A stretch of DNA of 64,000 bases, from NCBI RefSeq assembly GCF_015732155.1, contig NZ_WIQK01000001.1, positions 186,001 to 250,000 on the forward strand, in the 5' to 3' direction. Numbering within the stretch: position 1 is the stretch's first letter; the number at the start of each line of letters is the position of its first letter. Positions 1 to 64,000 of the stretch are shown piece by piece. The position numbers and the translations under genes were made by a program. This stretch comes from Pectinatus sottacetonis. Its GTDB lineage: Bacteria; Bacillota; Negativicutes; Selenomonadales; Selenomonadaceae. The notes below the pieces were generated by a model. That model searched no databases and had not been told where the DNA came from. It saw nothing but the letters and a program-made list of their open reading frames with translations.

Positions 1-94
1 CATTATAAATGATATCTAGAATAATTTATAGTTATTTTACTTAATTCTAACTTAGGAGTAAATTAAACTTATAAAATAGAAATGAGGAATAATT

Positions 95-637
95 ATGATT
101 GGTATGCAATATAAAGTCACACTGCCTATGGATTACGACATGAACATCATTAGAAAAAGGGTAAAGGATAATGGTTTTAAGACAGATGAATTTTTAGATT
201 TACAATTTAAAGCGTATCTAATTACTGAAAAAAATAAAAATAAAAATTTATATAATTCATATTCTCCATTTTATATTTGGAATACTAATATTGGCATGAA
301 TAAATTTCTCTTTGACGGGTATTATGATAATATTATTAATTCTTTTGGTTGGCAACAGATTAATATTGGGATTCCATTATACACCAAGATAAAGTCAAAT
401 TTCACTGACAGTACACACGTTCTTGAAATAACAGGAACAATACATGAAAGCGCAAGTTTAACTACTTTTAAAGAACGACAATCAGATTTAAAAACTAACT
501 ATGAAATTCTTGGAGAAACTTGTATCTATAATCCAGATAAATGGGGTTTTAGTAAAATATATTTTTTTAAAGAAACACCTTATCAACTTCATGATTTAGG
601 TACAATTTATGAAATATTACACATATCTCTTGGTTAA
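95..637 (+). CDS. DUF4865 family protein
   Basis: A 180-residue protein with no signal peptide or membrane segment. The opening MIGMQYKVTLPMDYDMNIIR, followed by LQFKAYLI and a YSPFYIWN-type segment, matches my memory of the DUF4865 family, whose members are about 180-190 residues, so it looks full length. The family's function is unknown to me; members are small cytoplasmic proteins sometimes found near LysR regulators. The ATG at 95 follows a GAGGAAT ribosome site. No operon partner is visible: the next gene is on the other strand and the upstream side is cut by the window edge. Confidence 0.75.
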   Translation: MIGMQYKVTLPMDYDMNIIRKRVKDNGFKTDEFLDLQFKAYLITEKNKNKNLYNSYSPFYIWNTNIGMNKFLFDGYYDNIINSFGWQQINIGIPLYTKIKSNFTDSTHVLEITGTIHESASLTTFKERQSDLKTNYEILGETCIYNPDKWGFSKIYFFKETPYQLHDLGTIYEILHISLG

Positions 638-946
638 TAAATAAGTTACAAAAGAATATAATATCTGCAAAAGTGAGCGTGTAATCAATTCTGTGTAAAC
701 TTCATGGATTAATGTTGGAAAATACATAATCACGAAAAATTGCACACTTCTCGAATTATAAGACCCCAAATAAGCTAGAAGAAACGAATTAAACTATGAA
801 ATATGATAAGTTTAAATAAGTAATAAAAATATGTGGAGAATTAAGTACCATTTTGAGAGGAGTAAACCTGCACAAAATCTGCATGGATATAGTTGGTAAT
901 ATAGCTAAATAAGAACCGCAATGGAAATTGATTTATATAATAAATA
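638..946. other. Intergenic stretch, no gene seen
   Basis: About 310 A+T-rich bases without a credible reading frame. The stretch AATTCTGTGTAAACTTC near 690-706 resembles the end of an IS256-type element, but no transposase frame accompanies it, so this is only a hint of a decayed insertion. Confidence 0.4.
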
Positions 947-989
947 AAACCTTCAAACTGATTTTTATATTATATCAGCTTGAAGGTTT
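947..989. terminator. Rho-independent terminator
   Basis: Inverted repeat AAACCTTCAA / TTGAAGGTTT with a nearly matching inner CTGAT/ATCAG. It lies 31 bases beyond the stop of the excisionase-like gene on the minus strand and is probably its terminator. Confidence 0.7.
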
Positions 990-1020
990 ATCAAAACTAT
1001 AAAGAAGTTCCTAGAAATTA

Positions 1021-1359
1021 TTAGCAATCAAGTACTGTCACGGCCAAATTGACATTTTCACATTCTTTAGATGTTTTATCATTTTTATGTTGAACTTGAG
1101 CAGTTTGAAAAATAATATCAGGACCTATAGAAGAGGTATTGTCTGCGAGGTTTGTTGAAATATTAGTAGGTGGTATAGTAGTAGTGGTTGATTTTAAAGA
1201 ATTTATATATTTTTCCAATTCATTTTGATCAAACCATACTCGGCGTCCAATTTTCATAGAAGGCAAAATTCCACGCCAAGCTAGATTTAATATTGCAGAG
1301 CTAGAATATTTATCATCAAAAAATTGTTTATTTACATCTTTTACTGATAGTAGGTTCAT
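1021..1359 (-). CDS. Excisionase/MerR-type helix-turn-helix protein
   Basis: A 112-residue protein. Residues about 4-57 form a winged-helix fold of the excisionase (HTH_17) type: SVKDVNKQFF, then ILNLAWRGILPSMKIGRRVW and DQNELEKYINS. The remaining 50 residues are Thr/Asn-rich and probably disordered. Such proteins are DNA-binding accessory factors of integrative elements or small regulators. No integrase is nearby, so its element may have been lost, or it may be a stand-alone regulator. The ATG follows an AGGAGTG site. Confidence 0.7.
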   Translation of the reverse strand: MNLLSVKDVNKQFFDDKYSSSAILNLAWRGILPSMKIGRRVWFDQNELEKYINSLKSTTTTIPPTNISTNLADNTSSIGPDIIFQTAQVQHKNDKTSKECENVNLAVTVLDC

Positions 1360-1516
1360 TTATATCACTCCTTTTATGATAATTATATATTAGCATAGGA
1401 TGATATTATAAAAACTACCAAAATTCTTCAATTATTTATAGTTGAAGAACTTTAGCAATACTTAATAGAACACTAGAGGTAATTGATTTTTAAGTAATCT
1501 ATGTTATAATTAGATA

Positions 1517-1612
1517 CATAAAAGGATAGTTGATGCGTAGTGGCTCGGCTTTCCTCGTATACTAACGTGTTTGAAAGAAAGCCGGCTTACTAACGTGAGT
1601 CGGTTTATTTCA
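1517..1612 (+). ncRNA. Putative antisense antitoxin RNA of a type I toxin-antitoxin pair
   Basis: A good promoter (TTGATT at 1483-1488, 16-base spacer, TATAAT at 1505-1510) points into a short region with no reading frame. It ends in a G+C-rich hairpin (about 1579-1607) followed by a T-rich run. The transcript would overlap the 3' end of the 27-residue toxin on the opposite strand, the layout of txpA/RatA and bsrG/SR4 in Bacillus. Its start (GGATAGTTGATG) is repeated at the start of the predicted toxin mRNA. The promoter and hairpin are seen; the antitoxin role is inferred. Confidence 0.5.
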
Positions 1613-1688
1613 TTTTAGTGCATGAAATAATGGCTACTATAAGTAAGCCAAAGCTTATCATTAAAGATAAGACTTGAAATGTACTCAC
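1605..1688 (-). CDS. Small hydrophobic type I toxin (holin-like, TxpA/BsrG type)
   Basis: A 27-residue peptide read from a GTG at 1688 behind a strong GGAGGAGGTGG ribosome site: MSTFQVLSLMISFGLLIVAI followed by ISCTKMK. The pattern is a short polar start, the LSLMI(S/A)FG...I hydrophobic segment and a lysine-containing tail. This is the signature of the 'putative holin-like toxin' family of type I toxins, which insert in the inner membrane. The minus-strand -10 (TATAAT, plus coordinates 1744-1749) lies about 60 bases upstream. A convergent RNA overlaps its 3' end. Free-standing hydrophobic peptides can arise by chance, but the ribosome site, family pattern and antisense layout agree. Confidence 0.65.
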   Translation of the reverse strand: MSTFQVLSLMISFGLLIVAIISCTKMK

Positions 1689-1949
1689 AGCACCACCTCC
1701 TCCGAAGAGGAAAAACCGAAACATCAACTATCCCATGCGGATTATTATAACATATGCTAAATATTAAAGCTATTATGTCAGTATATAAGAAAACATAACT
1801 TAGAAAAATAGGTCCTGCTATAATTTGGGGGAAGTTTTTAATAAAGTAATGATTATTATGAGTAAAATAGAAGGAATGTAAAGAAGATACTTCAAAGTCT
1901 ATGCCATATGTCACAGAAACAACTACAGAGCATAACGTATAACTGATAA

Positions 1950-1979
1950 TATTAGGGCTCTCAGCACTTGCTGGGGGCT
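1950..1979 (+). terminator. Intrinsic terminator
   Basis: GGGCTCTCAGCA / TGCTGGGGGCT stem with G-U pairs, then TTTTT. No gene is recognised just upstream on the plus strand, so the transcript it ends is unknown. Confidence 0.6.
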
Positions 1980-2144
1980 TTTTAATTTACCTTTTAGCGC
2001 ATAAAAATTCTGAGAGTAGTCAGGAATATAATTAAACAATTCTAGAAAATATTGTATTTGAGCGGGAGATAAAAAGGATAATAACGAAAATAATATATTG
2101 CCTAGTAGTAATATATTTAGCTTATAAAAAATAGGAGAAATAAA

Positions 2145-2684
2145 ATGGTGAGATTTAATGATTGGCAAATTAATAATTATCGCTTTTATGGTGGGAGAAC
2201 TGGGTATAAAATTTGTATGAATGATGACAGTAATAAGCCCTATATGGTTAAAATATTAAAAGATACAGATATAGCTAGTTCGGCTGTTAATGAATATATT
2301 GGTTGTCATATTTTCAAATTACTTGGGATTGAGGCACAAACTACTATTTTAGGTGAATATGAATGTAATAATAAAATATATTCAGCAGTTGCGTGTGAAG
2401 ATTTCAATATTAATAGATATAGGTTACAAGAATTTTTTAAAATAAAAAATACATGCATAACTGCTTCGAGAAAAAATAAATCATTGTTAAGCACATTGAA
2501 TGCAATTAAAGAACAGAAAATGATTAATTCTGTCATGTTAAATGAATTTTATTGGGATATGTATATTGTTGATGCATTGCTAGGAAATTTTGATCGGAAT
2601 GATAGCAATTGGGGGATTTTAGCAAATGAGGATTTGCAAGAATTTAAAATTGCACCTGTCTATGGATGTGAATATGTAAAGTGA
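2145..2684 (+). pseudogene. HipA/CtkA-like kinase, truncated at the 3' end
   Basis: 179 residues resembling the HipA-like Ser/Thr kinase fold. KPYMVKILKD is the ATP-lysine strand, SAVNEYIGCHIFKLLGIEAQ the following helix, and DALLGNFDRNDSNWG holds the catalytic-loop Asp and Asn. HipA/CtkA-like kinases run to about 300 residues; this one stops just after KIAPVYGCEYVK, where the metal-binding aspartate strand (usually PVYDxG) should follow. The stop codon is supplied by the end of an IS3-family remnant that starts at 2683-2686. I infer insertion-mediated truncation and loss of activity. Confidence 0.6.
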
Positions 2685-2685
2685 A

Positions 2686-2850
2686 CCCCTTTGTCAAGAC
2701 AGATTTTTTATAAAAATAAGTTAGGTTTTTGAAAATTAAATTTTATAAATATCACCTGCCAGATGTGAAATATATTTCCTGTGGGGTATTATAATTCAGG
2801 CTTTGATGCAGCCGTTTTTCGTTGTAATATTTCATATATTCATTGTTCTA
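2686..2850 (-). mobile_element. IS3-family element remnant (3' end)
   Basis: Minus-strand reading of 2841-2752 gives EYMKYYNEKRLHQSLNYNTP then QEIYFTSGR and a stop: the conserved C-terminus of IS3-family DDE transposases (OrfB). The outer end, TGAACCCCTTTGTCAAGACA on the plus strand at about 2682, looks like the terminal inverted repeat. The rest of the element is missing. It truncates the HipA-like gene. Confidence 0.75.
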
Positions 2851-2930
2851 GCAAAATGACGATTTATTAATGCTTTATTAACTATCATAGAAGACCTTAT
2901 TTACAGACTTTTATTCATAGCCCCATAGCC

Positions 2931-2957
2931 GATAGGATTTTCCTACCGGTTTTTTTA
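2931..2957 (+). terminator. Intrinsic terminator
   Basis: CCGATAGG / CCTACCGG stem with one mismatch, followed by a run of T on the plus strand. It faces the convergent nitrilase gene. Confidence 0.5.
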
Positions 2958-2972
2958 ATATCTAAAATAATT

Positions 2973-3881
2973 TTATTCTTTTTTACCAAAATTAGGATTG
3001 CCTAAGATTTGTTTATACATTTCAATATATTTATCTGGTCGAAAATCAGTTCCGTTTACTTTTGAATTATATTGGTAAAGGCCTCTTTTCGCTAGTGATA
3101 AATCTATAGTAGCAATAAAAAATTCACTTTCATCTGCTATTTCATCTTTAAATTTATGCCCCGCATAATAATAAGGTTCCCAAGTTTTTTGACTTGGACC
3201 AATAATACAACTTCCACCCCAGAAATAATTGTCAACATCTAGTCCACCAAGATTAGCAACTGCAATATATACACCTTCACGAAGTACACTAGCTTCTAAA
3301 GTCACACTACCTAATCCGCCATGACACTTTGCTAATGCTGTGCAGTTTACATATAATCTACATCCCATAGCTGCATAATAACGAACCATTTCAGGGAAAC
3401 AATATGAATCATAACAAATATTATATCCAATAGGTCCCCACGGTGTTTTTAATATGAAAGGTTTTTCACCTCTGCTTGCCCAGTTTGGTTCTGGATCCGG
3501 TAAATGCATTTTACGATAAGAACCTTCCAAGCCTTGTGGTGAAAAAATTGCCAAGGAATTATAAATTATATCTGTTTTTTCTGGATCTTGTTCAGGCATT
3601 CCGAACACAGCATAAACACCTAATTTTTTTGTTAAGGCAGCAACTTCATTAGTAGCTGGTCCAGGTATGGTTTCTGCCAACTTACTCTGCATTTTATCTT
3701 GTTTTGCCTTATTAGGTTCATCATCATAGCTTGTTAAAGCCATTTCAGGGAATACAATGAAATCACAGCCACGTTTAGCACCTGCTTCAATATATCCCTT
3801 AATCCGGTTTAAATTTTTTTCTTTTTCTCCCCAAAATGCATTAAATGTAGCAACGCCAATTGTTATAATATCCCTATCCAT
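2973..3881 (-). CDS. Carbon-nitrogen hydrolase (nitrilase superfamily)
   Basis: 302 residues from the ATG at 3881, which follows AGAGGTG at good spacing; a GTG nine bases upstream is less likely. It carries the nitrilase-superfamily catalytic triad: Glu in VFPEMAL (about 46), Lys in YRKMHLPD (about 124) and Cys in GYNICYDS (about 156). Members hydrolyse amides or nitriles in the cytoplasm through a thioester at the Cys. The substrate cannot be told from sequence. It stands alone between two IS3 remnants, with a strong promoter of its own. Confidence 0.85.
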   Translation of the reverse strand: MDRDIITIGVATFNAFWGEKEKNLNRIKGYIEAGAKRGCDFIVFPEMALTSYDDEPNKAKQDKMQSKLAETIPGPATNEVAALTKKLGVYAVFGMPEQDPEKTDIIYNSLAIFSPQGLEGSYRKMHLPDPEPNWASRGEKPFILKTPWGPIGYNICYDSYCFPEMVRYYAAMGCRLYVNCTALAKCHGGLGSVTLEASVLREGVYIAVANLGGLDVDNYFWGGSCIIGPSQKTWEPYYYAGHKFKDEIADESEFFIATIDLSLAKRGLYQYNSKVNGTDFRPDKYIEMYKQILGNPNFGKKE

Positions 3882-3899
3882 AAGTAACACCTCTTAAAT

Positions 3900-3982
3900 T
3901 AATTAAAAAAATAAAGACAAAGATGCCTTATGACACCTTTGTCTTACTCTTATAATATAGAATTTCCATCTACAAATGTCAA
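3900..3982 (-). promoter_or_regulatory. Promoter followed at once by a terminator-like hairpin
   Basis: On the minus strand TTGACA (plus 3977-3982), a 17-base spacer and TATATT (3954-3959) form a near-consensus promoter. The predicted transcript starts around 3947 and immediately forms AGACAAAGGTG / CATCTTTGTCT (3913-3945), followed by TTTATTTTTTTT, before the nitrilase ribosome site. This could be an attenuator or an mRNA-stabilising 5' hairpin. Confidence 0.55.
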
Positions 3983-3999
3983 TATATAAACTGGTCCTA

Positions 4000-4165
4000 T
4001 GTCAAGATTTAGTACAAAATAAAATGAGAAGTATATCCTCAATTTAACTTGCCAATGATGTATCTTTTTCCTGATACTGCTGATATAATTTTTCGTATTC
4101 GTCCGGTAACATATAATTGCAATGACTATGAATACGCACTGTATTGTAAAATGATATGAACTTCA
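4000..4165 (-). mobile_element. IS3-family element remnant (second, different element)
   Basis: Minus-strand reading from about 4165 gives FISFYNTVRIHSHCNYMLPD then EYEKLYQQYQEKDTSLAS and a stop, a typical IS3-family transposase C-terminus. The outer end near 4000-4015 (GGTCCTATGTCAAGATTTAG) looks like its terminal repeat. The sequence differs from the remnant at 2.7 kb. It abuts an AraC-type fragment on the other strand. Confidence 0.7.
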
Positions 4166-4546
4166 AGCGATGGCGATGGCATTGCTACTCAAATATGTCG
4201 TTTCATCATTGACCATATTGAAGAAAATATCACTTTAGACACTTTGGCACAGGAATTTTCCCTTAGCCGTGATTATACAGGTAAATATTTCAAGCAAAAA
4301 ATCGGTGTTAATTTTAATGAATATTTAACAAAAATGAAAATGGAACATGCTAAGTATTTATTGCGCAAAGGGAAATATAAAACTTACGAAATCAGTGACC
4401 GCCTTGGGTATGCTAATGTTGATTATTTTCGCCGTTTATTTAAACAATATACTAATATGACACCCGGCAAATATAAACGAAATCTTGATATTTGCCGGCA
4501 TAAAATTTATAAAATAATCTTTTTTACAAGTCCTAGGACATTTTGA
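4166..4546 (+). pseudogene. AraC-family C-terminal DNA-binding fragment
   Basis: Translation in the frame of a TTG at 4244 gives the double helix-turn-helix of AraC/YesN regulators: LAQEFSLSRDYTGKYFKQKI, then MEHAKYLLRKGKYKTYEISD and RLGYANVDYFRRLFKQYTNM. The frame continues upstream (ICRFIIDHIEENITLDT) without a start codon until it meets the IS3 remnant at about 4160-4185. It is therefore a 5'-truncated gene rather than a 100-residue protein. Its receiver or sensing domain is lost. Confidence 0.7.
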
Positions 4547-5655
4547 TAAGGATTTCCCCCTTGAGACATTGTATGATAGATATGCATAAAACTTACCTGA
4601 GAACCTATATAATTGCGAAATTTATTAAATTCTACTGCATTATCAGGCCTTATACCATATTCTTTAACAGCTATCTTCTTAAGTATAATCACACTTTTTT
4701 GTGAAGCCGGTCCACTCAAAACATAATCATGGTCACCTAAATGTACTATAAAACCTTCCTGTTTATGCGGCATGGGAAGAGTTCTGCCTCCATTATCAAG
4801 TAGTCCTATTTTCACCGGATCTTTTCCTGCCATTAATGCTGCTGCCTTGATCCATCCTATTACCAAAGATTCACCCGCAGCCGTTCCGGGATTTTCATGG
4901 GCGCAGGCCAGAGCAACTATAATATCCGAGGGAAAATCTCTATAAATAGACTCTGCTATACTGAATATATGATGTGCTCCTGTTTTAGCAATAGTCATCT
5001 CTGTAAGCGATTCTCCATTATTTTTCCATTGGAATACCCAAGGTTTGCCAATATCATGCAGTAATTCACCGGCAACTGCTATATCATAATTCACATCATA
5101 AAAAAATACATGTTTGTAGGAATTACATATTCCCTGTAGTATAGTAACATTATTTAGTGTATGCATTACCAAACCACCAGGATATGCATGATGGCTGTCA
5201 TAACCGCTTCCGGGTGCTGTAATAAATGGCTGTGGTGCCTGCTGTGAACTTTTGAGCGGGGGGAAAAGCATTTTTGCTGATATTTTAGTACTATTTACCA
5301 GCCCTTTATCCAAAAGCTTGTTATATACCTGTTCCATATCAGCAGAGGAACTATACTGCTGCATAAAAGTAGGCGCCGGATTATACAAAATATTTTTAAT
5401 CTTTTTTCCGATAGTTTTATCACTAATACTATTAGCAGCTTCTAAGAGTTTTTTCCACCCTGCATTGACCATTTGGGATTTCTTCACAATATCCTGCGGA
5501 AGAGCAGGACAATCGGCAAATTTCATCACTGTTACCTTATTTTCTGAAGCAAAAGAAACGTGTGGCATATTTAAAACAGCAAGCCCAGCTGCTGCTCCCA
5601 CAGAAATACGTAAAAAATTCCGCCGTGACAATCCTTCCGAATATGAATCCATCAT
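4507..5655 (-). CDS. Tat-exported HD-domain protein
   Basis: 382 residues. The N-terminus carries a twin-arginine motif (SRRNFLRISV) followed by an Ala-rich hydrophobic segment and a likely cleavage site near SFASEN, so folded export by Tat is expected. A metal-dependent HD domain is visible: HAYPGGLVMHTLNN, ELLHDIGKPWVF and the later ACAHENPGTAAG. HD proteins are phosphohydrolases or bind metal-nucleotide ligands. A Tat-exported HD protein would act in the periplasm, perhaps with metal loaded in the cytoplasm. It is divergent from the secreted phosphoesterase, which may share regulation. The substrate is unknown. Confidence 0.75.
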   Translation of the reverse strand: MMDSYSEGLSRRNFLRISVGAAAGLAVLNMPHVSFASENKVTVMKFADCPALPQDIVKKSQMVNAGWKKLLEAANSISDKTIGKKIKNILYNPAPTFMQQYSSSADMEQVYNKLLDKGLVNSTKISAKMLFPPLKSSQQAPQPFITAPGSGYDSHHAYPGGLVMHTLNNVTILQGICNSYKHVFFYDVNYDIAVAGELLHDIGKPWVFQWKNNGESLTEMTIAKTGAHHIFSIAESIYRDFPSDIIVALACAHENPGTAAGESLVIGWIKAAALMAGKDPVKIGLLDNGGRTLPMPHKQEGFIVHLGDHDYVLSGPASQKSVIILKKIAVKEYGIRPDNAVEFNKFRNYIGSQVSFMHIYHTMSQGGNPYQNVLGLVKKIIL

Positions 5656-5900
5656 AATAGTATCCCCTTTTATAATAAAATATGATTTTCTAAAAAATTT
5701 ATTCCTTAATTTATCCCATTATAAAATAAAAAGTCATTTAAAATGTTAGCTAATTTTAAATATTTCATTAAATTTAATTTAACTAAAACATAACAAAATC
5801 TTAAAACTAATTAAGCTCATAAGGTGTATTACTATATAAGATGCTTTATTAAGCAACTTATAGAAAGTATGTTTTAACATGCTATTGTGCTGGTATCTGG

Positions 5901-5928
5901 TTAATAAAGCACGATGATGCTTTATTAA
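5901..5928 (+). promoter_or_regulatory. Perfect 11-bp inverted repeat in the phosphoesterase leader
   Basis: TTAATAAAGCA, loop CGATGA, TGCTTTATTAA, ending 56 bases before the GTG start of the phosphoesterase gene. A half copy (GATGCTTTATTAA) lies about 70 bases upstream. There is no T-run after it, so an operator or 5'-UTR hairpin is more likely than a terminator. Confidence 0.4.
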
Positions 5929-5984
5929 TAAACGGAATGAGCCGGTCATTAATCTACAGGATTTAAAACCTAGGGGGTAATTTA

Positions 5985-8321
5985 GTGAAAAAAAGAAGAT
6001 TAAAAAAAACTCTTGTTTCATTATCGACAATTGCAGCATGCACAGCTTTAATTTCAGCAGGAAATGTTTCTCCGGTCTTTGCTAGTTCTGCAAAGACACT
6101 TCAGGCAAATACACCTATAAAATATGTAGTAGTTATTTTCGATGAAAATGAATCTTTTGACCATTATTTTGGTACATATCCCTTTGCCAAAAATACTAGC
6201 GGTGAACCATTATTTTTTGCATCGCCAGGTACACCAGCTATAAACGGTTTGACTCCGGCATTGCTGATGCATAATCCCAACTCGGCCGATCCGCAGCGTT
6301 TACCAAGAAGTATGGCACATACACAGGATTTTGATCATGGCTATACATCTGAACAAAAATCATTTGATGGCGGATTAATGGATAAATTTGTCCAAAATGA
6401 TGGACACGGAAATGCGGAAGTCATGGATTATTACGATGGAAATACAGTTACTGCTCTGTGGAATCTGGCACAGCATTTTTCCATGAATGATAATTATTTT
6501 GGTGCTAACCTTGGACCATCAACTCCTGGAGCTATTAATGTAGTATCAGGAAATACACATGGTGCAACAGTATATACAGCTAATGCAACTTTAAGTACTA
6601 CAAAAATGAATCCCAATGATAAAAACTTCCCGCGGAAGGCAGTTACCAAGAACGGTACACTATACGGTGATATAGATCCCTACTATGATTATGCTTCCAA
6701 GAGAAGTACAGCATCTATGTCCGGCAGAAATATTGGTGACCTGATGAATAGAAAAGGCTTGACCTGGGGATGTTTCTTCGGCGGCTATGATGATCCAAAG
6801 GCAATCCATAAAAATATTGCTGGTGAAAAAATTATTGATTACATACCACATCACGAACCATTTCAATATTATGGTGCTACTTCCAATATTAAACACGTAC
6901 GTCCTGTATCAGTCGCTATGATTGGACACACAGATCGAGCAAACCATCAATATGATATTACTGATTTCTGGGCTGCTGCTGAATCTGGGCATCTTCCTAA
7001 TTATTCATTTTTAAAAGCCCCGGCTTATCAGGACGGTCATCCTTCTTATTCCGATCCCATAGATGAACAACGCTGGCTCGTAGAAACCATCAATAAACTT
7101 GAATCCCTACCTACTTGGAAAAACACTGCTATCTTTGTGACCTATGATGATTCAGATGGTTGGTATGATCATGTAATGCCGCCAATTATGAATCACTCAC
7201 AGGATCCTGATGTTGACGCCATGGAAGGAAAAGGGAAAAATGTTGGCGATAATATGCCTTTAAACGGCTATCAAGATCGTTTAGGATATGGACCTCGTAT
7301 GCCAATGATTGTAGTTTCACCTTATGCTAAGCATAATGCTGTTATCCATACTATAGCAGATCAATCATCTGTATTAAAATTTGTTGAAGATAACTGGAAT
7401 TTAGGTCGTATTGGCAATGGTTCCTTTGATACTATGGCTAGTTCTCTTGATAATATGTTTGATTTTACACCGGGCTATTCTAACCAGCCGGTATTTCTTG
7501 ATCCCGCTACCGGAGAACCAGTTACTCAGCTAAAACCTTTTAAAGAAAATGGTCATCTTTACATGTCTTTACAAGACTTAACCCAAAGTCTTAATGTACT
7601 GCCACACGAAAAAAAGGATCATACATGGTTTATGTACAATAATCATTTAGTTGAAATTCCTCACAAGGGAAACAGCATAAAAGTTGATATGGCTAATATA
7701 GATTTAGAAGGAAAAATTCTCAGCAAGCATAATGTCATTTATCTGCCATTAAGTAATTTATCTAAAGCCTTAAACATTACACCGGTAGAATATAAATCAA
7801 ATGAAATACTATTCAGGCAGAAAGCAGCCGATAATACAAATAGTTTTTCAGAAAAATATAACACAAGAGCCAGAACAGTAAATTATGAAAAGAATATTTC
7901 CACCGCCAAATTATCAATCGAAGAAAATAATAATAAAAACTTATTATCCATTGGCAGCCCTATTGAAGTTCCTTCAACTAGTAAAAACAGCATTTTGGTA
8001 AATCAAATTATCAATGGTGCCCAAAAAGGACAGAAATACGATTTGGCAATAAAAGCTCCTGCAATGAAAAACCGTACTGTATATATTTCCTTTTCTACTG
8101 GTACTATCGACACAAAAGGCACTCTTACAGTAAATGGAGAAAAAATCGGCAAAACTCCAGTTGCTGTAAAACTTAATGCTGACGGCAAAGCCAATATCAC
8201 TTACACTGTATCTGATGCCCCTACAAATTGGGATGCATATGATAATGACAATATTGTCATTACTGACTCTGCTGATATAACCAGAGCTGGTTATAAAAAT
8301 GAAATAAGCATATTCAGCTGA
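5985..8321 (+). CDS. Secreted phosphoesterase (phospholipase C / acid phosphatase family)
   Basis: 778 residues, GTG start behind AGGGGG. It has a Sec signal peptide (KKRRLKK, hydrophobic core, cut near VFASSA). Residues about 45-500 match the PF04185 phosphoesterase family: VVVIFDENESFDHYFGTYP, DNYFGANLGPSTPG, FVTYDDSDGWYDHVMPP and DRLGYGPRMPMIVVSPYAK carry the metal-binding Asp/Glu/His/Asn. About 505-610 resembles a copper-amine-oxidase N-domain-like stalk (GHLYMSLQDLTQSLNV), and the last 150 residues are a beta-rich tail. It likely hydrolyses phosphoesters or phospholipids outside the inner membrane. The extra C-terminal half is longer than in typical phospholipase C. Confidence 0.85.
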   Translation: MKKRRLKKTLVSLSTIAACTALISAGNVSPVFASSAKTLQANTPIKYVVVIFDENESFDHYFGTYPFAKNTSGEPLFFASPGTPAINGLTPALLMHNPNSADPQRLPRSMAHTQDFDHGYTSEQKSFDGGLMDKFVQNDGHGNAEVMDYYDGNTVTALWNLAQHFSMNDNYFGANLGPSTPGAINVVSGNTHGATVYTANATLSTTKMNPNDKNFPRKAVTKNGTLYGDIDPYYDYASKRSTASMSGRNIGDLMNRKGLTWGCFFGGYDDPKAIHKNIAGEKIIDYIPHHEPFQYYGATSNIKHVRPVSVAMIGHTDRANHQYDITDFWAAAESGHLPNYSFLKAPAYQDGHPSYSDPIDEQRWLVETINKLESLPTWKNTAIFVTYDDSDGWYDHVMPPIMNHSQDPDVDAMEGKGKNVGDNMPLNGYQDRLGYGPRMPMIVVSPYAKHNAVIHTIADQSSVLKFVEDNWNLGRIGNGSFDTMASSLDNMFDFTPGYSNQPVFLDPATGEPVTQLKPFKENGHLYMSLQDLTQSLNVLPHEKKDHTWFMYNNHLVEIPHKGNSIKVDMANIDLEGKILSKHNVIYLPLSNLSKALNITPVEYKSNEILFRQKAADNTNSFSEKYNTRARTVNYEKNISTAKLSIEENNNKNLLSIGSPIEVPSTSKNSILVNQIINGAQKGQKYDLAIKAPAMKNRTVYISFSTGTIDTKGTLTVNGEKIGKTPVAVKLNADGKANITYTVSDAPTNWDAYDNDNIVITDSADITRAGYKNEISIFS

Positions 8322-8365
8322 ATCTTTGTAAAATAATATTATAAAATAAAAAAACTGCTGAGCTT

Positions 8366-8416
8366 AACTGCTCTCCATAAATTAGTTTAACTAACTTATG
8401 GAGAGCAGTTTTCTTA
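8366..8416. terminator. Bidirectional terminator
   Basis: AACTGCTCTCCATAA / TTATGGAGAGCAGTT stem with A-rich and T-rich flanks, between the phosphoesterase gene and the convergent response-regulator 3' exon. Confidence 0.8.
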
Positions 8417-8490
8417 CAGCAGTCTTTTATATTTTGCAGAATGGCGGTATTATGAAATTACAAAGCTATACTTCTTTAATAAAAAACCTA

Positions 8491-9177
8491 TTATGCATTA
8501 TGATAATTTTTCAGCAGCCAGCTGATACGAACACCTTTTAGTTTATCTTCGGCATATTCAACTGCCGTTCCCATATCGTAAAAAGCAGCTATCCTATTAA
8601 GCAGGACACAAGCTGCCCTAAGCTGATTTTCATCCTCCTGTGAAATCTGTTCCTGCTGCATATCAATATTAAACAACAGCTCTGCCGTTTTAGTTTCTTC
8701 CTGCCTACCACTTAGAACACAACGTAGTTTTTCACGTTTTCCCTGTAAAATATGAACCAGTATTTTAAATATTATCTTAATATACTTATGATTACCCTTT
8801 GTTTCTATATCTTCCTCTATTTTATTATCAATAATAATACGATTATCACAGCCGGCAGTAATATCATCAACCAATTTTGTTAAGGGACATATATCTATTA
8901 CAGCTGGCAACTGGCTTAAATATGTAAGATATACGACCTCTGCTGTATGAAGCAGCTTATTTTGTTCTATTTCCTGCGCTGTTGATTTTTTATCAAGTCC
9001 TACGATATTTTTTCGCAAAGCCGAAAACAGCAGTACACTAGTCTTATACAAATGCCGCATTTCTTTTTTTTCCTGATCTTTTCTTGTTTCTATAGTTTTG
9101 AAAATATTTTGGTATGCCGCATTTTTTCTTTTTAGCTTTTCATTCAAAGTATCCCGCTCAACCTGAAGATCATAATA
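8491..9177 (-). CDS. Response regulator, 3' exon (C-terminal part, separated by IStron)
   Basis: 228 codons read in frame from 9177 (YYDLQVERDTLNEKLKRKNA onward). It continues the receiver domain encoded at 10981-11346 if the 1803-bp element between them is removed. The part begins with a coiled coil (about 30-60 residues). It is followed by a domain whose layout recalls the dimerisation/ATPase part of histidine kinases, but without a convincing phospho-His or N/G boxes. An internal ATG at 9147 would give a 218-residue orphan, but it lacks a clear ribosome site. It probably serves as a degenerate kinase-like or protein-binding output domain. The exon reading rests on exact frame agreement and the element's boundaries. 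Confidence 0.65.
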   Translation of the reverse strand, partial: YYDLQVERDTLNEKLKRKNAAYQNIFKTIETRKDQEKKEMRHLYKTSVLLFSALRKNIVGLDKKSTAQEIEQNKLLHTAEVVYLTYLSQLPAVIDICPLTKLVDDITAGCDNRIIIDNKIEEDIETKGNHKYIKIIFKILVHILQGKREKLRCVLSGRQEETKTAELLFNIDMQQEQISQEDENQLRAACVLLNRIAAFYDMGTAVEYAEDKLKGVRISWLLKNYHNA

Positions 9178-9300
9178 CTGAACCTCCCACGACTAAAGTC
9201 GCGGGGTTCCTGCTTCATAGATAGTTGCGCCAAAAGCACGTCTTATATTATCTCCACAGGCTATCCCCGTAGTTCCTACGGTTCTTATATATGTTATTAC
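9178..9300 (-). ncRNA. Likely omega RNA (TnpB guide RNA) scaffold at the element's right end
   Basis: In IS605-type elements the 3' end of the tnpB transcript plus the right end forms the guide RNA, whose guide is the flank just outside. Here the stretch after the tnpB stop contains stem-loops CCGTAG/CTACGG (9267-9281) and CCC.CGACT/AGTCG.GGG (9186-9206). The guide would begin at 9177 (minus strand). Assigned by family knowledge and position; the hairpins are seen, processing is inferred. Confidence 0.55.
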
Positions 9301-10406
9301 GCTGTTATGTTTAATATTCTTAGTCCTTCATTGCGAATGTTTATGGCGGCATTTATATCTCTGTCATGCTGGGCTTTACAGTTAGGACATTCCCATTTCC
9401 TTATAGTAAGGTCTTTTATTTCTTTGTTCTGGTAACCACAATTATGGCACAGCTGGCTTGATGGATAGAATTTGTCTATTTGTACTATTTCTTTGCCATA
9501 CCACTGAGCTTTATATTTTAGCTGGCGGGTAAATTCTGACCAGCTGGCATCTATAATACTTCGGGCAAGTTTGTGGTTTTTCAGCATGTTATTTATTTGT
9601 AAGTCTTCTAAGCAGATAACATCGTAGTTTTCTATAAGTTTATGAGATAGTTTATGCAGCATATCTTTTCGCTGATTTGCAATACGTGCCTGCAGCCTGG
9701 CTACTTTGATTCTTGCTTTATTTCTGTTTATACTTCCCTTTGTTTTTCGGGACAAGCTTTTTTGCAGTTTGGCAAGTTTTCGTAGTGACTGTTTCAGGTA
9801 TTTGTGATGGGGATGTTTATCGCCATCGGAGGTGATTGCAAATTCTTTTAGGCCAAGGTCGATACCGACATAGTTGTCAGTACGATTAAAAACAGGTTTT
9901 TCTATTTCTGTACAGCATAGGGATACAAAGTATTTACCATCAGGGGTTTGTGATATTACTGCGTTTAAGATTCTGCCCTGCGGTACTTGCTTATCTCTTA
10001 TTTTTACTTTACCTAGTTTGGGAAGTTTTATTTTTGTTCCCAGAAATTCAATGTTGCTATTGGTAAAGTTTGTTTTGTAAGATTTATGCCTGTTTTTTTT
10101 GGTCTTGAATTTAGGAAAGCCAACTTTTTTATGTTTAAAGAAGTTCTGGTAAGCTGTATCGAGGTCTTTTAACGCGTTTTGTAAGGAACATTTATCTGGT
10201 TCTTTTAACCAGGTGTTTTCTTTTTTCAACTGCGTTAAATTACTGGAACATTTGGTATAGGTAAGTGTGGTTTTATCATTATTGTATGCTTTGATTCGCA
10301 TGTCGAGATAGTGATTAAAAACATATCTTACGCAGCCAAATGTTTTTTGCAGCAGTAGTTCCTGTGTTTTGTTGGGGTATATCCTAAATTTGAAGGCTTT
10401 TTCCAT
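9297..10406 (-). CDS. tnpB: TnpB, RNA-guided RuvC nuclease (IS605 OrfB)
   Basis: 369 residues, full length for the family. It has an N-terminal HTH/OrfB segment ([20 protein letters not shown]). RuvC-I Asp is in [12 protein letters not shown], RuvC-II Glu in [12 protein letters not shown] and RuvC-III Asp in [12 protein letters not shown]. Between II and III lies a zinc ribbon CHNC...CPNC. All catalytic residues are present, so the nuclease is probably active. TnpB with its omega RNA cuts empty donor sites next to the TTGAT-type motif and promotes retention of the element. Here it is the only protein of an IStron. Confidence 0.93.
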
Positions 10407-10499
10407 GATTGCTCACTTTTCTTTTTATCTTTACAAGATTATTGCCTGATTATTTTAAACTTAACATGCAGGCTTTAGAAAAGCAAGTTCTTTGCAGTA

Positions 10500-10980
10500 A
10501 CATATATAAGAGTCGTAAGTTCTTTTTTAGTCGTATGGGGGAGGTGTCGTTCACACGGGCTCGCTGCTTCCTATGCGGTTCTCTTATGAACTCCTTTATG
10601 TTTCCATAAAGCACAGACTATATCTTGTCCTTCGGCATTATCCGTTAAGGTCTGCCCACTTCCAGCCGCTTGGCTGTACTTCCCTCAAGAGGAATAGTCG
10701 TTGGGGATTCTCCTGTTCGGAGCTTTCCTGCTGATTGTCCATTTTCTTAGTGTTTAGGGTTTAACCTTGCACCATACAGCATATTTTTTTTACTTTCGTC
10801 GCCGTCACGTTTGAGCTTGTTTCATCTTAGCGTTGTGGCTATGCTGTCTTTAGGAGTTTCCAGCATTTCAGGCAGTATTGGATTGGTCTTTGCCAATCTC
10901 TATATGCATATTTCTATACATACTGACTAGTTTGGTCGCCTAACTCACGACTAATGTCACGAGTGTGCGGCTCCCATTTA
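10500..10980 (-). ncRNA. Group I self-splicing intron core of the IStron
   Basis: Read on the minus strand, the four conserved group I segments occur in order. P: AATGCTGGAAACTCCTAAAG (10867-10848). Q: AATCAGCAGGAAAGC (10736-10722). R: CAACGACTATTCC (10703-10691). S: CAAGATATAGTCTG (10627-10614). The GACTAT of R pairs perfectly with ATAGTC of S to form P7. The 5' splice site would be after the U of TTGAT and the 3' site after G at 9178, with tnpB in the peripheral region. A GTCAG near 10919-10923 could be the internal guide for P1. Splicing is predicted from sequence, not shown. Confidence 0.8.
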
Positions 10981-11346
10981 ATCAATTGACTGCTTAATAA
11001 CTGGCAAAAGTTCACTATCAGTTGTCCATGGCTTGGTTATAAACTTAAAAATCTCGCCTTGATTTATGGTCACAAGCAATTGGGATAATTGTGTATATCC
11101 TGATAAAACAACACGCACTGTCCGGGGATATTTTTCCTTTACAATTTTTAATAAAGCCAGTCCGTCCATTTTCGGCATCCGCATATCAGTAATAATAACA
11201 CTGATTTCATTTTTCTCCATAATTTCCAGTGCCTCTTCACCGCTATTAGCAAAAAATGGCGTGAATTTTTCATCCATAACAGCTCTTTTTATTGCTCTTA
11301 AAACACTTGCTTCATCGTCAACGAATAATACTTTATCCTGATCCAT
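10981..11346 (-). CDS. Response regulator, 5' exon (receiver domain, interrupted by IStron)
   Basis: A complete CheY-like receiver: acidic pair VDDE (10-13), phospho-acceptor Asp54 in ITDMRMPKMDG, switch Ser82 in VLSGYTQ, Lys105 in FITKPWTTD. Unspliced, the frame ends at a TAA formed by the first bases of the element. Spliced, it runs on into 9177-8491 to give 350 residues. The FITKPW signature is typical of RpfG-like and related receivers. It is divergent from the FIST/kinase operon at 11540, probably its cognate kinases. GTG/ATG choice: ATG with a GGTGACAG-type site. Confidence 0.8.
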
Positions 11347-11539
11347 GCTGTCACCTCAAATCTCATAAAAATTAAAATACCTTTATTCAATATATATATT
11401 CAAATTATTATTAAAAATTCGACATTATTGTACAACTATCCTTTTCTTTTCTTAAATTACTGGTATATATTTCTAGCAGGAATTGTTTATATTAAACAGA
11501 AATAATAATAAATATATTTTATTAAAAGGGGACATCACT

Positions 11540-12676
11540 ATGAAAACAGAACAATTACTTTATGACCGTACCGCAGCTCGTTCAGACAGTACTGACTGCA
11601 AACTAACAGATAAAGCTCAATTCGTTATGGTTTTTGGCAGTAAAAATCTTCTTTTAAACAATGATATCTACAATAAAATACGGTACATATATCCTAAATC
11701 ATATATAATAGGGGCAACGACCGCCGGTGAAATACATGATGATACTGCTACAGAAAACACCGTATCGGCCACAGCAGTTTATATGGAAAAAACACCTGTA
11801 AAATTTGCTGCTGTTACCATTGAAAACAATAATTATATCAAGGCTGCTGCCAAACTAATCGATAAATTTCCGGTAAAAGGGCTAAAACATATTCTTGTTA
11901 TTTCCGAGGGAATAAACATCAATGGAAGTAAACTTATAGACGGGCTAAACAAAATAATGCCGCCGAATGTCACCGTATCAGGTGGTTTGGCCGGCGATGG
12001 AAAACATTATAAAAGTACTTTTGTCATTGCCAACGAGCAACCTGCGCAAAATCGTCTTGCTGCCGTAGGATTTTATGGTAATAATATCCATTTAAGTTGT
12101 GCTTCCATTGGGGGATGGGCTCCCTTCGGTATTGAACGCACTATTACCAAAGCCCATGATAATGTTCTATATGAATTTGATGAAAAATCAGCGTTGGATC
12201 TATATAAAGAATACTTAGGTGAATATGCTGATGAATTGCCAGCTGCTGGCCTGTACTTTCCACTGATGGTACGTTCAGCAAAGGATAATCATACTTTTAT
12301 CCGCACGATTCAGCGGGTTAACGAACAACAAAAAACATTAATTTTTTCCGGTGATGTTCCCCAGGGCTACTATGCTAAATTAATGCGTACAAATCTTGAT
12401 GATCTCATCCACGGTTCACAGCAGGCAGCAAAAATAAGCTTGTCCTCACTTGATGTGAATAAAGCAGACTTGGCCATTCTAATAAGCTGTGTCGGCAGGA
12501 AACTTGTTTTAGACCAAATGACAGGTGAAGAAATTGAAGCTGCCAGAGATATTCTGGGGCTTGACACTACTTTTGCCGGTTTTTATTCTTATGGCGAAAT
12601 TTCTTCATCAGCCAAAAATAAATTATGCGAACTGCATAATCAAACAATGACGATTACTCTGATCACGGAGGTATGA
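11540..12676 (+). CDS. FIST-domain sensory protein
   Basis: 378 residues from the ATG at 11540 behind AAAAGGGGA. It has FIST N (VFGSKNLLLNNDIYNKIRYI, then IIGATTAGEIH and a VSGGLAGDG-type loop) and FIST C (SALDLYKEYLGEYADELPAA, FAGFYSYGEI). FIST proteins are cytoplasmic small-molecule sensors, thought to bind amino acids, usually encoded with kinases or chemotaxis proteins. Here its stop overlaps the start of a histidine kinase (ATGA), so it is the first gene of a three-gene signalling operon. The ligand is unknown. Confidence 0.9.
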   Translation: MKTEQLLYDRTAARSDSTDCKLTDKAQFVMVFGSKNLLLNNDIYNKIRYIYPKSYIIGATTAGEIHDDTATENTVSATAVYMEKTPVKFAAVTIENNNYIKAAAKLIDKFPVKGLKHILVISEGININGSKLIDGLNKIMPPNVTVSGGLAGDGKHYKSTFVIANEQPAQNRLAAVGFYGNNIHLSCASIGGWAPFGIERTITKAHDNVLYEFDEKSALDLYKEYLGEYADELPAAGLYFPLMVRSAKDNHTFIRTIQRVNEQQKTLIFSGDVPQGYYAKLMRTNLDDLIHGSQQAAKISLSSLDVNKADLAILISCVGRKLVLDQMTGEEIEAARDILGLDTTFAGFYSYGEISSSAKNKLCELHNQTMTITLITEV

Positions 12677-13725
12677 CAGATACTATGAATAACCTGCATC
12701 GTCTGTTAAAAAGGCAACTGCATAACTGCTTAAAAAATACTGAACCTAATTCCGAATTGGAATCCTTTATAAATGCAATAAATGAATCTTACATGACCTA
12801 TGATAAGGAACGTTTATTATTAGAACGAAGTATTGATATCAGCTCCCGGGAATATAATGAAAATATGCAAAAAATACGTACACTGCACAGCCAGCTTGTA
12901 CAACAGGAAAAGATGGCTGGAATAGGACAACTTTCAGCCGGAGTGGCACATGAAATAAATAATCCACTAGGGTATACTCAAAGTAACTTAGAAACATTAA
13001 AAAAATATCTGGAAAAAATAAAGACTTTTCTGGATACATTGACTACTCTTGAAAATGATACCAAAACAAATCCTGACAATATTGCCATAGAACAACTATG
13101 GCAAATGATCCAAAAATCCATGGCCGATAATAAAATAAATTTAATTATTGATGATTTAGATGACATTATAGATGAATCTGTCGTTGGTTTAAACCGCATT
13201 GAAAAAATTGTCAAAAGTCTTTTGGGCTTTTCCCGCGCCAGCAGCATGGAATTTGAGGACTATGACTTAAATAAGGGTATAGAAGACACGTTGGCTGTAG
13301 CCCATAATGAAATAAAATACACAACAAAAGTTATCAAGGAATTAGGAAAAATCCCTTATATAAGAGCAGCTGGAGGAACAATCAACCAAGTTCTTTTAAA
13401 TCTTATCGTAAATGCTGTCCATGCTATAAAAGGAACTGCTCATGAGGGGATACTTACAATTAAAACTTACAAAAAAAACAACTTTATTTATTGCTCAGTA
13501 ACTGATAATGGTACTGGTATAGCTAAAGAAAATCTTAATAGTATTTTTACTCCCTTTTTCACAACAAAACCTGTTGGTGTTGGGACAGGACTCGGACTCA
13601 GCATCGCCTATGATATTATTGTCAATAAACATCACGGTAAAATAAATGCAGAAAGTGAGCTAGGAAAAGGTACTACCTTTATTATCAGTCTTCCTATCAA
13701 AGAAGGGAAAGAGGTGGCATCATGA
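12673..13725 (+). CDS. Soluble sensor histidine kinase
   Basis: 350 residues, no membrane segment. A coiled N-terminus leads to the HisKA motif GVAHEINNPLGYTQSN (phospho-His about 93), then the HATPase_c boxes: N box LLNLIVNAVHAI, G1 DNGTGI, G2 GTGLGLSIA. The start overlaps the FIST stop by four bases; an ATG at 12685 is a possible alternative because GGAGG lies directly before 12673. With no sensor domain of its own it presumably takes its signal from the FIST protein. Confidence 0.92.
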   Translation: MTDTMNNLHRLLKRQLHNCLKNTEPNSELESFINAINESYMTYDKERLLLERSIDISSREYNENMQKIRTLHSQLVQQEKMAGIGQLSAGVAHEINNPLGYTQSNLETLKKYLEKIKTFLDTLTTLENDTKTNPDNIAIEQLWQMIQKSMADNKINLIIDDLDDIIDESVVGLNRIEKIVKSLLGFSRASSMEFEDYDLNKGIEDTLAVAHNEIKYTTKVIKELGKIPYIRAAGGTINQVLLNLIVNAVHAIKGTAHEGILTIKTYKKNNFIYCSVTDNGTGIAKENLNSIFTPFFTTKPVGVGTGLGLSIAYDIIVNKHHGKINAESELGKGTTFIISLPIKEGKEVAS

Positions 13726-15017
13726 ATATACTAGTTGTGGATGATGATAGATTTAATTTAAAAATAGCCGAAGATCTTATAAAAAACAACATTACAGATT
13801 GTAGTGTCTTTCTTTGCAGTATCCCTGACAAAACCCTTACAGAATTAGCTGCCCACGATATAGACATTATTTTATTGGATATAATTATGCCGGGCATAAC
13901 CGGCATTGAACTATTAAAAATCATCCGCAGTCAAAATGAATACAAAGATATTCAGATCATAATGTTTACGGGTATCAAAGATAGAGAAAGCTTTAAAGCT
14001 TGTTTTGAAAACGGTGCTAATGACTACATAAATAAACCCATTAATTTCATAGAATTTATTGCCCGAGTGAAAGCCTCCATAAAAGCGAGAAAATCCATTC
14101 TCTCACTAATAAAACTCAACAAAACCATAACGGGACAATATAAAAAATTACGCACGATGACACAGGAATTAAAAAATACCCAGTTCAGTCTGTTGCAAAA
14201 AGAAAAACTTGCTGCTCTGGGTGAAATTGCTGCCGGTATTGCACATGAAATTAATAATCCAATCGGATTTATTGCGAGCAATCTGACAACAATGAATAGC
14301 TATATGCGAAAAATTAAAGAAATACGTTATCAATACAAAGAGTTTTTTCAGACCGTTAGCAATGAAACTACTCTGTCAAATAGACTTATTGAGGCTAAAA
14401 ATAATATTATCAGCAGGGAAAAAGAACAAAAAATAGACTTTATTATGGACGATCTTGATGCCATAATTGCTGAATCTTTAGAGGGCACTGCACGTATAAG
14501 TAAAATAGTTGGAAGCATGCAGGAATTTGCTAAAACTGGCACAGAAGATAAAATGACCCATAACAATTTCAACCAGATTATTGACGAATGTCTGTTAATA
14601 ATAAAACATGACATAAAATCAGCAGCAGAAATCGATAGACAGCTGCAAAAAAATCTCTACCTTTCCTGCAATAAGGGAGAAATTGGACAGGTGATCCTCA
14701 ATATCCTGCTAAATTCTATCTATGCTATAAAAACTACTTCTGTTGGTAAAGGAAAAATCACTATAAAGGCTTATGACTCAGCTGAATATATTTTCTGTAT
14801 TATAAGTGATACCGGTTCTGGAATAAAAGAAGAAGATCTCAGCCGCATTTTTGATCCTTTTTTTACAACTAAAGACGTAGGTCATGGCGTTGGTCTGGGA
14901 CTTAGCGTAGCCTATGATATTGTCGTAAAAAAACACAATGGATCATTAAGTGCAACCAGCAAACTCAGCGAAGGAACGACTTTTACCATAAAACTGCCCA
15001 AGGAACATAAATACTAG
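13722..15017 (+). CDS. Receiver-histidine kinase hybrid
   Basis: 431 residues. Residues 1-120 are a receiver (VVDDD, Asp53 in LLDIIMPG, Lys in YINKPIN). After a helical linker come HisKA (GIAHEINNPIGFIASN, His about 174) and HATPase_c (DTGSGI, GVGLGLSVA). The receiver-first order suggests that it is controlled by the kinase encoded just upstream, whose stop overlaps its start by four bases. It may pass phosphate to the IStron-split response regulator encoded divergently. No membrane segments. Confidence 0.92.
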   Translation: MNILVVDDDRFNLKIAEDLIKNNITDCSVFLCSIPDKTLTELAAHDIDIILLDIIMPGITGIELLKIIRSQNEYKDIQIIMFTGIKDRESFKACFENGANDYINKPINFIEFIARVKASIKARKSILSLIKLNKTITGQYKKLRTMTQELKNTQFSLLQKEKLAALGEIAAGIAHEINNPIGFIASNLTTMNSYMRKIKEIRYQYKEFFQTVSNETTLSNRLIEAKNNIISREKEQKIDFIMDDLDAIIAESLEGTARISKIVGSMQEFAKTGTEDKMTHNNFNQIIDECLLIIKHDIKSAAEIDRQLQKNLYLSCNKGEIGQVILNILLNSIYAIKTTSVGKGKITIKAYDSAEYIFCIISDTGSGIKEEDLSRIFDPFFTTKDVGHGVGLGLSVAYDIVVKKHNGSLSATSKLSEGTTFTIKLPKEHKY

Positions 15018-15153
15018 GTCTTTTTATTTGGCATTATTTCCCCTTAATATAAAAACCGCTGCTGCATATAGCATTTTCATTCATAAAGATGTAATATTTT
15101 CTTATTTGTTTTTAAATGGACTTTGATTTTAAAAAGGAATACAAAGAATTTTA
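15018..15153. other. Gap without a gene
   Basis: A+T-rich stretch after the hybrid kinase; no clear hairpin terminator and no frame seen. Confidence 0.4.
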
Positions 15154-15267
15154 GGAACTACACGCATTGGTAAGTATGTTATAAATCATAGTTTTATTAT
15201 TCCTGGTTTTATAGGTGTTATTACAGGAAGTTTTGTTGGATACGTTATAGCTCATATTTTATATTAA
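15154..15267 (+). pseudogene. C-terminal remnant of a Dcu-type C4-dicarboxylate transporter
   Basis: Reads GTTRIGKYVINHSFIIPGFI then GVITGSFVGYVIAHILY and stop. This matches my recollection of the last transmembrane segment of anaerobic C4-dicarboxylate carriers (DcuA/DcuB), which end in ...TTRIGKYVLNHSFM.PGL. No start and no upstream part exist, so it is a gene tail. It abuts the IStron relic. Confidence 0.5.
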
Positions 15268-15274
15268 TTTTTGC

Positions 15275-15394
15275 AATTTGAAGGCTTTTTCCATGATTGC
15301 TCACTTTTCTTTTTATCTTTACAATATCATTGCCTGATTATTTTATAATTAACATGCAGGCTTTAGAAAAGCAAGGTCATTGCTAATGATTATC
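15275..15394 (-). mobile_element. IStron relic (tnpB 5' region)
   Basis: About 110 bases nearly identical to 10387-10500 of the intact element (tnpB first codons and the adjoining intron part), including GGCTTTTTCCATGATTGCTC. Everything else of the element is gone. Confidence 0.8.
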
Positions 15395-15445
15395 ATCTAT
15401 CCTTGAAAACAGCAAAAGAATATATTTCTATATTTATGCCTAAAA

Positions 15446-15490
15446 TAAATGGACCTTATCTACTAATAGATAAAGTCCATTTATAATATT
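15446..15490 (-). terminator. Terminator of the His-rich protein gene
   Basis: AAATGGACCTTATCTA / TAGATAAAGTCCATTT stem with an A+T run, 20 bases past the stop on the minus strand. Confidence 0.7.
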
Positions 15491-15510
15491 ACATTTAATT
15501 TACAAACATA

Positions 15511-15753
15511 TTATTGCTGAGGCAGCATTTGATTAGAAACAGGTTGTTTTTCATGATGTTCCTTGTGATGCTTTTTGTGATGCTTTTGATGTATTTGCTG
15601 ATGATTAGGAGCAGGTTCCTGGATTTGACTAGTAGTTTGATTAGGAACTTGTTCCCGGGGTGCAGCACTTACTACCGTAATACCTAATGTACCAACCATC
15701 ATAGCTGCACCGATCAATAAAGCTGATAATCTTTTTAATTTAGAATTAACCAT
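15511..15753 (-). CDS. Small secreted His-rich protein
   Basis: 80 residues. A Sec signal peptide (SKLKRLSALLIGAAMMVGTL, cut near VSAAPRE) precedes a mature part of about 50 residues. That part is rich in Gln and Pro, with a block HQKHHKKHHKEHHEKQ. The His clusters suggest periplasmic metal binding (Ni, Cu, Zn or Co), which is inference. I recognise no family. It has its own ribosome site and a terminator. Compare the second small secreted protein at 45.7 kb, which is also His/Asp-rich. Confidence 0.7.
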   Translation of the reverse strand: MVNSKLKRLSALLIGAAMMVGTLGITVVSAAPREQVPNQTTSQIQEPAPNHQQIHQKHHKKHHKEHHEKQPVSNQMLPQQ

Positions 15754-15977
15754 TATAATTCCTTCTTTCTATAAATTATTTTGATTATATCACTATCTAT
15801 ATTGTAATATATGGCAAAAGTGTGACATTTTATAAAAAGGATGGGAAATAATGGTTATCTTAATGTATTGGAATAAAAACTGAAAAAAATTGCTGCTGCT
15901 CATGCTGATAAATTCTTTAGTCCATAATTTTTCCTGATTCATTAAAGCAATATCTCCTCTTTCTATAATGAATATTC

Positions 15978-16565
15978 TTATAAGTAAGATTGATAGAATA
16001 GACCATGCTCTGTACAGTATGATAGCAACATTCCATGTCCTTTTTTAGGAATACGTACATTTAAATTCCACTCAGGATATTGTTTGACTAGATGGATACG
16101 ATCTCCAGTAACAAAAGCGATAAAAGAAATATAATGTGTCTTGGTCATGGGATGAGTACTTGTAATATACCATTCATCTTCTATTACCTGAACAGATAGC
16201 TTTTCATTTTCTGTTACCTTCTTTAATGTCTGGGCAGTTAATTTTTTTCCACAACAAGAAATTTCGGCTTCACCAGTACAGATAGAAATATTATTGCATA
16301 TTGGACAGATATAATATTTTGTATTTTTCATATTTCCTCCGACAAAATCATTTGGAGTTATATCGCCAACTAATAAATTTTGTGCATCTACTCTTAAAAT
16401 GTCTGAAAGTTCTGGAATAAATGAAATATCGGGACAGCCCAGCCCTCGTTCCCATTTAGAAACAGTTTTATCACTGATATTCATTTTGTCCGCAAGTTGT
16501 TTTTGTGTCATATTATGTTCCTGACGTAACATACGTATGACATTTCCCACTTTATTATTTTGCAT
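15978..16565 (-). CDS. XRE-type regulator fused to a superoxide-reductase-like domain
   Basis: 195 residues. Residues 1-66 are a Cro/CI-type HTH (IRMLRQEHNMTQKQLADKMN, DKTVSKWERG). Then a Cys-rich knuckle (CPICNN...CCGKKL, about 88-110) leads to a C-terminal domain. There HPMTKTHYISFIAFVTGDRI and LLSYCTEHGLFYQ carry the His-His...Cys-x-x-His pattern of the non-haem iron site of desulfoferrodoxin/superoxide reductase. It may be a redox-sensing repressor. Other anaerobe XRE proteins have related tails. Ligand chemistry is inferred from residues only. Confidence 0.75.
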   Translation of the reverse strand: MQNNKVGNVIRMLRQEHNMTQKQLADKMNISDKTVSKWERGLGCPDISFIPELSDILRVDAQNLLVGDITPNDFVGGNMKNTKYYICPICNNISICTGEAEISCCGKKLTAQTLKKVTENEKLSVQVIEDEWYITSTHPMTKTHYISFIAFVTGDRIHLVKQYPEWNLNVRIPKKGHGMLLSYCTEHGLFYQSYL

Positions 16566-16740
16566 TATTTTATACCTCCATATTTCAAATTGTATAAAAA
16601 TTTTGCCAAATATTCAATAAACTATCCGTAGAATAGCTAATTTTATAGTGGAAAACCACTAACAAATAAATGAGCTTATATTTATTATATGCTGCCTGCT
16701 TTATTTATTCATCTAAAATTATCTATAACATGTTCTTATC

Positions 16741-16960
16741 ACATAAGATAAAATGTCTATTCCTTTTTTTATAGCCGCAGGTTCTAAATGCCCATATCCT
16801 AAAAGGAGTTTATCCAAATGATGCCCCTTTTGAATGAAACAGCCACTTTTCAGCAGTGGGTCGGATGTATCTGCCTCATAGCAAGTATGACATTAATTGG
16901 CTTTGCGGAAAAGCCTGCCATGCAAAATGGACAATAGTATCTGGGTCAGTATTAATTCTG
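16741..16960 (-). pseudogene. Possible MocR/aminotransferase C-terminal remnant
   Basis: Minus-strand reading near 16880-16735 gives FIQKGHHLDKLLLGYGHLEP then AAIKKGIDILSYVI, which resembles the final strand-helix of PdxR/MocR-type (GntR plus aminotransferase) regulators (LGF..L....I..GI..L). No start or catalytic part is present. Low certainty. Confidence 0.35.
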
Positions 16961-16966
16961 AATGTC

Positions 16967-17045
16967 ATATACACATTTCTATACATACTGACTAGTTTAG
17001 TCGTCTAACTCACAATTAAAGCCACGAGTGTACAGCTCCCATTTT
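16967..17045 (-). mobile_element. IStron relic (left end)
   Basis: Nearly identical to 10902-10980, the intron 5' end of the intact element, including TTCTATACATACTGACTAGT and the outer CTCCCATTT(T)A. The flank reads TTGCT where TTGAT would be expected, perhaps decayed. Only about 80 bases remain. Confidence 0.75.
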
Positions 17046-17110
17046 AAGCAAGGCTTTTTCATAATTATTATTCAAAATGTTTTTACTTTTATTTTCTTAT
17101 ATCTTGATAA

Positions 17111-17437
17111 TTAGTGTGCTGGATTTTTTAAATTAAGAATTAATACACCAATAATAATTAAACTTATTCCTATAAAGGTATATATATTAAAATTTTCTTT
17201 CCAAAATATAATAGCTATTAATAATGTAAAAACTGTTCCCAAACCAGACCAAATAGCATAAGCAATATTGAGTGGAATATAAATCAATGATTGGGAAAAC
17301 ATATAAAATGAAGTTCCCATTCCCATTATAAAAATAATACTGGGAAATAATCTCGAAAAACCAACTGAACTTTTTAGCATTGATGTAGAAAACACTTCAC
17401 ATACAATAGCTATACATAAAAGTACATACCCCTTCAT
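17111..17437 (-). CDS. SMR-family multidrug efflux protein
   Basis: 108 residues, four transmembrane segments, full SMR length. The essential membrane Glu14 sits in IVCEVFSTSMLK; the NIAYAIWSGLGTV signature is of the EmrE/QacC branch. It exchanges protons for cationic compounds across the inner membrane as a dimer. Its start overlaps the stop of the TetR gene by four bases, so the two are co-transcribed and TetR is the likely local regulator. Confidence 0.88.
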   Translation of the reverse strand: MKGYVLLCIAIVCEVFSTSMLKSSVGFSRLFPSIIFIMGMGTSFYMFSQSLIYIPLNIAYAIWSGLGTVFTLLIAIIFWKENFNIYTFIGISLIIIGVLILNLKNPAH

Positions 17438-17991
17438 TTTATATCCTCTTTAGTTAGTAAAAGTAAATAATTTGCTATTTGTTCCCAATTATCTTTTTCC
17501 AAATTCATTCCGAATAGCTGATTATAATATATCCCATCAACAGCAAGTCGAATCACTGTTGAAAGAATAGGATTTATATGATCATTTTCAATATGGTTTT
17601 GAACTGTTTTTAAATAATTAGCTGTAGATTTTACTAAATTAGGTTTTGTCGCAGCTACTGATAATAGAGCCGTATTTATTTCAAATTCATTATCCAATTG
17701 CTTGAATGTATTTTTAATATAAGCTCTTGTCCACCTACCAGCATTGTAAACATCATTATCTGCAGTATGTTCCACATCACTAATAAAATTCTGCATAAAA
17801 AAATCGTTTATACCTTTTATTAGTTCATCTTTACTAGCAAAATGATATAATAATCCACCTTTACTTACCCCTGCCTCTTTTGCAACTGCTGCTAATGTTA
17901 GTGCAGTTATTCCTTTAGAATTGATAACTCTTCCAGCAGCTTGCAATATTTTTTGTCGCGTATTATTAACATTTTTAGTATGCTTTCCCAT
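17434..17991 (-). CDS. TetR-family repressor
   Basis: 185 residues. The N-terminal HTH contains TLAAVAKEAGVSKGGLLYHF and the rest is helical ligand-binding domain. It is first in a two-gene operon with the SMR pump; a TetR-type palindrome (18018-18033) lies directly upstream. Likely autoregulation with pump induction by a cationic drug. Confidence 0.9.
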   Translation of the reverse strand: MGKHTKNVNNTRQKILQAAGRVINSKGITALTLAAVAKEAGVSKGGLLYHFASKDELIKGINDFFMQNFISDVEHTADNDVYNAGRWTRAYIKNTFKQLDNEFEINTALLSVAATKPNLVKSTANYLKTVQNHIENDHINPILSTVIRLAVDGIYYNQLFGMNLEKDNWEQIANYLLLLTKEDIK

Positions 17992-18017
17992 AAATTACCT
18001 CCATGCTATTCATTATA

Positions 18018-18033
18018 TACCGTCCAGTCGGTA
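18018..18033. promoter_or_regulatory. TetR-type operator
   Basis: TACCG-TCCAGT-CGGTA, a palindrome of the class bound by AcrR/QacR-like repressors, 27 bases upstream of the TetR start and between two divergent genes. Confidence 0.6.
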
Positions 18034-18094
18034 CAGTAAATATTTATATAAACAAACATAAAAAATGATTATATAATAAATGTGGAGGTGCTTT

Positions 18095-19060
18095 ATGACA
18101 AATATTTTTGATGTTGCCAAACTGGCAGGAGTATCTAAATCTACAGTATCAAGAGTATTCAGCGGCAATGGATATGTTTCTGAAAACAGCAGGGAGAAAA
18201 TATTGTTGGCCGCTAATGAATTGGGATATATCCCCTCTATATTAGCACGGCAATTAAGACGACAAAGTACTAAAACTATCGCTTTTATAGCTAAAACATA
18301 TTATCCATCGGTAGGAGAATTAATAAATTATATTACTCACTTAATAAAAAAACATGGATATAATATAAGTGTTTATTTTACCAAGAATAAAGAAGATGAA
18401 CTAAGATTATTAAATTTGTTTAAAATGCATGCTTATGATGGAATTTATTTTGTGGCAAACAGGAATGAATGGTCAGTCATAGAAAAATTTGCACAATATG
18501 GTCCAATCGTTACATGGAGAAGACTATATAACCAGCATATTTATTCGTCATATATAGACCATTATCCATTGTATAAGCAAATATTGAATTATGTATTAAA
18601 TAAATATGGAGAAGTTAATATAGGACATATTTTAAACAGTAAAAACAAAAATAATACAAAAGCAAGAATCAAGGCTATTAAAGATATTAGTAAAAAATAC
18701 CGCTCATTAATAAATGGCTGGCAGTCTTTTTATCCTGAACAAAGCAGAGCTGGTAAAAACGCGGCCGAAAAGTTCATAACGCTTAAAGATAAACCACAAG
18801 TAATTATAGCGTATTCCGATTATGTAGCAGCAGAATTTATTTCAACATTATCGGACCACGGATATGAGGTTCCTAATAATGTTAAAGTATTTGGCTTTGA
18901 TAATAGTGATTACGGAAAGTATATGCAAATTTCAACGGTTGATACTTTTTTGAAATTACAGGCAGAAAATGGGATAAATTATATAATCAGTCGTATTGAA
19001 AACAAAAAATTTCAGGAGATAAATATCATACCTAAACTGGTTATTAGAAAAACATGTTAA
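18095..19060 (+). CDS. LacI-family regulator of the beta-glucoside locus
   Basis: 321 residues from the ATG at 18095, which has GGAGGTG at good spacing. HTH and hinge helix at 1-55 (IFDVAKLAGVSKSTVSRVFS ... LARQLRR), then a periplasmic-binding-like domain with the usual ending FGFDNSDYGKYMQISTVDT. It lies just upstream of PTS and GH1 genes and two palindromes, so it probably represses them until a phosphorylated sugar binds. Confidence 0.9.
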   Translation: MTNIFDVAKLAGVSKSTVSRVFSGNGYVSENSREKILLAANELGYIPSILARQLRRQSTKTIAFIAKTYYPSVGELINYITHLIKKHGYNISVYFTKNKEDELRLLNLFKMHAYDGIYFVANRNEWSVIEKFAQYGPIVTWRRLYNQHIYSSYIDHYPLYKQILNYVLNKYGEVNIGHILNSKNKNNTKARIKAIKDISKKYRSLINGWQSFYPEQSRAGKNAAEKFITLKDKPQVIIAYSDYVAAEFISTLSDHGYEVPNNVKVFGFDNSDYGKYMQISTVDTFLKLQAENGINYIISRIENKKFQEINIIPKLVIRKTC

Positions 19061-19075
19061 AAAATATTTTTTTAC

Positions 19076-19119
19076 TTGACATGGGAATATTCCCACAAAC
19101 TATGATATTTGTATCATAG
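19076..19119 (+). promoter_or_regulatory. Promoter with two palindromic operators
   Basis: TTGACA at 19076-19081 and TATGAT at 19101-19106 (long spacer of 19). Two palindromes: TGGGAATATTCCCA (19082-19095) in the spacer and CTATGATA-TTTG-TATCATAG (19100-19119) over the -10. Candidate LacI-family operators controlling the PTS/GH1 operon. Confidence 0.55.
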
Positions 19120-19150
19120 AAAATGATATAAAAGATGGGAGGTTGTAATT

Positions 19151-22470
<3,320 letters not shown>

Positions 22471-22504
22471 ATTCAAATACCAGCAATAAAAAATCTCCAT
22501 ATGC

Positions 22505-22552
22505 AAATAAAGTGCGTAAACCATAATAACGGTCTACGCACTTTATTTATAT
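22505..22552. terminator. Bidirectional terminator
   Basis: AAATAAAGTGCGTAAACC / GGTCTACGCACTTTATTT, shared by the converging GH1 and CHAT-like genes. Confidence 0.85.
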
Positions 22553-22565
22553 TACTATTTTCTTA

Positions 22566-23153
22566 TTATTGTACTATTTCCGGTAAAAACATAAAGGTTT
22601 CTGGATTGATAATGTGATTAAAACACAAGGACGGCATGCCACCATGCTGCACCACTTCCTGCTGCATATTTTCAATGGCTATCGTAGCAGCATCCGATAA
22701 AGTCTGTCCCCGGCAGATATTATCGTAAAAGCGGGGCATAAACAAGCGTGATGCCACAGGATTGTAGCCCTTCTCCATGCCAATTACCGCATAAAGACGA
22801 CCCATGTTCCCCAGATCACTGTCATCGAGCTTACTATTCAATGTAACCAGAGTGAGCGGCACAGCAGCTTCACGCAGTTTTTTCAGCAGAGAAATCCGGC
22901 TGCACTGGCCAGTTATCTCTTCTCCACGGGAAAAAATAAGCTGGTGTTTATCACTGCGCCCAATAAGATGTATCCAATCCGGCATTATTGTTTCAGCAGC
23001 AGCAATGGCTTCTGCCGGCTGTTCGCACACGACAGTATGTGCCACCACTCTGCCGGCTCCTGCCTGCCCGACTACCTGCGCAACTTTGTCAGCCTCATGC
23101 AGCTCATCAAGAGCATCCATTTTTATTATCAGCAGTTTTCGCTGTCCATCCAT
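22566..23153 (-). CDS. CHAT-like protein lacking catalytic residues (tentative)
   Basis: 195 residues, no signal peptide. The order of segments recalls the CHAT caspase-like fold: WIHLIGRSDKHQLIFSRGEE where ILHFAGHG... is usual, VPLTLVTLNSK where LVVLSAC... is usual, then FMPRFYDNICRGQTLSDAAT like FY..L..G.s..eA. The second His is Arg and the Cys is Asn/Ser, so it would be an inactive relative. It is the last gene of the cobalamin-riboswitch group, 37 bases after the chimeric receptor. Its role is unknown; the fold call is my reading only. Confidence 0.4.
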   Translation of the reverse strand: MDGQRKLLIIKMDALDELHEADKVAQVVGQAGAGRVVAHTVVCEQPAEAIAAAETIMPDWIHLIGRSDKHQLIFSRGEEITGQCSRISLLKKLREAAVPLTLVTLNSKLDDSDLGNMGRLYAVIGMEKGYNPVASRLFMPRFYDNICRGQTLSDAATIAIENMQQEVVQHGGMPSLCFNHIINPETFMFLPEIVQ

Positions 23154-23190
23154 AAAATCATCCCTTATATTTTTATATACAGCCTTTACA

Positions 23191-26100
23191 TTAGAATGAA
23201 TATTCCAGTGTCATATAATATGTCCGGCCTTGCTGCGGATAAGGCACAGTACTATCAGCTTCTGGTGTTGTTCCAGGTCCAGCTTTCCACCAGTTATAAC
23301 GCTGTCTTTGTTCAGGACCCCTATTGCCTACATCATTAATGCCCGTAATTAATTTTAGCTGTTTATTAACCTTGTACTTTATGCCAACATTCAGCAATCC
23401 TAATGGTGTATAATAAGTAGCTTCTCCAGCATTATTAAACCATGACAGTTTATCTACCCAGTAATATTCGCCGAAGATGCTGAGCTTATCACCCGGGAAG
23501 CGGTAATCAAGCCGAGCATTGACTGTCCAGGCTGGTGTCCATGATAGCGGCTGTCCCTGCCATGTCGTATAACTCATATTGGCTCTCGGCGTATAACCCT
23601 GCTTTACCAATGAGTTCTGCCATGTGGCCGCCAATAATAAATCATAGCGGTGCCAGTGCAGCTTATTGTTGAATTCCACACCATGCACTTCACCGGCTCC
23701 GTAGTTGGCGTACCAGGTATCACCCCATATAGGATTGAACATCAACGTCATAGTATTTTCCGAATTGCGGTGGAAATAGGTCAGTGTCGTATCATCATCT
23801 GCTCCCAGCAGCCTGCCTTTCCAGTTGAGTGATACATCCCAATTCTGCCCATGTTCGGCAAATACCTCTGGACCCCATGCTGCAATAGAATTGAATTCAA
23901 ACCATCTGGATACCTGATAAAGCCCATCGCCAAACACTTCATACCAGTTAGGCATACGGTAATAAGTCCCATAAGTTGCCCAAGCTGTAAAATGCTTATC
24001 AAACTGTTTCTTCAGGGCAAGATTATAGCTGTTGAGCCAGCCCTTGCCTTCACGTACCGGGATACCGATACTAGCACGCTGCGACCGCACCAATGGCGTA
24101 AAGGTCAGGCTGCCGGAATCATCCAGCTTCATCGTATCCTGCAGCTGGAGATAATAATTACTCATATTATATTTAGGTAAAAACCAATCTTTGTATAGAT
24201 CTTTGGCATAACCAGAAGAAAACTCATTATCAGTATCAAATTTTACATTCATGGTTTCCCTGCTGCCGCTCAGCAGGAATTCCAGCAGATGATTGCCCAT
24301 CTTCCATGTACCATCGACAGAAGCATTGTAAATATCATTTTTAAATGTATTGGTGCCAAACATAAGCCCATTAGGCACCCCACGGCAATACAGTGATTTT
24401 TTGTTCTGGTGGATCATTCCCAGTTTCCAGCCCCATTCCAGATTACCGGCCTGCTGGCGGCGCCCAAACGATAGTTCTGTTTTTCTTGTATCTATAACAC
24501 CATCCAGGAACGCTTTTGTTGAACTCCAAATGATGCCATACTGCCGCTTCTCTTCCGGCGAATCTACCAGAGGCCAACGAGGATTTATTGACTCTGGTTT
24601 ATGAGTAGAATTATCAGTATATGCCACTTTTACAAACCAATTCTTATCCTGCCATTTTGCCAGCATGTTCTTATCACTATAGCCATTATTCTGGCGCCAG
24701 CGTTTACTAGGTATACCAGTTGGCCGATCAAAACCATAAGTATTAGGAAACAGATTATACTTAAAATCACCTTCGGCTTGTTCTTTGTTAAGTGCCAGCA
24801 GCAGGCTGCCATCACCAACAGGCGCAGTGGTTTCCAGATTGAACTTCTGGCCGCCGAAGGAACGGAGTCCATAGCTTATCTTCCCGCCGGTCTTAGTGGG
24901 TTTCTTCGTTACGATATTGATGGCTCCGCCCATCGCTGCCCCGGCAAAACGCGCCGGTATATAGCCGCGGTAGACCTCAATGCGTTCAACATTATCAATA
25001 TTGATATTTTCCAAATTAACTGCTGACTCGCTGCCAGTATTGACTAATACACCATCTATATATATACTCACCTCGCTGGCAGAGGAGCCGCGCACCCGCA
25101 CCGTGCTATAATGGCCGGTACCGCCGCCTGACATGCGGTCAATATATACTCCCGGTACAGTCTGTAGTAAGTCGGCCAGTGTTTTTTGTTCGCCTTTATA
25201 TTTAGGCACATCTATAACGGATACTGTTCCCGGTGACAGCTTCTTTTCCCAGTCAGGACGGCCTGATTCGACTACGGTCGGCGTCAAGGCAAATTCAGAC
25301 GCATTTTTTCCTGCCGAAACGGTTTCATCGACCGGTCTATTATTTGTTACTGCCTGTCCTGCTGTTTTTGCTGTCACTGCTGCCGGAGCTGTTCCTTTGA
25401 CCGGCTGTACTACATCTGCGGCCGCGGCTGGTGGACTGATTTTAGAAACCGAGCCAGCCGTTTGTTTACTGCCTGCAGTATTAACTTTGCTATTGGCTGT
25501 TGTTCCTGCAATGGTATTTTCTGCCGTAGCATCTTTTCTGCTGCCGGTCTGCGCAGGTTTTACAGACTCAGCTGTGGCACCAGTAGTTTTCACCGGTGCC
25601 GTAAAAGCAGCTGGTACAGTTCCCTGTTTTTTCCGGCTGGGCGGGCCGCCCCAATGCCATGTTATACCACCATTTACCTGCCAGTCAGTATTGACTTTAC
25701 CACCAAATGATTTAGTAACGCCGACCCAGCCGTCATGGCTATTGCCCATTTTAAAATTACTGCCCAGGGACACATCATACCAGGTGTCCCGGCCTTCAAG
25801 ATTATTGATTTTCTGCGAAGCAAGAACGGGATCTGCCCCAATTTCCAGTTTTATTGACTCAGGCTGCATGGCATAAAACATGGCATCATTGCTGTTAAAG
25901 TCATGGTTGGCTGCCAACTTAAGGTAGGCTTCACCACTGTGGCTGCCCTGTCCGTATTTTTTGCCCAGGGTTATCCCGGCATGCCCGGTCAGCATACCAG
26001 TCTTGTCCTGCATGTATTCAAGGTCATTGGCCGTACGGAAATTATAGGCCCGTGTGACGCCATAGGACAGCCCGATCTGCGGTTCCATGAACCAGCCGTT

Positions 26101-27561
26101 ATTTCTTGTTATATAGCGGCCATAGCGGGCACCGATGCCGTAGCTCTTGCTGATAAAGTCCTTGGTATAGGTATTATCATAGGAATCGGTATAGGCGTAG
26201 TTGTTGTCGACCTTGCTCCAGCGCAGCATGGTATCAAGGTAATGTCCCTTCTGCCCTTCCCAGAGCATATAAGCACCAAAACCGAGGCTGCTTACATTGC
26301 CGGAGCCGCTGTTATAGTCGGCACCGCCGGCATTCTGGGCACTGAAATCAGCCCCGGAATTAAGCTTGCTGACAAATACCCCTGTATGTACCCTGCCATT
26401 AAACAGCTTACGGCGGCGCAGCTTATCATAGCCGACCTGAAGGCCGCTGTAACTCTGGTTAAAGCTAGAACCCTGAATACCGCCAAAATTATATTTGCCA
26501 TGCCAGTTATTGACATAAAAACCTTCCGGTGACTTACTGCCGGTACGGTCGGCAAAGCGGATATCGTCACCGTGCTTCCATAGTACATCATCTTCGATAC
26601 GCCACATATTGCGGCTGGCCAGTGCCGCATTGGCCGCCGAGTAAGCCCCCTGGGAAAGATAATTCTGCCGCCGGGCTGTCCAGACCAGGCTCCACACTCT
26701 ATGTGTAGTATAATCTACTTGCGGATTAGTTTCATCTTGCTGCACCTGCGTCTGCAGCAGATATTTATTGATGGCACCGTCAAGATGGTACTCGCCGCTG
26801 CCCGACACATTAAATTTATCCATTGTGGCAGTATCTGAATTGCCTATAGAAAAGATACCAGGTATTCTGTTCTTCAGCATGGCTGCTGTCTGGTGATCCC
26901 ATGGATAGTAACAATTAGATCCAACCATTCCTTCACCAAAATGATTGCCGATGATATAATGCAGTGTAACATTTACGGTTGGATATTCAGCTGAATTAAT
27001 TATCTGCGGCGCATCCAAATCTATAAGATCATTACCACCCATCCTATGATACATATCAAAAACAGCTGTTCCCATATTAAGCCGAAAAGCAATATTGCCT
27101 TCAAATTTACCATTATCTAATGACAAATCTCGCTCTGTATTAAAAGAGGAAGAGGTTGCTGCCGACCAGGGATCATAGCCGTTTTCCTGAGTATAACCGT
27201 TGGCAGCACTGTATTTATATGCCAGGTCTATCATGGAACCGGAATGCATGGTTAAAGCACTCGCATAAATTGCAGACTTAGCATCCAGCGGACGCCATAT
27301 TCCCCCATTTAAAATATTAATAGGTTCGTTATATCTGGAAACCGGTGGTCCGCCGGTCTGTGTATTTCTGGCATAGGTAGTATAATTACCTCCACTCGTG
27401 ATATCATAAGTTCCGCTTGGGTCGGCATTTATTCCCCAATTTATGTAATTGGCATTTTCTCCATTTATTACCAGCTGATTCCATGCCTCACATGGTGCGG
27501 TATAAGTAAGCAAAAAAAGAGCCAGGGGATATAATACTATATATTTATTATTCCTTTTCAA
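23191..27561 (-). CDS. Autotransporter / TonB-dependent receptor chimera
   Basis: One uninterrupted 1456-residue frame. Signal peptide 1-26 (cut near CEAWNQ). Passenger about 27-340, beta-rich. Autotransporter beta-barrel about 345-638 (YSGLQVGYDKL ... LGFGAYMLWEGQKGHYLDTM ... WFMEPQIGLSYGV ... NGGITWHWG). Ala/Thr/Ser-rich linker 639-755. TonB box-like PTVVES at about 761. Receptor plug 770-890 (LADLLQTVPGVYI, VRVRGSSASEVSIYIDG, VERIEVYRGYIPARFAGAAM, GGAINIVT). 22-strand-type barrel to the terminal Phe of LEYSF. Each half alone would be a complete outer-membrane protein. Lying behind two cobalamin riboswitches, the receptor half is probably BtuB-like. I know no described protein with this order. 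Confidence 0.85.
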   Translation of the reverse strand: MKRNNKYIVLYPLALFLLTYTAPCEAWNQLVINGENANYINWGINADPSGTYDITSGGNYTTYARNTQTGGPPVSRYNEPINILNGGIWRPLDAKSAIYASALTMHSGSMIDLAYKYSAANGYTQENGYDPWSAATSSSFNTERDLSLDNGKFEGNIAFRLNMGTAVFDMYHRMGGNDLIDLDAPQIINSAEYPTVNVTLHYIIGNHFGEGMVGSNCYYPWDHQTAAMLKNRIPGIFSIGNSDTATMDKFNVSGSGEYHLDGAINKYLLQTQVQQDETNPQVDYTTHRVWSLVWTARRQNYLSQGAYSAANAALASRNMWRIEDDVLWKHGDDIRFADRTGSKSPEGFYVNNWHGKYNFGGIQGSSFNQSYSGLQVGYDKLRRRKLFNGRVHTGVFVSKLNSGADFSAQNAGGADYNSGSGNVSSLGFGAYMLWEGQKGHYLDTMLRWSKVDNNYAYTDSYDNTYTKDFISKSYGIGARYGRYITRNNGWFMEPQIGLSYGVTRAYNFRTANDLEYMQDKTGMLTGHAGITLGKKYGQGSHSGEAYLKLAANHDFNSNDAMFYAMQPESIKLEIGADPVLASQKINNLEGRDTWYDVSLGSNFKMGNSHDGWVGVTKSFGGKVNTDWQVNGGITWHWGGPPSRKKQGTVPAAFTAPVKTTGATAESVKPAQTGSRKDATAENTIAGTTANSKVNTAGSKQTAGSVSKISPPAAAADVVQPVKGTAPAAVTAKTAGQAVTNNRPVDETVSAGKNASEFALTPTVVESGRPDWEKKLSPGTVSVIDVPKYKGEQKTLADLLQTVPGVYIDRMSGGGTGHYSTVRVRGSSASEVSIYIDGVLVNTGSESAVNLENINIDNVERIEVYRGYIPARFAGAAMGGAINIVTKKPTKTGGKISYGLRSFGGQKFNLETTAPVGDGSLLLALNKEQAEGDFKYNLFPNTYGFDRPTGIPSKRWRQNNGYSDKNMLAKWQDKNWFVKVAYTDNSTHKPESINPRWPLVDSPEEKRQYGIIWSSTKAFLDGVIDTRKTELSFGRRQQAGNLEWGWKLGMIHQNKKSLYCRGVPNGLMFGTNTFKNDIYNASVDGTWKMGNHLLEFLLSGSRETMNVKFDTDNEFSSGYAKDLYKDWFLPKYNMSNYYLQLQDTMKLDDSGSLTFTPLVRSQRASIGIPVREGKGWLNSYNLALKKQFDKHFTAWATYGTYYRMPNWYEVFGDGLYQVSRWFEFNSIAAWGPEVFAEHGQNWDVSLNWKGRLLGADDDTTLTYFHRNSENTMTLMFNPIWGDTWYANYGAGEVHGVEFNNKLHWHRYDLLLAATWQNSLVKQGYTPRANMSYTTWQGQPLSWTPAWTVNARLDYRFPGDKLSIFGEYYWVDKLSWFNNAGEATYYTPLGLLNVGIKYKVNKQLKLITGINDVGNRGPEQRQRYNWWKAGPGTTPEADSTVPYPQQGRTYYMTLEYSF

Positions 27562-27597
27562 AATATTTCTTCCTTATTGTTATTATTATAAAAATAA

Positions 27598-27622
27598 GCA
27601 GGGACAAATCCTTTGCCCCTGC
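27598..27622 (-). terminator. Intra-operon terminator
   Basis: GCAGGGACAAA / TTTGCCCCTGC stem between the propeller-like gene and the chimeric receptor; the minus strand continues TTATTTTTAT. It may lower receptor expression relative to the upstream genes. Confidence 0.65.
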
Positions 27623-27640
27623 ATTCAGTCAGTGACCCGG

Positions 27641-29038
27641 TTATTTGCCGGCATAGGAACTTATAAAATCATCATATTCATCCTGGCTCATCCCGGCACG
27701 GGATACCAATACCGGATGGACAAAACCACGGACAGACTTAATAGCACGACTGCCGCGGCGGGTAACGGCCGGCATCGCCAAGGAGATTGCATTAAAGGCC
27801 GGAGTACCATCTGTCCAGCCAGAGGCCGTAGCGGCATCGATAGCGCTGCCGGAAATACCGCTGGCATCATAGACACCCAGTGTATCACCCAGCATGCCCC
27901 AGACCTTGCCCAATTCGTCGGCCGGCAATAATGCCCACAGATAACCGTTGACAGTTGATATGCTGACATTACTAATCAATGTAGCTGTATTGTACAATAA
28001 ATCATCACCCGTCAAATCGGCTATATTGGCATGCCATAAATGACCGGTGAAAGCAAAATTGCTGTCGTAAGAACCATTTATGATATAAGCCGTACCATCC
28101 TCAAGAATGGCCAGTGAACGGATATCAAATTTATCATTATCGTATTTTGAATCAGTTTCTGTTGAATTGGCCGGCCGAACGAGATCAGTCACGGTAAGGC
28201 CGGTGGTGACCTTTTGAATACGTGAAGTATAGTTCCATTTCCACGAAGTCTGGTTCCACTGCGCACCGCCCAGAGCCGTCACATAGAAGCTGCCGCCATA
28301 GTACTGCAAATCAAAGACATTCGGTGCCAGGCTGGCACTCGGACCGCCGCCGCTGACCGGTGTCAGCGTGCCGGGATCGAGCTTGACAATGATACTGTTA
28401 TAGTAAGTATAGTTCGCCGGATTAGATGGCGAACCGGACAGACTATACTGCTGGGCTGCGGCATAAACGTAGTCAGTGCCTGATTCAGTATTAAATACCG
28501 AGTCGACACTATGGGCTTTTGCTCCTGATGTTGTCGGTACAAACTGATAATCATGGCTGTCCAATGTCAGGGTTTCGGCTCCGCCGCTGACATCGTGAAT
28601 AAGCTTGAATATACGTCCGTTATCATTGTTCACTCCGGTATAGTCAGCACCGTAAAGTGTGCCGGCATCAGTCCCGCCCGGTGAATTGATGCTGTAGATA
28701 TTGAGCAGCGGAGTACCATCATTGTATTCATAAGCCGACGAATTTTCCGCGACTGTTTTTGTCCAACTGCTGGGATCATACACGGAAAGCGTACAAAAAG
28801 TCTGTTGATAGCTTGAATCATAATTTCTTTCTACCAGCAGCACCCTGATACCGGTGCCGCTGCCGCCGTTAAAGTAAAAGGCGATAGGATCGGTATTAGT
28901 GAACTCAGTCCCGCTCCCTGATACAGGAGTATACGCCGGTGTGCTGGTGCTGCTGGAAGTAATCAGGCGCAGACGCCCCTTGTTTGACAGTGATGTAGCA
29001 AAATTATAAAATGTTGCCACTACAGTTGAAGTAGACAT
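27641..29038 (-). CDS. Propeller-like protein without signal peptide, cobalamin-riboswitch group
   Basis: 465 residues, rich in Ser, Thr, Gly and Tyr, with spaced beta-strand pairs such as GTLYGADYTGVNNDNGRIFK, DYVYAAAQQYSL, FDLQYYGGSFYVTALGG, IRSLAILEDGTAYIINGSYD and GYLWALLPADELGKVWGM. This looks like a beta-propeller. The start (AGAAGGG site, MSTSTVVATFYNFATSLSNK) shows no Sec signal or lipobox, although composition and neighbours suggest a surface role. In Bacteroides, BtuG is a propeller that captures B12 for BtuB; an analogous role here is inference. No family recognised. Confidence 0.6.
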   Translation of the reverse strand: MSTSTVVATFYNFATSLSNKGRLRLITSSSTSTPAYTPVSGSGTEFTNTDPIAFYFNGGSGTGIRVLLVERNYDSSYQQTFCTLSVYDPSSWTKTVAENSSAYEYNDGTPLLNIYSINSPGGTDAGTLYGADYTGVNNDNGRIFKLIHDVSGGAETLTLDSHDYQFVPTTSGAKAHSVDSVFNTESGTDYVYAAAQQYSLSGSPSNPANYTYYNSIIVKLDPGTLTPVSGGGPSASLAPNVFDLQYYGGSFYVTALGGAQWNQTSWKWNYTSRIQKVTTGLTVTDLVRPANSTETDSKYDNDKFDIRSLAILEDGTAYIINGSYDSNFAFTGHLWHANIADLTGDDLLYNTATLISNVSISTVNGYLWALLPADELGKVWGMLGDTLGVYDASGISGSAIDAATASGWTDGTPAFNAISLAMPAVTRRGSRAIKSVRGFVHPVLVSRAGMSQDEYDDFISSYAGK

Positions 29039-29306
29039 AAAAGACCCTTCTTTCTACATAAACAACTAAAATTTGACTGTTCTAACATTGAAACATGAAT
29101 CATTTTTCACTATAATATTTTTTCACTGCTCCTTTCCCTCGTGGACAAAAAATATCATTTGCAATAAAATTTTTATCCCCCCTTTTTCCTTGACAACAGC
29201 ATTGTGGTTTATAAAAAACATCTGGTGAAATTGAACTCCTGAAACTTTTATTTTATCCTCCAGCCTCCTGAACAGAACGGTTAAAGGCAAAATACTTAAG
29301 TGAAAA

Positions 29307-29741
29307 CTACTGTTTTACTTTCTGAATAACAGCCGCCGTAATATCTGTACTGCTGTAAGTCGTTACTGCAGCCTCAAGCACGACAGCCACACCTGCGTCT
29401 GCCGCGGCTGCTTTTACGGCTTTCTGTATTTTTTCCCGCACGGGTTTCAGCAAAACATCTTCTTTTGCGCTTTCTTCCCGTCCGATAGAAATACTGAGTT
29501 CCCGGCGTTTATCTGCTGCCATGCCTTTACTGCGCTGGTTATAGTCATTCTGGGCAGCCTTGCGCATATTTTCCAGTTTCTGCAAAATAGCATCAATGCC
29601 CGGATAGCTGGCTGTAACCTGCTGTATATCTACTATGGCAATTTTTTCTGCCGGAGCTGCGCGCACTGAAAGCGGCATGAGTATTCCCAAGGCCAGAAAC
29701 ATTGCCGCCATAATGGAAATGGTGTCTGTTATTTTTCTCAT
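29307..29741 (-). CDS. OmpH/Skp-family periplasmic chaperone
   Basis: 144 residues: signal peptide (KITDTISIMAAMFLALGILM, cut near VRAAPAE), then the OmpH start EKIAIVDIQQVTASYPG, a long charged helical arm (60-100) and a C-terminal strand. Skp-type trimers hold unfolded outer-membrane proteins in the periplasm. As first gene behind the riboswitches it may be a dedicated chaperone for the double-barrel chimera; a general copy would be expected with the bamA/lpx genes elsewhere. Confidence 0.8.
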   Translation of the reverse strand: MRKITDTISIMAAMFLALGILMPLSVRAAPAEKIAIVDIQQVTASYPGIDAILQKLENMRKAAQNDYNQRSKGMAADKRRELSISIGREESAKEDVLLKPVREKIQKAVKAAAADAGVAVVLEAAVTTYSSTDITAAVIQKVKQ

Positions 29742-29855
29742 ATTTTCCCTCTTATCTATAATTTAATAATTATTATTTATTTATACCAGTATTGCTAATC
29801 TCCCGCAAATATACTGGTGCGGGATACTAAAATTCTATGGCAATAAATACCGGCA

Positions 29856-29880
29856 ATAAAAAAACTCCCTTGCGGGAGTA
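29856..29880 (-). terminator. Terminator of the proximal cobalamin riboswitch
   Basis: Minus strand ACTCCCGCAAGGGAGT followed by TTTTTTT, between the aptamer and the OmpH gene. Expression platform: ligand-bound aptamer should favour this hairpin. Confidence 0.85.
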
Positions 29881-29950
29881 ATTGCGCTCACAGAAAAAAC
29901 TGTTCCACGTAATCTCCTCCCCATGCCTCGCAGGTCAAGCGGTGATCGTT

Positions 29951-30107
29951 AAACAGGCAGTTCTCCTGACTTCGGTTCATAGCTTACCGCGCCTTCCCAA
30001 AGCAGCTGCTTCAGTGACGTATTTTGCGGATTGCTCCCCGTTACAGTGGCGGGACCGTGCCGGCTTTTCACCGGACTTCCCTATTAAGCCCCGAAGGGCA
30101 CCTGTTT
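29951..30107 (-). promoter_or_regulatory. Cobalamin riboswitch, proximal copy
   Basis: Minus strand, closed by AAACAGG/CCTGTTT. It has the B12-box landmarks: GGTGAAAAGCCGGCACGG, CCCGCCACTGTAACGGGGAG, GTCACTG, and AAGTCAGGAGAACTGCCTG. It lies about 210 bases upstream of the OmpH start with an intrinsic terminator between, so it should switch transcription off when cobalamin is plentiful. Confidence 0.93.
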
Positions 30108-30235
30108 CTCTATATTAAGTTTTGTCTGTACTGAAAAAACAGAGTGTACAACTCTCATTTAACCAATGCTGCGCAGCCTGCTATCACACTACGATAAAAA
30201 CAGCCAAAAAAATATATAGCTTTGATACTCAGCTG

Positions 30236-30279
30236 CAAAAAAAGCGCCAACCATCCCGCCCGGCGGAACAATTGACGCT
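30236..30279 (-). terminator. Terminator of the distal cobalamin riboswitch
   Basis: Minus strand AGCGTCAATTGTTCCGCC / GGCGGGATGGTTGGCGCT (with G-U pairs) followed by TTTTTTT. It lies between the two aptamers and gives the distal riboswitch its own off-switch. Confidence 0.82.
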
Positions 30280-30438
30280 CTATTCTCTAAAGCGGCCTGC
30301 TTACCGGGTCATCAAATACACACTTCCAGTCAAAATATGCGACCTGAATAATCACAACCAATACAGTATAAACCATCTGCGGCCTGTGAGTGTGTGTCTT
30401 CAATCCCCGACCTGTACATCGCAGGCGATACGGATAAA

Positions 30439-30592
30439 TAAAGCAGGCAGTACCCTGACTAAGGCTCATTATCATATTTCTCCCTGGTAAGAGGAAAACA
30501 GAAACATGATTCACCTTCACAGTTGCGAGACAGCGCCGGACTTGCACCGGACTTCCCTTTTAAATCCGCCCCAAAGACGGATACCTGATTTT
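30439..30592 (-). promoter_or_regulatory. Cobalamin riboswitch, distal copy
   Basis: Minus strand, closed by AAATCAGG/CCTGCTTT. Landmarks: GGGAAGTCCGGTGCAAGTCC, GGCGCTGTCTCGCAACTGTG, a peripheral stem, and GCCTTAGTCAGGGTACTGCC. The B12-box reads GCAACTG instead of the GCCACTG of the proximal copy, so the two aptamers are different subtypes rather than a fresh duplication. Confidence 0.9.
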
Positions 30593-31048
30593 ATAAAAAA
30601 TTCTATTATTTTATTATAATGGCAAAATAACGATTAATGATTTTCTAATAAAAGCTATACATATTTATTTATTGACTGATGGTCATTAAATAGCTTTACT
30701 TATAAAGTACCACCCGTATTTATCTTTGTCAACTCATATTTTCATGTATACAGTATATAAACCCTGACAATGCCTTACTGCTATAACTTTATGCCACAGA
30801 ATTTTTTTTATAATACTGGATGCACTTCTAAGATAAATAAATTTTTTAGCATGTTTTATGAAATATTAAATAAGTGTATATGGTTTAGCAATGCAGTATA
30901 ACAATCTCATTCAAATTCATATAAAAACAACCCTTTGCCCGCCCTTAAAAGAGCGGACAAAAGCATTTATATTAGACAGGCTTTTATAATCTAAACTATA
31001 TACGGACAGTTCAAAATGGAAACAAAACTTTCTTACTACACTAAAGAA
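30593..31048. other. Intergenic region upstream of the riboswitches
   Basis: 456 A+T-rich bases between the riboswitch leader and the 3' end of brnQ. A minus-strand TATAAT (plus 30613-30618) could be the -10 of the riboswitch transcript; no convincing -35. No gene seen. Confidence 0.4.
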
Positions 31049-32389
31049 TCATTTATCATCAGCTGTATAAGTCAAGCTTTCTGTCCCTTTTTCAAAACAT
31101 GATATGCCATAACCAATGATTATTCCTAATAACGCCGGAATAACCCAGCCAAGATGAACAGGATAAAAAGGAATATATTTATTAAATAAGAAATTTATCC
31201 CTGTTATTTGTATACCTGCTGCATTTATTCCATCAAAAATACTAAAAAATAAGGTAAACCCCAGGCTCCAGCGGTATACACTGCTGCGTTCCTTCCACAC
31301 CCTGGAAAATAATGACAAAATCACCAGAACTATAACAACAGGATACATTGCTGTGAGAAATGGCACAGATATTTGAATCAATTTTGTAAGACCAATGTTT
31401 GCAGCTACAAAACTAAATAAAATGCAGTAAAGCAGAATACGCTGATAGGATACCCTGTTTTGCGATGCCTTGTTAAAATACCAGGCGCATGCTGATGCTA
31501 TACCACAGCTGGTAGTAAGACACGCTATAGTCATAATTACTGCTAAAAGGATATTGCCCAGCGGACCGAAAAACACACTGGCTGCATTAGCCAATAATAC
31601 GGCACCATTATTAAATGGGCCGAAGGAACCTGCACTCGTAGCTCCGATATAAGCCAGTGATATATATACGCCACTCATAAGTATTATGGAAATAAGACCG
31701 CCAGCAATACATACGCGGCCAATTCTCCGTTTTTCTTTTACACCGCGCATCCGTACTGTATTTACTACAATAGCACCAACAGCCAATGATGCGAGCAGGT
31801 CCATAGTCAGATAACCATTTTGGAATCCCTGGGCAAAAGGAGCTGTTATATATGTTCCAACAGCAGCTGAAACGGCTCCCAATGGAGAAATATATGATCT
31901 GGCAAATAAGACAATAAGAAAAAACAGCAATATAGGCGTAAGTATTTTGCCAATGCGGTCGATAATTTTATGGGGATTCAAAGCCAGCAGATACGTTGCT
32001 ATGAAGAAAGCAGCTGTATATAGAAGCTGACTCCATACCATGCTATGTATAGATATAAAAGGACGTACACCGATTTCAAAAGCAACAGCGGCTGTCCGTG
32101 GAATTGCAAATAAAGGTCCAATGGTAAGATATAACAGCCCCAGCAAAATAAAGGCAAATTTGGGATGAACATGCTTGGAAATAAATTCTGTGTAGTGACC
32201 TCCCTGGAAAGCGATAGCAACGATGCCTAAAAAAGGCAGTCCAACTCCGGTAAGTAAAAAGCCTGCTATAGCAGGCAGCAAGTTAGTTCCTGCCGCTTGT
32301 CCCACTGCTGGTGGGAAGATCAAGTTACCCGCACCAAAATAAATAGAAAACATCATGAACCCAATAGATATTATTTCTGTTCTTTTCAA
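31049..32389 (-). CDS. brnQ: Branched-chain amino acid carrier BrnQ
   Basis: 446 residues from a TTG at 32389 (KRTEIISIGFMMFSIYFGAG), chosen because GGAGTGG lies just before it; an ATG 24 bases upstream has no ribosome site. It has the LIVCS-family start FSIYFGAGNLIFPP and about 12 membrane segments. Imports Leu, Ile and Val with Na+ (or H+). Stands alone. Confidence 0.9.
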   Translation of the reverse strand: MKRTEIISIGFMMFSIYFGAGNLIFPPAVGQAAGTNLLPAIAGFLLTGVGLPFLGIVAIAFQGGHYTEFISKHVHPKFAFILLGLLYLTIGPLFAIPRTAAVAFEIGVRPFISIHSMVWSQLLYTAAFFIATYLLALNPHKIIDRIGKILTPILLFFLIVLFARSYISPLGAVSAAVGTYITAPFAQGFQNGYLTMDLLASLAVGAIVVNTVRMRGVKEKRRIGRVCIAGGLISIILMSGVYISLAYIGATSAGSFGPFNNGAVLLANAASVFFGPLGNILLAVIMTIACLTTSCGIASACAWYFNKASQNRVSYQRILLYCILFSFVAANIGLTKLIQISVPFLTAMYPVVIVLVILSLFSRVWKERSSVYRWSLGFTLFFSIFDGINAAGIQITGINFLFNKYIPFYPVHLGWVIPALLGIIIGYGISCFEKGTESLTYTADDK

Positions 32390-32413
32390 ATATTCCACTC
32401 CGATTCCGTTCAT

Positions 32414-32959
32414 TTAATATTATGATAAACATTATTATAAAATAGCAAAAAAATTAAAAGTCCCATAAAATAAAAGCGTTTACAAGACTTTTATATGTTA
32501 ATTATACCTTAATATTTTAAGAAATTAAAGTAAATTTATTATAAAATATAATTATTTATGCAGAAAATATGTAAAAGTATAAAAAGACTTTGTTTTTTTA
32601 TACTTTTTATTATGGTGCAATCCTGATATTATTTTCTGACTGCTACAAACAAATAATGCAAGTAATTCTTCTTTAGTCTTTTTATTCATATCACTAATAC
32701 GGAACATGCTCTTCCAGTTACGGGCAAGTTAAATCTTTTTTGGCGAAACAAATTTAATTTTATATTATGGAATATATTTTATCAGGAATATAAACGCAGT
32801 TTGGGTATCCGTTGTCCGCAACAGATACCTATATACTTTTGCCAGTACAATAAGAATTTATATATATTTTTTATTTTACAGCCAATTTTCATATTAATTT
32901 CATATTAGGAAAATAAAATAGATAGGATAAGGTAAATTTTATAAAGCAGGTGAGCAAAA
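32414..32959. other. Intergenic region before the SMR exporter
   Basis: About 545 A+T-rich bases. The only feature I see is a hairpin GGTATCCGTTG / CAACAGATACC (about 32806-32831, one mismatch). Because the next gene is Gdx-like I looked for guanidine riboswitch motifs and did not find a convincing one. Confidence 0.4.
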
Positions 32960-33274
32960 TTGGAATGGATATATTTAATAGCCGCTGGTTTTTTGGAAAT
33001 CACATGGGCAGTTGCACTGAAATATACAGAAGGTTTTACTTGTCTATGGCCTTCTTTAATCACTGGTGCTGCTATGCTCGGCAGTATATATCTGCTTGAT
33101 ATATCTATAAAAACGATTCCCATAGGTACAGCTTATGCTGTCTGGACAGGTATCGGTGCCGCGGGAACAGCTCTTATAGGCATGGCCTTCCTCGGGGAAC
33201 CCCGGGAAACAGGCCGTTTTTTTTGTATTTTATTAATTATTTTGGGAGTTATCGGTTTAAAAATTAATTTTTAA
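32960..33274 (+). CDS. gdx: SMR-family exporter, Gdx/SugE branch
   Basis: 104 residues with four membrane segments, TTG start (MEWIYLIAAGFLEITWAVAL). Conserved Glu13 and Trp16, KYTEGFTCLWPS, and GTAYAVWTGIGAAGTALIGM are typical of the Gdx (formerly SugE) guanidinium exporters rather than the EmrE type at 17 kb. It probably swaps protons for guanidinium. The gene 25 bases downstream encodes a PLP enzyme and is probably co-transcribed. Confidence 0.82.
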   Translation: MEWIYLIAAGFLEITWAVALKYTEGFTCLWPSLITGAAMLGSIYLLDISIKTIPIGTAYAVWTGIGAAGTALIGMAFLGEPRETGRFFCILLIILGVIGLKINF

Positions 33275-33299
33275 TTTATTATTTGGAGATGGTATTTAT

Positions 33300-34547
33300 A
33301 TGGGAAATGCTCTTACTGAACAAAAGAATAACTTGAATTTATGGGGATTTAATAATTTTACTAATGCAGCAATATCGGAAGGATTTTTCCACGATGTACT
33401 AACAACAACCAGACCTGTTGGCCCAACAATTACATATGATGATGAGGAGTATATTAATTTTGCCAGTATCAACATACTTGACCTGCATCAAACCTCCGAT
33501 GTGATGGATCATTTTCACCGGGCAGCTGATATTTATGGTTTAACTACAGGTGGTTCGCGGGTAACACAGGGCATATGCAAAGCCCACAAGGAAATGGAAG
33601 CAAAGCTCTGCCAAATTACCGGAAAGGAACGTGCTATATCTTTTGCCAGCGGTTTATTGGCTAATATTGGTTTTATCAATGCTATGTCATGTAAGTTCCA
33701 CTTCAGCCCGACCTGTAATATCAATAATGATGATGCTGTCTTTGTTTTTGACCGCGACTGTCATTGGAGTCTATGGAAAGCAGCTTCCCATCTTAAATTT
33801 GGCAGTCAGCTTTTTGCCTTTCGCCATAACGATACAGCCGATCTAAAAAAATTACTGCAAAGACTATCTCCTGTACACAAAAAAATTATTGTTGTTTTTG
33901 AAAGTGTATATTCAGCCGATGGTTCTATCGCCCCAATGAAAAAGATTTTTGACATCTGTGAAGCCTATAATACCCTGACTTATGTTGATGATGCCAACGG
34001 ATTTTTGATTTATGGTTCGAAACAGCGTTTATTTTCAGAAGAATTTTCTCAAATTGGCCGGGCTACTTTTAATATGGTTTCCTTTTCTAAGGCTGTCGGT
34101 ATGGAAGGCGGTGCCATATCCGGTCCGGAAAAATTCATCCATGCTTTTGAAGTTCTTTCAGGAACATCGCTTTTTACTGCGGCTATACAGCCTCCTACAG
34201 CCAGCACAATAACTTACATAATGGAAAAACTGACAAAGCAGCCAAAAATCATGGATGAATATCTTAATCGTTCACTAACTTTACGAAAAAGATTATTGGA
34301 CAAGAATTTTCTCCTAAATCCTGACTCTTCTTATATCATATCAATAATTATCGGTCAGGATGAAAAGGCCGTAAATGTTTATAAGGAATTTTTACAGGAA
34401 AAAATGATAGTTCCTATGTTCCGCTATCCAGCTGTTAAACCTGATCATGCACTAATACGCATTATGCTCAATGCCCACCATACTCCAGCGCAGATAGATT
34501 CATTTATTCATGTACTTGAACGATTACAGAAAAAATATAATTTTTAA
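33300..34547 (+). CDS. Alpha-oxoamine synthase family PLP enzyme
   Basis: 415 residues resembling 2-amino-3-ketobutyrate CoA ligase and 8-amino-7-oxononanoate synthase. GLTTGGSRVTQGICKAHKEM (substrate loop), SFASGLLANIGF, FDRDCHWSLW (stacking His), VDDANGFLIYG (Asp) and the PLP Lys about 264 in MVSFSKAVGMEGGA. These enzymes condense an amino acid with an acyl-CoA. Not clearly BioF or Kbl, since neither biotin nor threonine genes adjoin. Co-transcription with the Gdx exporter is likely. Confidence 0.82.
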   Translation: MGNALTEQKNNLNLWGFNNFTNAAISEGFFHDVLTTTRPVGPTITYDDEEYINFASINILDLHQTSDVMDHFHRAADIYGLTTGGSRVTQGICKAHKEMEAKLCQITGKERAISFASGLLANIGFINAMSCKFHFSPTCNINNDDAVFVFDRDCHWSLWKAASHLKFGSQLFAFRHNDTADLKKLLQRLSPVHKKIIVVFESVYSADGSIAPMKKIFDICEAYNTLTYVDDANGFLIYGSKQRLFSEEFSQIGRATFNMVSFSKAVGMEGGAISGPEKFIHAFEVLSGTSLFTAAIQPPTASTITYIMEKLTKQPKIMDEYLNRSLTLRKRLLDKNFLLNPDSSYIISIIIGQDEKAVNVYKEFLQEKMIVPMFRYPAVKPDHALIRIMLNAHHTPAQIDSFIHVLERLQKKYNF

Positions 34548-34551
34548 CAAA

Positions 34552-34599
34552 ATATCCGGCGGCATTATTTCTGTTTCAGAAAGTAATGCCGCCGGATAT
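34552..34599. terminator. Terminator
   Basis: ATATCCGGCGGCATTA / TAATGCCGCCGGATAT stem directly after the PLP-enzyme gene. Confidence 0.85.
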
Positions 34600-34646
34600 G
34601 CAAAAAATTTCAATATAAATAATAGTTTTAATTAGACTAATCTTAT

Positions 34647-35960
34647 TTATAATTCATTATTTGTTTTTATTTTACCATTTTTCTTTTTATATAAATATAG
34701 AAAGTAAAACGGTATTGCTATTATAAAACCGCCAAAACCCCAGATAAGCTGTTCCTGTCTGGCCTGCGCCAACATCCATAAGCTGATGAATACAGCTATA
34801 ATCGGAATAGTCAAACCAAAGGGAATTTTATAGGGACGATGTTTGTCTGCCCATTTTCTGCGAAATATTATGACTGCTATACAGGTCGGCAAATACTGGG
34901 TAAACCGTGAAACTGCACTTATAGCTGCTAAAAAGGTAAAGCTGCCGCTCCAGGCAACGGCTATACTAAGCAGCGCAGTCACAATAGATGCCATATACGG
35001 GGTATTCCATGCAGTACGTTTTGCCAGAAATCCCGGCAGCATTCCATCTTCTGCCAAAGCAGTGCATACACGGGGACCTAGGATAGATTCTGCCATATTA
35101 ATCCCCCCCATGGAAAGCAGTGTTCCCGCAAGAACAAACAATGCTCCTGCCGGCCCAAGAATATAGCCAAAAGCAGCCTGAATAGGTGCTTTTTCTCCTG
35201 CCAGATCTGTCCCCAGAATGCCAATGCAAACACCAAGTATTAAAATGTACATCAATGATACTATGATCATTACGGTAATAATTGCCCGCGGTAAATTCTT
35301 TTTCGGATTTTCCATATCTTCTGCCGCAATGGCAATTGCTTCAAATCCGGTATAGGCAAAAAACATTAGGACAGCTGCATGGCTGAACGAACCAGCCTGA
35401 TAGACACCATGGGGAAATACCGGTACAAAATGACCGCCATTAATAAAAAATATGCCAATAGCTATAAAAACCAATAGAGGAATAAGTTTGGATATAGTAA
35501 TCAGGTTATTGAGCATCTTAGTTGCCTGTACACCAGCAATATTTACAATGGTAAAAACTACGATTACGATAGTGGCTATGATCTCCCGCATATACTCACT
35601 GGCAAGTGCCGGTACAGCGGCTCCCAAAGCAGTGGCAAAACCCACGGCCATTGTTGCCCAGGCAATTATAACTACAGCCCATTTTAATACGCCTACTTCA
35701 AAACCAAGAAAATTTCCCAAAGAATACTTGGCATAAAGATATGGTCCGCCATTACGTGTAAAAAAACCAGCAGCCTCAGCAAAACAAAGTGCTATACTTC
35801 CCGCAAGTACAGCATCTAAAATAATGACACCGATACTTGCTGAACCTACTAACGCGTAAGCTTTGTTAGGCAAAAGGAAAATACCTGTACCGATAATACT
35901 GTTTATTCCTAAGAGTACTATGCTCCAGAACCCAAATTTACTTTTTTGCCCATTGTCCAT
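34647..35960 (-). CDS. APC-family amino acid permease
   Basis: 437 residues from the ATG at 35960 (RBS AGAGGTG); a GTG nine bases upstream is the alternative. About 12 membrane segments; start GFWSIVLLGINSIIGTGIFL has the APC substrate-binding GxG motif, and FFAYTGFEAIAIAAEDMENP the TM6 motif. Imports an amino acid or amine. It follows a PuuD-like hydrolase (stop and GTG overlap), suggesting uptake of a gamma-glutamyl compound, GABA or a polyamine. Confidence 0.85.
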   Translation of the reverse strand: MDNGQKSKFGFWSIVLLGINSIIGTGIFLLPNKAYALVGSASIGVIILDAVLAGSIALCFAEAAGFFTRNGGPYLYAKYSLGNFLGFEVGVLKWAVVIIAWATMAVGFATALGAAVPALASEYMREIIATIVIVVFTIVNIAGVQATKMLNNLITISKLIPLLVFIAIGIFFINGGHFVPVFPHGVYQAGSFSHAAVLMFFAYTGFEAIAIAAEDMENPKKNLPRAIITVMIIVSLMYILILGVCIGILGTDLAGEKAPIQAAFGYILGPAGALFVLAGTLLSMGGINMAESILGPRVCTALAEDGMLPGFLAKRTAWNTPYMASIVTALLSIAVAWSGSFTFLAAISAVSRFTQYLPTCIAVIIFRRKWADKHRPYKIPFGLTIPIIAVFISLWMLAQARQEQLIWGFGGFIIAIPFYFLYLYKKKNGKIKTNNEL

Positions 35961-35965
35961 AATAA

Positions 35966-36697
35966 TCACCTCTTTTTCGCAGCTGTTATCAAAGCCACAA
36001 ATATTTTTTTCATGTCTTCATTTACTGCCGACATCATTTCTGGATGGAACTGTATACTGATAAGCCACGGATAATTATTGTGTTCAAATGCTTCAATAGT
36101 ACCGTCTTTAGCTCGTCCGGTAATTTCCAATCCGCTTCCTGCTGTTTTTATTGTCTGATGATGAAATGAATTTGTTATAATTTCAGTCTTTCCGATAATA
36201 TCAGCCAGGCGGCTGTTTTTTTCTAAAATAATTGTATGCGTACCCAGCTCAGGTCTTTGGTTTTGCAAATGTTTAATCGTGCAGTTCTTATCATAAGACA
36301 AATCCTGGTATAATGTTCCGCCGTTATAAACATTAATTATCTGATGCCCCCGGCAAATGGCTAAAACAGGCAGCAGTCTATCCATTGCTGCCCTTATTAG
36401 GGAAAAATCGAATTTATCACGTTCCGGAAAAACATCACCTATTCCCTGCAAAGGTTCCTCGCCATAATTCAATGGAGAAACATCCTGTCCACCACTCAAT
36501 ATAAGTCCATCGCAAAGCTCTATTGTTGCTTTAATGTTAGCTTCATCTGCTTCAAAAGGAATAATTACAGGCACCCCTCCTGCATCCTCTACGGAACGAA
36601 CATAATCCGAATTTACATAAGCACGGGGATAGCCGCGGAATACTCCACTATCATCAGCTAAAATACTACCGGAAATACCTATTATTGGTTTTCTCAT
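35966..36697 (-). CDS. Gamma-glutamyl-GABA hydrolase family protein (class I GATase-like)
   Basis: 243 residues. Catalytic triad: Cys115 in VLAICRGHQ, His218 and Glu220 in SIQFHPEMM; also ILSGGQDVSP. The PuuD family cuts gamma-glutamyl amides in the cytoplasm. It is first gene of a two-gene unit with the APC permease. The true substrate could be another gamma-glutamyl or lactam compound. Confidence 0.87.
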   Translation of the reverse strand: MRKPIIGISGSILADDSGVFRGYPRAYVNSDYVRSVEDAGGVPVIIPFEADEANIKATIELCDGLILSGGQDVSPLNYGEEPLQGIGDVFPERDKFDFSLIRAAMDRLLPVLAICRGHQIINVYNGGTLYQDLSYDKNCTIKHLQNQRPELGTHTIILEKNSRLADIIGKTEIITNSFHHQTIKTAGSGLEITGRAKDGTIEAFEHNNYPWLISIQFHPEMMSAVNEDMKKIFVALITAAKKR

Positions 36698-36901
36698 ATT
36701 CTGCCTCTTTTTCTATAATTTTTTCTGACGTCTTCAGCGTTATCAATCATTATTATAATGGTAATAATTTATAATGCTTATAGCTAAAGCTATTTCTAAT
36801 TTATATTTATTATATAATATTTAATTTACAAAGAAAAGAAAAAATTATAGACATTTTATATTTTTACGGCAACACATCATATTAAAAACTATAACTTTTC
36901 A

Positions 36902-36930
36902 TTGACAAGGTTATTTATTTTATTTATTAT
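36902..36930 (+). promoter_or_regulatory. Sigma-70 type promoter
   Basis: TTGACA (36902-36907), 17-base spacer, TATTAT (36925-36930), 34 bases before the zinc-ribbon protein gene. Confidence 0.65.
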
Positions 36931-36964
36931 TGTTATGAAATAGTGTATTTGAAAGGATGATAAA

Positions 36965-37438
36965 ATGATTTACTGTCCAAAATGTGGTGCGCCATTAAAC
37001 GATGATGCTTGTTTTTGTACAAAATGTGGCGAAAAAATCACTAAAACGGAATTATCCAATGATCTTAAAGAAAATTCCTATAGTGATTCGTCTGATAGTT
37101 ATATACCAGTACGTAATTCATCAGATAAAAATCTGACTTTGTTAGTTTATGTTCTTCATCTGCTGGGAGTTTTCTTCTTTATCACGCCTTTTGCTGCCAT
37201 TATTATAAATTATATTAAAAGAGATGATATGTCAGGGACCTGGCTTGAAAGCCATTTTGCCTGGCAGATAAAGACCTTTTGGATTGGACTGCTTCTCGGA
37301 GTTGTTGGAGCTATTACCTCGTTTTTCATAATAGGTTTGTTCATTTTAATACTTGATGGTATTTGGCTATTATACAGAAACATCAAGGGTATATTATCCC
37401 TTAATGAAAACAAACCTATGGATTATACATTCTTTTAA
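36965..37438 (+). CDS. Zinc-ribbon membrane protein (DUF4870-like)
   Basis: 157 residues. N-terminal zinc ribbon YCPKCGAPL...CFCTKCGEK, a polar linker, then two or three membrane segments (LLVYVLHLLGVFFFITPFAA, TFWIGLLLGVVGAITSFFII) with the SHFAWQ motif of DUF4870/TM2-like proteins. Function unknown. Strong promoter just upstream. Confidence 0.75.
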   Translation: MIYCPKCGAPLNDDACFCTKCGEKITKTELSNDLKENSYSDSSDSYIPVRNSSDKNLTLLVYVLHLLGVFFFITPFAAIIINYIKRDDMSGTWLESHFAWQIKTFWIGLLLGVVGAITSFFIIGLFILILDGIWLLYRNIKGILSLNENKPMDYTFF

Positions 37439-37507
37439 TCCACCTAAAATTTATTGCTTAACATATTTTGTAAAGGGACAAAAATAAATTTATGAGAATA
37501 CTATTTT

Positions 37508-38128
37508 TTATTTCATCATTTGCAATAGGCGCTGTGTCGGCAACAGCCGCAGAACAATCAAACATATAATAAGCTCCGGCACGAGATAACTGGCATTAAA
37601 GACTATCGAATACCAATATGGTGACATTCCCGCCGGTGCATAACTGCCAAAAAATACAACCCCTGATATAAAATGACAGCTAAATCTTCCCAATATACCA
37701 ACAAATGTTCCCAGATATATCCTGTCTTTAAAATAACCGGCCAAACCAATTGCCATATATGGCAGAGGATAATCGAATAATACCTGCACAGGGTGAAGAA
37801 TAAACGGATCCTGGATAAGATTAATAAGTCCATATGTAAATCCCGCCAGATATCCCACAGCTGGTCCGTAACGAAAAGCAATAAATAAAAGCGGCACCAT
37901 ACCGCCCAGAGTAATACTGCCTCCCTGCGGCATATGATAAAGGCGGAATATATGCAGTATCACTGTCAATGCCACCATTAATGAAATATTTATAACCATC
38001 CGCGTATTAATTTTTATTTTCTTTATATAAATAAATGCCGCAATTAATAAAAATAATCCTATCAAGGCAAAAATACTTATCGGTGAAGCTAAAACAGACA
38101 TTACATGCTTAGAAAAAATTGTTATCAT
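37508..38128 (-). CDS. thiT: Thiamine ECF transporter S component ThiT
   Basis: 206 residues, six membrane segments. The motif GSITLGGMVPLLFIAFRYGP and GFTYGLINLIQDPFILHPVQ are typical of ThiT, which binds thiamine and works with the shared ECF energising module. N-terminal ~40 residues form an extra membrane segment. A TPP riboswitch with terminator precedes it, which supports the substrate. Confidence 0.92.
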   Translation of the reverse strand: MITIFSKHVMSVLASPISIFALIGLFLLIAAFIYIKKIKINTRMVINISLMVALTVILHIFRLYHMPQGGSITLGGMVPLLFIAFRYGPAVGYLAGFTYGLINLIQDPFILHPVQVLFDYPLPYMAIGLAGYFKDRIYLGTFVGILGRFSCHFISGVVFFGSYAPAGMSPYWYSIVFNASYLVPELIICLIVLRLLPTQRLLQMMK

Positions 38129-38147
38129 TTTTTATCCCCATTTCAAG

Positions 38148-38192
38148 AAAAACACCGTCTTCCTATTATTTATAGGGAAAACGGTGTTTTTT
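38148..38192 (-). terminator. Terminator of the TPP riboswitch
   Basis: AAAACACCGT / ACGGTGTTTT stem with a T-run on the minus strand, just before the thiT ribosome site. Confidence 0.82.
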
Positions 38193-38194
38193 AT

Positions 38195-38277
38195 CGTTTC
38201 CCTTCGCTGGCATTATCCAGATCAGGTCAAAGGGTTATGAAAATCCATTTCATTCTCAGCCATAACGGCACCCCTAA
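38195..38277 (-). promoter_or_regulatory. TPP riboswitch (THI element)
   Basis: Minus strand AGGGGTGCCGTTATGGCTGA GA...ACCCTTTGACCTGATCTGGA TAATGCCAGCGAAGGGAA: all conserved THI-box segments. Controls thiT through the following terminator. Confidence 0.96.
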
Positions 38278-38426
38278 TATTAACAATTTTATTTTAGATA
38301 AATACATCCATGCTGTCAAGTACATATAATCATTAGCTGGCATAATTTCTTTTATAGCTGACAGATTTTTGCAATTTATTGTTTTGCTGCTGAATATATT
38401 ACTATCCTGGTATTATTCTTCGTTTT

Positions 38427-40388
38427 TTATATAGAAAATTTATTTATTATCTCACTTAATTGCACAGCCATCTGAGCCAATGAATTAGCTGCTGTCTTTA
38501 TTTCCTGCATGGAATTAGCCTGTGAGGCTCCCGAGGAAGCTATATGCTCAACACTGGTCATATTATCCTTAAGAAATACACTCAATTCCTGTATAGAAGA
38601 ATTAACTTCGCAACTGTTAGCTTTTTGTTTCTTTGATATTGTCAATATTTTTTGCAGCTGCTTGTTTAATTCTTCGATGACATCATATATCTGCTTAAAT
38701 ACTGCCACTGTCTTCTGTACTGATTCCACTCCGGTTTGTACTGTATGACGGTTTTTTTCCATGGTATCAATAGCTTTTGTAGTATCAGCTTTTACTTCAT
38801 TTACTATACTGGCTATTTCTTTAGCCGCTTCTTCCGACTGGGATGCCAGTTTAGAAACTTCCTCGGCAACTACCGAGAATCCCTTCCCATGTTCACCTGC
38901 CCGGGCTGCCTCAATAGCTGCGTTCAGTGCCAGCAAATTAGTTTGTCCAGCTATTCCAGTTATTGTATCGACAATTTGCCCTATCTGCTGTGATTTTTCT
39001 CCCAATACAGATATTACATCAGTAGTTTTATCCACATCTAATTTTATGTCAGTGATCTTACGTACTACATCATCTGATTGCTTAGAGCCATTATCAATAA
39101 TAGTTTTACTATTTTGGACAGACTTCGCTATTGTATCAGCAAACTGGGCTGTCTTTTCTACATGCTCTACCATATTAGCAACCATATTTATAGAATGTTC
39201 TGACAGGGACATTTTTTCTTTGGTATTTTTTACTGTGTTTTTTACTGTATCCTGAATATTTTTAGTCAAGTCCCCTACTGAATCAATAGATGAGGAAAGT
39301 TCTTCGGATGCTGCAGAAACAGTTTCACTCGCTGTAGCTGTTTCTGTAATTACTTTTTTCAAACTTGAAGTCATGGTATTGAAATGACTGCCCAGCTCCT
39401 GAAGTTCCACGGCACCTTCCATCTCAATTTTCTGCCGCAGATCACCGGCAGCTATCTTCTGCGCAGCTGTCATTAATTTTTTCAATGGATTAATAATACC
39501 CGCCGCTACTTTAAAAGCAATAAAAACACTGATAAGGGCAAAAATCAATATCAGCATAAGTGTAATTCCTATATTATAAAAAAGGGTATGATAAAGATCG
39601 GACATTGGCTGATAGGTAATTACTCCCCAATTGTAGCCTTTTACCGGTATATAGGTGATTATACTTTTCTGTTTATTCGATGATACATCGGTTATATTAC
39701 CAGCCTGTCCTTTCATAACAGAAGCTACATAACTGAGGCCTGACAAATTCATTTTCTTTTCTATGGCACTTTTATCGGGATGAGCGAGTACATTCCCATT
39801 TTCATCTACAATATCTACATAACCAGAAGTCCCAAAATGAATATTATCCGCTATTTCCCACAGCGTTTTAAGTGAAATATCCGATGCCACTACTCCTACA
39901 ATATTACCACTAGCGTTTTTCACCGGTGTAGATATCGTAACGCAAAGGGCTTTCGTTGAGGCAGAGATATACGCCGGTGTAATAAATGTATTTCCTGCCA
40001 TCGCTTTTTTAAAATAAGGACGATCTGCACGATTTGCAATTTTACCACTGGAACGGGCAATTTGCTCTCCAGCAGTATCAAGTACCGCAATAAGTTCTAT
40101 CTGCGGATTTTTATTTTTAATATTTATAAGTGCCTGCTGCATATTGTCTGCATTCATCGATTCCACTGCTGGCATAGCAGCGATACTTTCATTAATACCT
40201 TTATTCGTATTAAGAATTCGCTGTATTTCCACTGCTACTTCCTTATTAAGCTGGGAATCTGACTGTAATACATTTTGTTTCATATTATTCATTGTCGTAA
40301 CGCTGTTAATAACTGAAAGAACAATTAACGGGATACATGCAAATAGTACCATTAAAGCAACTAACTTTCTCTTTAAGCTATCTTTCAT
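38427..40388 (-). CDS. Methyl-accepting chemotaxis protein with dCache sensor
   Basis: 653 residues. Membrane segment 8-30; extracytoplasmic dCache domain about 35-265 ([53 protein letters not shown]); second membrane segment about 270-292; HAMP; and the signalling hairpin tip [20 protein letters not shown]. It senses a small molecule in the periplasm and controls CheA. No other chemotaxis gene is adjacent. Confidence 0.93.
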
Positions 40389-40411
40389 ATAATCTACTCC
40401 TTATATATATT

Positions 40412-40462
40412 TATTCATGTTATATTAAAATAAATAGAGTCTAATTTAATATAACATGAATA
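40412..40462. repeat. 18-bp perfect inverted repeat
   Basis: TATTCATGTTATATTAAA and its reverse complement separated by 15 bases, 24 bases before the chemoreceptor start (minus strand). Could be an operator or a terminator for the opposite direction. The remaining ~350 bases up to the tolC-like gene hold no gene; several runs of T/A. Confidence 0.55.
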
Positions 40463-40817
40463 TTTATAAAGCTATAAACCTCCTTAATAATATTTTCTCT
40501 AATAATGCCAATATATATATTACTAGTTTTCTTTTGCATAGGCAAGTATTAGTAAAATCATTTCATGCATCTTTAACTTATTATTAATAATTAATATTTC
40601 ATAAAAGCTTATAAATAATTGTCTTCATTTATATAAACTACAACAAAAACATTTTATTATAATTTTGTCATAGTTTTGCCATAACTTTATATGATACTAA
40701 TATAAAGCTATTTAAATTCTCTGCTATTACATAATATTTGCTTGTATTGTGCTAATTAATATAAACTACTAAAATTATTTCATCATTTTAATCTCATAAA
40801 AAGAAAGGACACTTGCC

Positions 40818-42104
40818 ATGAAACAGAATCATTTGCTTATTTTACCACTTCTTTTGTTTGCCACAGTATTTTTTTATAGTCCTTCCGGCTACTGTCAAAG
40901 TCTTTCCATACAGGAAGCCGTTAAAATGGCTTTGCAAAATAATCTCGATATAAAAATAGCTGCCAGAAAAGAAGACCAGGCTCTTGCTGAATTATCAGGA
41001 ACCAAATCACAATACGGGGTAACTATATCTTTGGGAAGTAATTTTTCCATATCTGACGGTATTACGGATGGTATACAAAAAGAATTTGAAAGAGATAATA
41101 CCACCAGTTTATCAGCTAATTATCCTTTGTATTCTGCCGGAAAAGATAAAATCAATACAAACATTAAAGAACAAGCTTTACATCAAAGCAAACTAAATAC
41201 TATACGCACTGCTGAAAATATAAAAAATGATACTATCAAGGCTTATTATGATGTTTTAGAAGCACAAAAAACTGTTGATGTAGATAAGGAATCTGTTGAT
41301 AATTACCAGAAACATTTAAATAATGTAAATCAATTATATAGTGCCGGCAGTGTTCCCAAATCCGATCTACTTCGTTCCCAAGTGGCTTTATCTAATGCCA
41401 CTCAGACCTTGATAAAAGCAAAAAACACTTATAATATTGATATAATAACATTAAAAAATATTATAAAAATGAATCGTGACGAACCACTCTTACTCACCGA
41501 TGATTTTAAATATACAGTTTTCAATAAAGCTCTGCCATACTGCCTGGAATATGCTACTATCCATCGAAATGATCTGAAGGAAGCAAAAATAGATTACCTT
41601 ATCGCCCAAAAGAATATAGATCTGTCCAAGGCAGATTATAAACCTACAGTAAGTGCTTCTGTAAGCACGGGCTGGAGTAAACAAGTCATGCCTAGTGAAA
41701 ACGACCACGATTATACAGTAGGAATTTCAGCTGACTGGAATGTTTTTGACAATGGACTAACTAAAGCTAATATAAAGGCTTCCGAAGCAGAATTAGAACA
41801 AGCACAGCTTACACTCCAGCAAAAAAATGACTCTATAGATTTAGAAGTACGCCAAGCATACTTTAATATGCGTGAGGCAGAAAAAAGATTCAAATCCACT
41901 CAGACTACTATTGCCCAGGCAGAAGAAGATCTATTTATCGCCCAGGAAAAATATAAAGTTGGTGCTGGTATTATCCTGGATATAATCGATGCCCAGCTCG
42001 CTTTGTCAACGGCAAGACTGAATCACATAAGTGCCCAATATGATTATGCCCGCTATAAAACTGAACTCCAAAACAGTATGGGTATGAATAAGGAGGATAT
42101 TTAA
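40818..42104 (+). CDS. TolC-family outer membrane efflux protein
   Basis: 428 residues with signal peptide (cut near GYCQSLS). Two related halves typical of TolC: SIQEAVKMALQNNLDIKIAA at the start, and the second-repeat segments LRSQVALSNATQTLIKAKNT and IIDAQLALSTARLNHISAQY. Forms a trimeric channel across the outer membrane. First gene of a complete tripartite exporter with the MacA- and MacB-like proteins; AAAGAAAGGAC ribosome site. Confidence 0.9.
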   Translation: MKQNHLLILPLLLFATVFFYSPSGYCQSLSIQEAVKMALQNNLDIKIAARKEDQALAELSGTKSQYGVTISLGSNFSISDGITDGIQKEFERDNTTSLSANYPLYSAGKDKINTNIKEQALHQSKLNTIRTAENIKNDTIKAYYDVLEAQKTVDVDKESVDNYQKHLNNVNQLYSAGSVPKSDLLRSQVALSNATQTLIKAKNTYNIDIITLKNIIKMNRDEPLLLTDDFKYTVFNKALPYCLEYATIHRNDLKEAKIDYLIAQKNIDLSKADYKPTVSASVSTGWSKQVMPSENDHDYTVGISADWNVFDNGLTKANIKASEAELEQAQLTLQQKNDSIDLEVRQAYFNMREAEKRFKSTQTTIAQAEEDLFIAQEKYKVGAGIILDIIDAQLALSTARLNHISAQYDYARYKTELQNSMGMNKEDI

Positions 42105-42110
42105 CAATAA

Positions 42111-43271
42111 ATGAAACATATATCTATAAAACATATATCTATGAAAAGTATTGCTATAATAGTAGCCTTATTATTAGCTGTCAGTTTTATCAGCTATAAA
42201 TACTGGCAAACCCATAAAACAAAACCTTCTGATTTAACGCAAAATGTATATATTATAAAACCAATGAACCTAAAATCTACGGTATCAGCTACAGGTACTA
42301 TAAAACCAGTAGAAGCTGTCGAAGTAAGCTCAAAAATAACCGCACGCATAAAAAGTGTTCTCGTAAAAGAAAACCAGCAGGTAAAAGCCGGACAAACAGT
42401 TGCCATTCTTGATGGCAAGGATTTAAAAAATGAAAATATTAAAGCACAGGAAACAGTAGACAATACTTTATCAAAATATAACCGCATGAAATATTTATAT
42501 TCTATAGGAGCAAAATCAAAGGAAGATTTAGAAGATGCCGAATATAACTATGAAACAGCAAAAAGTGATCTAGAAGTTACTAAATCTGATTTAGATGAAA
42601 CTGTTATCACTTCCCCTATAAACGGAATAGTAGTTGGTGAACCTAAAACATCTGGTACTATGGCCGTACAAGGAACAAGTAATCCCACTGTTATAATGCG
42701 CATAGCTGATCTAGCTCAAAAACAAATTCTAACCAAGGTCGATGAAACTGATATTGGTAACATAAAAATAGGTCAAACAGCTGTTTTTACTGTTGATGCT
42801 TATACAAATAAAAAATTCACAGGAAAAGTAACAAAAATTTCCCAAACGGATGTCAATAACAGCTGGGATACATCATCAAGTGACTCATCTTCATCATCCT
42901 CGTCATCTTCATCATCTTCCTCTTCATCTTCAGTGATATATTACTATGTAACAATTAATATAGATGATACTTCGAGCCTGTTGAAACCCGGTATGACTGC
43001 TCGTGTCGAAATAAATACTGCAAACAAAACCAATGTTCTAGCTGTACCCCTTTCAGCCTTGCATACTAATACTAACGGTTCCTATGTTATTGTTATTAAC
43101 AATAACGGTAAAACAGAAAATCGTCCTGTTAAAACAGGGATATATAGTGATGATTATGTGGAAATTACCAGTGGCGTCAATGCTGGAGAAAAAATTTCCA
43201 CAGCTTACACAGCCAAGGCTTCATCTACAACTTCCTCTAATAAAAATACCGGAGGTCCACCGCCTTTCTAA
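42111..43271 (+). CDS. macA: MacA-like periplasmic adaptor protein
   Basis: 386 residues, single N-terminal membrane anchor ([19 protein letters not shown]). Lipoyl/barrel-sandwich: [31 protein letters not shown], and [13 protein letters not shown], with a short coiled hairpin between. A run of about 20 Ser (about 258-280) sits in the beta-barrel domain. It links the TolC-type channel to the MacB-type ATPase/permease. N-terminal 'KHIS' repeat may reflect local DNA repetition. Confidence 0.88.
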
Positions 43272-43348
43272 AATTGTATCCAGTATCCCATTTGTATATA
43301 ATAGTATTGTGTGATTATATAGAATTCCCTAATGAAAGTAGGTACATT

Positions 43349-44047
43349 ATGAGTATTTATCTTAAAGGAATAAAAAAAATTTATCAAATAGGTACACAGG
43401 AAGTTGCTGCACTAAATGGCATTGATCTCCATATAGATGAAGGTGATTTTACCGCGTTAATGGGTCCTTCTGGTTCTGGTAAGTCAACACTTATGAATAT
43501 TCTTGGCTGTCTTGACAAACCTACTGTTGGTTCATATAAACTTGATGGTAAGGAAGTTGCTCATTTAAGTGATGATGAATTAGCAAAAACCAGAAATAAA
43601 AAAATTGGTTTTGTTTTTCAAAATTTTAATTTACTATCACGGATAAGTGCTTTAGACAATGTTGCTCTGCCACTTATTTACGCTGGAATCAACTATAAGG
43701 AAAGAAAGGAAAAGGCCTTTCACTTTTTAAAAGCAGTTGGTCTTGATACCCGTGCAGATCATCAGCCTAACGAATTATCAGGCGGACAAAAACAACGAGT
43801 TGCCATTGCCAGAGCATTAGTCAATGACCCAAGTATCATAATGGCCGATGAACCTACAGGAAATCTTGACACAAAGTCAACTAAGGAAATAATGAATATA
43901 TTCATTAATTTGCATGAACAGGGAAAAACTATTATTCTTGTAACGCATGAACCGGAAATTGCAGCTTGTGCATCAAGACAACTATTAGTCCGTGATGGCA
44001 AAATAACTCGTGATGCTGGTAGGGGGGAAATAATGGATGTTGTTTAA
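43349..44047 (+). CDS. MacB-type ABC ATPase subunit
   Basis: 232 residues from the ATG at 43349 (AGTAGGT upstream). Walker [10 protein letters not shown], signature [15 protein letters not shown], Walker [14 protein letters not shown]-loop VTHE. It is a LolD/MacB-type ATPase encoded separately from its permease, unlike E. coli MacB, where both are fused. Its end overlaps the permease start by 11 bases. Confidence 0.93.
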
Positions 44048-45254
44048 GGAAAGCATTACTATCGCCCTGACTGCTTTATTTTCTAACAAACTCCGCTCTA
44101 TTCTTACTATGCTGGGAATAATTATCGGTGTAGCTGCTGTAATAGCCATGGTATCAATAGGAATGGGCGTAAGAAAAAATGTACAGGATTCAATAGCCAG
44201 CCTCGGCAGTAATATGATAATAGTTCAGGCCGGTGCTCCCAGAGTCAATGGTGTACGTCAGGCTGCCGGCAGTGGGGAGAATTTAAAGCTTGACGATTCT
44301 AATGCCATAAGAAAAAAAATTAAAAATATCGACTATGTGGCACCCACTGTACAAAATTCATATCAAATAGTTTATGGCAGACAAAACTGGAATACTACTG
44401 TCTACGGAATAACCCCAGAATACATGTCTATCCGCTCTCTCACTGTTGCCAGTGGTTCTTTTATCAGCAATAACGATATGAATACCCGTTCACGTGTGGC
44501 AGTTATTGGTGCAACTGTTGCAGCTAATCTTTTTGGCAGTGATAATCCTGTGGGGAAAAATATACGAATTCATAACGATCCTTATAAAATCATCGGTGTT
44601 TTGACAAGCAAAGGGCAATCCTCAATGGGGCAGGATCAGGATGACTGTGTTCTTATCCCTATTACCACTGCCATGGAAAGATTAATGGCACTAAAAAGTA
44701 TCCGTACTATAAATATACAGGTTTCATCAGCAGATAAAATTGACCAGGTACAAAATGAGATAGAGGTTTTGCTGCGTCAAAGGCACAGGATAACTAACCC
44801 TGACAATGATGATTTTCAAGTAAGAAATTTGACCAGCATAATGGAAACAATGACTAAAACGACCACTATGATAACACTTCTATTAGGCAGTATAGCTGCT
44901 ATTTCATTGATAGTCGGCGGCATTGGAATAATGAATATAATGATGGTATCTGTTACAGAGCGCACGCGGGAAATCGGTATAAGAAAAGCACTTGGTGCTA
45001 CTTTCCATAATATAATGATGCAATTCCTTATTGAATCCATAGTAGTAAGTGTAATTGGCGGTTTAATAGGTATAGTTCTCGGTTGTACAATTTCCCTGGC
45101 TATTGCTAAGTTTGGTGGATTTAATACAGTGATTACTATGCTGCCAATAATATTATCATTTTTATTTTCTGTGGGAATTGGTTTGTTTTTTGGTATTTAC
45201 CCTGCAAGAAAAGCTGCCAAGTTAGATCCTATTGAAGCTTTGCGTTATGAATAA
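44037..45254 (+). CDS. macB: MacB/FtsX-type ABC permease
   Basis: 405 residues. First membrane segment with [20 protein letters not shown], large periplasmic domain about 45-275 with [14 protein letters not shown], then three C-terminal membrane segments including [17 protein letters not shown] (coupling helix). Works with the ATPase, adaptor and TolC-like proteins encoded upstream as a mechanotransmitting exporter of peptides, macrolides or siderophores. Confidence 0.93.
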
Positions 45255-45340
45255 TTACCTAACATTTTTTACCGGCAGCAATAAGGCTAAAAACATTCAT
45301 TATTTTTCACCATGTAGAAATATGTTTTTTTACTAATCAG

Positions 45341-45385
45341 ATAACAGACTTGTTTGTGGAAAATAAGTCTGTTATTATTATGCAT
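45341..45385 (+). terminator. Terminator of the exporter operon
   Basis: ATAACAGACTT / AAGTCTGTTAT stem about 90 bases after the macB stop. The remaining sequence up to 45671 is A+T-rich, without a gene. Confidence 0.7.
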
Positions 45386-45671
45386 ATATATTTTTTTAGT
45401 AAGTGAAACTTATTCTAGAGAACGGCTGTAATTTTATAACCACTAAGATAAAACAGGTATAGCCCTATTATTATGAGCAAAAATAGAAATATTATATGGT
45501 TAGAATATATTCAATATCTGCAATTTTTTTACTTTATGGACTTTTTGTCATATTTTTATCATATTTTATTGATATTATATTAATAATAAGGAGTATATTT
45601 TCCATATCTATAACTTCTACTCCCTGTTAGCCTGTTAGTTGATTTAAAAAATTATAGAGGAGATTTTTACT

Positions 45672-45878
45672 ATGAAGAAATTATTTATTACATTAGCTGC
45701 CGTACTGGCAATAAGTGCAGCTTCGCTCACTGCTTTTGCTGCCGCTAATGCTTTCCCGGATAACACACCAAATAAGGCAGCAGTTGGTGTTCAAGAAGAA
45801 AATGGCGCCCATTTCTGCGGCGGCTATTATGGAAATGGGCATCATGACCGTGATGATCATGATACCTGTTGGAATTAA
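45672..45878 (+). CDS. Small secreted protein, His/Asp/Gly-rich tail
   Basis: 68 residues. Signal peptide (KKLFITLAAVLAISAASLTA, cut near AFAAAN), then about 45 mature residues ending HFCGGYYGNGHHDRDDHDTC followed by WN. Two Cys could form a disulfide; the His/Asp cluster suggests metal binding. I recognise no family. Clear GAGGAGA ribosome site and a strong terminator make it a real gene. Confidence 0.7.
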   Translation: MKKLFITLAAVLAISAASLTAFAAANAFPDNTPNKAAVGVQEENGAHFCGGYYGNGHHDRDDHDTCWN

Positions 45879-45896
45879 AATTTAAATTTTATCTAC

Positions 45897-45950
45897 TGTA
45901 TAAGAGGCCGTTTTGTATTACCAAAACAGCCTCTTATACAGTATTTTTTT
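45897..45950 (+). terminator. Terminator
   Basis: ACTGTATAAGAGGC...GTTTTG / CAAAACAGCCTCTTATACAGT followed by TTTTTT, after the small secreted protein gene. Confidence 0.88.
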
Positions 45951-46139
45951 ACTGCCTGCTATCCCTCCTAAGTTTTTATGTCCAGCTTGTTGTTCCAGAT
46001 TTTCCAAGGCAGTCCATACCTTGTATTTTAATTAATATGCATATAATCGTTGCCAATTTATACCTTAATAGTATAAAATGGAATATAGTCCATGTCCAGC
46101 TGAAATATGGACTAATATAGTACGAGGTGAACTTTATTT

Positions 46140-49100
46140 ATGTTTCAAAATACTAATACACTGGACTGCATCCAATCTTTACAGGGAAAACTTTCTGCTG
46201 TTTATGAATATTTTACTGAACATAATGATAACGAAAACAGAAAAAAAATAATTCAGTTAGCTGATAAATTATCTACTAATGAATTTACTATTGCTTTTTG
46301 CGGCCATTTTTCCGCTGGAAAGTCAAAAATGATAAACTGTCTTGTTGACGGTGAACTTTTACCTTCCAGTCCTATTCCTACAAGTGCTAATCTGGTAAAG
46401 GTAAAATCAGGAAAAGATTCTGCCAAAGTATTTTTTAAAGAAGGCAGAGCACGCTTATATCTGGCTCCTTACGACTATGACTTAATAAAAAAGCACTGCA
46501 CAGATAGTAAAAAAATAGATTATATAGAAATAAACCATAATAATTTGAAACTGCCTGGTGATGTCGTTATAATGGATACTCCCGGTGTAGATTCCACTGA
46601 TGATGCCCATAGACTTGCCACTCGGTCAGCACTTCATCTTGCAGATATAATATTTTATGTGATGGATTACAATCATGTGCAATCTGAGTTGAATTTTAAA
46701 TTTACCAAAGAACTGATTGAATCAGGCAAGGAAGTTTACCTTATAGTTAACCAGATAGATAAACATTCTGAGCAGGAAATATCTTTTAATAAGTTTCAAC
46801 AGGAAACAGCGGCATCTTTTGCTTCCTGGGGCGTTAAACCTGCCGGAATATTTTATACTTCTATGAAAATACCAGAACATAAATATAACCAATTTTCTCA
46901 ATTAAAAATATTTCTTAATACACGCTTAAAAGACAAAAGCAGGCTTTTGCTTCAATCAGTAGAAAAATCTTTGGAAAAAATAATACAGGATCATCTGACA
47001 TCATTTATCGGACAAATTAATTCCAAATTCAAGCCCTTTACTGATAAACTAAATGATTTATCAGCTGAACAGCAGGAATCATTAATAAGTAAATATAAGG
47101 AACTGCTGCAGCAAAAAAACAACTTAACTAAGCGGGAAAAAACTTTAAAAAATGATTTTGACAATAGTATAACTAAAATTCTGGATAATGCTTATTTAAT
47201 GCCCTTTGAAATAAGAGAATTAGCTAAGGCTTATTTAAAATCACGTGAACCAGGATTCAAGGTAGGTCTGTTTTTTACCAAGAAAAAAACGCTGGCAGAA
47301 CAGGAGCAGCGTTTGAATATTTTTTACCAGGCTGCCAAAAAAAAAGCAAATGAACAAATAGAATGGCATGTACGCAGCTATTTATTTACTTATCTAAAAA
47401 ATAACAAAATAGTTAACAAAAATTTAACTAAACAAATTGAGGCACTTACTCTAGATTTTTCTATTGATATTCCTATGACTGCAGTACAAACAGGTGCGCG
47501 TGTTTCAGATGATTATGTTTCAACTTATACAGATAACGTAGCTGCAGCAATAAAACAGACTGCAAAAAAACTTATAGTTCCGTTAAAAACAGCTATTTTA
47601 ACTGCTACTGATAAAATAATCCTTACTGCACAGGAAAAAACACAGGAAAAAGTAGCAGGACTGAAACAATACCTTTCTTCACTGGAATATATCCAACAGC
47701 GAGATTCTATTATTTCCAATTATAAAAAAGAAACTGCTGCACTTCTTACTTCATCATATAGCTTTACTAATGATAAATTTCATTTGTTCGATAAAAAAGA
47801 ATGTGATTTTGAAATAATCAGGTCATCTGTTAAGAAATCTCCTGAAAAAATACTAGCAGATATTAAAAACCAGCCTGTACCTATACCAATAATGTCAAAT
47901 ACTTTTACTTCAGTTTCACAAAAAAAGATTAATAAAATTGATTTGACTGCCAAAAAATTGAAGAAAATAGCTGAACTTATTCACCATCTGCCCGGTTTTA
48001 CCAAAACAGCTGCTCTGCTGCGGAAAAAATCTGAACGATTGCAAAACAAGGGTTTTACCGTTGCTTTATTTGGTGCTTTCAGTGCTGGAAAATCTTCTTT
48101 TGCCAACGCACTACTCGGAGCTGGCGTTTTACCAGTGTCACCTAATCCGATGACAGCAGCTATAAATAATATAAAACCCATTGACAGGAACCACCCCCAT
48201 AAAAGTGTCATTATCAAGATAAAATCAGAAGAACTCTTGTTAAAGGATATAAATAATGCTTTAAGTTCATTCAATCTGCTGGCAGATTCTCTTCCTGATG
48301 CTATAACTAAAATCAAGACAATTGACAATACTATCCTGCAAGGTAATGTTAAAGCTAAGACAAACTATTCATTTCTTCAGGCTTTCAGCTGCGGATATGA
48401 TATATTTTCCCATAAGCTTAACTCAGCATTAACAGCATCTGCTGACGATTTTCAGGATTATGCAGCACAGGAAGAAAAGGCTTGTTTTGTCGAATACATA
48501 GATATCTATTTTGACTGTCCTTTGACACGCCAGGGTATCACACTTGTAGATACTCCTGGAGCTGATTCTATAAATGCCCGTCATACAGGAGTGGCTTTTC
48601 AGTATATTAAGAATTCCGATGCCGTTTTATTCATTACATATTACAATCATGCTTTTTCTAAAGCTGACAGAGAATTTTTACTTCAGCTCGGTCGTGTTAA
48701 AGAAACATTTCAATTAGATAAAATGTTTTTTATAATAAATGCTATCGACTTAGCGGAAAACGAAACAGAAGAATCAATTGTCATTGACTATGTTCGCCGA
48801 CAGTTATTATCGCACGGTATAAAAAATCCTTGTATATCTCCTGTTTCAAGTATAAATGCCCTCAGAGAAAAGAAAACAGGAACAAACAATAATTGCTCAG
48901 GGATGGCTGTATTTGAAACTGCTTTTTATTATTTTATTACACATGATCTTGCTGATATGGCTGTTTCTTCATCGGAAAAGGAACTTGTCCGTATTAATAG
49001 ACTACTGGAAAAACTCATTGTCAATACACAGAAAGATACAGCTGAAAAAACGGCAAAAAAATTATTAATGGAAAAAGAAAAAAATACACTGCTGGCAACA

Positions 49101-49808
49101 ATTCATACCCAGACTGCAGAGAACATAAAGAACCGTTTGTCCCAGGAAATGGAAGAATTACTATATTATGTGAATCAGCGGGTATTTCTACGCTTCAATA
49201 ATTTTTTCCGGGAATCATTCAATCCCTCAGTCCTGCGTGATGACGGTCGTGATTTAAAACAAGCTGTGAAGGCTGCTTTAGTTGAATTATTGGAATCTCT
49301 TGGTTTTGATTTTGCCCAGGAAATGCGTGCTACAACAATTCGCCTTGATAATTTCATAAAAAAAATATTTACTGATCGACAGACAGAACTTGCTGCTGAA
49401 ATAAACAAGGTCAATCCTGAAATATCATTTACTGCTTTTTCTCTAAAAAACAATAAACAGCTGGATTTTGAAACAGCTTTTACTTATATTCCATATAAAG
49501 CATTTTCCCAGTCAATGCTCTATTTCAAAAACCCAAAATCATTTTTTGAAAAAGGTGGCAGCCAGTTAATGAATAATGCACTGCATGGACAATTAAAATT
49601 ATATGCTGCCGAATATATTGGGCAGCAGCAAAATCGTCTGAATAAATTCTATGATGAACTCATTACTAATGAATTTACCAGATTTACTACTACGGCCACT
49701 GAACAGGTAGAAAACTTCTATCTCAGTCTGTTAACTGTCTTAACAGGTGAAATTTCTATAGATGAGTTAACAAAAATACACCATAAATTCACCGATCTGA
49801 ATATCTGA
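46140..49808 (+). CDS. Double dynamin-like GTPase (DynA type)
   Basis: 1222 residues with two complete dynamin GTPase units. First: P-loop GHFSAGKS (55-62), switch/G3 MDTPGVDS, G4 NQID. Second: P-loop GAFSAGKS (about 644-653), G3 VDTPGADS, G4 NAID. Each is followed by a helical stalk. This is the head-to-tail layout of Bacillus DynA (YpbR), a membrane-tethering and repair protein in the cytoplasm. No transmembrane segment; membrane contact would be through paddle helices. Encoded alone. Confidence 0.9.
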   Translation: MFQNTNTLDCIQSLQGKLSAVYEYFTEHNDNENRKKIIQLADKLSTNEFTIAFCGHFSAGKSKMINCLVDGELLPSSPIPTSANLVKVKSGKDSAKVFFKEGRARLYLAPYDYDLIKKHCTDSKKIDYIEINHNNLKLPGDVVIMDTPGVDSTDDAHRLATRSALHLADIIFYVMDYNHVQSELNFKFTKELIESGKEVYLIVNQIDKHSEQEISFNKFQQETAASFASWGVKPAGIFYTSMKIPEHKYNQFSQLKIFLNTRLKDKSRLLLQSVEKSLEKIIQDHLTSFIGQINSKFKPFTDKLNDLSAEQQESLISKYKELLQQKNNLTKREKTLKNDFDNSITKILDNAYLMPFEIRELAKAYLKSREPGFKVGLFFTKKKTLAEQEQRLNIFYQAAKKKANEQIEWHVRSYLFTYLKNNKIVNKNLTKQIEALTLDFSIDIPMTAVQTGARVSDDYVSTYTDNVAAAIKQTAKKLIVPLKTAILTATDKIILTAQEKTQEKVAGLKQYLSSLEYIQQRDSIISNYKKETAALLTSSYSFTNDKFHLFDKKECDFEIIRSSVKKSPEKILADIKNQPVPIPIMSNTFTSVSQKKINKIDLTAKKLKKIAELIHHLPGFTKTAALLRKKSERLQNKGFTVALFGAFSAGKSSFANALLGAGVLPVSPNPMTAAINNIKPIDRNHPHKSVIIKIKSEELLLKDINNALSSFNLLADSLPDAITKIKTIDNTILQGNVKAKTNYSFLQAFSCGYDIFSHKLNSALTASADDFQDYAAQEEKACFVEYIDIYFDCPLTRQGITLVDTPGADSINARHTGVAFQYIKNSDAVLFITYYNHAFSKADREFLLQLGRVKETFQLDKMFFIINAIDLAENETEESIVIDYVRRQLLSHGIKNPCISPVSSINALREKKTGTNNNCSGMAVFETAFYYFITHDLADMAVSSSEKELVRINRLLEKLIVNTQKDTAEKTAKKLLMEKEKNTLLATIHTQTAENIKNRLSQEMEELLYYVNQRVFLRFNNFFRESFNPSVLRDDGRDLKQAVKAALVELLESLGFDFAQEMRATTIRLDNFIKKIFTDRQTELAAEINKVNPEISFTAFSLKNNKQLDFETAFTYIPYKAFSQSMLYFKNPKSFFEKGGSQLMNNALHGQLKLYAAEYIGQQQNRLNKFYDELITNEFTRFTTTATEQVENFYLSLLTVLTGEISIDELTKIHHKFTDLNI

Positions 49809-49814
49809 TAAAAA

Positions 49815-49857
49815 TAAAAAAACCATGCATACTGCTAATAATAGCAATAAACATGGT
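49815..49857 (-). terminator. Terminator of the hemolysin III family gene
   Basis: Minus strand ACCATG...TTGCTA...TAGCAG...CATGGT followed by seven T. Confidence 0.75.
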
Positions 49858-49921
49858 CAGCATAGATATGTGTTACCCAGCTTTGCCTCTCAGAAAGGAA
49901 ACCAACCTTTGTGCCATTTAA
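49858..49921 (-). other. 3' UTR with possible structured RNA
   Basis: Between the stop codon and the terminator the minus strand reads GGCACAAAGG, a small hairpin AAAGG/CCTTT, then GAGAGGCAAAGCTGGGT. The GGCAAAGC block is reminiscent of the c-di-GMP-I (GEMM) core, but the GNRA loop and receptor are not evident. Unassigned. Confidence 0.25.
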
Positions 49922-50575
49922 TTAAATAACCGATAATGGCATTACATATTTAAATACACTTATAAAATGAGCGATACTTCCGCCAATTACAAATAAATGC
50001 CAGACAGCGTGGTTGTAAGGAATCTTCTTATCAAGATAAAATACTGTTCCGATAGTGTATAAAACACCACCAATAATAAGCCAGTATATTGCCGCACTTG
50101 GTAATACAGCAAGCAAGGGTTTTACCACGATTACAGCCAGCCACCCCATTAATAAATAGCATATTGTAGAAAAGAACCTAAATCTTTTAACAAAAAATAT
50201 TTTAAATACTATCCCTATTGCTGCCAGACTCCATACCACAGCAAACAATACCCAGCCTAATGTACCATGCAGTGATAATAAGGCAAATGGTGTATAATTC
50301 CCCGCTATTAAAACATATATAGCTGAATGATCAAATATTTTCAGGACATCTTTTACCCGTTTGCGGCTGAAACTATGATAGAGAGTTGAAGCCAGATATA
50401 AAAGCACCAGTGATACACCATATACTACAGCTGCAATCATCTGCCATTTTCCTCCATCTATATAGGCTCTGACAACGAGAATTATCAGTCCAATCACAGC
50501 CAAAAAAGTCCCTATACCATGCGTAATTGCATTAATTTTTTCTTCTAATGCAAAATTTATTTTTAGTTTAGACAT
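49922..50575 (-). CDS. Hemolysin III family membrane protein (TrhA/PAQR-like)
   Basis: 217 residues, seven membrane segments. Metal-binding motifs of the family: ITHGIGTFLAV, STLYHSF, IFDHSAIYVLIAGNYTP and YNHAVWHLFVIGGSIAHF. Bacterial members affect membrane fluidity or fatty-acid balance; the haemolysin name is historical. A long inverted repeat AAATAATCTTTA...TAAAGATTATTT (about 50632-50714) lies upstream. Confidence 0.9.
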   Translation of the reverse strand: MSKLKINFALEEKINAITHGIGTFLAVIGLIILVVRAYIDGGKWQMIAAVVYGVSLVLLYLASTLYHSFSRKRVKDVLKIFDHSAIYVLIAGNYTPFALLSLHGTLGWVLFAVVWSLAAIGIVFKIFFVKRFRFFSTICYLLMGWLAVIVVKPLLAVLPSAAIYWLIIGGVLYTIGTVFYLDKKIPYNHAVWHLFVIGGSIAHFISVFKYVMPLSVI

Positions 50576-50855
50576 TTTTACTTATTACCTTTCTCCTATT
50601 AATATAAATACTACATGAAATACCTAAACGGTAAATAATCTTTATGCTGAAGATAATCAGCACATTACTAATAATTATGATTAAATTAATAATGTCATAC
50701 AGTAAAGATTATTTTCTATATTATAGCACATATTATTAAATAAATTTCTGGCAAATATCTATGAATACTGCTGAATCATAAAGATAACTACCATGTTTTT
50801 GAGATTTATTCTCATTTTTACCTAATTTTAAATATGTAAAAGGATGAATTAATAA

Positions 50856-51611
50856 ATGTTAAATGAATTTTCCCGAACAGAATTGCTATATGGCAAAGAT
50901 GCCCTTAATTTATTGATGGAGAAAAAAATAGCTGTCTTTGGTTTAGGCGGTGTAGGCGGCTATACTGTGGAAGCTTTAGCACGAAGCGGCATTGGTCAGC
51001 TTGAACTTATTGACGATGATAAAATCTGCTTAACTAACATAAATCGGCAAATATATGCGCTGCATACTACTATAGGAAAATATAAAACAGATGTCGCAGC
51101 AGAACGTATTATGCAAATAAATCCTAAATGTCGTGTTAATACAAGAAAAATTTTTTATTCTCCAGAAACATCTGCGCAATTTAATTTCACTAAATTTGAC
51201 TATATCGTAGATGCTATAGACACTGTAAGTGGAAAAATAGAACTTGCTGTTCAAGCACAGATAAGCGGCACTAAGATAATAAGTGCTATGGGTGCTGGCA
51301 ACAAAACTGATCCACTTGCTTTTGAAGTAACTGATATATATAAAACTTCTATGTGCCCTCTGGCCAGAGTCATGCGCAGAGAATTAAAAAAACATCATGT
51401 AAAAGCTCTTAAAGTAATATATTCTAAAGAAAAACCCAAAGTACCAGTAAATGATCTGGCTGCAAGCTGTAAAACCCATTGTATATGTCCTCCGGGAACA
51501 GCTCGGAAATGCACGCAAAAACGGCAGATACCTGCCAGTAATTCTTTCATTCCGCCTATTGCCGGTCTCATTATGGCTGGAGAAATAATCAATGAGCTGC
51601 TTTCTAATTAA
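50856..51611 (+). CDS. tcdA: tRNA threonylcarbamoyladenosine dehydratase TcdA
   Basis: 251 residues of the E1-like/MoeB fold. ATP loop FGLGGVGGYTVEALARSGIG (28-47), DDDKICLTNINRQ (Arg finger), Asp in DAIDTVSGK, and a Cys-rich tail SCKTHCICPPGTARKC. It cyclises t6A37 in tRNA to ct6A using ATP. Single gene with a strong terminator directly after its stop. Confidence 0.9.
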   Translation: MLNEFSRTELLYGKDALNLLMEKKIAVFGLGGVGGYTVEALARSGIGQLELIDDDKICLTNINRQIYALHTTIGKYKTDVAAERIMQINPKCRVNTRKIFYSPETSAQFNFTKFDYIVDAIDTVSGKIELAVQAQISGTKIISAMGAGNKTDPLAFEVTDIYKTSMCPLARVMRRELKKHHVKALKVIYSKEKPKVPVNDLAASCKTHCICPPGTARKCTQKRQIPASNSFIPPIAGLIMAGEIINELLSN

Positions 51612-51657
51612 AAAAGGCTGTTGATGTAATAAAACATTTCATCAACAGCCTTTTTAA
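51611..51657. terminator. Bidirectional terminator
   Basis: AAAAAGGCTGTTGATG / CATCAACAGCCTTTTT between tcdA and the converging adenosyltransferase gene. Confidence 0.9.
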
Positions 51658-51679
51658 TGCGTTTATAAAAGTATCGTTT

Positions 51680-52174
51680 TTACGCTTCTTCCAAACGCAT
51701 CAACAAAAAACACAAATCTGATAATCTATTCAAATACAGTCTATCCTGATCAAAAACTACTTCTTTTTGCGCAAGAGCAAGTACCCGGCGCTCTGCACGC
51801 CTTGTCGTAGATCTTGCCATATCCAGAAAAGCCCCGGCTAATGTGTTTCCTGGTACAATAAATTCTTTAAGCACCGGCAGTCTGTTTTCTATATCATGGA
51901 TAAGATCTTCTAACATACTGACTTCTTTCTGTCTTATAATTGGCTGCGTATTTATGCTGGCCAGATCTGTCATTAAAGACATATTAAGTTTTTGGAGAAA
52001 TTTTATATTTTTCTTTACTTCTTCCTTCTGGCATACTGACCGAGCTAGTGCCAATGCAGAATTTATTTCATCTACAGAGCCATAAGCTTCAACCCGCGGC
52101 GAATTCTTATCTACTCTTTGTCCGGTATATAAGCTTGTTTCCCCCTTATCACCGGTTTTAGTAGAAATCGACAT
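51680..52174 (-). CDS. pduO: PduO-type cob(I)alamin adenosyltransferase
   Basis: 164 residues from the ATG at 52174; an in-frame ATG at 52192 would place the AAGGAGGG ribosome site inside the coding region. Family motifs: STKTGDKGETSLYTGQRVDK (ATP), YGSVDEINSALALARS, FLDMARSTTRRAERRV, YLNRLSDLCFLLMR. It attaches the adenosyl group from ATP to cobalamin in the cytoplasm. It shows that the organism uses adenosylcobalamin, in line with the cobalamin-riboswitch locus at 30 kb. Confidence 0.92.
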   Translation of the reverse strand: MSISTKTGDKGETSLYTGQRVDKNSPRVEAYGSVDEINSALALARSVCQKEEVKKNIKFLQKLNMSLMTDLASINTQPIIRQKEVSMLEDLIHDIENRLPVLKEFIVPGNTLAGAFLDMARSTTRRAERRVLALAQKEVVFDQDRLYLNRLSDLCFLLMRLEEA

Positions 52175-52260
52175 TATTGTTCCCTCCTTCATTTGAATTA
52201 TATGATATACCCCTCTTATAACACATACAGTATTTAAGCAGAAACATCCTGCCTATTTAT

Positions 52261-52683
52261 CTAAATATCGAAAATTTCTGCTTCAGAAAAGAACACATGT
52301 ATCTCTCTGTCTGCACTAGCAACGCTATCTGATGCATGAACAGCGTTATGCTCTTTACTTTCTGCAAATAAATTGCGTATCGTTCCTTCAGCAGCTTTAT
52401 CTGGATCAGTAGCTCCGTGAAGTATCCGCACTTTGTTTATGACATCTTCCCCTTGGAGAACTGCAGCTATTAATGGTCCTGACACCATAAACTCAACTAA
52501 TCCACTATAAAAATTCTTACCTATATGTTCGTTATAGTGCTTGGCAGCCAATCTTTCCGTCATACAAAGCATTTTCATAGCAATAATTTTAAAATTATTA
52601 TTTTCATATATTTCTAATATTTTTCCTATGCTTTTTGCTTTTACTGCATCAGGTTTTATTAAAATCAGTGTTTTTTCTTCCAT
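52261..52683 (-). CDS. ndk: Nucleoside diphosphate kinase
   Basis: 140 residues from the ATG at 52683 (AGGAGAG site). Ndk landmarks: LILIKPDAVKAKSIGKI, the Kpn loop region, and active-site His116 in NAVHASDS. Transfers gamma-phosphate between NTPs and NDPs. The start lies within the last codons of the upstream carbonic-anhydrase-like gene (35-base overlap), so translation is probably coupled. Confidence 0.93.
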   Translation of the reverse strand: MEEKTLILIKPDAVKAKSIGKILEIYENNNFKIIAMKMLCMTERLAAKHYNEHIGKNFYSGLVEFMVSGPLIAAVLQGEDVINKVRILHGATDPDKAAEGTIRNLFAESKEHNAVHASDSVASADREIHVFFSEAEIFDI

Positions 52684-53215
52684 ATTCAAATATTATCTCT
52701 CCTGTTTCCTTTCCCTGATAATTTTGGGCCAATAAATGATAATTTATAGCTGATTGATGTATTGCTTCAATTTCATCATCATGCAGTTTTCTTTTTATCT
52801 TGCATGGTGATCCCAAAATCATCGAATTAGAAGGAAGTATTGTATTATGTGGAACAAGTGAGCCAGCACCAATCAAACTGTTACTGCCAAGACTCCCCAT
52901 CCCCAGCATTATGCTTCCCATGCCAATAAGTGAATTATCGCCTATATTGTCACAGTGCAGAACTACATTATGTCCTATCGTAACATAACTGCCAATCACA
53001 GTTGGTTTACATCCCATTACATGAATAGTAGTATTATCCTGTATATTGGTATATCTCCCGACAATAATAGCATTCATATCACCGCGCAATACTGCATTAT
53101 ACCATATACTAGAATTATCACCTATTGTAACATCACCGATTATATAAGCCGATGGTGCTATAAACACATTTTTACCAATAGATGGGATTTTACCTTTATA
53201 AGGAACAACAGGCAT
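52649..53215 (-). CDS. Gamma-carbonic anhydrase family protein
   Basis: 188 residues, left-handed beta-helix of hexapeptide repeats (IGDVTIGDNSSIWYNAVLRG, SLIGMGSIMLGMGSL). Metal His in TTIHVMG, IGHNVVLHC. Trimeric zinc/iron proteins of the YrdA/CaiE/PaaY group; some are carbonic anhydrases, others uncharacterised. AGGAGG site; clustered with uspA and ndk on the minus strand. Confidence 0.88.
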   Translation of the reverse strand: MPVVPYKGKIPSIGKNVFIAPSAYIIGDVTIGDNSSIWYNAVLRGDMNAIIVGRYTNIQDNTTIHVMGCKPTVIGSYVTIGHNVVLHCDNIGDNSLIGMGSIMLGMGSLGSNSLIGAGSLVPHNTILPSNSMILGSPCKIKRKLHDDEIEAIHQSAINYHLLAQNYQGKETGEIIFEYGRKNTDFNKT

Positions 53216-53227
53216 TCTTATTCCTCC

Positions 53228-53608
53228 TTACTTAACTACCATTACAGGAACTTCCGAATATTCCACTACCTTCTGGCTTTTGCTACCGATAAGTGCTCCT
53301 TTGAAAAGTCCTAATCCACGACTTCCCATAATAATTAAGTCAGCTTTTTCTCGTTTTGCCATTTCTACAATAATTTTATGGACTGATCCTTTTTCCACAT
53401 GTTTTACTGCCTTTACTCCTTCAGGCAGTTTAGCCCATATACTATTAAAAATCAGATCACTTGGTATATCTTTATTAATATGACTAGAAACATAGACAAA
53501 ATCGAGCTGTGCCCCGCTCCGTTGTGCCAGATCAATAGCTTTATCTACTGCCTTGCATCCATCTACTGAGCCATCAGCTGCTACTAATATTTTATTGATT
53601 TTTTCCAT
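53228..53608 (-). CDS. Universal stress protein (UspA family)
   Basis: 126 residues from the ATG at 53608, with TTAGGAGGGG just before; an upstream in-frame start lacks this. Fold landmarks: KILVAADGSVDGCKAVDKAI at the N-terminus and the ATP-binding IIMGSRGLGLFKGALIGSKS near the C-terminus, so the ATP-binding type. Followed after 12 bases by the carbonic-anhydrase-like gene. Confidence 0.9.
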   Translation of the reverse strand: MEKINKILVAADGSVDGCKAVDKAIDLAQRSGAQLDFVYVSSHINKDIPSDLIFNSIWAKLPEGVKAVKHVEKGSVHKIIVEMAKREKADLIIMGSRGLGLFKGALIGSKSQKVVEYSEVPVMVVK

Positions 53609-53660
53609 AATGGCCCCTCCTAAGTAAATTATTGTTTGTACAATCTTTATCTTCGTTGCC

Positions 53661-53704
53661 AATTTGTAAAAATCCTTTTTATTATCAAATGATTTTTACA
53701 AATT
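53661..53704. promoter_or_regulatory. 14-bp perfect inverted repeat upstream of uspA
   Basis: AATTTGTAAAAATC and its reverse complement, 16 bases apart, about 50 bases upstream of the uspA start. Candidate operator or leader hairpin. Confidence 0.4.
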
Positions 53705-53706
53705 GC

Positions 53707-53738
53707 AAAATAAAAAGCTGCCAGAAAAGCTTTTTGCG
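53707..53738 (-). terminator. Terminator of the feo operon
   Basis: AAAAAGCT / AGCTTTTT stem with T-run on the minus strand, about 105 bases after the small Cys-rich gene. Confidence 0.65.
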
Positions 53739-53841
53739 CTAAAAATAAACTCTTTATTTATAGAATCCATTTTATCGACAAGCAGCCTAATGACAGCCTT
53801 TTATTTTTCTTTCTTTATTTATATTGTTACTGCAATTTTAT

Positions 53842-54018
53842 TTAAGTTTTATTTATATGTTTAACTGGTTTTGAACTGGAAATATTACTGCTGCAATGCC
53901 CACAGGTTCCTGTACAATGATTGCAGCTAGGACATCCACGGCTTTTTAGCGAATAACGCACCGCAACAATAAATAAAGCAATTATAATAGCTGCTACAAT
54001 AATAGATGCTAAGTTCAT
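53842..54018 (-). CDS. FeoB-associated Cys-rich membrane protein
   Basis: 58 residues from the ATG at 54018 (GGAGTGAG site). One membrane helix (LASIIVAAIIIALFIVAVRY) followed by GCPSCNHCTGTCGHC. Small proteins of this type follow feoB in many Firmicutes; the cysteines may bind Fe2+ or an Fe-S cluster. It lies 20 bases after feoB. Confidence 0.85.
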   Translation of the reverse strand: MNLASIIVAAIIIALFIVAVRYSLKSRGCPSCNHCTGTCGHCSSNISSSKPVKHINKT

Positions 54019-54037
54019 AAAACTCACTCCTATTTTT

Positions 54038-56191
54038 TTAAGAATTTTCTAACGAATGAAGTGCTTTGGATTTGGAATCAGTTCCCGGACGCATAAGCAA
54101 AAATATTATCAAGGCTGTGAATACCAGGGCAACTATCTGTCCTGTTCCAAATATAGCACCATAAAACAAATACATTCCCAATTGATAGCAAATAAATGCC
54201 AATATATAGCCTACGACAATCTGGTAACCAACTGCTGCCGCCGCCCATTTTTTGCTGTTCATTTCCCGAGCAATAGTTGCAATAGCTACTATGCAAGGCG
54301 GATCAAACAGATTAAGTATCATATAAGAAAATGCTGCCATAGGTGTGAACATGGATCGTATTCCTTGCATAACCAGCATATCATTTTGGGGATCTGATAC
54401 ATTGCTCAATATCGCTAGTGTGCCAATAGCTTGTTCTTTTGCCATTTCAGCACTTATAACAGCTACTGCTCCCTTCCAATCACCAAACCCAAGCGGAGCA
54501 AAAATCCATCCAACAAGGCTGCCGATACCAGCCAGCATACTCGTTTCTATATTATCAACCATTCCCAACATCCAATTGAATTTAGACAAGAACCAGATCA
54601 CCATACATGCCGTAAAAATAATGGTACCAGCTTTAATAATAAAATATTTAGCACGTTCCCACATGTGAATTAGCACACCTTTTACTGATGGAACATGATA
54701 AGCAGGAAGTTCCATTACAAACGGTGCTGGATCCCCGCCAAAATAACTTGTCTTTTTCAGTATGATTCCTGAACCGACGATAATGGCAATTCCCAGGAAA
54801 TACATTGCAGGAGCGATAAGGACTGTATCAGGGAAAAAGGTAGCTGTTATCATGCCAATAATTACAGTTTTAGCTGTACAGGGAATAAATGTACTCAGCA
54901 TGATTGTCATACGCCTGTCTTTTTCATCTTCAATCGTACGGGCTGCCATAATAGCCGGAACACCACATCCAGTACCTATCAAAACAGGAATAAATGATTT
55001 TCCCGATAAACCAAACCTGCGGAAAATACGATCCATGATAAAAGCGACACGTGCCATATACCCTGAATCCTCCAATATGGACAGGAATAGGAAAATAAGC
55101 ACAATCTGCGGAACGAATCCCAGTACCGTACCGACACCACCGATAATACCATCGATTATCAGACTGGAAAGCCATGCCGGTGCAGCTATAGAATTCAGCC
55201 CGGCAGTTGCTGCGTTTGTAACAATATCACCAAAAAACGTATCATTAACCCAATCAGTGGCAGCAGCACCAACAGTAGTAATAGAAATATAATACATTAA
55301 TGTCATAACAACAGCAAAAATAGGCAGTGCTAAAATTCTGTTTGTGACAATTCGGTCAATTTTATCTGAAACAGTAAGGCTGCCCTGAGGTGCTTTTCTT
55401 TGTACGGCTGTATCCACAACTTTTGCAATATATGCATAGCGCTGATTTACGATAATGCTTTCAGCATCATCATCTAATTCCTTTTCACAATCAGTAATAT
55501 GCAATTCCAAATGTTCCAGTAGTTCTGGTTTTAAATTTAAGGCTTTCCTGACTTTTTCGTCACGTTCAAAAACTTTGATTGCATACCAGCGCAGACTGTT
55601 CTTATAAACATAATTTGCAATAGATTCTTCAATATGTGCCAACGCATGTTCTACACTACCCGTATATACATGCGGCAGCTCCATATGATCAGTTTTTCCA
55701 GCCAGAGCAATTGCTTTTTCCGTAAGTTCCGGACAGCCTTCTTTTTTCAAGGCGCTAATAGTCACGACTTCACAGTTAAGTGCTTCACTAAGCCTGCCAA
55801 TATCAATTTTATCGCCCTTTTTCCTTACAACATCAACCATATTTATTGCTACTATTACGGGTATTCCCAGCTCAATAAGCTGTGTTGTAAGATATAAATT
55901 TCTTTCTATATTAGTCCCGTCAACAATATTAATAATAACATCCGGGCGCTGTTTTACTAAATAATTTCTCGTAACAGTTTCTTCTAAACTATATGGAGAT
56001 AAGGAATAAATACCTGGAAGATCCTGAATTATAACATCACGATGATTCTTTAATATACCATCTTTCTTTTCTACTGTAACCCCCGGCCAGTTTCCGACAT
56101 ATTCGGTTCCGCCAGTCAAAGTATTAAATAAAGTAGTTTTTCCGCAGTTGGGATTGCCGGCAAGGGCAATAGTAATTCCCATGATATGCAT
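54038..56191 (-). CDS. feoB: Ferrous iron transporter FeoB
   Basis: 717 residues. N-terminal G domain: G1 AGNPNCGKTTLFN, G3 DLPGIYSLSPYS, G4 AINMVDV. Then the GDI helical domain, and a membrane domain from about 280 with two Gate/Core repeats (CGVPAIMAARTI; FTPMAAFSYMILN). Imports Fe2+ across the inner membrane. The start could be the ATG at 56191 or nine bases later (56182). Between feoA and the Cys-rich partner in a Fur-type operon. Confidence 0.95.
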   Translation of the reverse strand: MHIMGITIALAGNPNCGKTTLFNTLTGGTEYVGNWPGVTVEKKDGILKNHRDVIIQDLPGIYSLSPYSLEETVTRNYLVKQRPDVIINIVDGTNIERNLYLTTQLIELGIPVIVAINMVDVVRKKGDKIDIGRLSEALNCEVVTISALKKEGCPELTEKAIALAGKTDHMELPHVYTGSVEHALAHIEESIANYVYKNSLRWYAIKVFERDEKVRKALNLKPELLEHLELHITDCEKELDDDAESIIVNQRYAYIAKVVDTAVQRKAPQGSLTVSDKIDRIVTNRILALPIFAVVMTLMYYISITTVGAAATDWVNDTFFGDIVTNAATAGLNSIAAPAWLSSLIIDGIIGGVGTVLGFVPQIVLIFLFLSILEDSGYMARVAFIMDRIFRRFGLSGKSFIPVLIGTGCGVPAIMAARTIEDEKDRRMTIMLSTFIPCTAKTVIIGMITATFFPDTVLIAPAMYFLGIAIIVGSGIILKKTSYFGGDPAPFVMELPAYHVPSVKGVLIHMWERAKYFIIKAGTIIFTACMVIWFLSKFNWMLGMVDNIETSMLAGIGSLVGWIFAPLGFGDWKGAVAVISAEMAKEQAIGTLAILSNVSDPQNDMLVMQGIRSMFTPMAAFSYMILNLFDPPCIVAIATIAREMNSKKWAAAAVGYQIVVGYILAFICYQLGMYLFYGAIFGTGQIVALVFTALIIFLLMRPGTDSKSKALHSLENS

Positions 56192-56218
56192 CTTCCTCCT
56201 CTGTATTTACGATAATGC

Positions 56219-56440
56219 CTATTCTACCTGAATAGTATCTGCTTCTGTTTTGCGTACTGAAAGTTCATAACCGCGCACATTGAGTTCAACTGGATCTCCC
56301 AGAGGAGCTACCTTACGTATATATATGGACGTTCCTTTAGTTATTCCCATATCCATAATTCTTCTTTTAGTAGGTCCTTTGCCTTCTAATTTAACAACTT
56401 TTACAGTTTCGCCTACTTTTGCATCACTAAGACATTTCAT
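56219..56440 (-). CDS. feoA: FeoA family protein
   Basis: 73 residues, SH3-like: SDAKVGETVKVVKLEGKGPT, KRRIMDMGITKGTSIYIRKV, APLGDPVELNVRGYELSVRK. Cytoplasmic partner of FeoB. GGAGG ribosome site; 28 bases before feoB. Confidence 0.92.
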   Translation of the reverse strand: MKCLSDAKVGETVKVVKLEGKGPTKRRIMDMGITKGTSIYIRKVAPLGDPVELNVRGYELSVRKTEADTIQVE

Positions 56441-56456
56441 ATATTAGCCTCCCTAT

Positions 56457-56762
56457 TCATACCATAATATGTCCAGCCATTTTTCTGTCTAAAGCAATAC
56501 GGCTGTCCTTTACCTGTAATATAAGGTTTCCCCCTATAGAATTCATTACAGTTACTTTACTATCAACTGTGAGTCCCAGTTCAGCTAAATGTTGCCTTAC
56601 ATTATCACGTCCTGTTATTTTGCGGATAATTACAGGTTTGCCCCGATCTACCATTAGTAGTGGCATGGTCTGCTCCTTTTTTGTAAAATTTTCACACTCG
56701 TCACATGATGTTCTATTAAGCTGTAAACTTTCTTCTCTAACAGCAATCGCCATCATCATCAC
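56457..56762 (-). CDS. FeoA family protein, possible Cys-containing N-terminal extension
   Basis: The FeoA fold (PVIIRKITGRDNVRQHLAEL, GLTVDSKVTVMNSIGG, DRKMAGHIMV) occupies the last 69 codons. Two starts are plausible: the ATG at 56666 behind GGAGCAG gives a usual 69-residue FeoA, while the ATGs at 56753-56762 behind GAGGTG add 32 residues containing CDEC. Second feoA of the operon, first gene after the Fur box. Confidence 0.82.
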   Translation of the reverse strand: MMMMAIAVREESLQLNRTSCDECENFTKKEQTMPLLMVDRGKPVIIRKITGRDNVRQHLAELGLTVDSKVTVMNSIGGNLILQVKDSRIALDRKMAGHIMV

Positions 56763-56779
56763 CTCTGTGTTTTATTATT

Positions 56780-56832
56780 GATATTTATTATCATTACATT
56801 AATATAATACCGATAATGATAATGATTGTCAA
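56780..56832. promoter_or_regulatory. Fur box
   Basis: GATAATGATAATGATTGTC (56812-56830) matches the Fur consensus, with a weaker TTATTATCATTAC at 56785-56797. It sits upstream of the feoA-feoA-feoB operon, so iron repression is expected. Confidence 0.8.
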
Positions 56833-56843
56833 TAACATTTCAA

Positions 56844-56882
56844 CAAAAAACTGTATTTTTTTTTCTAAATACAGTTTTTTTA
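56844..56882 (-). terminator. Terminator of recJ
   Basis: AAAAAACTGTATTT / AAATACAGTTTTTT, 50 bases beyond the recJ stop. Confidence 0.8.
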
Positions 56883-56933
56883 TCTCTTACTATATTTATT
56901 TTTATTGCCGCAGCAGCATGAGTTTCCAACTTC

Positions 56934-58907
56934 TTAATTTGTATACCGCTCCAAAAAAGTTACCGATGTATTAATATCTTTTTTTTCTTTCAGACCTACT
57001 GGCAAAGTGCATGCCATATTCTTTTTATCAAACAATATTACCTGAATTTCACATAAAACTTTAAGACAATATATAATATTTTCTTCACTAATATTATATA
57101 TTTCTTCATTCAAATAAGTACTAATCATTTTTTGCTCATTAAAAAACCATTTTCCGCCATTTTCGTTTATCTTTTTTTTAAGAAAAAGATAAACTGCTGC
57201 TATCATATCATGGGACGGATATTTTTTCCCAGCTGCACTTATTTTTATATCCTTTATTTTTAATTGTATGTATTCTCTATCATTCCATACGTTAATTTCC
57301 GGCTGAAACACTAAGTCAACTTTTTTTGTTTCTATAATGTCCGCATATTCTCCTATATTCCAGCCAAGAGCAGTATACTGTTTATTCTGCGCCGTGAAAT
57401 TAAATTTTAAATGCTGTTTCGTTTTTCCTATCTTTTTTACATTATAAGGCTGTATTCCACCACATAAAAAGCTGGGAGCCGGATTTCCCATGCCAAAAGG
57501 TTCTAATAAAGATAAATCTGCTATCATTTTTTTATTAATTAATTCCGGCTGCACTACCTGAGCGATCTCCACAATTGGCTGCATATCATCATTTGTTAAT
57601 ATCATTTCTGCGTAATGGGTAAAAGTTCTGCGAAATTCATTTATGTTTTCTTCTTTAAGCGACAATCCGGCAGCCATTGCATGGCCGCCGAAAGCTGCTA
57701 AGCAGTCACTGCATTTTTCTAAGGCCTCACAAATATTAAATTCCTTTATGCTTCTGCATGATCCCTTTCCCATACCATCTTCATCCAGGCTTATCACAAC
57801 TGTCGGTCGGTAATATGCATCAACTATACGTGACGCTGCTATACCGATTATTCCCTGGTGCCAATTTCTGGCTGCTACAACTATTGCTGCTTCATTTTGG
57901 TATTTATTTTTTTCTATTATTTTTACCGCTTCTTTAAAAGCAGTTTCAACAAGCTCTTGCCGTATTTTGTTTTCCTTGTCAAGCTCAAGTGCCAATTTAT
58001 ATGCTTCATCTGCATCTTCACTCAGTAACAGTTCCACTCCCATACTCGCATGTTTGAGCCTTCCTGCTGCATTAAGCCTGGGACCTAATACAAATCCAAT
58101 ATGTCCGGCTGTTATTTTATCCCTGGACAAATTGCATACTTCAATTAATTTTAATATTCCCATATTAGTTATGGATGCCAAGCCCATTTTTACAATTTTC
58201 CTGTTCTCCCCGATAAGCGGTACAATATCTGCGACTGTTCCCAAAGCAGCAACATCAAGATACTGTTCAAATGGTTCCTTTTTTATCGACTGCCATAATG
58301 CCTGACAAAGTTTAAAAGCTACTCCGACACCAGCCAAATTTTTATCTGGATAATCACTATCAGCTCTTTGGGGATCAATAACAGCTACTGCTTCTGGCAA
58401 TGTTTCACCTGGTAAATGATGGTCTGTAACAATTACATCCATATAATCTCCCGCATATCTCAATTCATCTATTGATCTTATGCCACAATCCACTGTTATA
58501 AGCAGATTGGTTTTCCCAATGAATTTATCTACAGCTTCCTTATGCACTCCATATCCTTCTGTCTGCCGGTCTGGCAGATAATATGCTGCATCTGCTCCTA
58601 ACTTTTTTAGCGTCTTATATAGTAATGTAGTAGCCGTTATTCCATCAACATCATAATCACCAAATATCGTTATATGTTCTTTTTTATAAATGGCAGCTAT
58701 TATACGAGCCACAGCTGCCCGCATGTTAGGTAAAAGCAAAGGATCATAAAATTTCTGCTGTTCTGTATGTAGAAAAATCTCTGCTTCTTCCTGTGTTAAA
58801 TTTTTATTCAACAGAATTGCTGCTATAATAGGTGATATATTCAACACTTTAGCAAATTCACCACAACTTTGTTGATTATTACTTACAATATGCCATCTTT
58901 TAACCAT
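56934..58907 (-). CDS. recJ: Single-strand DNA exonuclease RecJ
   Basis: 657 residues, longer than E. coli RecJ (577), as in many Firmicutes with a C-terminal extension. DHH catalytic motifs: FGDYDVDG (82-89), TVDCG, VTDHH (160-164); DHHA1 with FGGHAMAAG; OB domain (LKFNFTAQNKQYTALGWNIG). Degrades single strands 5' to 3' in recombination and mismatch repair. Separate transcription unit. Confidence 0.94.
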   Translation of the reverse strand: MVKRWHIVSNNQQSCGEFAKVLNISPIIAAILLNKNLTQEEAEIFLHTEQQKFYDPLLLPNMRAAVARIIAAIYKKEHITIFGDYDVDGITATTLLYKTLKKLGADAAYYLPDRQTEGYGVHKEAVDKFIGKTNLLITVDCGIRSIDELRYAGDYMDVIVTDHHLPGETLPEAVAVIDPQRADSDYPDKNLAGVGVAFKLCQALWQSIKKEPFEQYLDVAALGTVADIVPLIGENRKIVKMGLASITNMGILKLIEVCNLSRDKITAGHIGFVLGPRLNAAGRLKHASMGVELLLSEDADEAYKLALELDKENKIRQELVETAFKEAVKIIEKNKYQNEAAIVVAARNWHQGIIGIAASRIVDAYYRPTVVISLDEDGMGKGSCRSIKEFNICEALEKCSDCLAAFGGHAMAAGLSLKEENINEFRRTFTHYAEMILTNDDMQPIVEIAQVVQPELINKKMIADLSLLEPFGMGNPAPSFLCGGIQPYNVKKIGKTKQHLKFNFTAQNKQYTALGWNIGEYADIIETKKVDLVFQPEINVWNDREYIQLKIKDIKISAAGKKYPSHDMIAAVYLFLKKKINENGGKWFFNEQKMISTYLNEEIYNISEENIIYCLKVLCEIQVILFDKKNMACTLPVGLKEKKDINTSVTFLERYTN

Positions 58908-59248
58908 TTAATCAATTAATCTCCTCAAGCACAATATTATCAGGAAAATCTCTCACTATTCTGCTGATTTTATTTATATCTTTGTAGTATAACTATTATA
59001 ACATATTAATTTATACCATAAATATTTTACATGAACAAAACTATATGATAAAATACAAACTACGTATTAGAATAATATGGTTCGATGCATTCTATTATTC
59101 TTGTTTAATTCATTAGCAGAGAATAACAGCGAAGAAAATCTTCGCTTTATTAATATGTTTTTGAAAAATTTTATTTTCAATTTTTAGATATTATAATATA
59201 ACGTCAATTCTGCTTTTCAATATCAGCAGGTTGGAGGAAAAGTCATCC
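58908..59248. other. Intergenic region between divergent recJ and glycosyltransferase genes
   Basis: About 340 bases. A small hairpin GCGAAGA/TCTTCGC (59130-59146) followed by TTTATTA, oriented plus, could be a terminator or leader hairpin of the glycosyltransferase. No gene seen. Confidence 0.4.
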
Positions 59249-60370
59249 ATGACACAAAAAAATGTTCTTATTATTACGGCATCTATTGGATCAGGGCATA
59301 ATAAAGCTGCAGCGGCTGTAAGCAACGAATTAAAAGCGAAATATCCCGAAATAAATGTCAATATCGTTGATTTTATGTCACCAGAAACAGCATATTTAAA
59401 CGATTTGTTAAAGGAAATATACTTGAAGATGCTTGATTTTGTCCCAACATTGTATAAATTTCTTTATAATTTTACAGCCGGACGTTTAAAAGGTTCTTCT
59501 GTACAAGTGCTGCTGGCTCATTTTATGAAACGCAATATGACATCTATTGTAAAAAAATATCAACCAGACATTATTATTTGTACCCATCCTTTTCCTTGTG
59601 CAGCTGCTTCTTATTTAAAGGAAAAACAAAAAATAAATACCCGATTGTTTACAATAATTACGGACTTTTGTCTGCACCAAATCTGGATATATAAAAATGT
59701 CGATATGTATTTCGTTGCCCATGAAAAAATGCGGGAAGAACTTAATGAACGTGGTATAAACAATGACCATATTGCCGTTACTGGTATTCCGATTAATAAA
59801 TGTTTTAGTGAAGTCTATGATAAAAAAGCTTTGCTTAAAAAATTTGAACTAAAAAATAATATGCCTATCATCCTTATAATGGGGGGTGGTCTAGGATTAG
59901 GCGGCGTTAAATATGCCTTGGAAGCTTTAGAAACTTTAACAATGCCAATTCAAATTCTCGTAGTAGCCGGAGCTAATGTTTCTTTATGGTCAGAAGTAAA
60001 CAATTACCTTATCCACTCACGTCATTTAATAAGGGTGTGGGGCTATTCCCACACTATAAATGAACTTATGTCTGTTTCTTCTCTGCTTATAAGTAAACCA
60101 GGCGCCTTAACTATTAGTGAAGCTATGGCTATGGAACTGCCAATGATACTGCATGCCCCTATTCCTGGACCGGAAGCCCAAAATGCGGCATATTTATCTG
60201 ATAACGGTGCTGCAATATCAATCCAAAAACCGGAATATCTCAGTGAAACTGTCAAAAACCTTTTAACGGATAAAGAACGCTTGATGTGGATGAAGAAAAA
60301 AGCCCAATGTATAAAAAAACCTCATGCCGCAGCAGATATTGTAAATATAATCAGCAATAGTTTTATGTAA
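59249..60370 (+). CDS. GT28 lipid glycosyltransferase (MGDG synthase / UgtP-like)
   Basis: 373 residues from the ATG at 59249 (GGAGG site). N-terminal MGDG_synth motif ITASIGSGHNKAAAAVSNEL; C-terminal GT28 domain with ILIMGGGLGLGGV and LLISKPGALTISEAMAMELP. Uses a UDP-sugar to glycosylate diacylglycerol at the inner membrane (processive diacylglycerol glucosyltransferase family). The product sugar is unknown. Confidence 0.85.
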   Translation: MTQKNVLIITASIGSGHNKAAAAVSNELKAKYPEINVNIVDFMSPETAYLNDLLKEIYLKMLDFVPTLYKFLYNFTAGRLKGSSVQVLLAHFMKRNMTSIVKKYQPDIIICTHPFPCAAASYLKEKQKINTRLFTIITDFCLHQIWIYKNVDMYFVAHEKMREELNERGINNDHIAVTGIPINKCFSEVYDKKALLKKFELKNNMPIILIMGGGLGLGGVKYALEALETLTMPIQILVVAGANVSLWSEVNNYLIHSRHLIRVWGYSHTINELMSVSSLLISKPGALTISEAMAMELPMILHAPIPGPEAQNAAYLSDNGAAISIQKPEYLSETVKNLLTDKERLMWMKKKAQCIKKPHAAADIVNIISNSFM

Positions 60371-60674
60371 AAGTGAATTATTTTATTAAAATCTACTAAA
60401 ATTATTTTTTAATATGCATTTATTTCTCTTTTCCTGCTATAATTATAGTAGTATATATATTTGGTATACTTTAACTAACAGGGTATAACTTCCTTGCCTA
60501 AATGATATTACAAGTGACCGATGAATGGTAAAGCCAGGTCTAGACTAACTTACACTTATAATATTAGTTATATCAACTAAACTGCCACTTCAGATACATA
60601 GATATTAAGTGGTAGAAATATATTATGGTAATCTATTTTATAATTGTATTATTGTATATTGGGAAGTGACTATT
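60371..60674 (+). other. Long leader upstream of divIC
   Basis: TATAAT (60435-60440 area) and TATACT near 60463 suggest promoters, leaving a leader of about 200 bases. It includes CCTTGCC, GGTAAAGCCAGGTCTAGACT and a stem CTGCCACTT / AAGTGGTAG (about 60582-60615). It could be a structured RNA; I cannot assign a class. Confidence 0.35.
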
Positions 60675-60953
60675 ATGAAAAAACGTCATTTTAATTTTTT
60701 TATTCTTATTTTTGCAGCTGTTATTGGTTATTTTTCATATATTGCCATAAAACAGCAAATCTATATAAATAATATTTCTTCTGAACAGTCTATGATACAA
60801 CAACAGTTAGATACTGTTTTGGCTGAAAATCGTAAACTTTCTGCTGAAAAAAAGTCATTACAGGATCCGAAATATATCGAAAAAATTGCCCGCAATGAAC
60901 TGGGTATGACAAAAAAGGGGGAAATTCCATATATAGCATCTAGCAAGAAATAG
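60675..60953 (+). CDS. divIC: DivIC/FtsB-type septum formation initiator
   Basis: 92 residues from the ATG at 60675 (GGGAAGTG site). Lys/Arg-rich start, one membrane segment (FNFFILIFAAVIGYFSYIAI), a coiled coil (SSEQSMIQQQLDTVLAENRK) and the family end DPKYIEKIARNELGMTKKGE. Part of the FtsB/FtsL/FtsQ-like division complex. Position before the S1 gene and tilS is conserved in Firmicutes. Confidence 0.92.
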   Translation: MKKRHFNFFILIFAAVIGYFSYIAIKQQIYINNISSEQSMIQQQLDTVLAENRKLSAEKKSLQDPKYIEKIARNELGMTKKGEIPYIASSKK

Positions 60954-61046
60954 GTATATTTATCTTTTATTATCTTGACACTATTAATATTCTAAGGTTA
61001 TAATACCATTAAAATGGCTTTATTTTAAGGAGGATTCAGTAATTTT

Positions 61047-61502
61047 ATGTCAATTGAAGTTGGCAGTATACTTGAAGGTACAGTAACGGGAATAACGAAT
61101 TTTGGTGCATTTATCGAATTGCCCGGAGGTAAAGTAGGTCTGGTTCATATATCGGAAGTTGCCGATGTATATGTTAAGGACGTAAAAGATTTTCTTAAAG
61201 AACGCGATAAAGTAAAAGTTAAAGTTTTAACAATAGACGGCAATAAAATTGGACTTTCTATAAAGCAACTTCAAGAAAAAAAACCTCCCCAGGCCATTAC
61301 ACCAAAAAATAATGCTGTTGCTCCTAAATTTGTTCCACGGAAATCATTTACTAATGACCGTCGCAGACAAAACAATCCAGGACCTGCTTCTTTTGAAGAT
61401 AAGCTTTCCAAGTTTTTAAAAGACAGTGACGAAAAACTAACGGACTTGCGGAAAAAAACTGATTCAAAGCGTGGCGGCCGCGGTTCACGCCATTATGAAT
61501 AA
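61047..61502 (+). CDS. S1 RNA-binding domain protein (YabR-like)
   Basis: 151 residues. S1 fold at 1-75 (GSILEGTVTGITNFGAFIEL, GLVHISEVADVYVKDVKDFL, VLTIDGNKIGLSIKQ), then a basic, probably disordered tail rich in Lys, Arg, Asn. RNA-binding, cytoplasmic. AAGGAGGA site. Confidence 0.9.
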   Translation: MSIEVGSILEGTVTGITNFGAFIELPGGKVGLVHISEVADVYVKDVKDFLKERDKVKVKVLTIDGNKIGLSIKQLQEKKPPQAITPKNNAVAPKFVPRKSFTNDRRRQNNPGPASFEDKLSKFLKDSDEKLTDLRKKTDSKRGGRGSRHYE

Positions 61503-61571
61503 TTTATAATTTTCCAAAAGCACTCTATGAAAAGGGTGCTTTTTGTATGTATCTATATATTAGAGGTAAAT

Positions 61572-62957
61572 ATGTTAAAACAGATAGTTGCTTTTTGCCA
61601 AAAACATAGACTTTTTTCTTATAATGATCATATTCTTTTAGCATGTTCAGGCGGTCCTGACTCTTTGTGCATGGTTCATATATTTATAAGACTGGCAGCT
61701 GCTTATAATCTAACAGTATCTGTTGCTCATGTTGAACATGGCATACGCGGCCGGGCATCTGTTCAGGATGCTGCATTTGTTAAGGATTTCTGTCAAAAAA
61801 ATAATCTTCCATTTTATTTGAAAAAAGTTAATGCTATTTCTTATGCAGAGAAAAATAAGCTTTCTGTTGAAGCTGCGGCCCGTATTTTGCGTTATTCATT
61901 TTTACAACAAACAGCAACAGTACTGCACTGTACATCGATAGCAATAGCTCATCACCGCGGAGACCAGGCTGAAACAATTTTGATGCATATGATACGGGGA
62001 GCCGGCACCAAAGGACTTTCCGGTATAAATCCCCGCACAAATAATATCATACGTCCTTTACTCAATTGTACCCGCAGCCAGATTAAATCATATTGTAGTC
62101 AATATAATTTAGTTTTTCGGACAGATACTACAAATTATGATACTAACTATACACGTAACAGTATTCGTTTGAAACTACTTCCTTTTTTACATAAATATAA
62201 TCCTAATATAGAAGAAACATTATGCCGAACTGCTTCCCTCATTGCGGAAGAAAATGACTTTATTACAACTTATGCTGACGATGTTTATAAATCTATTGTT
62301 ATAAAAAAAAATAATAGATTACTCCTGCCATTGCCTGAATTTACCAAACAGCATATAGCTATAAAGCGCCAGACGCTGCGTGCAGCCATAAGTGATTTAT
62401 GCAATAATACAATTGATATAGAAAATATTCATATTGACAACATATTATCCCTAGCTGCAAAAGCTAAAACTGGTTCCTCCTTAAATCTGCCCCATAACAT
62501 AATTGTTATTATCGAATATAATAATTTAGTCTTGACAATTGCGGAAAAATCTTCTCAGAAAATGGAAATAGAACCTATATCCATAAATACTGCTGGGACA
62601 ACAACTCTACCTTTTCTACTGGGCAGTATATCGGCTATAACAGTTAATTCATATGAAGGGCAAAAAGACCGTCGGCTTTGCTATATAGATACTGATAAAA
62701 TATGTGGCAAACTCATTATACGGTCACGAAAAAATGGCGATTTTTTTTATCCTAAAGGCCTAAATGGTCGTAAAAAAATCAAAAATTTATTGATTGATAA
62801 TAAAATACCCCGTGAACAACGCAGCAAAATTCCTCTTCTATGTGATCAAAAGGGCATTATATGGGTAGTCGGTATCCAACAGGATCAACGCTATTTTCCT
62901 CAATCTAGTAGCACTAACATTATTCAGCTAACTCTTAACACCCAAAACAGCAAATGA
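61572..62957 (+). CDS. tilS: tRNA(Ile)-lysidine synthetase TilS
   Basis: 461 residues from the ATG at 61572 (AGAGGTAAAT site); an in-frame start at 61527 is less likely. PP-loop LLACSGGPDSLCM, AHVEHGIRG, IAHHRGDQAETILMHMIRGA; C-terminal TilS domain (GKLIIRSRKNGDFFYPKGLN) with PREQRSKIPLL. Modifies C34 of the AUA-reading tRNA(Ile). Essential. Followed by hpt and ftsH as in most Firmicutes. Confidence 0.95.
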   Translation: MLKQIVAFCQKHRLFSYNDHILLACSGGPDSLCMVHIFIRLAAAYNLTVSVAHVEHGIRGRASVQDAAFVKDFCQKNNLPFYLKKVNAISYAEKNKLSVEAAARILRYSFLQQTATVLHCTSIAIAHHRGDQAETILMHMIRGAGTKGLSGINPRTNNIIRPLLNCTRSQIKSYCSQYNLVFRTDTTNYDTNYTRNSIRLKLLPFLHKYNPNIEETLCRTASLIAEENDFITTYADDVYKSIVIKKNNRLLLPLPEFTKQHIAIKRQTLRAAISDLCNNTIDIENIHIDNILSLAAKAKTGSSLNLPHNIIVIIEYNNLVLTIAEKSSQKMEIEPISINTAGTTTLPFLLGSISAITVNSYEGQKDRRLCYIDTDKICGKLIIRSRKNGDFFYPKGLNGRKKIKNLLIDNKIPREQRSKIPLLCDQKGIIWVVGIQQDQRYFPQSSSTNIIQLTLNTQNSK

Positions 62958-62979
62958 ATTAAACGAAAGGCGGTTCCTT

Positions 62980-63516
62980 ATGCACAGCGATTTAGAAAAA
63001 ATTTTATTTACCGAAAAGCAAATATCAATACGTGTCAAAGAATTAGGAAAACAAATCACAAAAGACTATGCTGGCAAAGAAATAGTAACAGTTGGAATTT
63101 TAAAAGGTGCAATTGTATTTTTCTCTGATTTGATACGTGAAATCAAAATTCCCGTAAAATTCGATTTTATGGCAGCTTCCAGTTATGGTGCCAGCACGAA
63201 GACAAGTGGAACTGTAAGAATATTAAAGGATATTGATACAGATATAGAGAATAAACATGTAATAATTGTTGAAGATATTATTGATTCCGGTCTTACTTTA
63301 AAATATTTAAAAGAAAATTTTGAACATAGAAAGGCTGCCAGTGTAAAATTATGTGCCATGCTTAATAAACCTGATGGTAGAAGAACGGATATAAAAGGAG
63401 ACTATATTGGCTTTGATGTTCCAGATGAATTCATCGTCGGATATGGTCTGGATTATGCCAGCAAATATCGTAATCTGCCATACATTGGTGTCTTGAAAAA
63501 AGAAATCTATTCCTGA
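62980..63516 (+). CDS. hpt: Hypoxanthine phosphoribosyltransferase
   Basis: 178 residues. PRPP motif VIIVEDIIDSGLTL, IVTVGILKGAIVFFSDLIRE, and purine-binding FDVPDEFIVGYGLDYASKYR. Salvages hypoxanthine and guanine. 22 bases after tilS with AAAGGCGG. Confidence 0.95.
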   Translation: MHSDLEKILFTEKQISIRVKELGKQITKDYAGKEIVTVGILKGAIVFFSDLIREIKIPVKFDFMAASSYGASTKTSGTVRILKDIDTDIENKHVIIVEDIIDSGLTLKYLKENFEHRKAASVKLCAMLNKPDGRRTDIKGDYIGFDVPDEFIVGYGLDYASKYRNLPYIGVLKKEIYS

Positions 63517-63613
63517 GTTCAGATTTCTGGCAATTGAGAAATTCAGGAATTAATGATATAATGTTGTTTCGTAAGCTTTATATATAATAAGCTACATTAA
63601 GGAGGATTAAATA

Positions 63614-64000
63614 TTGAATAAGTTTCTGCGAAATGCCGGTTTTTATGTACTAATTATATTAATAGCAGTTTCGTTAATAGATTATTTTCATACTACTTCG
63701 ACCAAAAAGCCAGAAATTAATTATACGCAATTTCTGCAGCAAGTAAATGAAAAAAGAGTTTCGAGAATTACTATTGTTGAGAATACCATAAGCGGCACAT
63801 TAACTGATGGAACAAAGTTTACTACTATTGCTCCTACTTATCCCAACAGCGATAATTTGTTATTGGAAAAATTACAGGCAAATGGTGTAGAAATAAAAGC
63901 TGAAAATCCACCCGATCCACCATGGTGGACAACAATCTTTACGTCTATTTTACCTATTCTTCTGCTTATCGGTGTATGGTTTTTTATCATGCAGCAGACA
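63614..64000 (+). CDS. ftsH: ATP-dependent membrane protease FtsH (5' part)
   Basis: The first 129 codons, cut by the window edge. TTG start behind GGAGGA. First membrane segment FYVLIILIAVSLIDYF, the periplasmic domain (INYTQFLQQVNEKRVSRITI), and the second membrane segment beginning PWWTTIFTSILPILLLIGVW then FFIMQQ. Quality-control AAA protease of the inner membrane. Conserved position after hpt. Confidence 0.95.
   Translation, partial: MNKFLRNAGFYVLIILIAVSLIDYFHTTSTKKPEINYTQFLQQVNEKRVSRITIVENTISGTLTDGTKFTTIAPTYPNSDNLLLEKLQANGVEIKAENPPDPPWWTTIFTSILPILLLIGVWFFIMQQT

Follow-up and report, generated by a model that had tools for sequence, protein, structure and literature searches.

An autotransporter joined to a TonB-dependent receptor behind cobalamin riboswitches in Negativicutes

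A single gene of Pectinatus sottacetonis, lying in the 64,000-nucleotide stretch of DNA analysed here (the window), encodes a chain of 1456 residues in which domain searches and structure prediction place two complete outer-membrane barrels, the first of autotransporter (AT) type and the second that of a TonB-dependent receptor (TBDR). The fusion is a real and conserved machine, not a sequencing error. It stands behind cobalamin riboswitches, and the operon is probably one for corrinoid uptake that resembles BtuB/BtuG, with an autotransporter in place of the lipid-anchored surface part. With outer-membrane barrels of two different kinds and an autotransporter end signal inside the chain, this conserved protein is a natural client on which the handling of more than one barrel per chain by BAM can be tested directly. 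It also hints that diderm Firmicutes have a second way of capturing B12 at the surface, with autotransporters providing the anchor that lipoproteins provide in Bacteroides. The carriers include Phascolarctobacterium of the gut and acetogens such as Sporomusa, so the fusion may matter where bacteria compete for B12.

Anatomy of the fusion protein

The first-pass annotation gave no strand for the gene; the open reading frame is read on the minus strand, from 27561 to 23191 (Table 1). Its start codon is TTG, with a good ribosome-binding site (aaggaag) about 7 nt upstream, and this start is credible because no in-frame ATG would retain the signal peptide. The signal peptide, already proposed at first pass, is a reading by eye, supported by ESPR-like leaders in five relatives (L067, L072-L075) that are the same as in this fusion; in L067 the leader is confirmed by a match to PF13018 (ESPR).

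Pfam searches returned the autotransporter barrel (PF03797) at residues 360-615 (E 7.6e-26; profile positions 14-254 of 255; 91.8 bits against a cut-off of 26), the receptor plug (PF07715) at 774-880 (E 3.9e-20; 72.8 bits, cut-off 23.9) and the TonB receptor barrel (PF00593) at 1009-1409 (E 2.1e-18; 67.9 bits, cut-off 27), all three above their cut-offs. TIGR01414 covers residues 254-637 (92.7 bits, cut-off 16), NCBIfam agrees with Pfam on the domains, and a profile of the fusion family matches, in the PDB, both the EspP and BrkA barrels and receptors of BtuB/FepA type. A further 819 residues lie downstream of the autotransporter barrel, which is thus internal and not the C-terminal end of the chain.

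Table 1. Features of the fusion gene and its surroundings (positions in the window; residues are those of the fusion protein)
Feature	Coordinates	Strand	Evidence
Second, tandem cobalamin riboswitch, 70 bits	30429..30603	(-)	RF00174
Cobalamin riboswitch, 111 bits	29939..30120	(-)	RF00174
OmpH/Skp-family periplasmic chaperone, 144 aa	29307..29741	(-)	PF03938, E 2.2e-12
Partner protein of 465 aa, putative beta-propeller with a predicted fold like that of BtuG	27641..29038	(-)	Model, fold searches, homology
AT-TBDR fusion gene, 1456 aa	23191..27561	(-)	ORF, Pfam, TIGR01414, AlphaFold2
Signal peptide, residues 1-26 (MKRNNKYIVLYPLALFLLTYTAPCEA)	27484..27561	(-)	By eye
Passenger, residues 27-300	26662..27483	(-)	Sequence, dN/dS
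Autotransporter pore helix, residues 302-339	26545..26658	(-)	AlphaFold2
Autotransporter barrel, residues 347-636, aromatic final strand (DWQVNGGITWHW)	25654..26523	(-)	Pfam, PDB profile match, AlphaFold2
Disordered A/T/S/P/N-rich linker, residues 639-764 (126 residues)	25270..25647	(-)	AlphaFold2, relatives
TonB-box-like motif TPTVVES, residues ~760-766	25264..25284	(-)	Position conserved in relatives
TonB receptor plug, residues 774-880	24922..25242	(-)	PF07715
TonB receptor barrel, residues 904-1456	23194..24852	(-)	PF00593, AlphaFold2, BtuB fold match
195-aa protein 3' of fusion	22566..23153	(-)	Follows fusion in 5 loci

AlphaFold2 was applied to residues 257-1456 with an alignment of 14 sequences, the passenger lying outside the model (mean pLDDT 70.8, pTM 0.58). 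The pore helix (302-339) and the strands of the autotransporter barrel (347-636) are followed by a linker (639-764) with pLDDT mostly below 30, and plug and second barrel are modelled up to the C-terminal phenylalanine. Pfam and AlphaFold2 together thus predict two complete barrels in one chain. This bears out the annotation in three respects, namely a complete autotransporter barrel at about 345-638, an Ala/Thr/Ser linker at about 25.3-25.7 kb, and a full receptor plug and barrel with an aromatic end. When the receptor half was compared with folds in the PDB, ranks 1-7 were all BtuB, the best being BtuB:TonB (2gsk; E 5.6e-30, TM-score 0.81). A motif of VVES/VVEA type, read by eye, stands just before the plug at a position conserved in relatives.

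Distribution, selection and history

Complete fusions were found in 21 of the 380 Negativicutes genomes searched, belonging to 11 family codes. At least 20 related species also have the fusion, which is present in two copies in some genomes and is interrupted by contig ends in further cases (G003, G099, G315); named carriers among the matches listed are Sporomusa acidovorans, Pelosinus propionicus and a Phascolarctobacterium MAG. A scan of viral contigs gave weak plug matches only.

Pairwise dN/dS is 0.02-0.20 in the autotransporter barrel, which shows no gaps, and 0.12-0.27 in the receptor part. The passenger (0.36-0.43) evolves faster than either barrel, and the linker gives 0.28-0.52. To judge from these ratios, all below 1 and the linker's among them, both barrels are under purifying selection. 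The concern raised at first pass, that a stop or frameshift might lie in the linker, falls away with the full-length fusions in 21 genomes and a linker ratio below 1. Where measured, linkers span about 91-152 residues, are rich in A, P, S, T, N, Q, E, D, K and G, and in relatives finish in a TonB-box-like VVEA motif.

In a tree of autotransporter barrels, the 25 fused barrels group together as a single clade, apart from the 13 unfused ones (support 98/94). The receptor tree, a quick one with long branches on the Proteobacterial rows, also unites the fused receptors (95), save that of G298, which is placed among unfused receptors; because the autotransporter barrel of G298 falls in the fused clade, its receptor part has seemingly been exchanged.

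The operon and its propeller

The usual gene order is riboswitches, Skp/OmpH-like chaperone, propeller, fusion and then the 195-aa protein. A cobalamin riboswitch precedes the fusion on the same strand in all 27 complete loci examined, the nearest at 132-2537 nt, and as the P. sottacetonis genome holds only 13 such riboswitches in 2.7 Mb, the association is beyond chance. The chaperone was found by sequence in 12 of the 27 fusion loci. The 195-aa protein has a weak CHAT-like match in a relative. In other loci a papain-like protease comes after the fusion, and one group of relatives has its propeller gene 3' of the fusion rather than 5'. Some relatives have B12-related neighbours, namely CbiZ (L058), methylmalonyl-CoA mutase (L075) and FecCD (L070), and some have an SbmA/BacA-type ABC transporter close by. 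ORF sizes first suggested genes for type I secretion next to the propeller; the identities of the ORFs ruled this out, these being methylmalonyl-CoA mutase, MeaB, a second TonB receptor, FecCD and others.

The ligand of the importer is most likely a corrinoid, given the cobalamin riboswitches and the match to the BtuB fold; the fusion would accordingly bind corrinoid and be repressed by cobalamin. The protein scores far below the cut-offs of the BtuB families TIGR01779 (79.8 against 599.7 bits) and PRK10641 (67.1 against 836) and is by these not classed as BtuB proper.

Pfam has no family for the partner protein, whose model is weak (mean pLDDT 47.7, pTM 0.59). With this low-confidence model, Foldseek returned propellers almost throughout, and VIA placed BtuG2 (8bn0) first at Z 17.1, tied by unrelated propellers such as Sec12, with other BtuG entries at Z 16.2-17.0 (8bai, 8bmz, 8bmy and 8okv at 16.7-17.0). 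The sole PDB match of the propeller-family profile was a designed propeller (E 0.03). A gene of this family lies within 1 kb in 23 of 27 fusion loci, the other 4 having no neighbouring propeller. The family is present in 45 of 380 genomes, and plasmid searches with the propeller proteins gave no matches.

Inspection of the partner's sequence by eye found neither signal peptide nor lipobox, and most propellers co-encoded with fusions are without a visible signal peptide. The homologues at L167 and in G298 possess their own signal peptides, the one at L082 has a Synerg-CTERM-like tail, and those of Synergistota combine signal peptides with C-terminal anchors, one close to Synerg-CTERM. Other homologues form the N-terminal part, after the signal peptide, of autotransporter-barrel proteins of 2232-4716 aa. 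The genes of these giants stand immediately 3' of those for unfused BtuB-like receptors, with one such pair in P. sottacetonis itself, and their passengers are homologous to the propeller family (hhalign 99.7%, E 2.9e-26). The partner's relatives are surface proteins, being autotransporter passengers or bearing signal peptides and C-terminal anchors, and the partner, despite having no evident signal peptide, may be located at the surface as well. The first-pass annotation suggested that the tethered passenger catches the ligand. Its link between display and import stands, but the passenger as catcher is not supported, and the separately encoded propeller is the better candidate.

Proposed mechanism, alternatives and known systems

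The fusion gene would be part of an operon for the uptake of corrinoid (vitamin B12) under the control of the riboswitches. Its product would be exported via Sec, after which BAM would insert the 12-stranded autotransporter barrel, with the passenger carried to the surface, and would insert the BtuB-type TonB-dependent barrel too. A disordered periplasmic linker of about 126 residues would join the barrels and leave the TonB box unobstructed. This long double-barrel client is probably assisted by the Skp-like chaperone, whose gene opens the operon. The propeller is likely to be the high-affinity corrinoid catcher, as is BtuG, and the passenger, which the linker keeps next to the importer, most likely serves to dock or position the propeller and so replaces the lipid anchor of BtuG. 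We infer this docking, and that both barrels stay in one chain in the membrane. The weak propeller model with its tied Z score, the signal peptides missing from the partner and most co-encoded propellers, the low score of the fusion against the BtuB families and the 4 loci with no neighbouring propeller speak against this reading.

The same receptor subfamily occurs in a Deltaproteobacterial MAG (L081) and in Sphingomonas sp. ERG5 (L086), where about 300 additional residues at the C-terminus resemble OMP_b-brl (PF13505; 32.4 and 26.3 bits, above and just below the cut-off of 28.7). A cobalamin riboswitch lies 5' of these receptors and a propeller gene 3', the propellers being likewise signal-less. 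A broader proposal, which we advance tentatively, is that the autotransporter holds the BtuG-like, corrinoid-capturing propeller over the BtuB-type importer of the same chain, and that a second barrel has repeatedly been joined to this receptor subfamily to this end, the addition being an autotransporter N-terminal to the receptor in Negativicutes and a small barrel of OmpA/OmpX type C-terminal to it in Proteobacteria.

The main rival of the one-chain model is cleavage of the linker after export, yielding a separate autotransporter and BtuB-like receptor, with fusion serving only equal dosage and joint export. Such a polyprotein would fit a linker that is long, disordered and fast-evolving with many in-frame indels, as well as the protease-family genes in several fusion operons (papain-like in L058, subtilase in L074, CHAT-like in L067). 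However, no conserved cleavage motif is seen in the linkers, the adjoining proteases are without an obvious signal peptide, an operon could itself give equal dosage, and a two-gene arrangement exists as well; cleavage seems unlikely, if worth bearing in mind. It is very improbable that the second barrel exports the signal-less propeller, so that export and import pores are joined and the passenger is secondary. Fusion-adjacent propellers do mostly lack signal peptides, and the Proteobacterial relatives pair the same receptor subfamily with a different second barrel and a signal-less propeller. Nevertheless, an autotransporter barrel normally carries its own chain only, signal-less propellers also adjoin single-barrel receptors (L174, L166), and the periplasmic side of the barrel would be out of reach for a protein lacking a Sec signal. 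As little credit can be given to a ligand other than corrinoid, such as a siderophore or metal, with B12 merely regulating: siderophore receptors are among the weaker family matches of the fusion, but the invariable riboswitch, BtuB as top fold match and the BtuG-like partner all argue for corrinoid. A merger of two neighbouring genes by assembly error, frameshift or readthrough can practically be dismissed, for although an autotransporter and a BtuB-like receptor are adjacent in the P. sottacetonis genome, in reversed order, the open fusions of 21 genomes and 11 family codes (S. acidovorans and P. propionicus included), the single clade of fused barrels and the purifying selection count against it.

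At first pass, a chain with two barrels was thought to be undescribed, which holds in part. Multi-barrel outer-membrane proteins are a described class (Solan et al. 2021, as cited in PMC11494523), and the fusion resembles them in having two outer-membrane barrels in one chain; an example is GfcD (12 and 13 strands), for which a role in export has been proposed (PMC11494523). The accessible literature, taken apart from the Solan 2021 survey, contained no B12 operon in which an autotransporter is fused to a TonB receptor, and no paper was found on a cobalamin riboswitch with an autotransporter or on such a fusion in Negativicutes. What appears to be new is the combination of autotransporter and TonB receptor, two-barrel chains and BtuB/BtuG being known already.

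In the BtuB-BtuG system of Bacteroides, the receptor BtuB is a single barrel and BtuG a surface lipoprotein held by a lipid anchor (PMC10404256, PMC6143338). Common to both systems are a TonB receptor of BtuB fold controlled by a cobalamin riboswitch and a partner encoded with it that is propeller-like (here by prediction), whereas the receptor here bears an autotransporter, and its propeller either has no lipid or is the passenger of an autotransporter. With type Va autotransporters (EspP, BrkA) the fusion shares signal peptide, passenger, pore helix and PF03797 barrel, and some relatives have the ESPR as well, but its barrel is internal and a second barrel follows. In the HasA/HasR hemophore system an exported ligand-binding partner feeds a TonB receptor; an exported partner would be a point of likeness, although that system has no fused barrel and its fold and ligand are different.

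Possibly exchanged, second-barrel and unfused receptors

Domain exchange is suggested for the fusion of autotransporter barrel and TonB-dependent receptor at locus L167 (genome G298), because its receptor half groups with the unfused clade and its autotransporter barrel with the fused clade. Receptors of the fusion's own subfamily in a Deltaproteobacterial MAG and in Sphingomonas carry a second, OMP_b-brl-like barrel at the C-terminal end, and both loci have a cobalamin riboswitch and a propeller gene; these second-barrel fusions are possibly convergent. The window's own genome also encodes an unfused BtuB-like receptor, with an autotransporter of 3093 aa starting ~12 nt after it and a cobalamin riboswitch upstream of the pair. 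As its N-terminal passenger, this autotransporter carries a homologue of the propeller encoded beside the window's fusion. In Pelosinus propionicus, the fusion's second copy is broken into ORFs of 928 and 576 aa. The propeller gene is likewise split at loci L061 and L065.

Neighbouring genes and riboswitches

Most fusion-adjacent propellers, here the window's and its relatives, lack a signal peptide; their homologues are surface proteins. Export of these propellers might be directed by their conserved C-terminal tail, for example GYxxPxxAS. No obvious signal peptide was found in the three protease genes within fusion operons. Cobalamin riboswitches stand in tandem, 2–4 copies with differing scores, upstream of a single operon in the window and relatives.

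Coordinates of the features described, with two further window features
Feature	Location	Strand
Fusion with suggested domain exchange	L167:7554-11945	
Split fusion copy	L063:1815-6199	
Second-barrel receptor, Deltaproteobacterial MAG	L081:5598-8753	
Second-barrel receptor, Sphingomonas	L086:9770-13357	
Unfused receptor and autotransporter	L176:851-12540 (= C1:1935850-1947539)	
Fusion-adjacent propeller	window 27641-29038	(-)
Papain-like protease	L058:14094-14996	
Subtilase	L074:2506-3480	
CHAT-like protease	L067:3973-4956	
Tandem cobalamin riboswitches	window 29939-30603	
TPP riboswitch	window 38182-38285	(-)
1222-aa protein, dynamin GTPase domains (DynA-like)	window 46140-49808
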